Shown: positions 1 through 39,608 of the stretch, one piece after another
Layout: every line of letters starts with the position of its first letter
How positions within the stretch are numbered: position 1 is the stretch's first letter
Origin: Candidatus Bathyarchaeota archaeon
GTDB lineage: Archaea; Thermoproteota; Bathyarchaeia; Bathyarchaeales; DTEX01
Direction: 5' to 3'
DNA: 39,608 bases
NCBI GenBank assembly: GCA_018396635.1
Contig: JAGTQE010000013.1
Coordinates: forward strand, 1-39,608
Program-made: the position numbers and the translations under genes
The notes under the pieces: model-generated
Database searches by the model: none
The model's input: only the letters and a program-made list of their open reading frames with translations
What the model was told of the DNA's origin: nothing

Positions 1-127
1 ATGGAAAAAATTCTCCAATTTTTGCTCCTAAAATTGTAAAAATAACGTAAATTTCTCTTAATTTAGAAATAAAGGCTTTTTTCTCAAGATTTTTCACCGC
101 TCTAGGATACTTATAAAAATTTTTCAT
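1..127 (-). CDS. Partial unknown gene, N-terminal 42 codons only
   Basis: An open frame starts at an ATG (127-125), 10 nt after the stop of the upstream glycosylase gene, and runs off the left edge of the window without a stop. The visible protein begins MKNFYKYPRAVKNLEKKA and continues into a more hydrophobic stretch (IYVIFTILGAKIGEFF). It is basic at the N-terminus. I do not recognise a family. The tight spacing and same direction suggest it is the last visible member of the rps8e-srp19-gar1-tfb-ogg operon. Because only 42 residues are seen and the base composition is AT-rich, it could be chance reading frame. Confidence 0.45.
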   Translation of the reverse strand, partial: MKNFYKYPRAVKNLEKKAFISKLREIYVIFTILGAKIGEFFP

Positions 128-137
128 GAGCCATCTT

Positions 138-785
138 TCACTTCAAAATTTTTCCAGTCTCAATAAACCATAAGTATAAGTCTAGCTCCCCCAAGCTTAA
201 TCCCGTAATCTTAGACAACTTAATTAAAATCTTCTCGGCCTCAATGTACCTGCGCTTGGTCATGGTCTTCGGCTTCTCCATAAGCCCATATCTCGATAAA
301 AGATTAGTTATATGGAAGTCTATTATTGCAAGGTTCATGAAACCAATGTTCCTAAGGAAGTGGCTTGACTCCTTATAGCCAAGCCCCTTAACATTTTTAG
401 CAAACCAATCTCTTAACGCCTTCTCATCGATAGGGGAATTTAGAATCCTCTCTATCTCCGGGATCAGTCTCCTTGCCTCAACAATATATTTTGCCCTCGA
501 ATCCGGATAGCGGTGGCCCAGAGCCCTAAGACTTTTTGCCAGCTCATCCTCAGGAAGGCTGAGGAAGCCATCATCTATCTCTGCCTGCATCCTGATAGCC
601 TTCTCTGCGTTAAAGTTTGCAGTAAGTATGCAAAAGCAGAGCTCCTTAAATATCTCGGTAATGGGCTTACTCCTATTCCTTTTAAACTCCTCTACTCTGG
701 CAGCTACTAGATCCTTAACATAGCTATTCTTTAGAATCCCTATGATGCTAGCTAGACTATTTAAGCCGCATGACTCTCTGCACAT
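138..785 (-). CDS. ogg: 8-oxoguanine DNA glycosylase/AP lyase, Ogg2 family
   Basis: This enzyme excises 8-oxoguanine from DNA and cleaves the abasic strand by beta-elimination. The 215-residue protein has the compact all-helical Ogg2 layout: an early helix with KELCFCILTANFNAEKAIR, a helix-hairpin-helix around residues 133-148 (GLGYKESSHFLRNIG) carrying the probable Schiff-base lysine K138, and the catalytic aspartate D156 in AIIDFHI. The chain ends in lysine (GKILK); in the Methanocaldococcus Ogg2 enzyme the C-terminal lysine takes part in recognising the damaged base, and this one keeps it. The ATG at 785 lies 7 nt downstream of the tfb stop with an AGGA just upstream, so it probably belongs to the tfb operon. 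The family call is firm. Confidence 0.9.
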   Translation of the reverse strand: MCRESCGLNSLASIIGILKNSYVKDLVAARVEEFKRNRSKPITEIFKELCFCILTANFNAEKAIRMQAEIDDGFLSLPEDELAKSLRALGHRYPDSRAKYIVEARRLIPEIERILNSPIDEKALRDWFAKNVKGLGYKESSHFLRNIGFMNLAIIDFHITNLLSRYGLMEKPKTMTKRRYIEAEKILIKLSKITGLSLGELDLYLWFIETGKILK

Positions 786-792
786 CGTCTTC

Positions 793-1749
793 CTATAATC
801 GAACTATGAATAATATTTGCTCCACCAGCTCCTTATACCTATTTCTTATAGTCACCTCAGTAACCTTCGCTATCTCAGCTATCTCCCTCTGAGTCCTCTT
901 CTCGCCTATCAATACCGAGGCTATATAGCTTGCCGCCGCAGCTATGCCAGTCGGCCCCCTACCAGAAGTTAATTTGAGCTCTGATGCAACTGAGAGGACC
1001 TTATTTGCGATCTCCTCAACCCTTCCCTGCATCGTGAGCTGATTTGAGAACTTGGATATATAATGGTTCGCCCTAAGCGGCGGTATTGTTAAGCTTAATT
1101 CTTTAACGAGGAAGCGGTAGCATCTCCCAACCTCCCTCTTACTTATGTTTGCAGCGCTAGCTATTTCGTCTAATGTTCTTGGAAGCCCGCACTGCCTACA
1201 AGCAATATATACGGCGGCGGCGCTTATGCCCTGAATGGATCTACCACGTATCAAGTGCTCCTTCACAGCCTTCCTATAGATCACTGAGCTGGTCTCAAAA
1301 ATACTCTTCGGCAGGGAGAGAACATTCGCTATCTTTGTGATTTCAGAGAGGGCGAAGGCGAGGTTCCTCTCCACAGCATCTGAGACCCTTATCCTCCTTT
1401 GCCATTTCCTCAACCTATACATCTGCGCCCTCTGGTTTGCATCAAACCTTTTGCCGAATACATCCCTATCATGCCAGTCAATTACAGTAGATAAACCCTT
1501 ATCGTGAATTGTGAATGTCACTGGGGCGCCAACTCTAGCCCTCTTATCCCTCTGCTCATTATCAAACGCCCGCCACTCAGGCCCCTGATCAGCTATCTTC
1601 ATATCAATTACATAGCCACACTCCATGCAGACAACCTCAGCCGCCTCATAGTCGCGCATCAGCTTCGAGCCACCGCACTCTGGGCAGCGCTGAATATCTC
1701 TGAGGATTGGAGGAAGGGTTGGGTTTTCCTCCTCATCGCTCATCTTCAC
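793..1749 (-). CDS. tfb: Transcription initiation factor TFB (TFIIB homologue)
   Basis: TFB bridges TBP on the TATA box and RNA polymerase. The protein (about 318 residues) shows an N-terminal zinc ribbon with C22, C25, C41 and C44 (CPECG...CMECG), followed by the B-reader/B-linker region ([19 protein letters not shown]) and two cyclin-like repeats (roughly 105-200 and 205-318). The last part carries a helix-turn-helix ([22 protein letters not shown]) that contacts BRE DNA. The start is a GTG at 1749 whose GTGA overlaps the stop of gar1 and which has GGGAGG five nt upstream; an in-frame ATG at 1743 is a possible alternative. The overlap implies translational coupling with gar1. Only one TFB gene lies in the window, so paralogue number is unknown. 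Confidence 0.97.
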
Positions 1750-1991
1750 CGCTTCCTCCCAGTCTCCCTTGGCAGAATGTAGATTGTAGAATTAATGACA
1801 TCCTTAACATCCTGATTTTTAACTCTAATTTCAATATAGGGCGATTTAACAGGTCCAAAGACATCCGAAACAACACCGATTGGCCTCTTTTTAGCGTCGA
1901 AAACAGTTGAGCCGATTTTTGGGGTCGAGTTGACTTTGGCTATAACTTTATTGCCAAGATAAGCGTGTAAAATCTGCCCAATCTTTTTCAA
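1746..1991 (-). CDS. gar1: H/ACA RNP component Gar1
   Basis: Gar1 is one of the four core proteins (with Cbf5, Nop10 and L7Ae) of archaeal H/ACA guide RNPs that convert uridine to pseudouridine in rRNA. The 81-residue protein begins [20 protein letters not shown] and has the small beta-barrel pattern of the family, including [28 protein letters not shown], which holds the conserved GxVxDVFGPVxxPY block. I chose a TTG start at 1991 because GGTGAT (1998-2003) lies 6 nt upstream and family members begin near this point; an ATG at 2033 would add 14 unlike residues. The stop overlaps the tfb GTG start. The partner Nop10 is encoded at 26454-26645 in the same window. Confidence 0.85.
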
Positions 1992-2041
1992 GCATCGATC
2001 ACCTAAAATGAATAGATGAGAAAATGAACTCAACCCACTAT

Positions 2042-2347
2042 TTAAACATTTCTTGTGGGGTACCCGGAAATCTTCATGATCTCAGAGGCAATCTTCTTCA
2101 AAACCTGAAGTTTACGCTCCCCACCCCTTCTCACAATTATACAGCCCATTTTAATCCATGGAAGTCTTGGGTAGGCTGCCTCACGATAAACCTCGTAAAT
2201 TAGACCGAGACTTTTAACAGCCTTTTCCAGCAGGTCTATGCTTGGCGAGGATATGCAGAACTTTTTTGGCAGCCGCCTACCCTCACGCCTAGTCCTCGAG
2301 GAATCAAAGTATACCGGCCATAGAACTATTGAATCTCTCCTCCGCAT
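2042..2347 (-). CDS. srp19: Signal recognition particle protein SRP19
   Basis: SRP19 binds the tips of helices 6 and 8 of 7S RNA and prepares it for SRP54 loading. The 101-residue protein has the family signatures: the N-terminal VLWPVYFDSSRTRREGRRLPKK block that contacts RNA, followed by SIDLLEKAVKSLGL and a basic end with YPRLPW. Length fits archaeal SRP19 (about 90-105). The ATG at 2347 has GGGAG 8 nt upstream. It lies 42 nt after rps8e and about 50 nt before the gar1 TTG, as part of the same minus-strand operon. Confidence 0.93.
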   Translation of the reverse strand: MRRRDSIVLWPVYFDSSRTRREGRRLPKKFCISSPSIDLLEKAVKSLGLIYEVYREAAYPRLPWIKMGCIIVRRGGERKLQVLKKIASEIMKISGYPTRNV

Positions 2348-2389
2348 ACTTAGAGCTCCCGAGAATAATGGCGCAGAAGCCTAATCTAT

Positions 2390-2785
2390 TTAAGAGGTTT
2401 TCCTCTCAATTAATACAGCGTTTAAGACGCCGTCCTGCCCAGGGCGTGAAGTTACTTTCACGGTTCCTAGAGGGGTCTCAAGTAAGCAGCCCCTCGTTAT
2501 AACCCCCCTCCTATTGTAGTCTACGTTTGCAGGGTTCCTTAGAACTCTAAGGATCTCAACCTTTTTCGTCTCACCAGTCTCTGGGTCTGAGACGTTCACC
2601 CATCTTGCACTGACCAATCTAACTTTAATATTGCCTCCCTTCCTACGGCTAACCTTGGTTTTATGCTCGCCCAGAATGGTCTCTGTTGGGAATGATCCCA
2701 TCTCATACTTTCGTTTTCCCCTATAGGGCTTTCGCTTTCCACCGGTCGGCTTCCTCTTATGTAGATCTCCATGCCAAACAGACAT
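2390..2785 (-). CDS. rps8e: Ribosomal protein S8e
   Basis: Component of the archaeal/eukaryotic small ribosomal subunit. The 131-residue basic protein shows the family start WHGDLHKRKPTGGKRKPYRGKRK, the central VRLVSARWVNVSDPETG segment and the ITRGCLLETPLGTVKVTSRPGQDG block near the C-terminus. The ATG at 2785 is preceded by GAGGAAGGGG. A TATA-like element lies about 45 bp further upstream, so this is the probable first gene of the operon rps8e - srp19 - gar1 - tfb - ogg. Confidence 0.97.
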   Translation of the reverse strand: MSVWHGDLHKRKPTGGKRKPYRGKRKYEMGSFPTETILGEHKTKVSRRKGGNIKVRLVSARWVNVSDPETGETKKVEILRVLRNPANVDYNRRGVITRGCLLETPLGTVKVTSRPGQDGVLNAVLIERKTS

Positions 2786-2825
2786 TTAAGCCCCTTCCTC
2801 TATTAAGTTTCTAAGAGAAGTATTG

Positions 2826-2840
2826 GGATAATATAAGTTT
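2826..2840 (-). promoter_or_regulatory. TATA-like promoter of the rps8e operon
   Basis: On the minus strand the sequence AACTTATATTATC is a good archaeal TATA-box candidate about 45 nt before the rps8e ATG. Transcription would start near 2805, giving a short leader with an SD. This is the only clear TATA candidate ahead of the run of five co-directional genes. Confidence 0.5.
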
Positions 2841-2846
2841 AACGGG

Positions 2847-4286
2847 CTATTCTTCAGCTGAGAATCTGCCAATAAACTCATCAACGTAACTCATTAGGTT
2901 TTCTAAATTTACATCTGGCTTAGGAACCTCCACCTCACCAGCTCCTAGCATACTGACATCTAAATCATGCGGCTTTATACCCTCAAGAGCGCACTTAGCA
3001 CATATGGCTGCTCCTAGGCCCGTGGCTTCCGGGAAAGTGGCTTTCAATACTCTGCTCTCATGGAAGAGGGCTGACAGAATATTCAGGTAAATATTGTTTT
3101 TTGCGAATCCGCCTTGAACTACAATATCAACCTTCCTTCCCTCAGTTATCAGGTTTATCGCCACATAGGATTCTACCGCTAAATATAGGTTTAGTAAGTG
3201 GTAGGCTTCCCCAGCGCTTCTATTAAACGCCCCACCAATAATTTTAGCCTTGGAGCGCTGGAACTGCCCTGACCCCTCAACTATGCCGGGCGCTATAAAA
3301 TCTTCCCTCCTACGCAAAATGCTGTCTAAAATATCTTGGTCAAAATCTATATTCTCCGGGATTACAGAAAACTTCTCCTTTATCATTGCAATATAATAGT
3401 CGTATTCGAAGCCGCCTTTAAACCTAGAGGATCTCACAGGCCTGCTGTATGCGTCTATATAATATAGGACATCTCTATATAGGTCGTCTGCCCTTGGGTT
3501 GAATTTTTCTCCTGGATGCATGAAGACGCACCATGTTCCAGTTGAAGCCAGCAAAATATCTCTGCTTCTAACTAAGTATGGTAGCAGGCAGGCGTTTGAA
3601 TCATGTATACCTGGGCTCACCGTTATCCTCTGCCCGTGCACCTCGGCCTCTCCAAGCGGCTCCCAGACCTCAGAGATCTCTGGGGATCTAACGTCAACCT
3701 TTAAGCCCTCAGCAACATAACTCCAGGAGCTTCTCCCTATATCGTATAGGTATGTGTGGCAGCCTATGCTCGTAATCTCGCTAGCCTTAAAGCCTGTGAG
3801 GGTATAGGTGAGGTACTGCGGCAGGAATAATATCTCATCTATTTCATTGAAGGCTTCAGGGAAGCGCTCCCTTATCCAATATACCTGTATTCCAGCGTTC
3901 AAGAGCTGCCCGTATGGCGGGGTCCCAGTCGAGAGGTATAGTTCAAGTGGGCTGCCGAACTCGCTATAAAACTTCTCCCTAATGCTCCTCTCGATCTCCT
4001 GGTTGTAGGATATTACTGGCAGCCTCAACCTCCCGCTCTTAAGGTTAGCTATGGTTGCCCCAAAGGTCGTTATGGATAAAGCCTTTATCCTCCACTTCCC
4101 AATAGATTGTAGAAGCCTGCTCTTCATCCATGATGTTATGGATTCGGCGTCGTCACAGATAATTCCGTTCATTTTAACCTCATCTATTCTAGTGGTCTCA
4201 GAGTAAATTGGCTTTAGATCCTCCGAGAATACGATGAACTTCTTATTTGATTTACCTATATCGAAAACAGCTATAGCCCCATTCAT
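2847..4286 (-). CDS. FGGY-family carbohydrate kinase
   Basis: Predicted ATP-dependent kinase acting on a sugar or sugar alcohol. The 479-residue protein has the two-domain FGGY fold: the N-terminal AIAVFDIGKSNKKFIVF phosphate-binding strand-loop, the SIGCHTYLYDI segment typical of the Novosphingobium carbohydrate-kinase-like subgroup, the probable catalytic base aspartate in SPGIHDSNACLLPYL, STGTWC, and the second-domain motif IDIVVQGGFAKNNIYLNILSAL. The precise substrate cannot be told from sequence; fuculose/rhamnulose-type sugars are typical of the relatives. I prefer the ATG at 4286 (MNGAIAVFD); an upstream GTG at 4295 is possible. No other sugar gene is adjacent, so it looks monocistronic. 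Confidence 0.85.
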   Translation of the reverse strand: MNGAIAVFDIGKSNKKFIVFSEDLKPIYSETTRIDEVKMNGIICDDAESITSWMKSRLLQSIGKWRIKALSITTFGATIANLKSGRLRLPVISYNQEIERSIREKFYSEFGSPLELYLSTGTPPYGQLLNAGIQVYWIRERFPEAFNEIDEILFLPQYLTYTLTGFKASEITSIGCHTYLYDIGRSSWSYVAEGLKVDVRSPEISEVWEPLGEAEVHGQRITVSPGIHDSNACLLPYLVRSRDILLASTGTWCVFMHPGEKFNPRADDLYRDVLYYIDAYSRPVRSSRFKGGFEYDYYIAMIKEKFSVIPENIDFDQDILDSILRRREDFIAPGIVEGSGQFQRSKAKIIGGAFNRSAGEAYHLLNLYLAVESYVAINLITEGRKVDIVVQGGFAKNNIYLNILSALFHESRVLKATFPEATGLGAAICAKCALEGIKPHDLDVSMLGAGEVEVPKPDVNLENLMSYVDEFIGRFSAEE

Positions 4287-4344
4287 TGCTGTCACAAAAT
4301 AGAATAAAATTAGGGCGGAAATAAATTTTCTCTATAGCCAGGTT

Positions 4345-5028
4345 TCACTCGCTGGAGGCGGATTTGCCAGCCGACTCCTCAATCTCAGCCATCTCCCTTC
4401 TCTCGCTCTCCTCGAGGGAGGGCGGAAGGGTTTCTTCACCATGCTTCTTAAAGATCCGCTCCAGCTGACGTTTCATAACGCTTATATTGCGGCTTAGGCC
4501 GAAGTAGTCGGCGAAGAAGTCTGTTGTCCTCAGGATGAGGTCTCTTCCATCTCTTTCACGTGTGATCAACCCCATCTCAATAAGCTCCCTTATGTGCTGA
4601 TATGCGTGTTTGCCTCTAACCTCAATCACCTGCTTCTGAGCAATAGGCTGTCTATAGGCTATGTAGGATAGGGTTCTAAGGGGACCAGCTGTTAAGAGGG
4701 GTCTTATGGCAAGCCGCCTAACCTTGCTGGAATACTCGTTTTTAAGCTGCATAACAAATCTGTGGTCTTCAAGCTCAAGCACCTCTAGCGCTGTGTTGCG
4801 CCGCTTATACTCCTCTACAAGCATTCTGGCAATCTTATGAACCCTTTTCTCGGAGCGTGAGCCTACTATGCTGCATAGAGTTTTAAGGTCTAGTGGCCTG
4901 CCAGCAACATATAGCGCAGCCTCAATAATCTTCATCTTCTCTTTAATATCCTCTCCGCTCTTCATTCTCCTTTTCTGGGAAACCCCCTCAGCATTTAATG
5001 GGGGCAAATTAGCTGTTAGTGCTGGCAT
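4345..5028 (-). CDS. scpB: Segregation and condensation protein ScpB
   Basis: ScpB is the winged-helix KITE subunit that dimerises and binds ScpA in the SMC-kleisin complex. The conserved part begins KMKIIEAALYVAGRPLDLKTLCSIVG and continues through two winged helices, with the family block PLRTLSYIAYRQPIAQKQVIEVRGKHAYQHIRELIEMGLI. The C-terminal 40 residues are charged and probably unstructured. Start is uncertain: the ATG at 5028 has G-rich SD-like sequence just ahead and overlaps scpA by 20 nt; an ATG at 5046 gives a 38-nt overlap, and an ATG at 4968 with AAGGAGA flush against it gives none. It is the last gene of smc - scpA - scpB. Confidence 0.9.
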   Translation of the reverse strand: MPALTANLPPLNAEGVSQKRRMKSGEDIKEKMKIIEAALYVAGRPLDLKTLCSIVGSRSEKRVHKIARMLVEEYKRRNTALEVLELEDHRFVMQLKNEYSSKVRRLAIRPLLTAGPLRTLSYIAYRQPIAQKQVIEVRGKHAYQHIRELIEMGLITRERDGRDLILRTTDFFADYFGLSRNISVMKRQLERIFKKHGEETLPPSLEESERREMAEIEESAGKSASSE

Positions 5029-5710
5029 CCCCAACCCCACCACCATTAAATGTTATATATATTTCGCCGAACTCCTCATGCTGCCACAATGTGATTATGC
5101 CTCTCTGGGCCATAAATAGGAGGATTATGAAAACTCTGATAACCTCACTCCTATCTAATCCGCTCACAATCTTCGAGAACGTTATAATTTCGCCCCTATC
5201 TAGGAGGAGGCGCATCTTCTCAGATACTTCCTTAATCCTCCTCTCAATCTCCATTAAATATGGACTTATTGTTGGGATTATCTCTGGCGGCGTAATCAAG
5301 GGCTTCTCAATAATCCTGGCGGAGAGCACATTCTCGCCTCTTAATGCTTCGTCGAGTGCTTCAAGTAGGCTCTGTAGAGTTGTTGTGGTGAGTTCATAGC
5401 GTAGCGGAAGGATTAATGGTGGCGGTATAAAATCAATGGGGTTAACAGTTTCTTTTGGAGATTGCTGGACTTGTGGCTCTTCGAATTTTAGCAGTAGGCT
5501 GGATTTCAGCAAATATAGTAGTGCGGATGAGTCTAGGGCTACGCCTGAAGCCCTAAAATCTATGTTTGCCCTACGTTCCATCTCTTCGAGAAAGGAAAGT
5601 AGGAGGAACGCTATATCCACACTCCATGGATTAACTTTCTGTAGCCGCTGGAGGTCGAAGAGTATGTCCCATGGTGGCTGAAGATAAAATGGTTTACTGA
5701 CTTTATCCAT
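5009..5710 (-). CDS. scpA: Segregation and condensation protein ScpA (kleisin)
   Basis: ScpA is the kleisin that bridges the two SMC heads and recruits ScpB. The 233-residue protein begins with the ScpA N-terminal helix region (PPWDILFDLQRLQKVNPWSVDIAFLLLSFLEEMERR), has a variable proline-rich middle (about 80-110), and ends in a winged helix (EIITFSKIVSGLDRSEVIRVFIILLFMAQRGIITLWQHEEFGEIYI) that should contact the SMC cap. Its ATG directly follows the smc TAA stop with no gap, and an AGGGGG lies inside the end of smc, so translation is probably coupled. Confidence 0.92.
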   Translation of the reverse strand: MDKVSKPFYLQPPWDILFDLQRLQKVNPWSVDIAFLLLSFLEEMERRANIDFRASGVALDSSALLYLLKSSLLLKFEEPQVQQSPKETVNPIDFIPPPLILPLRYELTTTTLQSLLEALDEALRGENVLSARIIEKPLITPPEIIPTISPYLMEIERRIKEVSEKMRLLLDRGEIITFSKIVSGLDRSEVIRVFIILLFMAQRGIITLWQHEEFGEIYITFNGGGVGDASTNS

Positions 5711-8700
5711 TTAAGCAATCCCCCTAAATGTCATTGAGACTATATGTGATACGCCATTCTGTCCATAAATGCCATATACCCTATCGGCCTTACTGATCAT
5801 TTCAGGCTTTAAAGTTATAACTATGAACTGTAACTGCATTTTAGATGCCTCTTCAGCCAGCAGTTCGCCTAGCTTTTCAACGTGGAAGGCGTCGAGGTGG
5901 GCGTCTATTTCGTCGAAGAGGTAGAAGGATGCTGGAGAGAACTCTTGTAGGGCGAAGAGGAATGCGACGGCTGAAACGGATCTTTCGCCGCTGCTCGCTC
6001 CACTAACAAGTATCGGATGCTTATTTGGAAATTGAACAATCATGTCAACACCTCCAGCAAATGGATTTTCTGGGTTTTCAAGCTTTAAGGAGGCTGTTCC
6101 TCCACCAGTTAGCCTGTAAAAGTATTGGTTTAGCCGCTCATTTATTCTGTTAAATGCATCCATAAAGATATTTGTCTTCTTCTTCTCGATCTCATCGATA
6201 AATTTTAAGATCGCCATTTTCTCCTTCTCTAAATTATTGAGTCTCATAGACAGCTCCCTATACCTTGAGACCTGCTCCATATACTGGTGTTCAGCTAACT
6301 GGTTAACGGCACCTATCTGCTCAATCTCGCTCATCATGGACTTCATTTGGATCTCAATTTCATCATCAGTATATTGCAAGAGGTCTACTAGATTTTCATC
6401 CATGTAGCCTAACGCCCTTAACCGCTCCCTCAATTGCCCAACTCTTAAATCTATGCCCTGCAACCTAATCTTCAAATCGTTAAGGTGTCTAAGCTCATAT
6501 TCATATTCCCTGTCAAGAGCTGCAAGTTCATTGTCTAAAGAATCTATCTCAAGCATGAAGCTCCTAACTCTCTCCCTGGTGCTGGAGAGCTCCTCAGATA
6601 GCTCCCTTTCCAAGACCTCTAGCTCCTCAACTCTCCTCTGGGCATTCTCTCTCTCCTTAAAGGCTTCTTCAACCTGCCTCTCTAACTCAGCAATTCTTCC
6701 AGCTGCTCTCTCAATCTCCTTTTCTAGGCTTTCAACCCTGCTCTTTAGAATAGACTCCATCTTCGACTTCTCAATTGACATTACTGACTCTATGCGGCTA
6801 CACTCCTGTTTTAGGGCGATTATCTCATTGGCGAGGTTTTCACGCCTAACGTCAATATCGCTTATTCTAAGCAGGCTTATCTCATCCCTTAAGCGTTTGA
6901 GGCGCTCGCCTAGGCTTCTCTCCCCCTCGTTTATCTCATTTATTTTAGCCTCAAGCAGAGATAGCTGGGATTTATCCTCATCTATGCGGCTTATTATGTT
7001 GCTTATATTCTCCTCCACACGCTTGATCTGAAGGTCTACCTGAGACAAGCTCTTTCTAACCCTTTCAACCTCCCCCTCAATTTTAATCGAAGATTCGGAG
7101 AGGCTCACAATATTGCTCCTAGTTCTCGATATTTCGCTGTCCAGACTTGCAACTATTTCTTCGCTCTTCTCCAAATACCCCGTAAGCGCCCTAACAGCCC
7201 GATCTAAGTTCTTTAGAGCCGTCTCGCTTGGTATGAATGAAGATAGATCGATCTGCGTTCTGTAGAAGCCGCTTTCAACCCCTCCGCCAGCCTCATATAG
7301 ATCGCCGTCCAATGTGACAACCCGGAAACCACTCCTCGAAGCTCTTATGGCAGCGTCCCTGCTTGAGGCTAGAAGCGTATCGCCGAGGACGAAGTTTAGG
7401 GCAGGCTCATAGCGGCTCTCACACTTAACAAATGAAAGGAGCGCTCCAACAATCCCCTCAACATTACTCGGTTTAACTATGCTGCTATTCGTCATCAAGC
7501 CATTTAGGGGTATTATCTTTACCCGCCCAATCTTCATGCGCCTCAGCGCCTCTATGCAGGTGAAGGCAACATTTAAGTCGTCAACCACAAGGGAATTGAG
7601 CCATCCTGAGGCAGCGGCTTCAACAGCCTTCTCGTAGCCCCTCTCAATCTTTATGAGGTTCCTGAGCCTGCCGTGTATGCCGCTTATAACACCTGAGGCG
7701 CCCAGCTCCTCTAGGCTCTTGAGCGCCAGCTCCTCTGAGCCAATCTTGGTGGCAACATCCCTTCTAGCCTCAAACTCCACTAGCGCCTCCTTAGCCAGCT
7801 CAGCTATCTTTCCAGCGCTTTCAATTTCCCTAACAATGGTCTCTCTCTGCCTAATGCGCCTATCCAGCTCTGCTTGGAGGCTCTTCATGTGCTCCCTCTG
7901 CTCATTTAGCATGCTCTCAAGATTAGCCAGCAGGTCACGTAATCTCTCAAATGATTTTTTCAGGTCATCCCTTTTGGCTTTCAGATCCTCAAGTCTCTGG
8001 AGATACACGCCCAGCCTGGATTGTATGCTCCCATATTCCCTCTCAACCCTCGCTTTTTCCTCATGAATCTGACTAAGCTGCCTCTCTATTTCATCAGCCT
8101 CCCCAACCTTTTCATCAAGAATAGCCCTATTTTTAAGCAGATCCTCTGAGAACGCCTCATAAAGGGACTGCTTCTCCAATATTTCATCGTTTATTCGCTT
8201 TAATTTCTCAGAGAGATTCCTTAATTTCTCCTCGGAGAGACCAATTTCTTTTTTTGTTTCTTCGTATTGGCGTTGTAGTTCTATCTTGAGGTTCTTTAAC
8301 TTTTCTATCTCAGCCCTCCCATTGCTGATTATCGAATCCAGCTCACCTAGCCTAGACTTCAATCTCCTAATCTCCATTTGGACCTCAATAATGCGGCCCT
8401 GCTTCTTCTCAACCTCATCAAATCCCAGCTTCCTCATCTCAGCATCTATATTCCGGCGCTTTAGGCGTAGGCTCTCCCTTCGCTCCTGTATCTCCCTAAT
8501 CTTTTCGCTGATTTCCGCAATATTCTTTGAAATATCGCCCGCCTCACTCTCAAGTCTCCTGATCTCCCTAGAAATCTTCACCGATTCTAAGCAGGCAACC
8601 TCACGCTTAAGAAAATTATAGCGTAAAAGATTGTTTCTCTCACGCTCTAAATCTTCAACCCTTCTCTGAATCTCACTTATCTGTCCCAGGGCCGTCTTTA

Positions 8701-9268
8701 TGGCTACCTCAGCCTCCTTAAGCTTGCTTTCAGCCTCAGCCTTCTCAGCGTCGTACTGAGCTATCCCAAGCATATCCTCGATAATCTTCCTCCTCTCCAC
8801 AGTCGATATCTCAGCCATACGAGTAAGTGTTCCCTGAAGAACAATGTTATGTCCGTAAGGGCTTATGCCAGCTATCGAGAGCATCTCCAGAAGATAGTTC
8901 CTCGAAACCTTCCTGCCATTAACTCTATATGTACTCTCTCCGCTTCTATCGATCTCACGGGATATTGTGACGGTAGCAGCTTCAATGGGTATGCGTCCAT
9001 CAGAATTATCAAACTGTATTACTACTTTCGCCTCATTCTTCCTTATGTTAGACCTCTCCCCACCATTAAATATCAAGTTAGAGAAGTTTTCCGCCCTAAG
9101 TCTCTTAGCGCTTAGCTCACCGAGGCAGAATAGTATTGCGTCAATTATATTCGTTTTACCGCTGCCATTCGGCCCAGTTATTGCAGTAAATCCCCTATCA
9201 AATGTTAATGTAGTCTTCTGAGCGAACGTCTTGAAACCACTTATCTCAATACGCTTAATGTACGGCAT
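5711..9268 (-). CDS. smc: Chromosome segregation ATPase SMC
   Basis: SMC forms the ATP-driven DNA-loop-extruding core of the archaeal condensin-like complex. The 1185-residue chain has an N-terminal head with Walker A GPNGSGKT (32-39), a long coiled coil, a hinge in the middle (about 500-640, with SGVISGIHGRLRNLIKIERGYEKAVEAAA), a second coiled coil, and a C-terminal head with the signature region SGASSGERSVSAVAF (about 1089-1103) and Walker B FYLFDEIDAHLD (D1119, E1120). The signature reads SSGE instead of the usual SGGE. The ATG at 9268 has AGGGGAA upstream, and a TATA-like GATTAAAAG lies near 9308-9316. smc, scpA and scpB are consecutive and overlapping or abutting. Confidence 0.97.
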   Translation of the reverse strand: MPYIKRIEISGFKTFAQKTTLTFDRGFTAITGPNGSGKTNIIDAILFCLGELSAKRLRAENFSNLIFNGGERSNIRKNEAKVVIQFDNSDGRIPIEAATVTISREIDRSGESTYRVNGRKVSRNYLLEMLSIAGISPYGHNIVLQGTLTRMAEISTVERRKIIEDMLGIAQYDAEKAEAESKLKEAEVAIKTALGQISEIQRRVEDLERERNNLLRYNFLKREVACLESVKISREIRRLESEAGDISKNIAEISEKIREIQERRESLRLKRRNIDAEMRKLGFDEVEKKQGRIIEVQMEIRRLKSRLGELDSIISNGRAEIEKLKNLKIELQRQYEETKKEIGLSEEKLRNLSEKLKRINDEILEKQSLYEAFSEDLLKNRAILDEKVGEADEIERQLSQIHEEKARVEREYGSIQSRLGVYLQRLEDLKAKRDDLKKSFERLRDLLANLESMLNEQREHMKSLQAELDRRIRQRETIVREIESAGKIAELAKEALVEFEARRDVATKIGSEELALKSLEELGASGVISGIHGRLRNLIKIERGYEKAVEAAASGWLNSLVVDDLNVAFTCIEALRRMKIGRVKIIPLNGLMTNSSIVKPSNVEGIVGALLSFVKCESRYEPALNFVLGDTLLASSRDAAIRASRSGFRVVTLDGDLYEAGGGVESGFYRTQIDLSSFIPSETALKNLDRAVRALTGYLEKSEEIVASLDSEISRTRSNIVSLSESSIKIEGEVERVRKSLSQVDLQIKRVEENISNIISRIDEDKSQLSLLEAKINEINEGERSLGERLKRLRDEISLLRISDIDVRRENLANEIIALKQECSRIESVMSIEKSKMESILKSRVESLEKEIERAAGRIAELERQVEEAFKERENAQRRVEELEVLERELSEELSSTRERVRSFMLEIDSLDNELAALDREYEYELRHLNDLKIRLQGIDLRVGQLRERLRALGYMDENLVDLLQYTDDEIEIQMKSMMSEIEQIGAVNQLAEHQYMEQVSRYRELSMRLNNLEKEKMAILKFIDEIEKKKTNIFMDAFNRINERLNQYFYRLTGGGTASLKLENPENPFAGGVDMIVQFPNKHPILVSGASSGERSVSAVAFLFALQEFSPASFYLFDEIDAHLDAFHVEKLGELLAEEASKMQLQFIVITLKPEMISKADRVYGIYGQNGVSHIVSMTFRGIA

Positions 9269-9338
9269 TCTTGCCGTTCCCCTGAAACTATCTAGAGGCT
9301 GGAGCTTTTAATCAACAGATTATTGGGTAAATTGCCAT

Positions 9339-9845
9339 CTATCTAGAACCCATCTTCTCAGCCATTCGCCTAATGAAATCCTTTAACTCCTTCTCGCCCC
9401 CATATACCAGCACATATCCATCGCATTCAACTCTAATCTTTAGGCCGCTCTCATCAGCCAACCCCCTAATAATTTCGAGCGGCGTCTCATCAGTTATCTT
9501 AACCCTAACCCACCTCTCCTCCCTTGGGAGGCCGGGGCGAAAACCCACACGCTCTCCTCCCTCAACCTCCTCCGCTCCGGGCATGCATAGCTGCCTTAAG
9601 ACACCTTCAACATATTTCTCACCAAACCTCTTCTCCGCAGCTGAGAGGACATAAGCTTCCACATTACTTAGACACTCTTCTATGCGGGATACATTTTCAG
9701 GTCTCTCCCTATCAATTTTAAGGATCTCTAGGATAACTTTTGCTGATCGTAAATCATTGATTATGTTGGGCGGTATCATCTCACCAGCCCTAAAAAGATC
9801 CGTGATCACATCAGATAAAACCCTCCAACGCCTTTCCCAGCTCAT
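9339..9845 (-). CDS. Uncharacterised archaeal protein, possibly DUF2096/COG4048
   Basis: A 168-residue soluble protein with an N-terminal helical half (ERRWRVLSDVITDLFRAGEMIPPNIINDLRSAKVILEILK) and a C-terminal alpha/beta half that ends VRVKITDETPLEIIRGLADESGLKIRVECDGYVLVYGGEKELKDFIRRMAEKM. The pattern recalls the archaeal family DUF2096/COG4048, but I am recalling this rather than verifying it. No catalytic motif is evident. It lies 70 nt upstream of smc in the same direction and may share its operon. The ATG at 9845 has GAGGT about 6 nt upstream and a TATA candidate near 9880-9890 on the minus strand. Confidence 0.75.
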   Translation of the reverse strand: MSWERRWRVLSDVITDLFRAGEMIPPNIINDLRSAKVILEILKIDRERPENVSRIEECLSNVEAYVLSAAEKRFGEKYVEGVLRQLCMPGAEEVEGGERVGFRPGLPREERWVRVKITDETPLEIIRGLADESGLKIRVECDGYVLVYGGEKELKDFIRRMAEKMGSR

Positions 9846-9877
9846 GATGAGACCTCACAAACCAAAATAAACATAGT

Positions 9878-9890
9878 AACGCTATAAATG
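9878..9890 (-). promoter_or_regulatory. TATA-like promoter of the gene at 9339-9845
   Basis: The minus strand reads CACATTTATAGCG here, close to the archaeal TATA consensus, about 35 nt before the ATG at 9845. A start site near 9857 would leave a short leader containing GAGGT. A second TATA-like run (GTATATAAAGG, about 9928-9938) lies further upstream and may be used instead. Confidence 0.4.
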
Positions 9891-9988
9891 TGTTGCCGGG
9901 AATAAGTGTTACAATAGACCTTTATATACGCTAAAAGACTATCTCCAACCAGCATAATATTCCCTTACCATCAGATCCAAGTGAAGTG

Positions 9989-10001
9989 TAAATATTTATT
10001 T
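9989..10001 (+). promoter_or_regulatory. TATA-like promoter of pth2-truD
   Basis: TAAATATTTATTT lies about 75 nt ahead of the pth2 ATG at 10071. A start about 25 nt downstream gives a leader of roughly 45 nt containing GGTG at 10062-10065. The intergenic stretch 9846-10070 otherwise shows no tRNA, repeat or open frame that I can support. Confidence 0.4.
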
Positions 10002-10070
10002 CTAACATGCAGATCAATATGAACATAAAAAGTAGTGAGGATAGCCCTTCTTAAGAAGAATGGTGCGTAT

Positions 10071-10439
10071 ATGATGCCTAGCTCCAGCAAATTTAAGCAA
10101 GTGATCGTGCTAAGATCAGACCTAAAAATGAGCCCAGGTAAGGCTGCGGCCCAAGCTAGCCACGCTGCAGTCTCATCATCTGAGGAGGCTAGGAAAAGCC
10201 GCCCTCTATGGTGGAAGGAGTGGATTGAGGGTGGGCAGTGTAAAATAGTGTTGAGGGTTAACTCTGAGGCTGAGCTACTTGATTTAGAGAGGAAAGCTAG
10301 GGAGATGGGTCTCCCGACAGCCCTCATCTCGGATATGGGGTTAACGGAGCTTGAGCCTGGCACAATAACGGCTCTGGGGATAGGGCCTGCTCCGTCAAAC
10401 GTCATAGATAGGATTACTGGAAGTCTACCGCTCTACTGA
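10071..10439 (+). CDS. pth2: Peptidyl-tRNA hydrolase, Pth2 type
   Basis: Pth2 cleaves peptidyl-tRNA released from stalled ribosomes. The 122-residue protein begins MMPSSSKFKQVIVLRSDLKMSPGKAAAQASHAAV, which is the diagnostic Pth2 block, continues with GQCKIVLRVNSEAELLDLERKAREMGLPTALISDMGLTELEPGTITALGIGPA, and ends in the usual short tail. I chose ATG 10071 because GGTG lies 5 nt upstream and the family normally starts a few residues before the first strand; a GTG at 10035 would add 12 residues. truD begins 9 nt after the stop, and the truD SD overlaps the pth2 stop codon, so the two are a tight pair. Confidence 0.95.
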   Translation: MMPSSSKFKQVIVLRSDLKMSPGKAAAQASHAAVSSSEEARKSRPLWWKEWIEGGQCKIVLRVNSEAELLDLERKAREMGLPTALISDMGLTELEPGTITALGIGPAPSNVIDRITGSLPLY

Positions 10440-10448
10440 GGGCTAATA

Positions 10449-11825
10449 ATGTCCGAGGTTCCTGGAATAGAGAGGAGTATTGGAATTGAGGTTTATGCTT
10501 CGAGAACAGAGGGTATAGGTGGAGTCATTAAGAGATCGCCTGAAGACTTTATTGTGGAGGAGATTCTAGCAGATGGACTTAAGGCCTCCGTTAAATTGGA
10601 GAATAACTTGACACACGTATTCGCGGATCATGGGCGCTACCTCATATGCATCCTAATTAAGAGGGGTTGGGACACGCTTCTAGCGGTAGAGGAGATATCG
10701 AAGGCGATAGGCATAGATTCGGGAAGGGTTGGGTTTGCCGGAATCAAGGATGCTAATGCTCTAACAGCCCAGTACATAAGTGTAGGCGGCGTTCCAGCCA
10801 GTAAGCTGGCTGACATAAATATTGAGGGTATTGTTATTAAGCCCTTAGGCTACGCCGATGAGGAGGTCACGCCTAAACGGCTACTCGGAAACATGTTTAC
10901 AATAGTGGTTAGGTCTGTGAGGCTTGTGGATGAGGTTATTGAAGATAGGATTAGGAGGATCTGTAGTGAACTAGACGATTTTGGCGGAGTACCGAATTTC
11001 TTTGGCCACCAAAGATTTGGAACAATTAGGCCGATAACCCATTTAGTTGGCAAAAGTATACTTAAAGGAGATTTTGAGAGTGCGGTGATGACATTCCTAT
11101 CATATGTAAGCCCATTTGAGAGCGCCAAGGCTAGTGAGGTCAGAAGGGATCTCCGTGAGAGCTTAGATTTTAAAGCGGCGCTTAAAAAATTCCCAAAAAC
11201 ATTATTTTACGAGAGGCTGATACTATCACATCTGTCGAATGCTCCAAGAGATTACATAGGCGCCCTCCACAAGCTTCCACAAAGCTTCCGCAAGCTCTTC
11301 ATACAATCATATCAATCCTACCTCTTCAATAGATTTTTGAGTGAAAGAATAAAGCGCGGGATACCCCTTAAAGAGGTGCAAGTCGGCGACTATGCTGTGA
11401 GACTTAATAGTATGGGGTTGCCTGAAAAGCCCTTCATTGAGGTTAAAGAGAGCAATGTGGCGCATGTTAATAAAGAGATTAGGATGGGAAGGATGGCGCT
11501 AGCATTACCGCTTATAGGTCTAAGACAGCCGCCCTCAAAGGGCTTACAGGGAGAGATTGAGTCTGAGATCTTAGAGGAGGAAGGCATATCGGGGGAAGAC
11601 TTCAAAAGGACCAAAGTTCTGAATGTTAGCGTCCTCGGCGGGCTGAGGGTCGCTATGGAGAGGGTTATGAACTTTGAGGCAAAGGTTATTAGGGAAATTG
11701 GGAGGCCGCTGGAAAATTCTGTCGAATTCAAATTCATTCTTCATAAGGGAGCTTACGCAACCATACTTTTGAGAGAGTTTATGAAGCCGAGGACGGACGA
11801 GGAGCTCGTGAAGAGCGGGTTTTAG
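10449..11825 (+). CDS. truD: tRNA pseudouridine(13) synthase TruD
   Basis: TruD converts U13 of certain tRNAs to pseudouridine. The 458-residue protein shows the early KRSPEDFIVEEI block, the catalytic motif GFAGIKDANALTAQYIS with the nucleophilic aspartate D101, the FGHQRFG segment (GGVPNFFGHQRFGT) and the C-terminal KFILHKGAYATILLREFMKP. The long insertion relative to bacterial enzymes fits the archaeal/eukaryotic TruD/Pus7 class. ATG 10449 has GAGGG seven nt upstream, overlapping the end of pth2. Confidence 0.95.
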   Translation: MSEVPGIERSIGIEVYASRTEGIGGVIKRSPEDFIVEEILADGLKASVKLENNLTHVFADHGRYLICILIKRGWDTLLAVEEISKAIGIDSGRVGFAGIKDANALTAQYISVGGVPASKLADINIEGIVIKPLGYADEEVTPKRLLGNMFTIVVRSVRLVDEVIEDRIRRICSELDDFGGVPNFFGHQRFGTIRPITHLVGKSILKGDFESAVMTFLSYVSPFESAKASEVRRDLRESLDFKAALKKFPKTLFYERLILSHLSNAPRDYIGALHKLPQSFRKLFIQSYQSYLFNRFLSERIKRGIPLKEVQVGDYAVRLNSMGLPEKPFIEVKESNVAHVNKEIRMGRMALALPLIGLRQPPSKGLQGEIESEILEEEGISGEDFKRTKVLNVSVLGGLRVAMERVMNFEAKVIREIGRPLENSVEFKFILHKGAYATILLREFMKPRTDEELVKSGF

Positions 11826-11865
11826 ATTTTGGCGAAATTATGAGAAACCCTTATCAGTAACACGT

Positions 11866-11889
11866 CCGCTCTATGTTTTAGAGCGGAGG
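11866..11889 (+). promoter_or_regulatory. Inverted repeat covering the SD of the HtrA-like gene
   Basis: Arms CCGCTCTA (11866-11873) and TAGAGCGG (11879-11886) are perfectly complementary around a 5-nt loop. The 3' arm runs into GGAGG (11885-11889), the SD of the protease gene that starts at 11899, so the first two SD bases lie in the stem. In RNA this could hinder ribosome access, or the site may be an operator or a truD 3' structure; the sequence alone cannot separate these. Confidence 0.5.
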
Positions 11890-11898
11890 CGTTTACGC

Positions 11899-13137
11899 AT
11901 GCTCTTTGCTCCAGAAGAGCCTAAAACTACACGATTAAAGGTTTTTGTAGCAATAATTATCCTGCTTGTAGTAGGGTTTTCTGCAGCGGGCTACTTAGGC
12001 TATACGATAGGCTATAGGAGCGCCCTAGAAGAGATTAATGCGCTACAAGGCCAAATAGCAGACCTCAGAAGAAATATTGCGTCACTCCAAGAATCTTTGA
12101 GTACTATGCGTCAGGGCATACTCCAATACAGTGTTCTAGTTGAGAACATATCTCTCTCAAAAATATACGAGCAAGTTAAAGATTCTGTAGTTATGGTTAG
12201 GGGGCTTGTGAGGCAGTACGGTATCTTCGGCTACTATTACGAGCAGGTCCAGGGTTCAGGCTTCGTCTATAATTTTACTGGAGAAATGATTATAATCACA
12301 AATTATCACGTGGTTAGGAACGCAGTCAATGTAACTGTAACTTTCGCAAATGGAAATAGCTATGCTGCCAGAGTTATCGGTTATGATCCCTACGCTGACC
12401 TTGCAGTATTAAAGTCTGATGCACCGGAAGGCGAATACCGCCCCCTAGAAATAGTGAGATCATCAACACTTAAGGTTGGCGACATCGTTTTAGCTGTTGG
12501 CAACCCCTATGGTTTAGCCGGGTCCATGAGCATGGGTATAGTCAGCGCTCTTGGAAGGACAATAAATGTTGAGATAGCTGGCGGCTACCCAATAGCCAAC
12601 GTTATACAGACAACAGTCCCCCTAAATCCTGGCAATTCAGGCGGCCCACTACTAAATGTTAGGGGGCAGGTGGTTGGGATAACCACGGCGATCGTGAGCG
12701 GTTCTCAGGGCGTTAGCTTCGCAATACCTTCAAACACAATACTGCGGGAGATAGAATCCTTGGTGAGGGAGGGCTCATATAATAAGCATCCGTGGCTCGG
12801 GGCGGCTGGAATAGATATGACATATGAAATTGCGAAAGCTATGGGCGTCAATGTGACCTATGGCTGGCTGATAACCCAGGTTGTGAAGGACGGCCCGGCA
12901 GACAGGGCTGGTTTAAGGGGTGGAACAAGGACGGTCTATGTTGCCGGGAGCTGGATAACCGTTGGCGGCGACATAATAGTGGAGGTGAATGGTGTAAGAG
13001 TTACAGGCATAGATGACCTCTTATCCTATCTGGTGGAAAATACTTTACCCGGCGATCTAGTGAATCTGACTATAATTAGAGAGAACAGGAAGATTACTGT
13101 TGTAGTTGAATTAGGTTCTAGACCACCGCTACGCTAA
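11899..13137 (+). CDS. HtrA/DegP-like membrane-anchored serine protease
   Basis: Predicted extracytoplasmic quality-control protease. Residues about 13-36 form one transmembrane helix that anchors the protein with the bulk outside; a short coiled-coil region (about 42-72) follows. The trypsin-like domain carries the complete triad H137 (NYHVV), D167 (YADLAVL) and S247 (PGNSGGP). A single PDZ domain (about 285-405) includes WLGAAGIDMTYEIA and GWLITQVVKDGPADRAGLRGG. ATG 11899 has GGAGG 9 nt upstream. It follows truD by 73 nt, which holds an inverted repeat, and converges on aspS, from which only 11 nt separate it. Confidence 0.93.
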   Translation: MLFAPEEPKTTRLKVFVAIIILLVVGFSAAGYLGYTIGYRSALEEINALQGQIADLRRNIASLQESLSTMRQGILQYSVLVENISLSKIYEQVKDSVVMVRGLVRQYGIFGYYYEQVQGSGFVYNFTGEMIIITNYHVVRNAVNVTVTFANGNSYAARVIGYDPYADLAVLKSDAPEGEYRPLEIVRSSTLKVGDIVLAVGNPYGLAGSMSMGIVSALGRTINVEIAGGYPIANVIQTTVPLNPGNSGGPLLNVRGQVVGITTAIVSGSQGVSFAIPSNTILREIESLVREGSYNKHPWLGAAGIDMTYEIAKAMGVNVTYGWLITQVVKDGPADRAGLRGGTRTVYVAGSWITVGGDIIVEVNGVRVTGIDDLLSYLVENTLPGDLVNLTIIRENRKITVVVELGSRPPLR

Positions 13138-13148
13138 ACTTGATCGTC

Positions 13149-14480
13149 TTAGGGTATTAGCCTAAACCTGTCTCTCGGGAAGAGGACAACCTCCCTAATA
13201 TTCCTCGCTCCAGTCAGCATCATCACTAGGCGCTCAAGCCCTATTGCCCACCCTGCATGGGGGGGCATACCATAGTCGAAGACTTGTAGATGATACTTAA
13301 AGGACTCTGGGTTTAGGTTCTGCTCTTTAAGCCGCTTAATCAAGAGCTCCTTATCATGTATACGTGTTCCGCCAGAAGCTATCTCAATCCAATACCACAT
13401 TAAGTCAAAGCCTTCGCTCACCTCAGGCTTATCATCCCTAGGCTTTATGTAGAATGGTTTTAGGCTTGTCGGCCAATCAACTATAAAGTAGAAGTATGGA
13501 TGTAGCTTGCCAAGGGTCCTATAGGCGACCGTGGGTATATCCTCACCCCAACTCACTTTTATTCCAGCTTCTCTCAATTCATTGATAACATCATCATATG
13601 TTAGCCGCTTAAATGGGATGCTCGGCACCTCAACAGTATGCTTAAGGATATTAAGCTCCTTTCGGCACCGCTCATTAATTACCCTACATATGTGCTGTAG
13701 AAGCCTCTCAGCCACCTTCATAACATCTTCGGCAGTCGCAAAAGCCTCCTCAATATCAACTGAGATAAACTCCGTTAAATGGCGTCTCGTATGCGATTTC
13801 TCAGCCCTAAATGTTGGGCCTATCTCATAAACCTTCTCAAAGTCTATTACAAGCTGCTCCTTATATAATTGCGGGCTTTGGGCCAAGAAGGCTTCGCGCT
13901 CGAAGTACGCCACTGGAAAGAGGTTGGCGCCGCCCTCAGTTGCAGTCGCGATTATCTTCGGCGTATGTATCTCAATATATCCATTTGCGGAGAAGAACTC
14001 CCTTATGGCCTCTAGGGTCACATGGCGTATCTTAAATATTGCCTGAGCCTCATCCCTGACGAGGTCTAATATCCTATAGTCTAATCTGACATCGATATCG
14101 GCCAGCGTTTTGCCAGTAATGTCCAGGGGTAGGGGCTGCTTTGCCGTATTAAGTATGGTTATGCTTTTAGGTATAACCTCCACGCCTCTGGGGGCTTTAT
14201 CCATCCTCCTAACTATTCCCCTAATACTTACGCAGTCTTGGCGCTGCAGCTTTTCCGCCTGCTTAATTAAGTGCTCATCAACCTCATCTTTTGGAAGCGT
14301 TATCTGCACTGTTCCCTCCTTATCCCTCAACAGCAGAAATTTTATTCCGCCGAGATCTCTTATCTCTTTTATCCAGCCGGTTAAAGTAACCTCTTTACCA
14401 TCAAGGTCCGGAGTTATCTCCATCGTATAATGGGTTCTCTTCCAGCTTTGCGTTGGGGTAACGCAGTTTGTAGAGCACAT
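13149..14480 (-). CDS. aspS: Aspartyl-tRNA synthetase, archaeal type
   Basis: Class IIb synthetase that charges tRNA-Asp. The 443-residue protein has the N-terminal OB-fold anticodon domain (VTLTGWIKEIRDLGGIKFLLLRD), motif 2 (GPTFRAEKSHTRRHLTEF) and motif 3 (GWAIGLERLVMMLTG), with no bacterial insertion, so it is archaeal type. At the positions that distinguish discriminating from non-discriminating enzymes it has K38 (in GWIKE, where discriminating enzymes have Trp) and P97 (in DKAPRG, where they have Lys), hinting that it may also charge tRNA-Asn. ATG 14480 has GGTGAAGGA upstream and lies 13 nt after the nusA-like gene. Confidence 0.96.
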   Translation of the reverse strand: MCSTNCVTPTQSWKRTHYTMEITPDLDGKEVTLTGWIKEIRDLGGIKFLLLRDKEGTVQITLPKDEVDEHLIKQAEKLQRQDCVSIRGIVRRMDKAPRGVEVIPKSITILNTAKQPLPLDITGKTLADIDVRLDYRILDLVRDEAQAIFKIRHVTLEAIREFFSANGYIEIHTPKIIATATEGGANLFPVAYFEREAFLAQSPQLYKEQLVIDFEKVYEIGPTFRAEKSHTRRHLTEFISVDIEEAFATAEDVMKVAERLLQHICRVINERCRKELNILKHTVEVPSIPFKRLTYDDVINELREAGIKVSWGEDIPTVAYRTLGKLHPYFYFIVDWPTSLKPFYIKPRDDKPEVSEGFDLMWYWIEIASGGTRIHDKELLIKRLKEQNLNPESFKYHLQVFDYGMPPHAGWAIGLERLVMMLTGARNIREVVLFPRDRFRLIP

Positions 14481-14493
14481 AATGTTCCTTCAC

Positions 14494-15003
14494 CTAATCT
14501 GAAAATTCAATTCTAAGAGTTAATCCTTTAACTCTTCTAGCTATCTCCTTCATAGCATTAATATTTAATGAGCTCCTCCTTTTATCTTTCCCTTTGAGGA
14601 TAACTCTGGTCTCGATTGAACCGTCCGGTAGCCAAATCTTATTTATCGCTAAGACCGGTAATGGAGCGAAAAGATCCTCAATAAATTTTCTTTCGCCAGC
14701 ATTATATTCCAGTATCCGAATATCCTTACCCGTTTTACTCTCCAAAAACTTAATTATCTTTCCCCCATAACTCAATATTTTTGTTGCATCACCCCTTCTA
14801 ACAAGTATCGCAAGAATGTTATCCGCCTCAATAGTTCCGCGAAAATATACATTTTGAAGTAACGGATACTCATTCTCGATAGAGATAAGTAAGCGTGCTA
14901 TCTCTAAATCCCGCTGCGTTACTTCCCCCTTCTCAATCTTCGCCCTGCATTTCGGGCATAATATTCCGCTTCTCAAGCAGAATTGGCATAGCTCAGCTTT
15001 CAC
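14494..15003 (-). CDS. NusA-like KH-domain protein with N-terminal zinc motif
   Basis: A 169-residue protein with a short zinc knuckle at the start (C6, C9, C16, C19 in CQFCLRSGILCPKC), a helical linker, and two KH-like units: TIEADNILAILVRRGDATKILSYGGKIIKFLESKTGKDIRILEYN and then the FIEDLFAPLPVLAINKIWLPDGS region. The order and the ILEYNAGERKFIEDLFAPLPV segment resemble the KH part of archaeal NusA-like transcription factors. The role is probably RNA binding during transcription, but this is inferred. Start is GTG at 15003 with GGAGG close upstream. It sits between alba and aspS. Confidence 0.82.
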   Translation of the reverse strand: MKAELCQFCLRSGILCPKCRAKIEKGEVTQRDLEIARLLISIENEYPLLQNVYFRGTIEADNILAILVRRGDATKILSYGGKIIKFLESKTGKDIRILEYNAGERKFIEDLFAPLPVLAINKIWLPDGSIETRVILKGKDKRRSSLNINAMKEIARRVKGLTLRIEFSD

Positions 15004-15014
15004 CTTCCTCCAAT

Positions 15015-15035
15015 CCCTCCAAAAATAAAGGAGGG
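15015..15035 (-). promoter_or_regulatory. Inverted repeat between alba and the nusA-like gene
   Basis: CCCTCC and GGAGGG flank a 9-base A/T stretch (T-rich on the minus strand). In the minus-strand RNA it would form a 6-bp stem, and the T-rich loop could also act as a weak terminator of alba. One of two GGAGG elements ahead of the nusA-like GTG lies in the stem, while the nearer one stays free. Confidence 0.35.
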
Positions 15036-15058
15036 GCGGCGAAGCAGCGCTCGGTGAT

Positions 15059-15334
15059 TTAGCGCACCAGCGTTATCTCTATCGTGCTGACATTTGATGG
15101 AGCATTTCCGCTGCCGGATTGAACCTGCTCTGTTCCTATGCTAATGTTTCCTACCTTCACGTCTGGTAGGAATCTGCGCCTAATAACTTCAACGACATCT
15201 ACAGCTCTGCTTATCGCCCGCCCCCTCGCCTTAACGCAAACCTCATTAGCCCCGCTGTGGAATAGCGTTAGACAGGCTAGGACATAATTCATCACTGGTT
15301 TTCGCCCTACGAGTACCGAGTTGCTTTTAGACAA
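15059..15334 (-). CDS. alba: DNA/RNA-binding protein Alba
   Basis: Alba is an abundant dimeric chromatin protein of archaea that also binds RNA. The 91-residue protein carries the family signature [67 protein letters not shown], including the GRKP basic site at residues 10-13 and the RFLPDV loop. Start is TTG at 15334, with GGCGGTAGG upstream. A TATA-like run lies about 50 nt ahead, and the nusA-like gene follows after 55 nt. Confidence 0.95.
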
Positions 15335-15382
15335 GCCTACCGCCTCACTCCTTCATCGATTCATGCTCTATTGTGACTTAAC

Positions 15383-15395
15383 TAAATAAATATCT
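15383..15395 (-). promoter_or_regulatory. TATA-like promoter of alba
   Basis: On the minus strand AGATATTTATTTA is a good TATA candidate. A start about 25 nt downstream (near 15360) would give a leader of about 25 nt with a G-rich SD before the TTG. Confidence 0.45.
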
Positions 15396-15430
15396 TACGG
15401 TAAAGAAGCAAAAATAGAGATTTACATTCA

Positions 15431-16231
15431 CTATAAAGAGCTTAACATAATATCTAGTGCTGATTTTGAGTCTATTGCAGCCTTTAATGGGTGCCCTGGA
15501 TATGGGCTAACCTCAACCACTAAGAAGCCCTTATAGCCAATTTTTCTCAGAGCCTGGATAACGCTTTGCCACTGTATGTTTCCTTCAAATATTGGTCTGA
15601 ACTGCATTGTAGAGAAATGAAAGTCCTTTACATGAACGCACACTATTAAGTCTCCTAGATGCTCTATCCATTGCTCCGGGTATCCGATAAAAGATATATT
15701 TCCAACATCGAAGTAAACTTTCACATTCGGATGGTTTATCTCCTCAATAAACTTTCGGAACTCGAGCGGACTATAAAGGAATCTATTCCATACATTCTCG
15801 ATGCCCAGAATAATTCCGTAATCCTCAGCTGACTTAGCGGCTTCAAGAATGCCCTCTATTGAAAGTCTCCACATATCTTGATAGGAAACTTCCCTCGTAG
15901 CAACCGCCGGAACTACAAGGAAGACTTTAGCGCCAATATCTGAGGCTACTTCACACCCCTCCTTAATAAGTTCTATGCCCCTCCTCCTAACATGCGGGTC
16001 TGGGCTTGCAAGGTTATACTTCCATAGAAGGCCGGTGCATAGGCTTGGGAGTTCTAGGCCCAGGGATTCAGCCTCATCTCGTATCATTATCCTCTCATTT
16101 CTACTCAACTTCAACATTTCCTCATCTAGATTCAATTCTACACCATCGTAGCCAATACTTTTCGAAGTCTTTAGAATCTCGTTAACCTTAAAGCCTTGCG
16201 GGTAAATCCATGCGTTCACGCCCTTCTTCAT
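15431..16231 (-). CDS. Sugar-phosphate isomerase/epimerase-like TIM-barrel protein
   Basis: A 266-residue member of the xylose isomerase-like/AP endonuclease 2 superfamily. Expected metal-binding residues are all visible on successive strands: E in GIILGIENVWN, D in VKVYFDVGNISF, H in VCVHVKDFHF and E in GFLVVEVSPYPGHP. Relatives include ketose 3-epimerases and hexulose-6-phosphate isomerases, but the substrate cannot be set from sequence. It follows the Gfo/Idh/MocA dehydrogenase by 26 nt in the same direction, so the two probably act on the same sugar or inositol-like compound. Confidence 0.85.
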   Translation of the reverse strand: MKKGVNAWIYPQGFKVNEILKTSKSIGYDGVELNLDEEMLKLSRNERIMIRDEAESLGLELPSLCTGLLWKYNLASPDPHVRRRGIELIKEGCEVASDIGAKVFLVVPAVATREVSYQDMWRLSIEGILEAAKSAEDYGIILGIENVWNRFLYSPLEFRKFIEEINHPNVKVYFDVGNISFIGYPEQWIEHLGDLIVCVHVKDFHFSTMQFRPIFEGNIQWQSVIQALRKIGYKGFLVVEVSPYPGHPLKAAIDSKSALDIMLSSL

Positions 16232-16257
16232 CTTAATTCACCCCAAAACCCGCTAGT

Positions 16258-17256
16258 TTAATCCAATGGTAAAGTGACGGGCTTCCCGCTCTCCGCAGAC
16301 TTTACGGCAGCCAGAGTGAGCTCAAGGGTCTTAGCGCCCTCCTCTATAGGTGTCCTCGTCTCTTTATCCTCTAGGATTGCCCTGACAAGATCTTTTGTCT
16401 CGAGAAGATAGGTATCCCTTTCCTCTGAAATCGTCACAACCTTCGTTGGAGGCTTCGTGGAATATAACGTTAGAGTGTTTACATCCCTTGATTCAAGAGT
16501 ATAGTTCCTGGTAGCTATCCACCACCTAAACCACCATTGTGCGTTCGCACCCCAAGTTGTTGATGTGATAGCGCCGATCGCACCTGACTTAAACTTGAAG
16601 AGCGCGCCACTTACATCCTCAATCGTCATTTCTGGGATATCGACCCAGAATTTACGGTTCATTAATCCATAAACTGTTTCAACATCGCCGCAAATATATC
16701 TAAGTGCATCATAGAGATGAGTTGACTGCTCAACTAGCTGCCCGCCACTTTTGCTCTTATCAATCCACCAATCCTTCCTGATGAAGTGGCACCAATAGAT
16801 TCCTAATGCAAGCCCTACCTCGCCAGCCTCACCACGCTCTACTAGCCTCTTAGCCTCCTCAATAGCATATCCAAACCTGCAGTTGTAGCCAACCTGGCTC
16901 TTAACACCATTTTTCTCAATGGACCTAACCATCTCCCTTGCAGTCTTCATGTCTAGGGCTATTGGCTTCTCAATAAATATATGTATACCCTTCTCAGCGG
17001 CTACCATAACCTCATCGGTATGCGCGAACGGCGGCAAACAAATATACACTATGTCCAGCGCCTCTTTGCTCAGCATCTCAAGCCAATCCCTGTACCATCT
17101 TCCCCCATATTTTACAGCCATTGCCTTCGCCCTATCCTCAATCACGTCAGCGAATGCCACTATATGCGTTTCTTTGAGAACTTTAAGCCTTTCGGCATGC
17201 GTTGAGGCGATTCCGCCGCAGCCAATAAAGCCAACATTAAGCCTCTTTATACTCAA
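16258..17256 (-). CDS. Gfo/Idh/MocA family NAD(P)-dependent oxidoreductase
   Basis: A predicted sugar or cyclitol dehydrogenase of 332 residues. The N-terminal Rossmann fold has GFIGCGGIASTHAERL and the conserved IEKPIALD motif that positions nicotinamide; the C-terminal domain has SGGQLVEQSTHLYDALRYICGD, with the probable catalytic histidine. I chose the TTG at 17256 because GGAGG (17267-17271) lies 10 nt upstream and the protein then starts a few residues before the first strand; the ATG at 17286 lacks an SD. It is the first gene of a pair with the isomerase-like gene. Substrate unknown. Confidence 0.88.
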   Translation of the reverse strand: MSIKRLNVGFIGCGGIASTHAERLKVLKETHIVAFADVIEDRAKAMAVKYGGRWYRDWLEMLSKEALDIVYICLPPFAHTDEVMVAAEKGIHIFIEKPIALDMKTAREMVRSIEKNGVKSQVGYNCRFGYAIEEAKRLVERGEAGEVGLALGIYWCHFIRKDWWIDKSKSGGQLVEQSTHLYDALRYICGDVETVYGLMNRKFWVDIPEMTIEDVSGALFKFKSGAIGAITSTTWGANAQWWFRWWIATRNYTLESRDVNTLTLYSTKPPTKVVTISEERDTYLLETKDLVRAILEDKETRTPIEEGAKTLELTLAAVKSAESGKPVTLPLD

Positions 17257-17323
17257 CTCCCATAAACCTCCACTTAGCCTATACATGTCTAGACTGCATA
17301 GAAATAAAGATTTAAGGTCTGCC

Positions 17324-17332
17324 TTTAAATAA
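17324..17332. promoter_or_regulatory. TATA-like element between divergent genes
   Basis: TTTAAATAA reads as a TATA-like element on the plus strand, and its complement TTATTTAAA does the same on the minus strand. It could serve the ABC exporter (plus, TTG at 17411), the Gfo/Idh/MocA gene (minus), or both. The remaining 124-nt intergenic stretch shows nothing else. Confidence 0.35.
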
Positions 17333-17410
17333 CATTGTAAGAAAAACTTATTAGTTTGTTCTTTTTAGACTACATAAAGTCAGTTAGGTTGGGGGGACTA
17401 AACTAAGAGA

Positions 17411-19591
17411 TTGAGTAACGAAGGTAATAAGCGAGCTCCGAAAGATATTGAGAACTTAGTGTCGTCAATTCTTCAGGAGAATGAAAAGATAATTTGTAGT
17501 GTCGCCGGAGACATAGATGAAGACGGGAATTTTGGTGAAAGATGGTTATTTTTAACAACAAAAAGAATAATCGTTACAGACTCTGCGACAAAGAGGCTCG
17601 TTGAATTTTCATTAAGCGACATAAAATCATGCTTCGTTAAAGACTATCTGGGTAATTCCGAGATGTTTGTTGAGTCGGTGAGCGATGGATTAAAAAGCGT
17701 AATACGGTTCTCCAGAGACCATCTAGAAGAATTTTATAATGTGGCTAAGATCATAGATAAAGCTGCTAAAAAAGAGATCTCTCTAGAGGAAATGGGCTGT
17801 GAAGTTTTTGAGGATTTTCTGCACAAGAAGAATAATGTTAGGAAGACCCAAGCCTTCTTCTGGCTAATGGGTTTCCTAAGGCCCTACATTCACTACGTTA
17901 TTATTGCGGTAGTGCTCTCATTATCCATAACCGCCCTAAACCTAACACCACCATATCTAATGAAGCTGCTGATTGATGAAGTCTTTACGAAAGGAAACGT
18001 AAACATGCTCGTTTACATAGTGCTCATATTTATTTCGGTTTATGCGCTCAACGCGCTTTTAGGGGCAGCTCAGAACTATACGCTGTCATATTTGGGTCAA
18101 AAGATAATTTACAGCATACGGATAAAGGTTTATGAGCATCTGCAAAGACTTTCACTCGGCTTTTATGATAGGATGAGCTCAGCGCGCATTATGACTAGGG
18201 TCACTGACGATGTTGGGCGTGTGCAATGGTTCCTTACATGGGGGACCCAAACGCTGATCACAAGTAGCCTGCAAATTATAGGAATAGGCATAATAATCTT
18301 CTCGATGAATTTATATTTAGCTCTCTTCGCTTTGATGCCAATACCCATAATTATAATTGGTGTTCCGCTCTTTAGGAAGAGGGCGCATAAGGCGTATCAT
18401 AAGGTCTGGCGTAGATGGGCCGACGTCAGCTCGCTGTTATGGGACACGATCCCTGGAATAATTGTAGTTAAAACATTTACGCAGGAAAAGTTTGAGTTAA
18501 AGCGGCTAGTGGAGAGGATGAGCCACCTCGTTGCCGCAAACCTTAAAGTCACATTGCTCCACATAAAATTCTTTCCGCTGCTAGGCTTCGCCATATCTTC
18601 GGGAACGGCAATAGTTTGGTGGGTTGGGGGCCAGGAGGTACTAAGAGGAAATATAACGTTTGGTTCATTAGTCGCCTTCATAAGTTATATGGGCATGTTT
18701 TACGGACCAGTACAGACCATAAGCAACCTCTTCGAGCCACTACAATCCTCAATAACCTCCAGTGAAAGGATTCTGGAAATAATGCAGGTGGAGCCTGAGA
18801 TTAAGGATGCGCCTGACGCTGTAGAATTCCAGTTTAAAGGCTCCATAGTATTCAAGAATGTTAGCTTCGGCTACAATCCCTATCTCCCAGTACTAAGCAA
18901 CATAAACTTGGAGATAAGGCCCGGAGAGAAGATCGGCATAGTTGGGCCCAGCGGCTCCGGTAAAACAACTCTCACAAAGCTGCTGCTTAGATTCTATGAT
19001 CCAACCGAGGGGGCGATATATATTGACGGCGTAGACCTGCGGAAAATAAAACTCCAGTGCCTTAGATCCCAGATAGGTCTAGTCCTCCAAGATCCCTTGC
19101 TATTCTATGGCTCAATAGCCTATAATATTGCTTATGGAAAACCGGATGCTACGCCAGAGGAGATAATAGCTGCAGCTAAGGCGGCAAATGTACACGAGTT
19201 TGCGATGAATCAGCCACTAGCATACGACACTAACGTCGGGGATAGGGGATGGAGGCTTTCAGGCGGTGAGAGGCAGCGTGTATCGATAGCTAGGGCAATA
19301 ATAACTGAGCCGAAAATATTAATATTGGATGAGGCAACATCGTCCGTTGACACGCTGACCGAGAGAAAGATCCAGGAAGCCATGGAGAACCTTGCCAAAG
19401 GGCGGACAACAATTATAATAGCTCATAGACTTTCAACGCTGCAGAATGTTGATAGGATAGTTGTTATGGATAAGGGGAGAATAGTTGAGGTTGGAACCCA
19501 TGAGGAATTGATGAAGGCTGGAGGATTATATAGCCAGCTATATAAGGCGCAGTTCGCAGAAGAGGCTACGGTAAGCGTTGTGCAGAGGTGA
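17411..19591 (+). CDS. ABC exporter (membrane and ATPase domains fused) with N-terminal PH-like domain
   Basis: A half-size type IV ABC exporter of 726 residues that should work as a dimer. Residues about 15-120 form an unusual soluble N-terminal domain (LQENEKIICSVAGDIDEDGNFGERWLFLTTKRIIVTDS), with the beta pattern of bacterial PH/GRAM-like domains. Six transmembrane helices follow (about 150-420) and then the ATPase domain with Walker A GPSGSGKT (512-519), signature LSGGERQR (616-623), Walker B ILILDEATSSVD and switch IAHRLS. Start is TTG at 17411; the G-run at 17391-17397 is a distant SD. The DUF1854 gene begins 5 nt after the stop. The substrate is unknown. Confidence 0.93.
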   Translation: MSNEGNKRAPKDIENLVSSILQENEKIICSVAGDIDEDGNFGERWLFLTTKRIIVTDSATKRLVEFSLSDIKSCFVKDYLGNSEMFVESVSDGLKSVIRFSRDHLEEFYNVAKIIDKAAKKEISLEEMGCEVFEDFLHKKNNVRKTQAFFWLMGFLRPYIHYVIIAVVLSLSITALNLTPPYLMKLLIDEVFTKGNVNMLVYIVLIFISVYALNALLGAAQNYTLSYLGQKIIYSIRIKVYEHLQRLSLGFYDRMSSARIMTRVTDDVGRVQWFLTWGTQTLITSSLQIIGIGIIIFSMNLYLALFALMPIPIIIIGVPLFRKRAHKAYHKVWRRWADVSSLLWDTIPGIIVVKTFTQEKFELKRLVERMSHLVAANLKVTLLHIKFFPLLGFAISSGTAIVWWVGGQEVLRGNITFGSLVAFISYMGMFYGPVQTISNLFEPLQSSITSSERILEIMQVEPEIKDAPDAVEFQFKGSIVFKNVSFGYNPYLPVLSNINLEIRPGEKIGIVGPSGSGKTTLTKLLLRFYDPTEGAIYIDGVDLRKIKLQCLRSQIGLVLQDPLLFYGSIAYNIAYGKPDATPEEIIAAAKAANVHEFAMNQPLAYDTNVGDRGWRLSGGERQRVSIARAIITEPKILILDEATSSVDTLTERKIQEAMENLAKGRTTIIIAHRLSTLQNVDRIVVMDKGRIVEVGTHEELMKAGGLYSQLYKAQFAEEATVSVVQR

Positions 19592-19596
19592 TTTAA

Positions 19597-20097
19597 ATGC
19601 CGCTTTCTGATTTTCTGAAGTCTCTCAATATTCTAGATCCAAAAAAGGTGAAAGTTTTTATTGAGGAGCAGGGGAACTCCCTTAAGCTAATTATTGATGG
19701 TAAAGTTCTCTCCGGGCTTATACCGGCTAGACCATTTCCAATAACCCATCCAGAATTCATAATTTTCAGGGATAACTATGGTGTCGATGTCTGCATGATT
19801 AAGGATTACAGGGCTCTGGATGAGGAATCGAGGAGGAATCTCCAAAAGATTTTGGACAAGCTATACTTTATTCCCCGGATTACAAGGATTAAGAGGATTG
19901 AAACTAGCGGAGACGAGTTTATATGGGACGTTGTAACTGATAGGGGCCCAAAAACGTTTAGGACGCGAGGCCGCATGAGCGTAATTCAGGTTGAGAATAG
20001 GGTTGTCATAACAGATATAAATAGCAATGTTTATGAAATCGAAGATTTATCTAATCTGGATGCGCATAGCATAAGTGAACTTGAATTAACAATATAA
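19597..20097 (+). CDS. DUF1854-family protein
   Basis: A 166-residue soluble protein whose C-terminal two thirds match the DUF1854 pattern as I remember it: FRDNYGVDVCMIKDYRALDEESRRNLQKILDKLYFIPRITRIKRIETSGDEFIWDVVTDRGPKTFRTRGR, ending in VVITDINSNVYEIEDLSNLDAHS. The biochemical role of DUF1854 is not known. In bacteria such genes stand beside an ABC transporter in loci associated with cyanophycin metabolism; the same pairing occurs here with a 5-nt gap, and GGTGA overlaps the transporter stop. It probably works with the exporter. Confidence 0.8.
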   Translation: MPLSDFLKSLNILDPKKVKVFIEEQGNSLKLIIDGKVLSGLIPARPFPITHPEFIIFRDNYGVDVCMIKDYRALDEESRRNLQKILDKLYFIPRITRIKRIETSGDEFIWDVVTDRGPKTFRTRGRMSVIQVENRVVITDINSNVYEIEDLSNLDAHSISELELTI

Positions 20098-20122
20098 TTG
20101 ATTTCCCCCGCTTTTCTTGCCA

Positions 20123-20719
20123 TTATTTAGGAGGTTTTGGAAATGCTCCATTTGTCCTGTTTTTAGCGACCATAGCTGCCTCCTCAAGTATCCTATCAGC
20201 CTCCACGCTCTCAGAATCAAGTGTGAGGTTTTCATGCGTGGTTCCACTAACCTCGTTAACAACCTCATCTAATACCTTCTCAACTTGAGTAAGCTCCGAA
20301 TTAATTTCGGGGACGAAGCCCGCTATCTTCTCACGGACCTCACCGACTATCTTTCTGGCCAATGACGTGGCAGACATAAAGTTGCCGATTTCATAAATCG
20401 TGCGCAGCCTTAATGCAGTTTTGTCAAGCGCCATCTTTGAATTAATAAGCAGACCCTTATGTCTCCGTATTTCTGCCAGTTCATTGGCGAGAATCTTCGC
20501 CCTAGCTTCGTCATGTCGCTCGTACGCCGAAACAATCTTCTCCGACAACTCCTTCTCACGCCTATCATAACGCTCAATATGTTCATTTATCTTATTCAAC
20601 TGAAGTTCGATGCATCTCACAGCGCTGTTAAGCTTGTCCTTCAGGGACGGAGTTGGCCGAAGTGCTCCCTTTAGCCCCCCAACCTCCTTCTCCCATTTCT
20701 CATAAAAATTTGAGGGCAA
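20123..20719 (-). CDS. CdvB-like ESCRT-III protein
   Basis: A 198-residue homologue of archaeal ESCRT-III (CdvB), which forms membrane-deforming filaments in cell division or vesicle release. The core (about 22-150) has the long charged helices of the fold: [64 protein letters not shown] followed by the amphipathic [23 protein letters not shown]. It lacks the C-terminal winged helix by which the full-length Sulfolobus CdvB binds CdvA. The chain ends in FPKPPK, which resembles the proline-rich MIM2 motif that binds CdvC (Vps4). Start is TTG at 20719 with AAGGTGGTG upstream. No cdvA or cdvC is in the window, so it may be a paralogue rather than the main division gene. Confidence 0.85.
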
Positions 20720-20791
20720 GTTTTCACCACCTTAAAATTGAGCGTATTGCTGGAACAATAAGCCTTTCTAATATGCCAGAATATGTCGAAC

Positions 20792-20806
20792 AATATTTAT
20801 ATACTC
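20792..20806. promoter_or_regulatory. TATA box shared by the KaiC-like and CdvB-like genes
   Basis: AATATTTATATACTC contains a near-ideal archaeal TATA (TTTATATA at 20796-20803). Read rightward it predicts a start near 20826, 28 nt ahead of the KaiC-like ATG and just before its SD. Read leftward it gives GTATATAAATATT, which could drive the CdvB-like gene from about 20770. It is the best TATA element in this 134-nt divergent region. Confidence 0.55.
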
Positions 20807-20853
20807 CGCGAGCCTATAATATTACAAGTACATTTTTGTGCAGGGGAGGAGAA

Positions 20854-21609
20854 ATGACCATTGAGAGAATTGTGACTGGCATACCAGGATTCGATGAAAT
20901 ACTTAATGGTGGTATACCTAAACGGAATGTTGTCCTCTTATCCGGTGGACCCGGAACCGGGAAGTCTATTTTCGGCTACCAATATCTTTTTAGTGGGCTT
21001 GTAAGGAAAGAGCCCGGCGTGTTTGTTGCCCTGGAGGAGCATCCAGTTCAAGTAAGGCTTTCCATGGCCCAGTTTGGTTGGGATGTTTCATCCTATGAGG
21101 ATAGAGGCTTATTCGCTTTAGTTGACGCCTTCACAGCTGGGATAGGGGAGGCGGCGAAGAGGGAAAAGTATGTTGTTAGGGCTCCGGACGATTTCCAGAT
21201 GCTTATAGATGTTCTAAGGGCCGCCATCAAAGACGTTAGCGCCGAGAGGGTTGTTGTAGATTCTGTTACAACGCTCTATATAACGAAGCCTGCTCTGGCA
21301 AGGAGCATGGTTCTACAGCTGAAGAAAGTTCTGTCCGGATTGGGATGCACATCACTACTTATTTCGCAGGTAAGCGTCACTGAGAGGGGTTTTGGCGGCC
21401 CTGGAGTTGAGCATGCTGCTGATGGCATAGTTAGACTCGACTTAGACGAGATTGATGGCGAGCTTAGGCGTAGCATTATAGTTTGGAAGATGCGTGGGAC
21501 ATCACACTCCATGAAAAGACACTCTTTTGAGATAACCGATAAAGGTATAATTATTAAGCCTAAAGAAGTTATTGTAGTATCTCATAGGAGGATGGGTGAG
21601 TATGAGTGA
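20854..21609 (+). CDS. KaiC-like RecA-fold ATPase
   Basis: A 251-residue single-domain archaeal KaiC/RadA-type ATPase. It begins [37 protein letters not shown], with Walker A at 31-38, followed by [20 protein letters not shown], a Walker B-like [11 protein letters not shown] and the conserved [66 protein letters not shown]. These archaeal proteins are not clock proteins; many seem to be signalling ATPases. An ATG at 20854 is preceded by GGGGAGGAG and a strong TATA, so I reject the much earlier frame start. Its stop overlaps the next gene's start. Confidence 0.9.
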
Positions 21610-22075
21610 GGTGCCCTTATCACCGATCGGTAGGGAGCAGATCCATAAGCTCGAAGCAGTGCTACTAATAAACAGTATACTTAGGCCAGACGTCCTCGAG
21701 GAGCTTAAGAACCCTGAGGAAAGGATAACTTGGGTTGACAGCCTCGCGGTTGCAGCAGCGGCTCTGGCAAGGGAGAAGGCGAGAATGACGGTGTCACAAA
21801 TAGCTGAGGAGCTCGGCAGGACTGAGACGACCATAAGAAATCATTTGCAGGGGAAGACTAGAGCTGGTCAGATAGTCAGAGAGACCTACGAAAAGATATC
21901 CAGGGAGAATATAACAGTAATGCTACCGGACTTGGTATCAGCCGAGGAGGTTAAGCGCCTAAAATCCGAGTTAGATGAAGAGAGAAGAAAGAGACTTGAG
22001 ATGGAAAATATTCTCAAGGAGATACATGGACTGTTAACGCAGATCCTTGACCGCGTTAGCAGAGCGCTCCCTTAG
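21602..22075 (+). CDS. Small HTH protein of the KaiC-adjacent regulatory family
   Basis: A 157-residue protein with three parts: an N-terminal helical segment ([51 protein letters not shown]), a helix-turn-helix ([31 protein letters not shown]), and a C-terminal coiled coil ([39 protein letters not shown]). It resembles the probable regulatory domain described as lying next to KaiC homologues in archaea (TIGR03879 as I recall). The ATG at 21602 overlaps the KaiC-like gene by 8 nt; a GTG at 21596 is possible, with AGGAGG at 21586-21591. The tight overlap implies a two-gene unit. Confidence 0.82.
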
Positions 22076-22116
22076 GGATCTTCATAAAACAGATAGCCAT
22101 TCTAGGAGGATGGCAA

Positions 22117-22638
22117 TTGGATATATTTGAGGTATTTAAGCTCAGGAGGAGTATCCGCGCCTTCACGAGAGAGGAGGTTACTGATGAGGAGATCGAGAAG
22201 ATTCTTGAGGCTGCCCGGTGGGCTCCCTCAGCTGGAAATATTCAGCCTTGGGAGTTCATTATTGTAAGGAGGCCCGACATTAAGAGGGAGATCGCTAGGG
22301 CTGCTCTGAATCAGACTTTCATAGAGGAGGCGCCCGTAGTGATAGTTGTATGCGCGGACGAGTTTAGGTCAAGTAGAGTTTATGGAAGCAGAGGCGCAAA
22401 CCTCTACTGCATACAAGATACTGCAGCAGCTATAGAAAATATACTTCTCGCGGCGTGTGCTCTAGGTTTAGGTGCCTGCTGGGTTGGCGCCTTCTATGAG
22501 GAAGAGGTGAGGCAGATTTTAAAGATACCTAAGGGGCTGAGACCTGTGGCGATAGTGCCTATAGGTCACCCGGCTGAGAGGCCTCCCCCGCCATACAAAA
22601 GGCCATTGAAAGAAATAATCCACTACGAATCTTTCTAG
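22117..22638 (+). CDS. Nitroreductase-family FMN oxidoreductase
   Basis: A 173-residue FMN-dependent nitroreductase-like protein. It starts MDIFEVFKLRRSIRAFTREEVTDEEIEKILEAARWAPSAGNIQPWEFIIV, which holds the RRSIR and PSAGNxQPW flavin-binding motifs, and continues with AAIENILLAACALGLGACWVGAF and RPVAIVPIGHPAE, also typical. The natural substrate is unknown. Start is TTG at 22117 with AGGAGG (22104-22109) seven nt upstream; the ATG at 22110 is out of frame and stops at once. It follows the KaiC-adjacent HTH gene by 41 nt and may be co-transcribed with it. Confidence 0.92.
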   Translation: MDIFEVFKLRRSIRAFTREEVTDEEIEKILEAARWAPSAGNIQPWEFIIVRRPDIKREIARAALNQTFIEEAPVVIVVCADEFRSSRVYGSRGANLYCIQDTAAAIENILLAACALGLGACWVGAFYEEEVRQILKIPKGLRPVAIVPIGHPAERPPPPYKRPLKEIIHYESF

Positions 22639-22679
22639 CAGTATGCTAGAGTCTATCTAAATATTCTCTTACTAACGGC

Positions 22680-23126
22680 TTATGCCTCCACTATGTTAGA
22701 GGATGCTCTAGCGGTCTCTAAAATTTCATTGACCTGCTGCTCCGTTAATGGATATCCATGCAGATATTTTCCCTTAGCTCTCAGTCCGCCCAGTATGGTC
22801 TCTTTAATCAGCAGTGGCGGGTCAAATTTATATAGCTCACTGAAAACTATTGCCCCTCTCCAACCCATCTTCTCACATTCACTCCTCTCCCTACCCCTAA
22901 GCTTCTCCTTATCTATGAACTTCTCCACAACACCGTATCCGATGATGGAATCTCCCCTCTCAGAGCCCCTAGCGAAAAATATTAGGCCGCCCTCCCTCCA
23001 ATGCCTCGGAACCCCAGGATAATACTTCTTTATTGTGAATACCTGTTTCATCCATTCCTCTTTAGTTATGCGTAGGATAAAGTTTTTCGGCGTGTCACCG
23101 CCCTTCTTACTTAAGGCGGGATGCAT
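22680..23126 (-). CDS. Probable PUA/EVE-like domain protein
   Basis: A 148-residue protein with a segment typical of the PUA-like/EVE fold: NFILRITKEEWMKQVFTIKKYYPGVPRHWREGGLIFFARGSERGDSIIGYGVVEKF. These domains recognise modified bases in RNA or DNA in other proteins, though here the target is unknown. The C-terminal half (LYKFDPPLLIKETILGGLRAKGKYLHGYPLTEQQVNEILETAR) reads like the end of EVE-type proteins with a helical tail. A TATA-like ATAATATATT sits about 15 nt upstream of the ATG, so the transcript may be nearly leaderless. The assignment is by pattern only. Confidence 0.65.
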   Translation of the reverse strand: MHPALSKKGGDTPKNFILRITKEEWMKQVFTIKKYYPGVPRHWREGGLIFFARGSERGDSIIGYGVVEKFIDKEKLRGRERSECEKMGWRGAIVFSELYKFDPPLLIKETILGGLRAKGKYLHGYPLTEQQVNEILETARASSNIVEA

Positions 23127-23169
23127 CTCTAAGACCCAAATATATTATCTGCTATGTGTAGGATAAAAT

Positions 23170-24408
23170 TTACGACTTTACGATGCCATAGCCGATTAAT
23201 CTCCATCTTCCCATAATCTTCCTGCTTATAGCAACCCTGGAGTTATCTTCAGCGCAAACTGGCCGCGTAAGCTTAAGTTCGACTGAGTCGCCCCTTACAT
23301 GCGTGACGTTTCCGGCTGTAATAGCCGTTCCCACGTCTAATAGGAGCGTCTCCCCAACCGATATTTGTTTAACCTCAGTTTGTTCCTTTGTTCCAATGAC
23401 ACGCTCAAATAAATGGGCTTCAACCTTTAAATCATATCTTGTTGGCGGAAGTAGGCCTGGTTTACCAACAACATTCCCAGATAACCTATCAGCCTTGGTT
23501 AAAGATGGGTCTAGAAGCGTGCCCACGCCGACAAGCCCGCCGCAAACAGCCTCCTCAACGCTCTTTCCTCCAGCGTGAAGGCTTGTTATTTTAGTGAACA
23601 GCGCCTCATAAGTCTCTTTAGCCGTGCCTATTCCAGGTCTTATCTCGATCTCTTCTCCCACCCTAAATTTGCCCTGAAGTATTGATCCTCCAATGACTCC
23701 TCCAACAAGCTTCTCGACAGGCGTCCCAGGCTTATTTACATCAAATGAGCGTACAACGTACATGCGTGGTGGCTTAGTTGGATCGCGTGGTGGGGTTGGA
23801 ATATACTTCTCTATCGCATATAATAGCAAGTCTATGTTGACTGAATGTATTGCTGACACCGGTATTATTGGAGCGCCTTCAGCTATAGTTCCTTTCGTAA
23901 ACTCGATTATCTCCTTATAACTTTCGAGAGCCCGCTTCTTGTCAACGAGATCTATTTTTGTCTGGGCAATAACGATCTTATTGACCCCAATTATTTCTAT
24001 TGCGGCCAGATGCTCACGGGTTTGTGGTTGGGGGCAGGGCTCGTCAGCCGCTATAACTAATATAACGCCATCCATAACGGCGGCTCCAGAGAGCATTGTT
24101 GCCATTAACGCCTCATGTCCGGGGGAATCTACGAAGCTTAGCGCCCTAACAAACTCGGTTTTTGACCCGCATCTCGGGCAGATTTCGCTTGTGGAATAAT
24201 TGCGTGGCGGTTCACATGCTGGGCACTTATAGACGGGAGCATCAGCGTAGCCGAGCTTTATCGTTATGCCCCTCTTTAACTCCTCACTATGCCTCGCAGC
24301 CCAAACCCCAGTTATAGCCTCAACAAGCGTTGTCTTGCCGTGATCCACGTGGCCTATTGTGCCAATATTAATTTCGGGTTGGCGTGGAAGACCGCTGACT
24401 TTACCCAT
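23170..24408 (-). CDS. eif2g: Translation initiation factor aIF2 gamma subunit
   Basis: The GTPase subunit of aIF2, which delivers initiator Met-tRNA to the ribosome. The 412-residue protein has GHVDHGKT (19-26), a zinc knuckle in the G domain (CPACEPPRNYSTSEICPRCG), DSPGHEALMATMLSGAAVMDGVILVIAADEPCPQPQTREHL and TKIDLV, followed by two beta-barrel domains. I chose ATG 24408 over the first frame codon (TTG at 24441), since the family starts a few residues before the P-loop and a TATA element (TATTTATA on the minus strand) lies close upstream. The alpha subunit is at 25642-26454; no beta subunit is in the window. Confidence 0.97.
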   Translation of the reverse strand: MGKVSGLPRQPEINIGTIGHVDHGKTTLVEAITGVWAARHSEELKRGITIKLGYADAPVYKCPACEPPRNYSTSEICPRCGSKTEFVRALSFVDSPGHEALMATMLSGAAVMDGVILVIAADEPCPQPQTREHLAAIEIIGVNKIVIAQTKIDLVDKKRALESYKEIIEFTKGTIAEGAPIIPVSAIHSVNIDLLLYAIEKYIPTPPRDPTKPPRMYVVRSFDVNKPGTPVEKLVGGVIGGSILQGKFRVGEEIEIRPGIGTAKETYEALFTKITSLHAGGKSVEEAVCGGLVGVGTLLDPSLTKADRLSGNVVGKPGLLPPTRYDLKVEAHLFERVIGTKEQTEVKQISVGETLLLDVGTAITAGNVTHVRGDSVELKLTRPVCAEDNSRVAISRKIMGRWRLIGYGIVKS

Positions 24409-24474
24409 AGCTATCAACAGTAGAGGAAGGGCTTGGAGCAATATAAATACATCGCAGAATTATTTTGAAGAAGG

Positions 24475-24480
24475 TTTATA
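24475..24480 (+). promoter_or_regulatory. TATA-like promoter of the plus-strand translation operon
   Basis: TTTATA (24475-24480), preceded by AAGG, lies about 39 nt ahead of the ATG at 24519. Predicted start near 24503 leaves a short leader holding GGCGGTGG. The opposite-strand TATA for aIF2 gamma lies in 24440-24452, so the divergent promoters are packed within 40 bp. Confidence 0.4.
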
Positions 24481-24518
24481 GGATTGATTTTCCTTAGGAA
24501 TTGTGGCGGTGGTTGAGA

Positions 24519-25103
24519 ATGGCTACTTGCAGTAAATGCGGCTTCAAGCTACCTGAGGGCGCAGCCTTCTGCCCAAACTGCGGGGCACCAGTTGAGAGGG
24601 TTAGGGAGGAAGCAGCTCCATCCGAGTCGATAGCGGGTTTATTAAGGCTCAGTATAATGGGTGCTTTTCTCGCCTTAGCAATCCTGCTTTTCGCCGGATC
24701 CGTAAACCTATACTTCCTGCCATACTTTTTCTCAGCGCTTATAGTGATATATTTTTCCAAGGTGAATAGGCTTAAAGATGCTGTAATAGTTGCCACGGCA
24801 ATATACCTTTTTGGGGACGCTTTTCTCACAGGGCTCTTCCTAGGTGAGGTTTATATATCTAATCAACCGCTAGCCGCATACTATGGCGATTACGCCCCAA
24901 CAATAATCGACGTCCTAATGTATTCAATATCGCCGATAATGGCTATTGTAGCAGGGTACATTGGCTTTAAGATATCCCCAAGAAGGAGAGAGGAGGAATC
25001 TTATCCTAAGGGCTTTAGATTTGAGCCAACCTCAACCTACTTCACGCGTAGCTTGGCTTTTCTACTCAAAAAACTTAAATATTCTTTCCTCGGCTCTAGA
25101 TAG
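24519..25103 (+). CDS. Membrane protein with N-terminal zinc ribbon
   Basis: A 194-residue protein of unknown function. It starts with a classic zinc ribbon (MATCSKCGFKLPEGAAFCPNCGAPV), with four cysteines in CxxC...CxxC form, and then has about four hydrophobic segments (SIAGLLRLSIMGAFLALAILLFAGS; LYFLPYFFSALIVIYF; VIVATAIYLFGDAFLTGLFL; PIMAIVAGYIGFKI), followed by a basic C-terminal tail. The ATG at 24519 follows GGTGG by 6 nt. It stands at the head of the rpl44e-rps27e-eif2a-nop10-pac2 cluster, 28 nt from rpl44e. I do not recognise a named family beyond the zinc ribbon. Confidence 0.75.
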   Translation: MATCSKCGFKLPEGAAFCPNCGAPVERVREEAAPSESIAGLLRLSIMGAFLALAILLFAGSVNLYFLPYFFSALIVIYFSKVNRLKDAVIVATAIYLFGDAFLTGLFLGEVYISNQPLAAYYGDYAPTIIDVLMYSISPIMAIVAGYIGFKISPRRREEESYPKGFRFEPTSTYFTRSLAFLLKKLKYSFLGSR

Positions 25104-25131
25104 CTGAATAAGTTGATGCGTGGAGTAGCTA

Positions 25132-25407
25132 ATGAACGTGCCGAAAGAGATAAGAACCTACTGCCCAAAGTGCAATAAGCATACTATACATACGGTTTCC
25201 CTTTATAGGGATGGTGCGCGTAGGGCTCTCGCTAGGGGTGAACGTGCGCATGAGAGGGAAAGGAGGGGCTATGGTGGACAGAAGTATCCTATACTTAGGC
25301 GGAAAGCTAAGACAACTAAAAAGATGTCTCTGAAGCTTAAGTGTAAGGACTGCGGCTACACAATGCAGAGAGAGGGAGTACGCCTTAAAAAGCTTGAGAT
25401 AGAGTAG
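25132..25407 (+). CDS. rpl44e: Ribosomal protein L44e
   Basis: Large-subunit protein shared by archaea and eukaryotes. The 91-residue basic protein begins NVPKEIRTYCPKCNKHTIHTVSLYRDGARRALARGERAHERERRGYGGQKYPILRRKAKTTKK and ends KLKCKDCGYTMQREGVRLKKLEIE; the CPKC and CKDC pairs bind zinc. The ATG at 25132 has GGAG upstream. It is followed 28 nt later by rps27e. Confidence 0.97.
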   Translation: MNVPKEIRTYCPKCNKHTIHTVSLYRDGARRALARGERAHERERRGYGGQKYPILRRKAKTTKKMSLKLKCKDCGYTMQREGVRLKKLEIE

Positions 25408-25435
25408 TCGAAAATTATGGTTAGGGTGGATTCAA

Positions 25436-25633
25436 ATGAGGTTGTGGGAAAAGATTATACCAAGGCCAAGAAGTAGCTTTCTGCAGGTTAAGTGCGCTGA
25501 GTGTGGGAATGAGCAGGTAACTTTCAGCCACGCATCTTCAGTAGTCCGCTGCAATATATGTGGCGCTATACTCGCCGAGCCGACTGGTGGAAAAGCAAAT
25601 ATTAAGGGTGAGGTAGTATCTAGGTTTGAATAG
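25436..25633 (+). CDS. rps27e: Ribosomal protein S27e
   Basis: Small-subunit zinc protein of archaea and eukaryotes. The 65-residue protein has the family zinc motif CAECGNEQVTFSHASSVVRCNICGAILAEPTGGKA. ATG 25436 has GGTGG 6 nt upstream. Its stop lies 8 nt before the eif2a ATG. Confidence 0.97.
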   Translation: MRLWEKIIPRPRSSFLQVKCAECGNEQVTFSHASSVVRCNICGAILAEPTGGKANIKGEVVSRFE

Positions 25634-25641
25634 CGGTGTTG

Positions 25642-26454
25642 ATGGAAAATATGTCTATCTCTAAGGATGATGAGTGGCCTGAAGTCGGTGAACTCGTAAT
25701 ATCAACGATTAAAGAGATAACTGACTATGGGGCATATGTGACGCTGGATGAATATGGGAAGGAAGGCTTCCTCCATATTTCTGAGGTTTCATCCGGTTGG
25801 ATAAGGAATATCCGCGACTATATTCGTGAAGGCGAGAAGGTAGTTTTGAAAGTTTTGAGGGTTGATCCGTCTAGAAATCAGATAGACTTATCGCTTAGGA
25901 GAGTAACACAGCGTGAGAAGAGGGAGAAGATTCTACTTTGGAAGAGGAGTAGAAGGGCTGAGAGCTTACTTAGGAGCGCTTCTCAGAAGATTGGCATCTC
26001 GCTAGAAGAGCTCTATAAAATGGTCTCTGAACCATTTGAGAAAAACTTTGGCAGCATATATGATGGTTTGGAGGCCGCTGCTAGAGAGGGCGCAGTGGTC
26101 CTATTAAAGGCTGGTTTGCCAAAAAATGTTGCTGATGTCCTTGCAAGCATAGCGAAGGAGAAGATTAAGGTTTCTGAGGTTAAGGTTAGGGGTACATTAA
26201 GCCTGTCTTGTATAAAGCCGGATGGCGTATTGAGGATAAAGGAGGCTCTACTTAAGGCTAAAGAGAGCGGGGTTAAGAGGGGGTCTAGCGTTAACATATA
26301 TGTTGCTGCGCCGCCTAAATATCAGGTGGAGGTTGTGGCGAGAGACTATAAGGAGGCAAATGCGATCTTAAAGAAGGTGGCTGACACGGCTATAAGCGTT
26401 ATAACAAGTCTTGGCGGTCAGGGGTCATTTACACCTGAGGGCGGAAAAGAATAG
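25642..26454 (+). CDS. eif2a: Translation initiation factor aIF2 alpha subunit
   Basis: Binds the gamma subunit and stabilises Met-tRNA binding. The 270-residue protein has an N-terminal S1 domain (WPEVGELVISTIKEITDYGAYVTLDEYGKEGFLHISEVSSGWIRNIRDYIREGEKVVLKVLRVDPSRNQIDLSLRRV), a helical middle domain, and a C-terminal alpha/beta domain (KEKIKVSEVKVRGTLSLSCIKPDGVLRIKEALLKA). Several starts are possible: GTG 25636, TTG 25639, ATG 25642 and ATG 25651. I give ATG 25642. The gene overlaps the nop10 GTG by one base. Confidence 0.96.
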   Translation: MENMSISKDDEWPEVGELVISTIKEITDYGAYVTLDEYGKEGFLHISEVSSGWIRNIRDYIREGEKVVLKVLRVDPSRNQIDLSLRRVTQREKREKILLWKRSRRAESLLRSASQKIGISLEELYKMVSEPFEKNFGSIYDGLEAAAREGAVVLLKAGLPKNVADVLASIAKEKIKVSEVKVRGTLSLSCIKPDGVLRIKEALLKAKESGVKRGSSVNIYVAAPPKYQVEVVARDYKEANAILKKVADTAISVITSLGGQGSFTPEGGKE

Positions 26455-26645
26455 TGGTTTGGCTGCTGAGAAAGTGTACGAAATGCGGGAGCTATACTCT
26501 TAAAAGGGACTTTTGCCCATATTGTCATGGGGAAGTGCGCATTCCGCATCCGGCCAAATTCTCCCCAGACGATAAATACGCAATATATAAAGGTATGTTA
26601 AGGAGCGGGGCTAGCGGTGAAGAGAACAGTAATAATAGAAAGTGA
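26454..26645 (+). CDS. nop10: H/ACA RNP component Nop10
   Basis: Small zinc protein that binds Cbf5 in H/ACA pseudouridylation particles. The 63-residue protein reads VWLLRKCTKCGSYTLKRDFCPYCHGEVRIPHPAKFSPDDKYAIYKGMLR: zinc ligands CTKC and CPYC, then the conserved P-H-P-A-K-F-S-P-D-D linker-helix. Start is a GTG (26454) whose first base is the last base of the eif2a stop codon. The 3' end overlaps the PAC2 gene by 29 nt. Gar1 is encoded at 1746-1991. Confidence 0.95.
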   Translation: MVWLLRKCTKCGSYTLKRDFCPYCHGEVRIPHPAKFSPDDKYAIYKGMLRSGASGEENSNNRK

Positions 26646-27390
26646 AGAGGTTGAGTTAAAGAACCCTATCCTCATAGAAGGGCTTCCGGGACTTGGCATG
26701 GTTGGCAAAATAGCCGTTAAATATCTGATAAAGCAGCTGAATGCCAAGAGATTTGCAGTTCTCTACTCTCCCCACTTCGCTTATTACGTCCTAGTTGATA
26801 ATAAAGGCAGCATAAACCTACTTAGAAATGAGTTTTATTATTGGAGGAACGAGGAAGGCGAGAATGACTTAATACTTTTAACTGGAGATAGCCAGGCGCA
26901 GACGATTGAGGGGCAGTATGAGGTTGCGGATGCTATACTTGAATTCGCTGGGAAGAAGAATGTGAAAGCCATTATAACCGTTGGAGGGTATAGGAGGGAT
27001 GTTACAGGTACACCACAAGTCTTCGCTTCAGCTACAAGCCCAGAGATCCTCAAGAAAGCCCTAGAGGCCGGCTCAATCAGCAGCCCTCCAGGGAGCCCCA
27101 TAGTTGGGGCGGCTGGATTACTGCTTGGGCTTGCAAAGTTTAGGAATATTGAAGGCATCTGCCTGCTAAGCGAGACTCCTGGATATATGCCTGATCCAAG
27201 AGCTGCAAAGAGCGTTTTATCGGTTATCATGAAGATGCTGGGCTTAAAGCTGGACTTAACTGATTTAGACAGGGAAATCTATAAGATTGCGCAGATAGAG
27301 GAGGAGATGAGGAAGATTGAGGAGCAGCGTAGGGCCGCTGAGCGGGAGATGTTGAGAGAAACGAGGGAGAAGATCTCTTATATTGGATAA
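26617..27390 (+). CDS. PAC2-family protein (proteasome assembly chaperone-like)
   Basis: A 257-residue protein of the archaeal PAC2 family, related to the eukaryotic proteasome assembly chaperone 2. Characteristic blocks are PILIEGLPGLGMVGKIAVKYLIKQLNAKRFAVLYSPHFAYYVLVDNKG, ILLTGDSQAQTIEGQYEVADAILEFA, and AIITVGGYRRDVTGTPQVFASATSPEI. The C-terminus is a charged coiled coil (EIYKIAQIEEEMRKIEEQRRAAEREMLRETREK). Start is GTG 26617. The overlap with nop10 and its place in the L44e-S27e-aIF2 alpha-Nop10 cluster are common in archaea. Its client is unproven. Confidence 0.92.
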   Translation: MKRTVIIESEEVELKNPILIEGLPGLGMVGKIAVKYLIKQLNAKRFAVLYSPHFAYYVLVDNKGSINLLRNEFYYWRNEEGENDLILLTGDSQAQTIEGQYEVADAILEFAGKKNVKAIITVGGYRRDVTGTPQVFASATSPEILKKALEAGSISSPPGSPIVGAAGLLLGLAKFRNIEGICLLSETPGYMPDPRAAKSVLSVIMKMLGLKLDLTDLDREIYKIAQIEEEMRKIEEQRRAAEREMLRETREKISYIG

Positions 27391-27408
27391 TAAAGAAGGG
27401 AGCAAAAA

Positions 27409-27960
27409 TTAAATAATGAAATTCTGTACTCCCATATACTTTTGGAGTACTCTCTTATAATCCTCGAGATCATTTATCGTATGATTTATTATACTTATGT
27501 AGAAGTTTATGGCGTCAAATATCTCCTTCTCAGAGTCCGCTTCAAGGATATCGTTCTCAATCTGGTCGGCGATCAACTGCGTCAGATCATTTCGCCTAGA
27601 AACGGACTTAAATGATTCTAAAATCTTCTTCTTAAGGTCGTTAACGTTTGGTTTAGGTAGGTCTCCCCTAATCACTTGATCCGCAATCCTCTCTATTGTG
27701 CTCTCATCTGATAGTGGAATGCTCTTTCTAGATGCAACCTCGCCGCTCGGAGTTAAAAATACGACCAAGGGAACGCTCTTAACGTAATAGCTTTCAGTGA
27801 GGTTTTCATTCTCAGGATCCTCAATATTAATCAAGTGGACCCGTATATCGCGCCTCTTCCTTTGAAGCTTTCTCGCTATTGGAAGAAGGCTCTTCCTGCT
27901 CTCGTAGAGATCTGAGTAGAAATATATTATCTCAACCTTTTCCCTTTTTGTTCCCCTCAT
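27409..27960 (-). CDS. Thioredoxin-fold protein lacking all cysteines
   Basis: A 183-residue protein. The N-terminal ~95 residues have the thioredoxin fold pattern: beta strand VEIIYFYSDLY, a helix with RKSLLPIARKLQRK, HLINIEDPENENLTESYYVKSVPLVVFLTPSGEV with the conserved cis-proline context (SVP). The place of the CxxC motif is taken by residues around SDLYESRK, and the whole protein has no cysteine, so it cannot be a thiol oxidoreductase. The C-terminal ~85 residues are helical and acidic. ATG 27960 has GAGGGAAAG directly upstream. It lies 138 nt after tuf in the same direction. A structural or chaperone role is only a guess. Confidence 0.78.
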   Translation of the reverse strand: MRGTKREKVEIIYFYSDLYESRKSLLPIARKLQRKRRDIRVHLINIEDPENENLTESYYVKSVPLVVFLTPSGEVASRKSIPLSDESTIERIADQVIRGDLPKPNVNDLKKKILESFKSVSRRNDLTQLIADQIENDILEADSEKEIFDAINFYISIINHTINDLEDYKRVLQKYMGVQNFII

Positions 27961-28035
27961 CTTTCCCTCACTTTCTCCTTATTTCTCTCTGAGCAATCTA
28001 ATAAAGTAGCTTCTCCTCTAAACTATTTATTATTC

Positions 28036-28041
28036 AAAAAA
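28036..28041 (-). terminator. T-tract terminator downstream of tuf
   Basis: Minus-strand T6 (plus-strand A6 at 28036-28041) lies about 60 nt past the tuf stop, with another T5 near 28052-28056. Archaeal transcription usually ends at such T-runs without a hairpin. Confidence 0.35.
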
Positions 28042-28098
28042 TAGTCAGGGATTTTTAATAGAAAATAGAAATGGCTTTTACAGAAAAATGTTGAGTAT

Positions 28099-29400
28099 CT
28101 AAGCCTTCTTAGTTATCTCCTTAACTACTCCAGCAGCTATAGTCGTGCCCATGTCTCTTATAGCGAATCTTCCAAGCGCTGGGAACTCTGTATATACCTC
28201 TAAGCATACCGGCCTTACTGGCTCAAATCTAACCAAAGCTGCATCTCCAGTCTTAAGGAAGGCTGGCTTCTCCTCAACTGTCTGTCCGGTTCTCGGATCA
28301 ATTTTCCTTAAGAGCTCAGCGAATCTTACAGCGACTTGTGCTGTGTGGACATGCATTACTGGAGTGTAACCAGCAGCTATAGCTGTTGGGTGATAGATTA
28401 CTATTATCTGCCCTATGAACTCCTTAGCTACTGTTGGCGGGTTAGTTGGATGACCTGCCACATCGCCCCTTCTTATCTCATGCTTCGCTATGCCCCTAAC
28501 GTTAAAGCCTATATTGTCTCCAGGCTCAGCCCTCGGTATTCTCACGTGGTGGGTTTCAATCGACTTCACTTCGCCAGTTTTACCGGACGGCATTATTATT
28601 ATTGTGTCGCCCTCCTTTAATACGCCGGTCTCAACGCGGCCAACCGGCACAGTTCCAACGCCCGTTATTGAGTAAACGTCCTGTATCGGTATTCTCAGAG
28701 GCTTGTCAATTGGCTTAGGCGGCACCTCGAAATAGTCTAAAGCCTCATAGAGTGTTGGGCCGCTGTACCAAGGCATATTTGGGCTAGGCTTAACTAGATT
28801 ATCTCCCAGCCAGCCTGACACAGGTATAAATGGTATCTTGTCAATTCTATAGCCAACTAGCCTCAGCATCCTGCCAACTTCATTCCTAATCTCCTCATAT
28901 CGTTCCTTGCTCCAGTTAACTGTTGGATCATCCATCTTATTTATTAGAACAATCATCTGCCTAACTCCCAGCGTGAATGCCAAGAAGGCGTGCTCCCTCG
29001 TCTGGCCTCCTGGACCTATGCCAGCCTCAAACTCTCCCTTCTTCGCTGAGACAACTAGAATAGCTGCGTCGGCTTGGCTGGCGCCGGTTATCATGTTCTT
29101 AACGAAGTCTCTGTGTCCAGGCGCATCTATGATTGTGAAGAAGTACTTTGGCGTCTCAAACTTTAGATATCGTAGGTCTATTGTTAGGCCTCTCTCCCTC
29201 TCCTCCTTAAGGTTGTCGAGTATCCAGGCATACTTGAACGACTCTTTACCCAGCTTCTTTGCCTCTTCCTCGTACTGTCTAATTGTACGCTCATCGACGA
29301 CGCCGGTTAGGTATAGGAAGTGGCCCATGGTTGTCGATTTTCCATGGTCTACGTGCCCAATTATTATCAGGTTCAGGTGCGGCTTCTCAGGCTTGCTCAT
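28099..29400 (-). CDS. tuf: Translation elongation factor aEF1A
   Basis: The GTPase that delivers aminoacyl-tRNA to the ribosomal A site. The 433-residue protein has GHVDHGKS (15-22), DAPGH (92-96), NKMD (154-157), and the second and third beta-barrel domains (e.g. GTVPVGRVETGVLKEGD; GFNVRGIAKHEIRRGDVAG; VEEKPAFLKTGDAALVRFEPVRPVCLEVYTEFPALGRFAIRDMGTTIAAGVV). The ATG at 29400 has GGTGGAGG upstream and a TATA-like TTTTTAAT near 29440. Many archaea place rps10 directly after tuf; here the next gene is the cysteine-less thioredoxin-fold protein. Confidence 0.98.
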   Translation of the reverse strand: MSKPEKPHLNLIIIGHVDHGKSTTMGHFLYLTGVVDERTIRQYEEEAKKLGKESFKYAWILDNLKEERERGLTIDLRYLKFETPKYFFTIIDAPGHRDFVKNMITGASQADAAILVVSAKKGEFEAGIGPGGQTREHAFLAFTLGVRQMIVLINKMDDPTVNWSKERYEEIRNEVGRMLRLVGYRIDKIPFIPVSGWLGDNLVKPSPNMPWYSGPTLYEALDYFEVPPKPIDKPLRIPIQDVYSITGVGTVPVGRVETGVLKEGDTIIIMPSGKTGEVKSIETHHVRIPRAEPGDNIGFNVRGIAKHEIRRGDVAGHPTNPPTVAKEFIGQIIVIYHPTAIAAGYTPVMHVHTAQVAVRFAELLRKIDPRTGQTVEEKPAFLKTGDAALVRFEPVRPVCLEVYTEFPALGRFAIRDMGTTIAAGVVKEITKKA

Positions 29401-29457
29401 GTTCCATCCTCCACCATCATTCTTTAAGTTTGACTTGATTAAAAATCAATAATTCAA

Positions 29458-30513
29458 TTATTTTAAGTTTACTTTCTTATTTCCCTGCGTATAAAGGAAT
29501 GGGTTAGTCACATCATCCTTCCAGTCAATATATTTTATGGTGATCCGTCTCCCCGGCCTTATTATTGGCTTAGGCTTGCCAAAGACCTCAAACCTGAATA
29601 GCGAAGATTTATACCAGCAGATGCCCGGGTTCCTACCTACAGGGAACTTTAGCTTTATAGTGAACATTTCATAGTTTGCCGTTTCATAGAAGGTTCCATA
29701 CTTTGAGAAATCCCTAACTATATCAGTTATCACGCAGTTCATTCTAAGGAGCATGAGCTCGACAGCCTTCCACTTCTTCATTGAGGCCTCAGCTGTTGAA
29801 AGTCCAAAGTATCCAACTCCATCCTCTTTTAAGCAGGCTACGCCTCTAGATAGAAAGGCTTTAAGTCCACTTAAAGTTTCTAGGGGTTCAGAAGAGAAGA
29901 CATCAAAGGCGCCAATAAGGTCGCTTGGTAAGGGGTCAGAGACGTCATACTGCCGGAACTCTATATCTAACCCGTAAGTTTCACTTATGCGCTTTATGTA
30001 TTCGCCTAATCTCGCATCAATATCTAAAACGACTACTCTGGAAGGCAAGCCAGTTAATGTTAATGCCACACTCAGTAGGTCGTCGTCACCCACCAATACG
30101 AAGGATTTATTGTCTAGGTCGCTGTAATGATGCATTAAAGCTAGCCTATATATCACATCTTGCTCACGCATATATCCCTGAAAGAAGCCGGCGTCCGGCA
30201 TAGGCCTATCCTTAACAATCTGGCGGTACTGATCTAAGACTTCACAGAACTTTTTGCTGAAAATTATCCTTTTTCCTTCACACTTACAGCATATTTCGCT
30301 CTTAAACTCTAAGGAGCTTATGTTAATCTGTTTTAGTCCCTCCTCTGTCAAATATATTTTCTCATCTCTTACATCTATCAGCTTCTCATTGTAAAGGTCG
30401 TTTAGAGCAGTTATAAAGTCCTTCACCGTATAATGGTTCCTGTCAAGCAGCTCCCAAAGATTCTTCTCAGACTCCAGAAGGTTTCTGAGTATCTGAATTT
30501 TTATTTTTTCCAT
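29458..30513 (-). CDS. bpsA: Branched-chain polyamine synthase BpsA
   Basis: BpsA adds aminopropyl groups from decarboxylated S-adenosylmethionine to spermidine, giving N4-branched polyamines that stabilise nucleic acids at high temperature. The 351-residue protein has an N-terminal winged-helix-like region, the GFFQGYMREQDVIYRLALMHHYSDLDNKSFVLVGDDDLLSVALTLTGLPSRVVVLDIDARL block with the GDDD motif (142-145), and the family C-terminus (FDVFSSEPLETLSGLKAFLSRGVACLKEDGVGYFGLS). ATG 30513 has GGGAG upstream. It overlaps speD, which makes its co-substrate, by 47 nt. Confidence 0.92.
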   Translation of the reverse strand: MEKIKIQILRNLLESEKNLWELLDRNHYTVKDFITALNDLYNEKLIDVRDEKIYLTEEGLKQINISSLEFKSEICCKCEGKRIIFSKKFCEVLDQYRQIVKDRPMPDAGFFQGYMREQDVIYRLALMHHYSDLDNKSFVLVGDDDLLSVALTLTGLPSRVVVLDIDARLGEYIKRISETYGLDIEFRQYDVSDPLPSDLIGAFDVFSSEPLETLSGLKAFLSRGVACLKEDGVGYFGLSTAEASMKKWKAVELMLLRMNCVITDIVRDFSKYGTFYETANYEMFTIKLKFPVGRNPGICWYKSSLFRFEVFGKPKPIIRPGRRITIKYIDWKDDVTNPFLYTQGNKKVNLK

Positions 30514-30907
30514 AAAACTCCCTTCTTAACATCTTCCTCTCAACGTGAGTTGGCTTAAGCTCCTCAATTAACATGTCGAACGCTCTGAGCGCTGGCTCGT
30601 CGGAGCCGCATGTAAAAATGTCAAGGGCAACGTAACCGTACTCGGGCCATGTATGAACACTTAAGTGAGACTCACTCAAAATATATGCGGCGGAGACGCC
30701 ATGAGGCTCAAATTGATGGAAAATTGAAGAGACAACATGGAGCCCAGATTTATAGACAACCCTATCTAAAATAACGCGTAGATCTTCCACTCTCGCGATC
30801 TTCCTGGGATCTACTCCCAGGAAGTCGGCGATTATGTGGATGCCCAATTCGAACATCCACCATTTCTTTCTTAGATTTTTCTGGTAGGGCAGTTCTCCGC
30901 CGACCAC
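30467..30907 (-). CDS. speD: S-adenosylmethionine decarboxylase proenzyme SpeD
   Basis: SpeD makes decarboxylated S-adenosylmethionine, the aminopropyl donor for polyamines. The sequence has the self-cleavage site SESHLSVHTWPEYGYVALDIFTCG; cleavage before the serine gives the pyruvoyl group. Counting from the internal ATG (30856; MFELGIHIIADF) the serine is residue 63, the same position as in Thermotoga maritima SpeD, so that ATG is a serious alternative to the GTG at 30907. The C-terminal extension (REFYGKNKNSDTQKPSGV) overlaps bpsA. A TATA (TTTATAAA region, 30956-30967) and an AAGGAG lie upstream. Confidence 0.94.
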   Translation of the reverse strand: MVGGELPYQKNLRKKWWMFELGIHIIADFLGVDPRKIARVEDLRVILDRVVYKSGLHVVSSIFHQFEPHGVSAAYILSESHLSVHTWPEYGYVALDIFTCGSDEPALRAFDMLIEELKPTHVERKMLRREFYGKNKNSDTQKPSGV

Positions 30908-30955
30908 GCATACAGTATTACATGCTCCTTACTTTCAAAAATTAAAGAGTTAATC

Positions 30956-30967
30956 TTTTATAAATAT
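30956..30967 (-). promoter_or_regulatory. TATA-like promoter of speD-bpsA
   Basis: The minus strand reads TATTTATAAAAG, a close match to the archaeal TATA. Start near 30932 gives a leader holding AAGGAG (30925-30930). The rest of 30968-31098 shows no supported feature. Confidence 0.5.
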
Positions 30968-31098
30968 TTCGATTGGAACGAAATAAACGACTTATGGTCT
31001 GAAAGATTTGCAAAATTGGATTAATATGGCGAATTTAGCCTTAATTTTCTTAAAATCCCTGAAAATAGACTCTTTGATTAACCGCCTGGATGTTCAAG

Positions 31099-31839
31099 CT
31101 ATATCCCTAAAATCTCAAGTATTGTCCTCCCCAGTATATTCTCTTCATCTTCTGTCTTCAGATTTAAGCTCTTGATCTTTCTGACTTCCTTTATGGTGAA
31201 GCTCACCGTGTCTGGCTCCCTTTGCGGTCCATCTGTACCAAACACTATTCTATTGGATCCGACTTTCTCGGCGGCTTCCCTTATCTTATGTGTTAACAGG
31301 ACGCCGCTTGTGTCGAGATATATGTTCTCGTGGGCTTCAGCTAGACTCATAAATTTATCTATGAGCCCCTCGTCTTCGCATAAATATTTTCCGAAATGTG
31401 CGACAATTATCTTGGCGTTAGGAAAGCATTCAGCTATGCGCTTTATGTCTAAATGTCTTCCCACACAGTCTATTAGGCATGGCACTTTAAGATTTTCAGC
31501 CAAACTTATGACTGGGTCTATTATATATTCGGCTAAGGAGCACTCTCCGGCATGGATTTTAATGCCTTTAAAACCAAGATCTACAATTGCGTATCTCAGC
31601 TCTTCGATGACTGGTCTCTCATAGCTTGGTAATGCGTAGACGAATGGGATTAATCTCTCTGGGAATTTTCTGCGGGCTTCGAGAGCCATCTCTATAGATC
31701 GCCTGGTCGTAGTGCTTATTGCGAAGACTATTGATAGGTCTATGCCGGCACCATTCATAGTCTCCACAATAGTCTCAGGGGAATATTCGGTTCTATAAAC
31801 ATCTCCATGCTTTAAATGTACATGGGCATCGACGATCAT
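31099..31839 (-). CDS. Amidohydrolase-family TIM-barrel protein
   Basis: A 246-residue COG2159-type metal-dependent hydrolase or decarboxylase. The metal site is visible: H6 and H8 (VDAHVHLK), a histidine in KGIKIHAGE, another in KIIVAHFGK, and an aspartate in VFGTDGPQ. Relatives act on varied ring or acyl substrates, so no specific reaction can be named. It stands alone between speD and the divergent nurA operon. An unusual perfect inverted repeat lies 5 nt upstream of its ATG. Confidence 0.85.
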   Translation of the reverse strand: MIVDAHVHLKHGDVYRTEYSPETIVETMNGAGIDLSIVFAISTTTRRSIEMALEARRKFPERLIPFVYALPSYERPVIEELRYAIVDLGFKGIKIHAGECSLAEYIIDPVISLAENLKVPCLIDCVGRHLDIKRIAECFPNAKIIVAHFGKYLCEDEGLIDKFMSLAEAHENIYLDTSGVLLTHKIREAAEKVGSNRIVFGTDGPQREPDTVSFTIKEVRKIKSLNLKTEDEENILGRTILEILGI

Positions 31840-31844
31840 GCTTG

Positions 31845-31863
31845 TTCCCCAATTTTTGGGGAA
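31845..31863 (-). promoter_or_regulatory. Inverted repeat covering the amidohydrolase SD
   Basis: Arms TTCCCCAA (31845-31852) and TTGGGGAA (31856-31863) form a perfect 8-bp inverted repeat around a 3-base loop. On the minus strand the copy nearest the start contains GGGGAA, the only SD candidate, 5 nt before the ATG at 31839. It could be an RNA hairpin or a repressor site. Confidence 0.5.
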
Positions 31864-31930
31864 TGATTAAATCAGATATAAGTCTTTGTGTTCCGGGCTT
31901 TTATTCGCCAGCGTTAGATGTTGTCGCAAA

Positions 31931-32001
31931 TAATTATATAGAGGATTTTGTGGAAGGAATAAAATGTTGGTAATAGATTATGATATATAGAGGGGCCCCT
32001 C
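31931..32001 (+). promoter_or_regulatory. Promoter region of the nurA operon, with two TATATAGAGG copies
   Basis: AATTATATAGAGG (31931-31943) is a TATA candidate for the operon. The core TATATAGAGG recurs at 31984-31993, where it runs into the self-complementary GAGGGGCCCCTC (31990-32001), immediately ahead of the TTG at 32003. The second GAGGGG is the only SD candidate. A start near 31965 would give a leader of about 38 nt. Confidence 0.45.
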
Positions 32002-32002
32002 A

Positions 32003-33331
32003 TTGCCAGCTTTTCTAGAAGATTTTGTGCATTTAATTAACGGTAAAAGGGATTACTTAAGGGAGAGGGTTCTTAAGGGGAAATTTAATCCCTTAGAGGA
32101 TGAGTTTAAGAAGCATATGGCTGCCCACTGGGTTCCCTTAAATGACTTAAGCTCATTCTCAGCTGACATAAGTAGCCTTAATGTTATGGCTGTCGACTCA
32201 AGCGTTTATTCAAGCTTACTATCTAGCGGCGGGATTCTCTACATTAGTAGAGGCATGGCGATGTACCGTGGCATAGTGAGTAAGAAGATGGATGTCGAAG
32301 TTATATTTAGTAGGGAGAAGATGTCCAGCGTTAACGACTTTATCACCGCTAAGATGGAGCTCCTTGAATTTGAGGTGGCTCTTGAGGCCTTAAAAAATGG
32401 TTTTGATGGGGATGCAATATTAATTGATGGATCGCTTTATGGGCGAGCTTCTCACCTGCCGATAGAGCCTAGGGTTGATGATCAACGTGACGCCCTACTA
32501 CATTACTTTAGGGTCTATAAGAACCTTCTCGACTTCTGCCATAAATCTAACATTCTCCTGCTTGGCATTAGCAAGGAGAGTAGGTCAACCTTCTATCGCG
32601 ACTACCTGCTTCACATAATCTTCAATGAGAAGATTAGGATGCTAGATGTTGAGGAGGAAGATAAGGAGCTATTGGGGGAGATCTTCTTCCAAGTTCTTGA
32701 CTCAGAGAGGATAGCATTTGAAAGGTTCTACAGGCTTAAGAAGAAGTATGGTGTAAAGCTGGAGACTATTGATGTAATTTTGCAGGAGCTGGCCTCGCCG
32801 AGACCAGACTATCAGCTAATAGCCAGATGCGCCCCTTCAATTGGGTATACCCGCCCACTTCTTTTAGGCCCATCCATCAGGATGGCGAAGCGCCTAAGGG
32901 AGTACATTAAGAATCCAGAGGAGTTTGTTAGAAAATATTTCCCAAGACTCTCGGCTGAGAGAGGCGATGATTTTATCCAATGGGCTTCTAACGTCTTTAA
33001 AGATATATTGAATTTTCCGAGCTTCGTCTCCTTCTATGTTCTGCTTGATCTCAGAGATTCTCCTATCCGGATAGATATGCCTTACTACGATAAGACTTTG
33101 TTTGAGGTTGGCTGGCCTGAGCCTACTGGAGCCGATATTGAGTGCGCTCTGAAGATTGTTGTTACGGGATACTGTGGATTAAACGCCTACAATATTTGGC
33201 TTAAGAGCGTTGATGAGAAAGTTAGGTTGAGGAGGAAGGTTGCCGATGAAATTTATCTTCCATATTTAGAGAAAATGTTTGGGGAAAAGATAATTCGGGG
33301 GAGGGGGTATAGGCGTGTCAAATATCCTTAA
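32003..33331 (+). CDS. nurA: NurA 5'-3' nuclease
   Basis: NurA works with HerA to resect DNA ends for recombination. The 442-residue protein has an early acidic metal site MAVDSSVYS (D65) and a second one around DGDAILIDGSLYGRA; the C-terminal motif with GYCGLNAYNIWLKSVDEKV follows the family. Start is TTG at 32003 with GAGGGG 7 nt upstream. It is the first gene of a four-gene operon with herA (overlap 17 nt), mre11 and rad50. Confidence 0.9.
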   Translation: MPAFLEDFVHLINGKRDYLRERVLKGKFNPLEDEFKKHMAAHWVPLNDLSSFSADISSLNVMAVDSSVYSSLLSSGGILYISRGMAMYRGIVSKKMDVEVIFSREKMSSVNDFITAKMELLEFEVALEALKNGFDGDAILIDGSLYGRASHLPIEPRVDDQRDALLHYFRVYKNLLDFCHKSNILLLGISKESRSTFYRDYLLHIIFNEKIRMLDVEEEDKELLGEIFFQVLDSERIAFERFYRLKKKYGVKLETIDVILQELASPRPDYQLIARCAPSIGYTRPLLLGPSIRMAKRLREYIKNPEEFVRKYFPRLSAERGDDFIQWASNVFKDILNFPSFVSFYVLLDLRDSPIRIDMPYYDKTLFEVGWPEPTGADIECALKIVVTGYCGLNAYNIWLKSVDEKVRLRRKVADEIYLPYLEKMFGEKIIRGRGYRRVKYP

Positions 33332-34916
33332 AGAGATCGGCATAATTGTCGGCGAAGCGAGTTCGAGCGAGTTCTACTTTAGCTCCAATCCGGAGGAGAT
33401 GCCCTCACGATGGGAGTATGTTGTCGTCTTCTCAACAGAGGATGTTGGCGGCGCCCTAAAAGAGGTCCCAGTGATAGCCCAAGTCCAGGGAATAGTCTCC
33501 ATGAGCCAGGCGCTCACAAAAGATTTAGACTTCACTATAACTAAGAAGATAGTTGAGGCTGGGATCGCCGATAGAAAGGTCTGGTGTAAAGCCAGAATAC
33601 TCGGATATTTAGGCGAAAACGGCGAGGTTCTCCAGCCGAGAAAGGCAGTTATGCCCGGAAAACCGGTCTATGTGGCCTCACAGGATCTTCTAGAGAAGTT
33701 TTATTCTTTCCCCGCAAGCGAAGCGATCCATATTGGGCACTTGATCACCAGAAGCGATGTTCCAGTATTTCTTTCTCTGAGGGGTTTTAGGCGCCATCTC
33801 GCCATAATAGCTCAGACCGGCGCCGGGAAAAGCTATTTGGCCGGGATCCTCGCCGAGGAATTGCTCAGGAAGGGGGCTACAATAGTGATGCTGGATCCGC
33901 ACGCGGACTATGTTTTCCTCTCTAGAACAGTTGATGGGGGGAGGCATGAGCTATCAGATAACATCGTCGTGTTCAGGAACCCGGCAAGCACTGGAAGATA
34001 CTCGAGCGCCGATGTTGGTAGAGTTGAGCCCTACGAGGTTTGCTTCTCAGACCTCGACTTGGATGAGGTATGCTTGGTTGCGAGGATAAGTGATCGCTAC
34101 GTGAATATTAGGAATAGTCTCGAGAAGGCTATCGTAAATGTGAGGAAGCGTAAGAGCATCTTCTCACCTAAAGATGTTCTGGAGGAGCTTCAGCAGGCGG
34201 ATATGTGGGCTGCCGACGAGAAGGAGAAGGCTGGAGCGCGTTCAGCCCAGAAATATATTAAGCGCATAATTGGCATGAAAGTATTCACAAATGTTTCAAC
34301 ATCCATCGATAAGATGCTGAAACCTATGCAGCTCTCAGTCATCGACCTTTCAGGGCTTGAGGATGAGGTTGCCGATTATATAGCATATAAGATTTTGTCT
34401 GAAATCTATGAGAAGGTTGCTAGCGGAGAGTTCAAGTATCCTGTTTTCATCTTCATTGAGGAGGCTCATCGTTTCATCCCGCCAGAGGGAAGAACATATT
34501 CTAGCACAATAATAAGGAAGATTTCCGCTGAGGGGCGGAAATTCGGCGTATTTTTAATCCTTGTAACTCAGCGTCCATCAAAAATTCACCCAGACGCCTT
34601 AAGCCAATGTAACAGTCAGATAATTATGCGGATAACTAATCCCGAGGACCAGAGAGCAATCTCGATGAGCTCTGAGCGGATGAGCCGCGATCTACTGGAG
34701 GATCTGCCCGGCCTTAATGTTGGAGAGGCTGTTATTGTTGGGGAGGTGACAAAGGCGCCAGTAATGATTAAGGTTAAGCGGCGGAGAACTCGGGAGGGCG
34801 GGGCCGACATAGATATAGTTGGCAAGCTGAGGGAGGCTCTCTCAGTCGCGAGTAAAGACGTTAGCAAGGAGGAAATTGAGAAATTGAAGGATGAGCTTAA
34901 AGGATTCTATGGTTAG
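33315..34916 (+). CDS. herA: HerA hexameric DNA-translocating ATPase
   Basis: HerA is a FtsK-like ring translocase that feeds DNA to NurA. The 533-residue protein has an N-terminal HAS-barrel (about 5-120), Walker A AQTGAGKS (166-173), LDPHADYVFLS, Walker B VFIFIEEAHRFIPP, and a C-terminal brace with CNSQIIMRITNPEDQRAISMSSERMSRDLLEDLPGLNVGEAVIVGE, which is typical. Start is GTG 33315 with GAGGGGG upstream, overlapping nurA by 17 nt. The C-terminal tail is helical and charged. It is followed 11 nt later by mre11. Confidence 0.96.
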   Translation: MSNILKEIGIIVGEASSSEFYFSSNPEEMPSRWEYVVVFSTEDVGGALKEVPVIAQVQGIVSMSQALTKDLDFTITKKIVEAGIADRKVWCKARILGYLGENGEVLQPRKAVMPGKPVYVASQDLLEKFYSFPASEAIHIGHLITRSDVPVFLSLRGFRRHLAIIAQTGAGKSYLAGILAEELLRKGATIVMLDPHADYVFLSRTVDGGRHELSDNIVVFRNPASTGRYSSADVGRVEPYEVCFSDLDLDEVCLVARISDRYVNIRNSLEKAIVNVRKRKSIFSPKDVLEELQQADMWAADEKEKAGARSAQKYIKRIIGMKVFTNVSTSIDKMLKPMQLSVIDLSGLEDEVADYIAYKILSEIYEKVASGEFKYPVFIFIEEAHRFIPPEGRTYSSTIIRKISAEGRKFGVFLILVTQRPSKIHPDALSQCNSQIIMRITNPEDQRAISMSSERMSRDLLEDLPGLNVGEAVIVGEVTKAPVMIKVKRRRTREGGADIDIVGKLREALSVASKDVSKEEIEKLKDELKGFYG

Positions 34917-34927
34917 CGTGGTGTTAG

Positions 34928-36097
34928 ATGGTTAGGGTGGCTCACATAGCGGACACGCATTTAGGCTTCCGCCAATATAATCTAGATGAGCGTGAGCATG
35001 ACCTCTATGAAGTTATGGATGAGATCGCTGATAGGGTGCTTGAGGAGCGGGTTGACATAATAATTCATAGCGGCGACCTCTTTGACTCGCCTAGGCCTGT
35101 GGCCCAAGCATACTATGCTTTCAAGAGTTTTCTTAATAGGCTGGGCGATAAGGTCAAGTTCTTCTCAGTCCTCGGGGATCATGATACTCCTAAGCGCCGC
35201 GGCATGCCGCCCCAAAAGATATTTGAGGATAAAATATGCGTTTTGGGGCTCACTGGAGGTGATCATCAAACGCTACGATTAAATGGGAAGGAGGTTCTTA
35301 TTGCGGGCATATCCCATTTTGGCAGGCGATATAGGGATACGCTTATTGAGGAGCTAAGGAAGCTTGATGCTTTAGCCGCAAGCTACCCTGCGAGCATAAT
35401 ATTGCTGCACCAAGCTATTGACAAGTTCCTTCCATTTGAGGAGGTTTTTGAGATCAGGCTAGACGATCTGCCCCGTAACTTCAGATATTATGCTATGGGG
35501 CACCTGCATAGTAGGATGAGAGCTTCGTTTGGAAGAGGTGAGCTAGCCTACCCCGGCTCAACCGAGATCATGAGGAGCGATGAGATTGATGATTGGGGAA
35601 GGCGTGGTAAGGGCTTCTATATAGTTGATATTGACAGCGATAAATTAGATGTTAGAGAGATTAACTTAGAGAGTATTAGGCCGCAGATAGAGTTTAAGGT
35701 GAGGTACGATTCCTTTAATATTGAGGTTGAAAGGCTTATAGAAGCCCTTAAAGCCTATGCTGGCAGGAAGGCTCCGATAGCGCATATAATTGTTGAGGGG
35801 AAGGAGGTTGACCGTCAAAGGGTTCAGCAGGTTCTAAATAAAGTTCTGCTGGGAAGGGTTCTTTATTTCCGCTGTAGGGTTATCGAGGAGGCTGAGAGGA
35901 GATTGGCTGAATTTAAGCCCGGCGACATTAATGTGAGGATGCTTTTAAAGGAGTACTTGAAGGACGATGTGATAGCTGAGTTTGGCTATGAGCTCTTTAA
36001 AGTCTTGAAGGATAAGAATGTTGAGGAAGCGAAGAGGATAGCCAACGATTACTTTAGGAGGATTATGGGGGATGATTCTGAGAAGAGTGTATCTTGA
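34928..36097 (+). CDS. mre11: DNA double-strand-break repair nuclease Mre11
   Basis: Mre11 is the Mn-dependent nuclease of the Mre11-Rad50 complex. The 389-residue protein has the phosphodiesterase motifs: DTH (D9, H11), SGDLFDSP (D50), GDHD (83-86), LLHQAI (His) and YAMGHLHSR. The third motif reads GDHD where euryarchaeal enzymes have GNHD; the residue that is Asn there is Asp here, with the catalytic His retained. The C-terminal half (EINLESIRPQIEF onward) forms the capping and Rad50-binding parts. Its 3' end overlaps rad50 by 26 nt. Confidence 0.96.
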   Translation: MVRVAHIADTHLGFRQYNLDEREHDLYEVMDEIADRVLEERVDIIIHSGDLFDSPRPVAQAYYAFKSFLNRLGDKVKFFSVLGDHDTPKRRGMPPQKIFEDKICVLGLTGGDHQTLRLNGKEVLIAGISHFGRRYRDTLIEELRKLDALAASYPASIILLHQAIDKFLPFEEVFEIRLDDLPRNFRYYAMGHLHSRMRASFGRGELAYPGSTEIMRSDEIDDWGRRGKGFYIVDIDSDKLDVREINLESIRPQIEFKVRYDSFNIEVERLIEALKAYAGRKAPIAHIIVEGKEVDRQRVQQVLNKVLLGRVLYFRCRVIEEAERRLAEFKPGDINVRMLLKEYLKDDVIAEFGYELFKVLKDKNVEEAKRIANDYFRRIMGDDSEKSVS

Positions 36098-38789
36098 AAA
36101 CTTTATCTCACATAAGAACTCTAAGCTGAATTTTGACTATGGAATTAACGTTATTGTCGGCCCTAACGGAGCTGGAAAGACTTCGATTTTAGACGCCATA
36201 AGCTTTGGGCTCTTTAATGTACATAGCAGAGGTAGGAATGAGAATTTGATTAATAGAAGCGCCGAGAGATCTAGGGTTCTCGTAGAGTTTAGTGAGGGCG
36301 GGGTGAACTACATTGTGGAGTGGGATATTAGTCGGAGGGGGAGTCCTAAAGGCATATTATTCAAGGTTGACGGCGATAGGAGGATTGTTATTGCCCGAGG
36401 CGGCGAGCGGACAATAACTTCAGAGATAAAGGAGATCACCGGTTTAGACGAAAACCTATTTCTACAATCAATTTACATCCAGCAGGGGGAGATTGAGAGA
36501 CTTATAACTGAAACGCCATCCAACAGAAAGCAGATAATCTCTAGGCTTCTCGGAATAGAGGACCTCGAAAAAGCATATCAGGGGATGAGGGAGGTTGTGG
36601 GCGAGTTTCAGAAGATAGCTGCCTACTTAGATGGCGAGCTGAAGAGGAAACCCGATCTTGAAAGTCGCATACGAAGCCTAAAGCTGGAGATTGAGAGGCT
36701 GGAGTCCTCGCTTAGATTGGAGTCTTCTAGGCTGAAGAGTATTGAGGAAGAGGTCAGCGGGCTTGAGAGCCGACTAAAAGACCTCAACCGGAAAAAAGAG
36801 GTATTTGCTGAGCTAACCTCGAGGAGAGCTGTCTTAGAGGCGAAGATTGCAAACCTGTCCAGAAGTCTAGAGCAGAGAGAGGCTGATCTAAGGGAGGCTG
36901 AGGCTGCGTTCGAAAGGGTTAGGGAGCTGAAGGAGCACGTTATGAAGCTCCCAATTCTGGAGAGCTACTGTAAGCTGCTTAATATGCTGAGTGGTAAGGA
37001 GAATGAGATGGCTCTTGAGCATCAGAAACTTAGGCACATTGAGGAGTTGAGAGAGATATTGGCGCGCACCGAGGCGGCCTATAAAAACTATGTGGATAAG
37101 AGCACTGCTCTCGCTAAAAAGGTCTCGGAGAGGAGGATGTATGAGGGGGCTAAGGATGGGCTTATGCGGCTAAGGGGCTTGTATGAGGAGGCTTTGAGGG
37201 AGCGGAACAGGAAGTCTGAGGCTCTATCTCGTCTGCTCAACGAATACTCGCTAATTCTTGGCGAGAAGGTTACCTGTGAGAACATTAACCTTGTGCTTAA
37301 TAGGAAGAGGGGTGAGCTCAGCGCCCTAAAAATTGAGCTGGAGGGGAAAGCAAGCGCTTTGAGGGAGCGGATGGGCAGCATTAGGAGCCGGATTGAGGAC
37401 ATTGAATTTAAGATGTCTAAGATATTTGGAGCGGAGGTTTGCCCAATATGCGGTAGGGCGCTAACATTGGAGCATAGGCTAAGCCTTCAGGAGGAGTTTG
37501 AGAGGGTGAAGAGGGAGAGCTATAATGAGATATTGTCGCTTCAACAAGAAATTGAGAGGGTTGAGTCTGAGAGGAAGAAATGCGAGGAAGCGCTGGAGAA
37601 GATATCTGCTATTGATTCAAAGAGGCTAGCTGATATTCTAAGCGAGATAGAGGGGTTGGATGAAAGAGTGCGCCAGTACCTGTCTGAGATGGAGACTTTA
37701 AGGAGGAGGGCTGAAACCCTAAATAAACTGGACTTGGAAATATCTGCCCTTGAGGAGGAGATTAAAAGTCTAGAGGATGCTTATAGGGAGCATGATGCTG
37801 CCAAGCGGGAGCTCAGCAGATGGCCGCCGAGAGAGGAGATTGAAGCCAATCTCGATAGGCTGAATGAGGAGATCAGCGAGATTTCAAGCGAGCTGGAAGA
37901 GTTGATAAAGAATCTTGGATATAAGCCCGCAGACCCTGAGGGGGAGCTATTAGATCTGAGGCTTAAAAAGGCTGAATATGATAGGAATGAGCCTCTGGCA
38001 ATGAAGAGGGAGGCTTTAGAGGCTGAGGTCTCGAAACTGAGGAGCGAGATTGCCTCTGAAAGGATGGAGCTAGAGGGGATTGAGGCTGCAATTAGAGAGC
38101 TTGGATACGATGAAGCTCTTCATATGGAGGTGCAGCAGGCTTATGAGAGGATGCTTCTAGAGAAAATTAAGCTTATTGAAAGGATATCTGGGTTGAGGGC
38201 GGAGTTTGAGAGGGCTAGGATGGAGAAGGAGAGCTGCGAGAAGGAGTTGAACCAGCTCTTGAAGAAAGAAAAGGAAAAGGCCAGGGTTGAGAAGTTTATT
38301 AAAATCTTGGAAAATATTAGGGATGCCTTCCATAAGGATGGAGTCCAACGCCTTATAAGGGCGAGGTCTAAACCCTTACTGGAGAAGTTTACGAGGGATT
38401 TCCTTGAGAGGTTTAATCTTGAGATCTCAGACGTCCATATAGATGATGACTACAACATTTCAGTTATCGGCTCGGCCGGGCTTCAGAGCATAGATCAGAT
38501 AAGCGGCGGTGAGAGGGTTGCTCTGGCCATATCCCTTAGGCTGGCCATAGCGAGAGCCCTATCAGATAAGGTTGAGACGGTAATCATGGATGAACCTACA
38601 ATACACCTGGATGAAGAGAGACGCAGGGATCTAATTAACATCCTAGACTCCTTCTTTAGGGAGGGTGGAAGGATTATTCCACAGGTAATCATTATAACAC
38701 ATTACCATGAGATTGAGGATGCTGCAGACATAGTGTATAGTGTACGCAAGAAGGAAGGGTTCTCGGTGGTTGAGCTGGAGAAGTCTTAA
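36072..38789 (+). CDS. rad50: DNA double-strand-break repair ATPase Rad50
   Basis: Rad50 is the SMC-like ATPase of the Mre11 complex. The 905-residue protein has Walker A GPNGAGKT (30-37), the long coiled coils, a zinc hook CPIC at 457-460, the signature ISGGERVALAISLRLAIARAL and Walker B VIMDEPTIHLDEE in the C-terminal head. This is a shorter arm than in eukaryotes, typical for archaea. The ATG at 36072 lies inside mre11. The operon ends here, with T6 about 9 nt after the stop. Confidence 0.97.
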   Translation: MILRRVYLENFISHKNSKLNFDYGINVIVGPNGAGKTSILDAISFGLFNVHSRGRNENLINRSAERSRVLVEFSEGGVNYIVEWDISRRGSPKGILFKVDGDRRIVIARGGERTITSEIKEITGLDENLFLQSIYIQQGEIERLITETPSNRKQIISRLLGIEDLEKAYQGMREVVGEFQKIAAYLDGELKRKPDLESRIRSLKLEIERLESSLRLESSRLKSIEEEVSGLESRLKDLNRKKEVFAELTSRRAVLEAKIANLSRSLEQREADLREAEAAFERVRELKEHVMKLPILESYCKLLNMLSGKENEMALEHQKLRHIEELREILARTEAAYKNYVDKSTALAKKVSERRMYEGAKDGLMRLRGLYEEALRERNRKSEALSRLLNEYSLILGEKVTCENINLVLNRKRGELSALKIELEGKASALRERMGSIRSRIEDIEFKMSKIFGAEVCPICGRALTLEHRLSLQEEFERVKRESYNEILSLQQEIERVESERKKCEEALEKISAIDSKRLADILSEIEGLDERVRQYLSEMETLRRRAETLNKLDLEISALEEEIKSLEDAYREHDAAKRELSRWPPREEIEANLDRLNEEISEISSELEELIKNLGYKPADPEGELLDLRLKKAEYDRNEPLAMKREALEAEVSKLRSEIASERMELEGIEAAIRELGYDEALHMEVQQAYERMLLEKIKLIERISGLRAEFERARMEKESCEKELNQLLKKEKEKARVEKFIKILENIRDAFHKDGVQRLIRARSKPLLEKFTRDFLERFNLEISDVHIDDDYNISVIGSAGLQSIDQISGGERVALAISLRLAIARALSDKVETVIMDEPTIHLDEERRRDLINILDSFFREGGRIIPQVIIITHYHEIEDAADIVYSVRKKEGFSVVELEKS

Positions 38790-38797
38790 GAAAACCC

Positions 38798-38803
38798 TTT
38801 TTT
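38798..38803 (+). terminator. T-tract terminator after rad50
   Basis: T6 at 38798-38803, preceded by CCC, begins 9 nt after the rad50 stop. It abuts the stop of the convergent DapA-like fragment at 38804. Confidence 0.35.
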
Positions 38804-39608
38804 CTAGAAGAATTTCCCCTCAAGCCAGGCATCTAAATGCTCTGAGACGAATTCATCATCGTTTAAGTGCGGATATGATGCGTAGACTCTATCAATCTCG
38901 TCTCTCTGACCAGGCGACAGCGTCTCATTAGGATTTAGACACCAGATCCCCTCTAAGAGACCCTGCCTCCTCAAGACCTCATGTATACCCGGTATACATC
39001 CTGCGAAGTTATGTGCAGCATCAAATATTGCCCCGTTGGCATCGGTTATCTGGGCGCCTAACGTGAGGATTTCTCTGGGTATTGGCTGACCCAACTCCAT
39101 AATCCTATGAATGTTTTCCAGTAGCTCCACAGCCAACTTTATCGCCGACATCCAGCGTCCAGCGGGTAGAAGCCGAAGATAGGCAGATACTCAGCGATCT
39201 TCTCACAATGGGCTATCAGCCTATCGGTTGTAGATCCTTTAAGCGCGCTTAAACACACGAGTCCGGCATGATAACCCATATCGGATGCTATCTTAGCCTC
39301 CTTAACTGCTTGGCTAGTTGGGCCGACTATCCCAGCCACCTTAATTATTGGGCGGCCAACCTTCCTCTCGCCCTCATCAACAACCTCGGAGGCCAATTTA
39401 AGAACAGGTTCATATAGGGATATCTTAGGGTCATGGATCTCAAACTGAGTTGTATGCACGCCTACGGCAACTCCACCGGCCCCAGCAGCTATATAGTATC
39501 TTGTGAGCGCCTGCTGTCTAATCTCGTCAAGTTTCCTGCTACTGTTTAGGGCTAGTGGGTGGGCTGGGATGACAACCCCCTTCCTAAGCAGAGATAAGAT
39601 GTGCTTAG
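38804..39608 (-). pseudogene. DapA-like (dihydrodipicolinate synthase family) gene, broken by deletion and frameshift
   Basis: Two frames together match one family. The upstream frame, read from the right window edge, begins KHILSLLRKGVVIPAHPLALN and includes KLDEIRQQALTRYYIAAGAGGVAVGVHTTQFEIHDPKISLYEPVLKLA; it ends at 39139 soon after LPIFGFY. The second frame (38804 to about 39151) is the family's C-terminal extension (AVELLENIHRIMELGQPIPREILTLGAQITDANGAIFDAAHNFAGCIPGIHEVLRRQGLLEGIWCLNPNETLSPGQRDEIDRVYASYPHLNDDEF). From memory, an intact relative has about 100 residues between them, including the Schiff-base lysine; here they are missing. The gene start lies beyond the window. Confidence 0.75.

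What the first reader, a model, noticed from the sequence alone, without database searches (positions are those of the whole stretch)
20123..20719. Wing-less CdvB-like ESCRT-III protein with a proline-rich end
The protein has the ESCRT-III core but no winged helix for CdvA, and it ends in FPKPPK, like a MIM2 motif for CdvC/Vps4. It stands apart from cdvA and cdvC. In a genome that also encodes SMC-ScpAB, it could be a specialised filament for vesicles or a late division step.
Basis: partly seen in the sequence, partly recalled or inferred. Interest (0 to 1): 0.55.

Follow-up and report, generated by a model that had tools for sequence, protein, structure and literature searches.

The report
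Extra wingless archaeal ESCRT-III division paralogue
This is a real archaeal cousin of the ESCRT-III membrane-cutting proteins, one of six in its genome and of an ordinary wingless type, but it changes fast and its close relatives have mostly lost the tail motif that normally hooks such proteins to the ATPase that takes them apart.

Summary
The ORF at 20123-20719 (minus, TTG start, 198 aa) is a genuine ESCRT-III protein of the CdvB1/CdvB2 class (CdvB1/B2 120.7 bits, CdvB 69.9, CdvB3 18.4; best fold match CdvB2 filaments). The host is a Bathyarchaeia MAG: a same-order genome has exactly the length of Bathyarchaeum tardum. It encodes six ESCRT-III proteins: one winged CdvB in a cdvB1/2-cdvA-cdvB-cdvC cluster, and five wingless ones. 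Lacking the wing is therefore the class norm, not a peculiarity.

FPKPP formally fits the published MIM2 core pattern, but only 2 of 8 orthologues fit it strictly and 5 of 8 loosely, so the CdvC hook looks degenerate. The group is confined to 8 of 11 genomes of one genus, plus two doubtful long-branch relatives, among 256 genomes of the class, and is absent at readable syntenic loci in the other three. It evolves faster than its paralogues but under purifying selection. Best reading: an old, dispensable, fast-evolving CdvB1/2-class accessory filament subunit with a weakened CdvC hook. Vesicle or late-division roles remain untested.

The parts
20123..20719 (-). gene of the wingless CdvB1/2-class ESCRT-III protein (198 aa, TTG start)
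20687..20713 (-). predicted N-terminal amphipathic helix (residues 3-11, F...W motif), likely membrane contact
   Evidence: AF2 helix 3-11, low confidence; F5 and W9 invariant in the 21 rows of A1; F...W in 8 of 8 orthologues; role inferred from Sulfolobus CdvB proteins (PMC12818579)
20234..20644 (-). ESCRT-III core, helices alpha1 to alpha4 (residues 26-162)
   Evidence: AF2 model, pLDDT mostly 70-93; matches to CdvB2 and CdvB structures
20147..20212 (-). helix alpha5 (residues 170-191)
   Evidence: AF2 model, pLDDT about 60
20126..20143 (-). C-terminal FPKPPK (residues 193-198), degenerate MIM2-like tail
   Evidence: fits core pattern PhiPxPhiP; 2 of 8 orthologues do; low confidence and unstructured in the model
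17411..19591 (+). neighbour: ABC transporter, cyanophycin-metabolism-associated type by best NCBIfam match (611 bits, below its cut-off of 880)
19597..20097 (+). neighbour: DUF1854 protein
   Evidence: Pfam PF08909 115 bits; present in 10 of 10 genomes with this ESCRT-III group and 7 of 51 without
20854..21609 (+). divergent neighbour: KaiC-like ATPase
   Evidence: Pfam PF06745 E 1.3e-84; adjacent in 5 of 8 orthologue loci

Best explanation
The protein is an accessory ESCRT-III filament subunit of the CdvB1/2 class in a Bathyarchaeia cell that also has CdvA, winged CdvB, CdvC, four other wingless CdvB1/2 copies and FtsZ. Inferred working: its N-terminal amphipathic helix touches the membrane, its alpha1-alpha4 core polymerises or co-polymerises with the other CdvB1/2 proteins on a membrane neck, and its short C-terminal tail is a degenerate MIM2, so CdvC extracts it weakly or only through neighbouring subunits. 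Shown: family, fold, absence of wing, tail sequence, restricted distribution, purifying selection with raised amino-acid replacement. Inferred: membrane binding, copolymerisation, weak CdvC binding. Unknown: which process it serves (division neck, vesicle release or another).
For: Family and fold. Own-genome repertoire of six ESCRT-III proteins with a CdvB1/2-CdvA-CdvB-CdvC cluster. Wingless side of the tree, starred 8-row clade. An origin as a recent copy of the genus's other paralogues is rejected: AU p 0.019 (C2-type), 0.001 (operon type), 9.5e-5 (C34/C15-type) (the groups were named after seeing the first tree). Tail: strict MIM2 core in 2 of 8 orthologues, against 51 of 68 other wingless rows and 25 of 30 CdvB rows. 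Selection: dN/dS 0.11 to 0.16 in the three pairs where dS is finite; dN 0.221 between G000 and G002 against 0.053 for the operon copy, 0.113 for CdvB and 0.144 for the C2-type copy. Dispensable: missing in G004, G008 and G009, with the neighbourhood readable in each. N-terminal F...W in 8 of 8.
Against: The window's own tail still fits the MIM2 core (FPKPP), and a loose PhiPxxP is kept in 5 of 8 orthologues, so CdvC binding may persist. Sulfolobus CdvB1/CdvB2, which bind MIT only marginally as peptides, still work in division with CdvC (PMC5840170, PMC10017037), so motif weakness need not mean independence of CdvC. No expression, localisation or binding data. The hydrophobic moment of the N-terminal segment is modest (0.455, 3.2% of shuffles reach it) and lower still in several orthologues. 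An AU test does not exclude that the clade branches at the CdvB/CdvB1-2 divide (p 0.146).
Confidence: 0.6

Rival explanations
1. A standard late-acting division subunit like Sulfolobus CdvB2: recruited to the constricted neck and pulled out by CdvC through a working FPKPP MIM2, giving abscission and vesicle release.
For: FPKPP meets the published MIM2 core (pattern from PMC8970359); CdvB2 is its best structural match; in Sulfolobus CdvB2 is needed for abscission and extracellular vesicles (PMC10017037).
Against: The motif is not conserved among orthologues (2 of 8 strict); the gene is missing from 3 of 11 genus genomes; four other, better conserved CdvB1/2 copies are candidates for that role.
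Confidence: 0.2
2. A CdvB3-like subunit in use: core without working C-terminal hook, serving virus egress, vesicles or repair instead of division.
For: Degenerate tail, fast change and patchy presence; CdvB3 has only the core and is reported as important for virus budding (PMC7615534, passage).
Against: Sequence is far nearer CdvB1/B2 than CdvB3 (120.7 against 18.4 bits); I saw no viral or vesicle gene beside it.
Confidence: 0.1
3. A functional partner of the neighbouring ABC transporter/DUF1854 pair, for example membrane remodelling linked to that export system.
For: DUF1854 occurs in 10 of 10 genomes that hold this ESCRT-III group and 7 of 51 that do not (Fisher p 2e-7 without correction for kinship); adjacent in 7 of 8 orthologue loci; in G006, G013 and G022 both are present though apart.
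Against: 8 of the 10 genomes are one genus, so the events are few; G009, G012 and G015 keep DUF1854 without this ESCRT-III; the genes are on opposite strands, not an operon.
Confidence: 0.07
4. A decaying, non-functional paralogue.
For: Raised dN, degraded tail, losses in 3 of 11 genomes.
Against: Open reading frames in 8 of 8 genomes and dN/dS 0.11-0.16 in three pairs.
Confidence: 0.03

Closest known systems
CdvB2 (and CdvB1) of Sulfolobales
   Same: ESCRT-III core, N-terminal amphipathic segment, no winged helix, gene away from cdvABC; best PDB and fold match is CdvB2
   Different: About 30% identity; tail FPKPPK ends right after the motif; orthologues mostly lose the strict MIM2; the host has five wingless copies and FtsZ too
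CdvB (winged, MIM2 rich in prolines)
   Same: ESCRT-III fold
   Different: No winged helix; lower profile score (69.9 against 120.7 bits); this genome has its own winged CdvB beside cdvA and cdvC
CdvB3
   Same: Core with little or no C-terminal extension, as the tail decays
   Different: Sequence hardly related by profile (18.4 bits)
retroCHMP3 (mammalian interfering ESCRT-III copies)
   Same: Only by analogy: C-terminally altered, fast-changing ESCRT-III duplicate
   Different: No shared function shown; known to me from recall and from a reference-list entry only

Membership tests
ESCRT-III (Snf7/CdvB) family | Significant profile match to a family member model | tested here: met
   NCBIfam CdvB1/B2 E 5.8e-35; PDB CdvB2 E 7.2e-24. 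Pfam Snf7 itself only E 0.045, under its cut-off
ESCRT-III (Snf7/CdvB) family | Helical hairpin alpha1-alpha2 followed by alpha3-alpha5 | tested here: met
   AF2 helices 26-67, 71-111, 114-132, 137-162, 170-191; CdvB2 filament Z 16.8, rmsd 3.3 over 151 residues, above the unrelated helical bundles (14.4)
CdvB1/2 class | Snf7 core without a winged helix (class scheme of PMC8970359) | tested here: met
   17 residues after the last core motif against 112 in the winged CdvB
CdvB1/2 class | MIM2 core PhiPxPhiP in the tail | tested here: inconclusive
   Window protein meets it (FPKPP), 6 of its 7 orthologues do not; binding not testable
CdvB1/2 class | NCBIfam NF041005 equivalog cut-off 350 bits | tested here: not met
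   120.7 bits; the four other wingless copies of the genome also fail (182.9-187.8), so the cut-off is narrower than the class and I do not treat it as defining
CdvB1/2 class | Phylogenetic place on the wingless side | tested here: met
   the exact depth of branching is not fixed (AU p 0.146 for branching at the CdvB divide)
CdvB (winged) class | C-terminal broken winged helix that binds CdvA | tested here: not met
   absent in the window protein
Division-ring subunit | Localises to the division site and is removed by CdvC | not testable with these tools
   needs experiment

The most novel reading that the evidence does not exclude
The group is a natural MIM2-less or MIM2-poor ESCRT-III that has left the CdvC cycle: a membrane-bound cap or poison subunit that co-polymerises with CdvB1/2 and slows or blocks their removal, perhaps to interfere with ESCRT-dependent virus or vesicle release, in the manner of retroCHMP3 in mammals. 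Losses of the strict motif in two other wingless lineages of the same order (the C2-type FPELV-like copies, 11 of 11 rows, and the extra copies in genus g21, 4 of 4 rows) would make tail loss a recurrent theme in Bathyarchaeia.
Probability: 0.08. Interest if true: 0.7.

Novelty: new member of a known kind. Interest (0 to 1): 0.3.

Why it matters
This genus of Bathyarchaeia encodes both FtsZ and a Cdv system with up to six ESCRT-III proteins. A set of paralogues with graded CdvC hooks (proline-rich CdvB, FPELP copies, FPELV copies, and this decaying tail) would let one test how MIM2 strength sets the order of ESCRT-III removal. For the finding itself the main message is moderating: wingless CdvB-like proteins are the rule, and this one stands out only by its fast change and tail decay.

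Tried and rejected
Winged CdvB membership: rejected, no wing. Recent duplicate of another genus paralogue: rejected by AU tests, with the caveat that groups were named after seeing a tree; one further AU test (window clade plus all family copies) did not finish and is not used. Pseudogene: disfavoured. Ammonia-oxidiser host (I first guessed Nitrososphaerales): the archaeal AmoA search found nothing in 16 of 16 genomes, but no control genome rang either, so it proves nothing; the Bathyarchaeales identification rests on genome length. dN/dS of the window against G002 and G006 is not computable (synonymous sites saturated). The two long rows G013 L033 and G022 L034 join the clade with star support but on long branches; I treat them as doubtful. 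Rows dropped before the tree: 3 of 111 hits (two fragments under 155 aa and one truncated duplicate); identical proteins had been merged before that count (for example L156 with L155); three CdvB genes are in twice, once truncated at a locus edge, so the CdvB count of 30 rows holds duplicates and truncated rows. Not all matches were fetched for the tree; those listed and left out had at most 37% identity to the window protein. No complex of tail and MIT domain could be modelled here.

Full report
WHAT IS THERE. The minus-strand ORF 20123-20719 encodes 198 residues from a TTG start and ends in FPKPPK. NCBIfam gives CdvB1/B2 120.7 bits (E 5.8e-35), CdvB 69.9 bits and CdvB3 18.4 bits; PDB sequence search gives CdvB2 (9s97, E 7.2e-24) then CdvB (9s9j, E 2.4e-15). 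Pfam Snf7 alone is marginal (E 0.045), as it is for the operon copy (E 0.0091). An AlphaFold2 model from a 21-row alignment (A1) has pLDDT 74.4 and pTM 0.59 with helices 3-11, 26-67, 71-111, 114-132, 137-162 and 170-191. Foldseek ranks CdvB2 filaments first (E 2.0e-7, TM 0.68/0.71) and CdvB next; VIA-align gives Z 16.8 for CdvB2, 15.9 for CdvB and 14.4 for the best unrelated helical bundle.

HOST AND REPERTOIRE. The window is contig C5 of a 1.45 Mb, 35-contig MAG. A same-order genome, G032, is one contig of 2,152,501 bases, the exact size printed for Bathyarchaeum tardum M17C (2152501 bp, passage of PMC10477458), so the order is Bathyarchaeales (GTDB B26-1); this is an inference from length. 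The genome has six ESCRT-III proteins: on C33 a cluster of CdvB1/2-like (218 aa), CdvA (222 aa, CdvA coiled coil 27.5 bits, just under Pfam's cut-off of 30), CdvB (280 aa, with a weak C-terminal HTH-family match at 244-279) and CdvC (377 aa with MIT, AAA and Vps4_C domains); solo CdvB1/2-like genes on C34, C2 and C15; and the window gene. The genome also has two FtsZ-family genes and ScpA/ScpB.

THE ABSENT WING IS ORDINARY. PMC8970359 (passages) defines CdvB as Snf7+MIM2+winged helix, CdvB1/2 as Snf7+MIM2 and CdvB3 as Snf7 only; [quoted passage not shown] The window protein has 17 residues after its last core motif, the four other wingless copies 29-32, and CdvB 112.

THE TAIL. With the published core pattern (PhiPxPhiP; Phi = AILMFVPGW, x = RKDE), FPKPP fits. 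It lies in the alignment column of FPELP in the paralogues. Among the 8 orthologues 2 fit (window FPKPP, G006 FPDLP); the others read FPKTS, FPNSQ, no motif, and FPFSP three times. A loose PhiPxxP is kept in 5 of 8. For comparison 51 of 68 other wingless rows and 25 of 30 CdvB rows fit; of the 17 wingless misses 11 are one paralogue (FPELV or similar, 'C2-type') and 4 are an extra copy in genus g21. So tail weakening is recurrent in the wingless class of this order, and the window protein itself is borderline, not motif-less. Sulfolobus CdvB1/CdvB2 peptides bind MIT with Kd above 100 uM (PMC5840170, passage), so even standard CdvB1/2 hooks are weak.

EVOLUTION. In a 108-row tree (quick method) and 49- and 46-row trees (careful) the window gene sits in a starred 8-row clade of one genus. 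Two long-branch proteins (G013, G022) join it with star support. AU tests reject grouping the clade with the genus's C2-type (p 0.019), operon-type (0.001) and C34/C15-type (9.5e-5) copies or all of them (0.001), and do not reject branching at the CdvB/CdvB1-2 divide (0.146). Among 256 genomes of the class, matches at E 1e-40 or better occur in 10 genomes: 8 of 11 in the genus plus G013 and G022; four of the fourteen listed matches are other paralogues. The gene shows dN 0.221 between G000 and G002 against 0.053 (operon copy), 0.113 (CdvB), 0.144 (C2-type) and 0.046 (KaiC neighbour), and dN/dS 0.11, 0.13 and 0.16 in the three pairs with finite dS. It is therefore constrained, but replaces amino acids one and a half to four times faster than these ESCRT-III copies of the same genomes. 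The C34 copy (dN 0.020) is not a fair yardstick, since its synonymous sites are also unusually alike.

NEIGHBOURHOOD. In G000, G002, G005 and G007 the order is ABC transporter, DUF1854, ESCRT-III (opposite strand), KaiC-like ATPase, HTH protein, nitroreductase; G001, G003 and G010 lack the KaiC and HTH genes; in G006 ribosomal-protein genes (recognised by reading) replace the ABC/DUF1854 side. In G004 and G008 the KaiC gene lies beside an Alba gene with no ABC, DUF1854 or ESCRT-III between, and both genomes lack a DUF1854 match altogether. In G009 DUF1854 lies directly beside the nitroreductase gene, so the absence of the ESCRT-III gene at that place is not an assembly gap. DUF1854 is found in 10 of 10 genomes with the ESCRT-III group (counting G013 and G022) and 7 of 51 without; uncorrected Fisher p 2e-7, but 8 of the 10 are one genus. 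I report this as a lead.

HOW IT MOST LIKELY WORKS. Shown by sequence and model: core, no wing, short tail, F...W at the N-terminus in 8 of 8 orthologues. Established elsewhere: N-terminal amphipathic helices of Sulfolobus CdvB, B1 and B2 are required for membrane binding (PMC12818579, passages); CdvB2 without MIM2 stabilises bridges and blocks abscission, and CdvB2 is needed for vesicles (PMC10017037, passages). Inference: a membrane-touching filament subunit that mixes with other CdvB1/2 proteins and has a weak CdvC hook, hence slow or indirect removal. Which membrane process it serves cannot be told from sequence.

NOVELTY. A new member of the CdvB1/2 class. Searches of the paper library, and the passages read, showed no description of this gene group; PMC8970359 does not contain the word stem Bathyarchae in its main text, and PMC10936438 mentions it once, for extra CdvA-like proteins. 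Most subscription papers were not searchable.

Noticed in passing
L216:10808-11452 (G000:C34) and L215:4018-4665 (G002:C22): A solo CdvB1/2 gene is 93.7% identical in DNA between two species over 648 bp, the gene plus about 14 bp, with unrelated flanks; pS is 0.19 where the operon copy of the same species pair has 0.72. Recent single-gene transfer or conversion of an ESCRT-III gene, unless the 7.3 kb G002 contig is mis-binned.
   Followed up: partly
G000:C1:188847-189317 and G000:C10:14725-15195: Two FtsZ-family genes in this genome; six of ten genus mates show one and four none. FtsZ and a full Cdv cluster coexist.
   Followed up: no
L010:4708-5352 and its orthologues (L172-L174, L181-L187): A second wingless ESCRT-III lineage of the genus reads FPELV or similar at the MIM2 place: 11 of 11 rows fail the strict core.
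   Followed up: partly
L149, L150, L190, L191: An extra ESCRT-III copy in genus g21 of another family also lacks the strict MIM2 core (LPDAA, LPEIS, LPEVM; 4 of 4 rows).
   Followed up: no
window 17411-20097: ABC transporter plus DUF1854 protein, best matched by NCBIfam 'cyanophycin metabolism-associated' models below their cut-offs, in a Bathyarchaeia genome; DUF1854 is patchy in the order.
   Followed up: partly
window 20854-22075: KaiC-like ATPase and an HTH coiled-coil protein, divergent from the ESCRT-III gene, missing together from this place in G001, G003 and G010.
   Followed up: partly
window 15059-15334: Alba gene (Pfam 81.2 bits) missed at a 100-aa cut-off; it marks the rearranged junction in G004 and G008.
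   Followed up: yes
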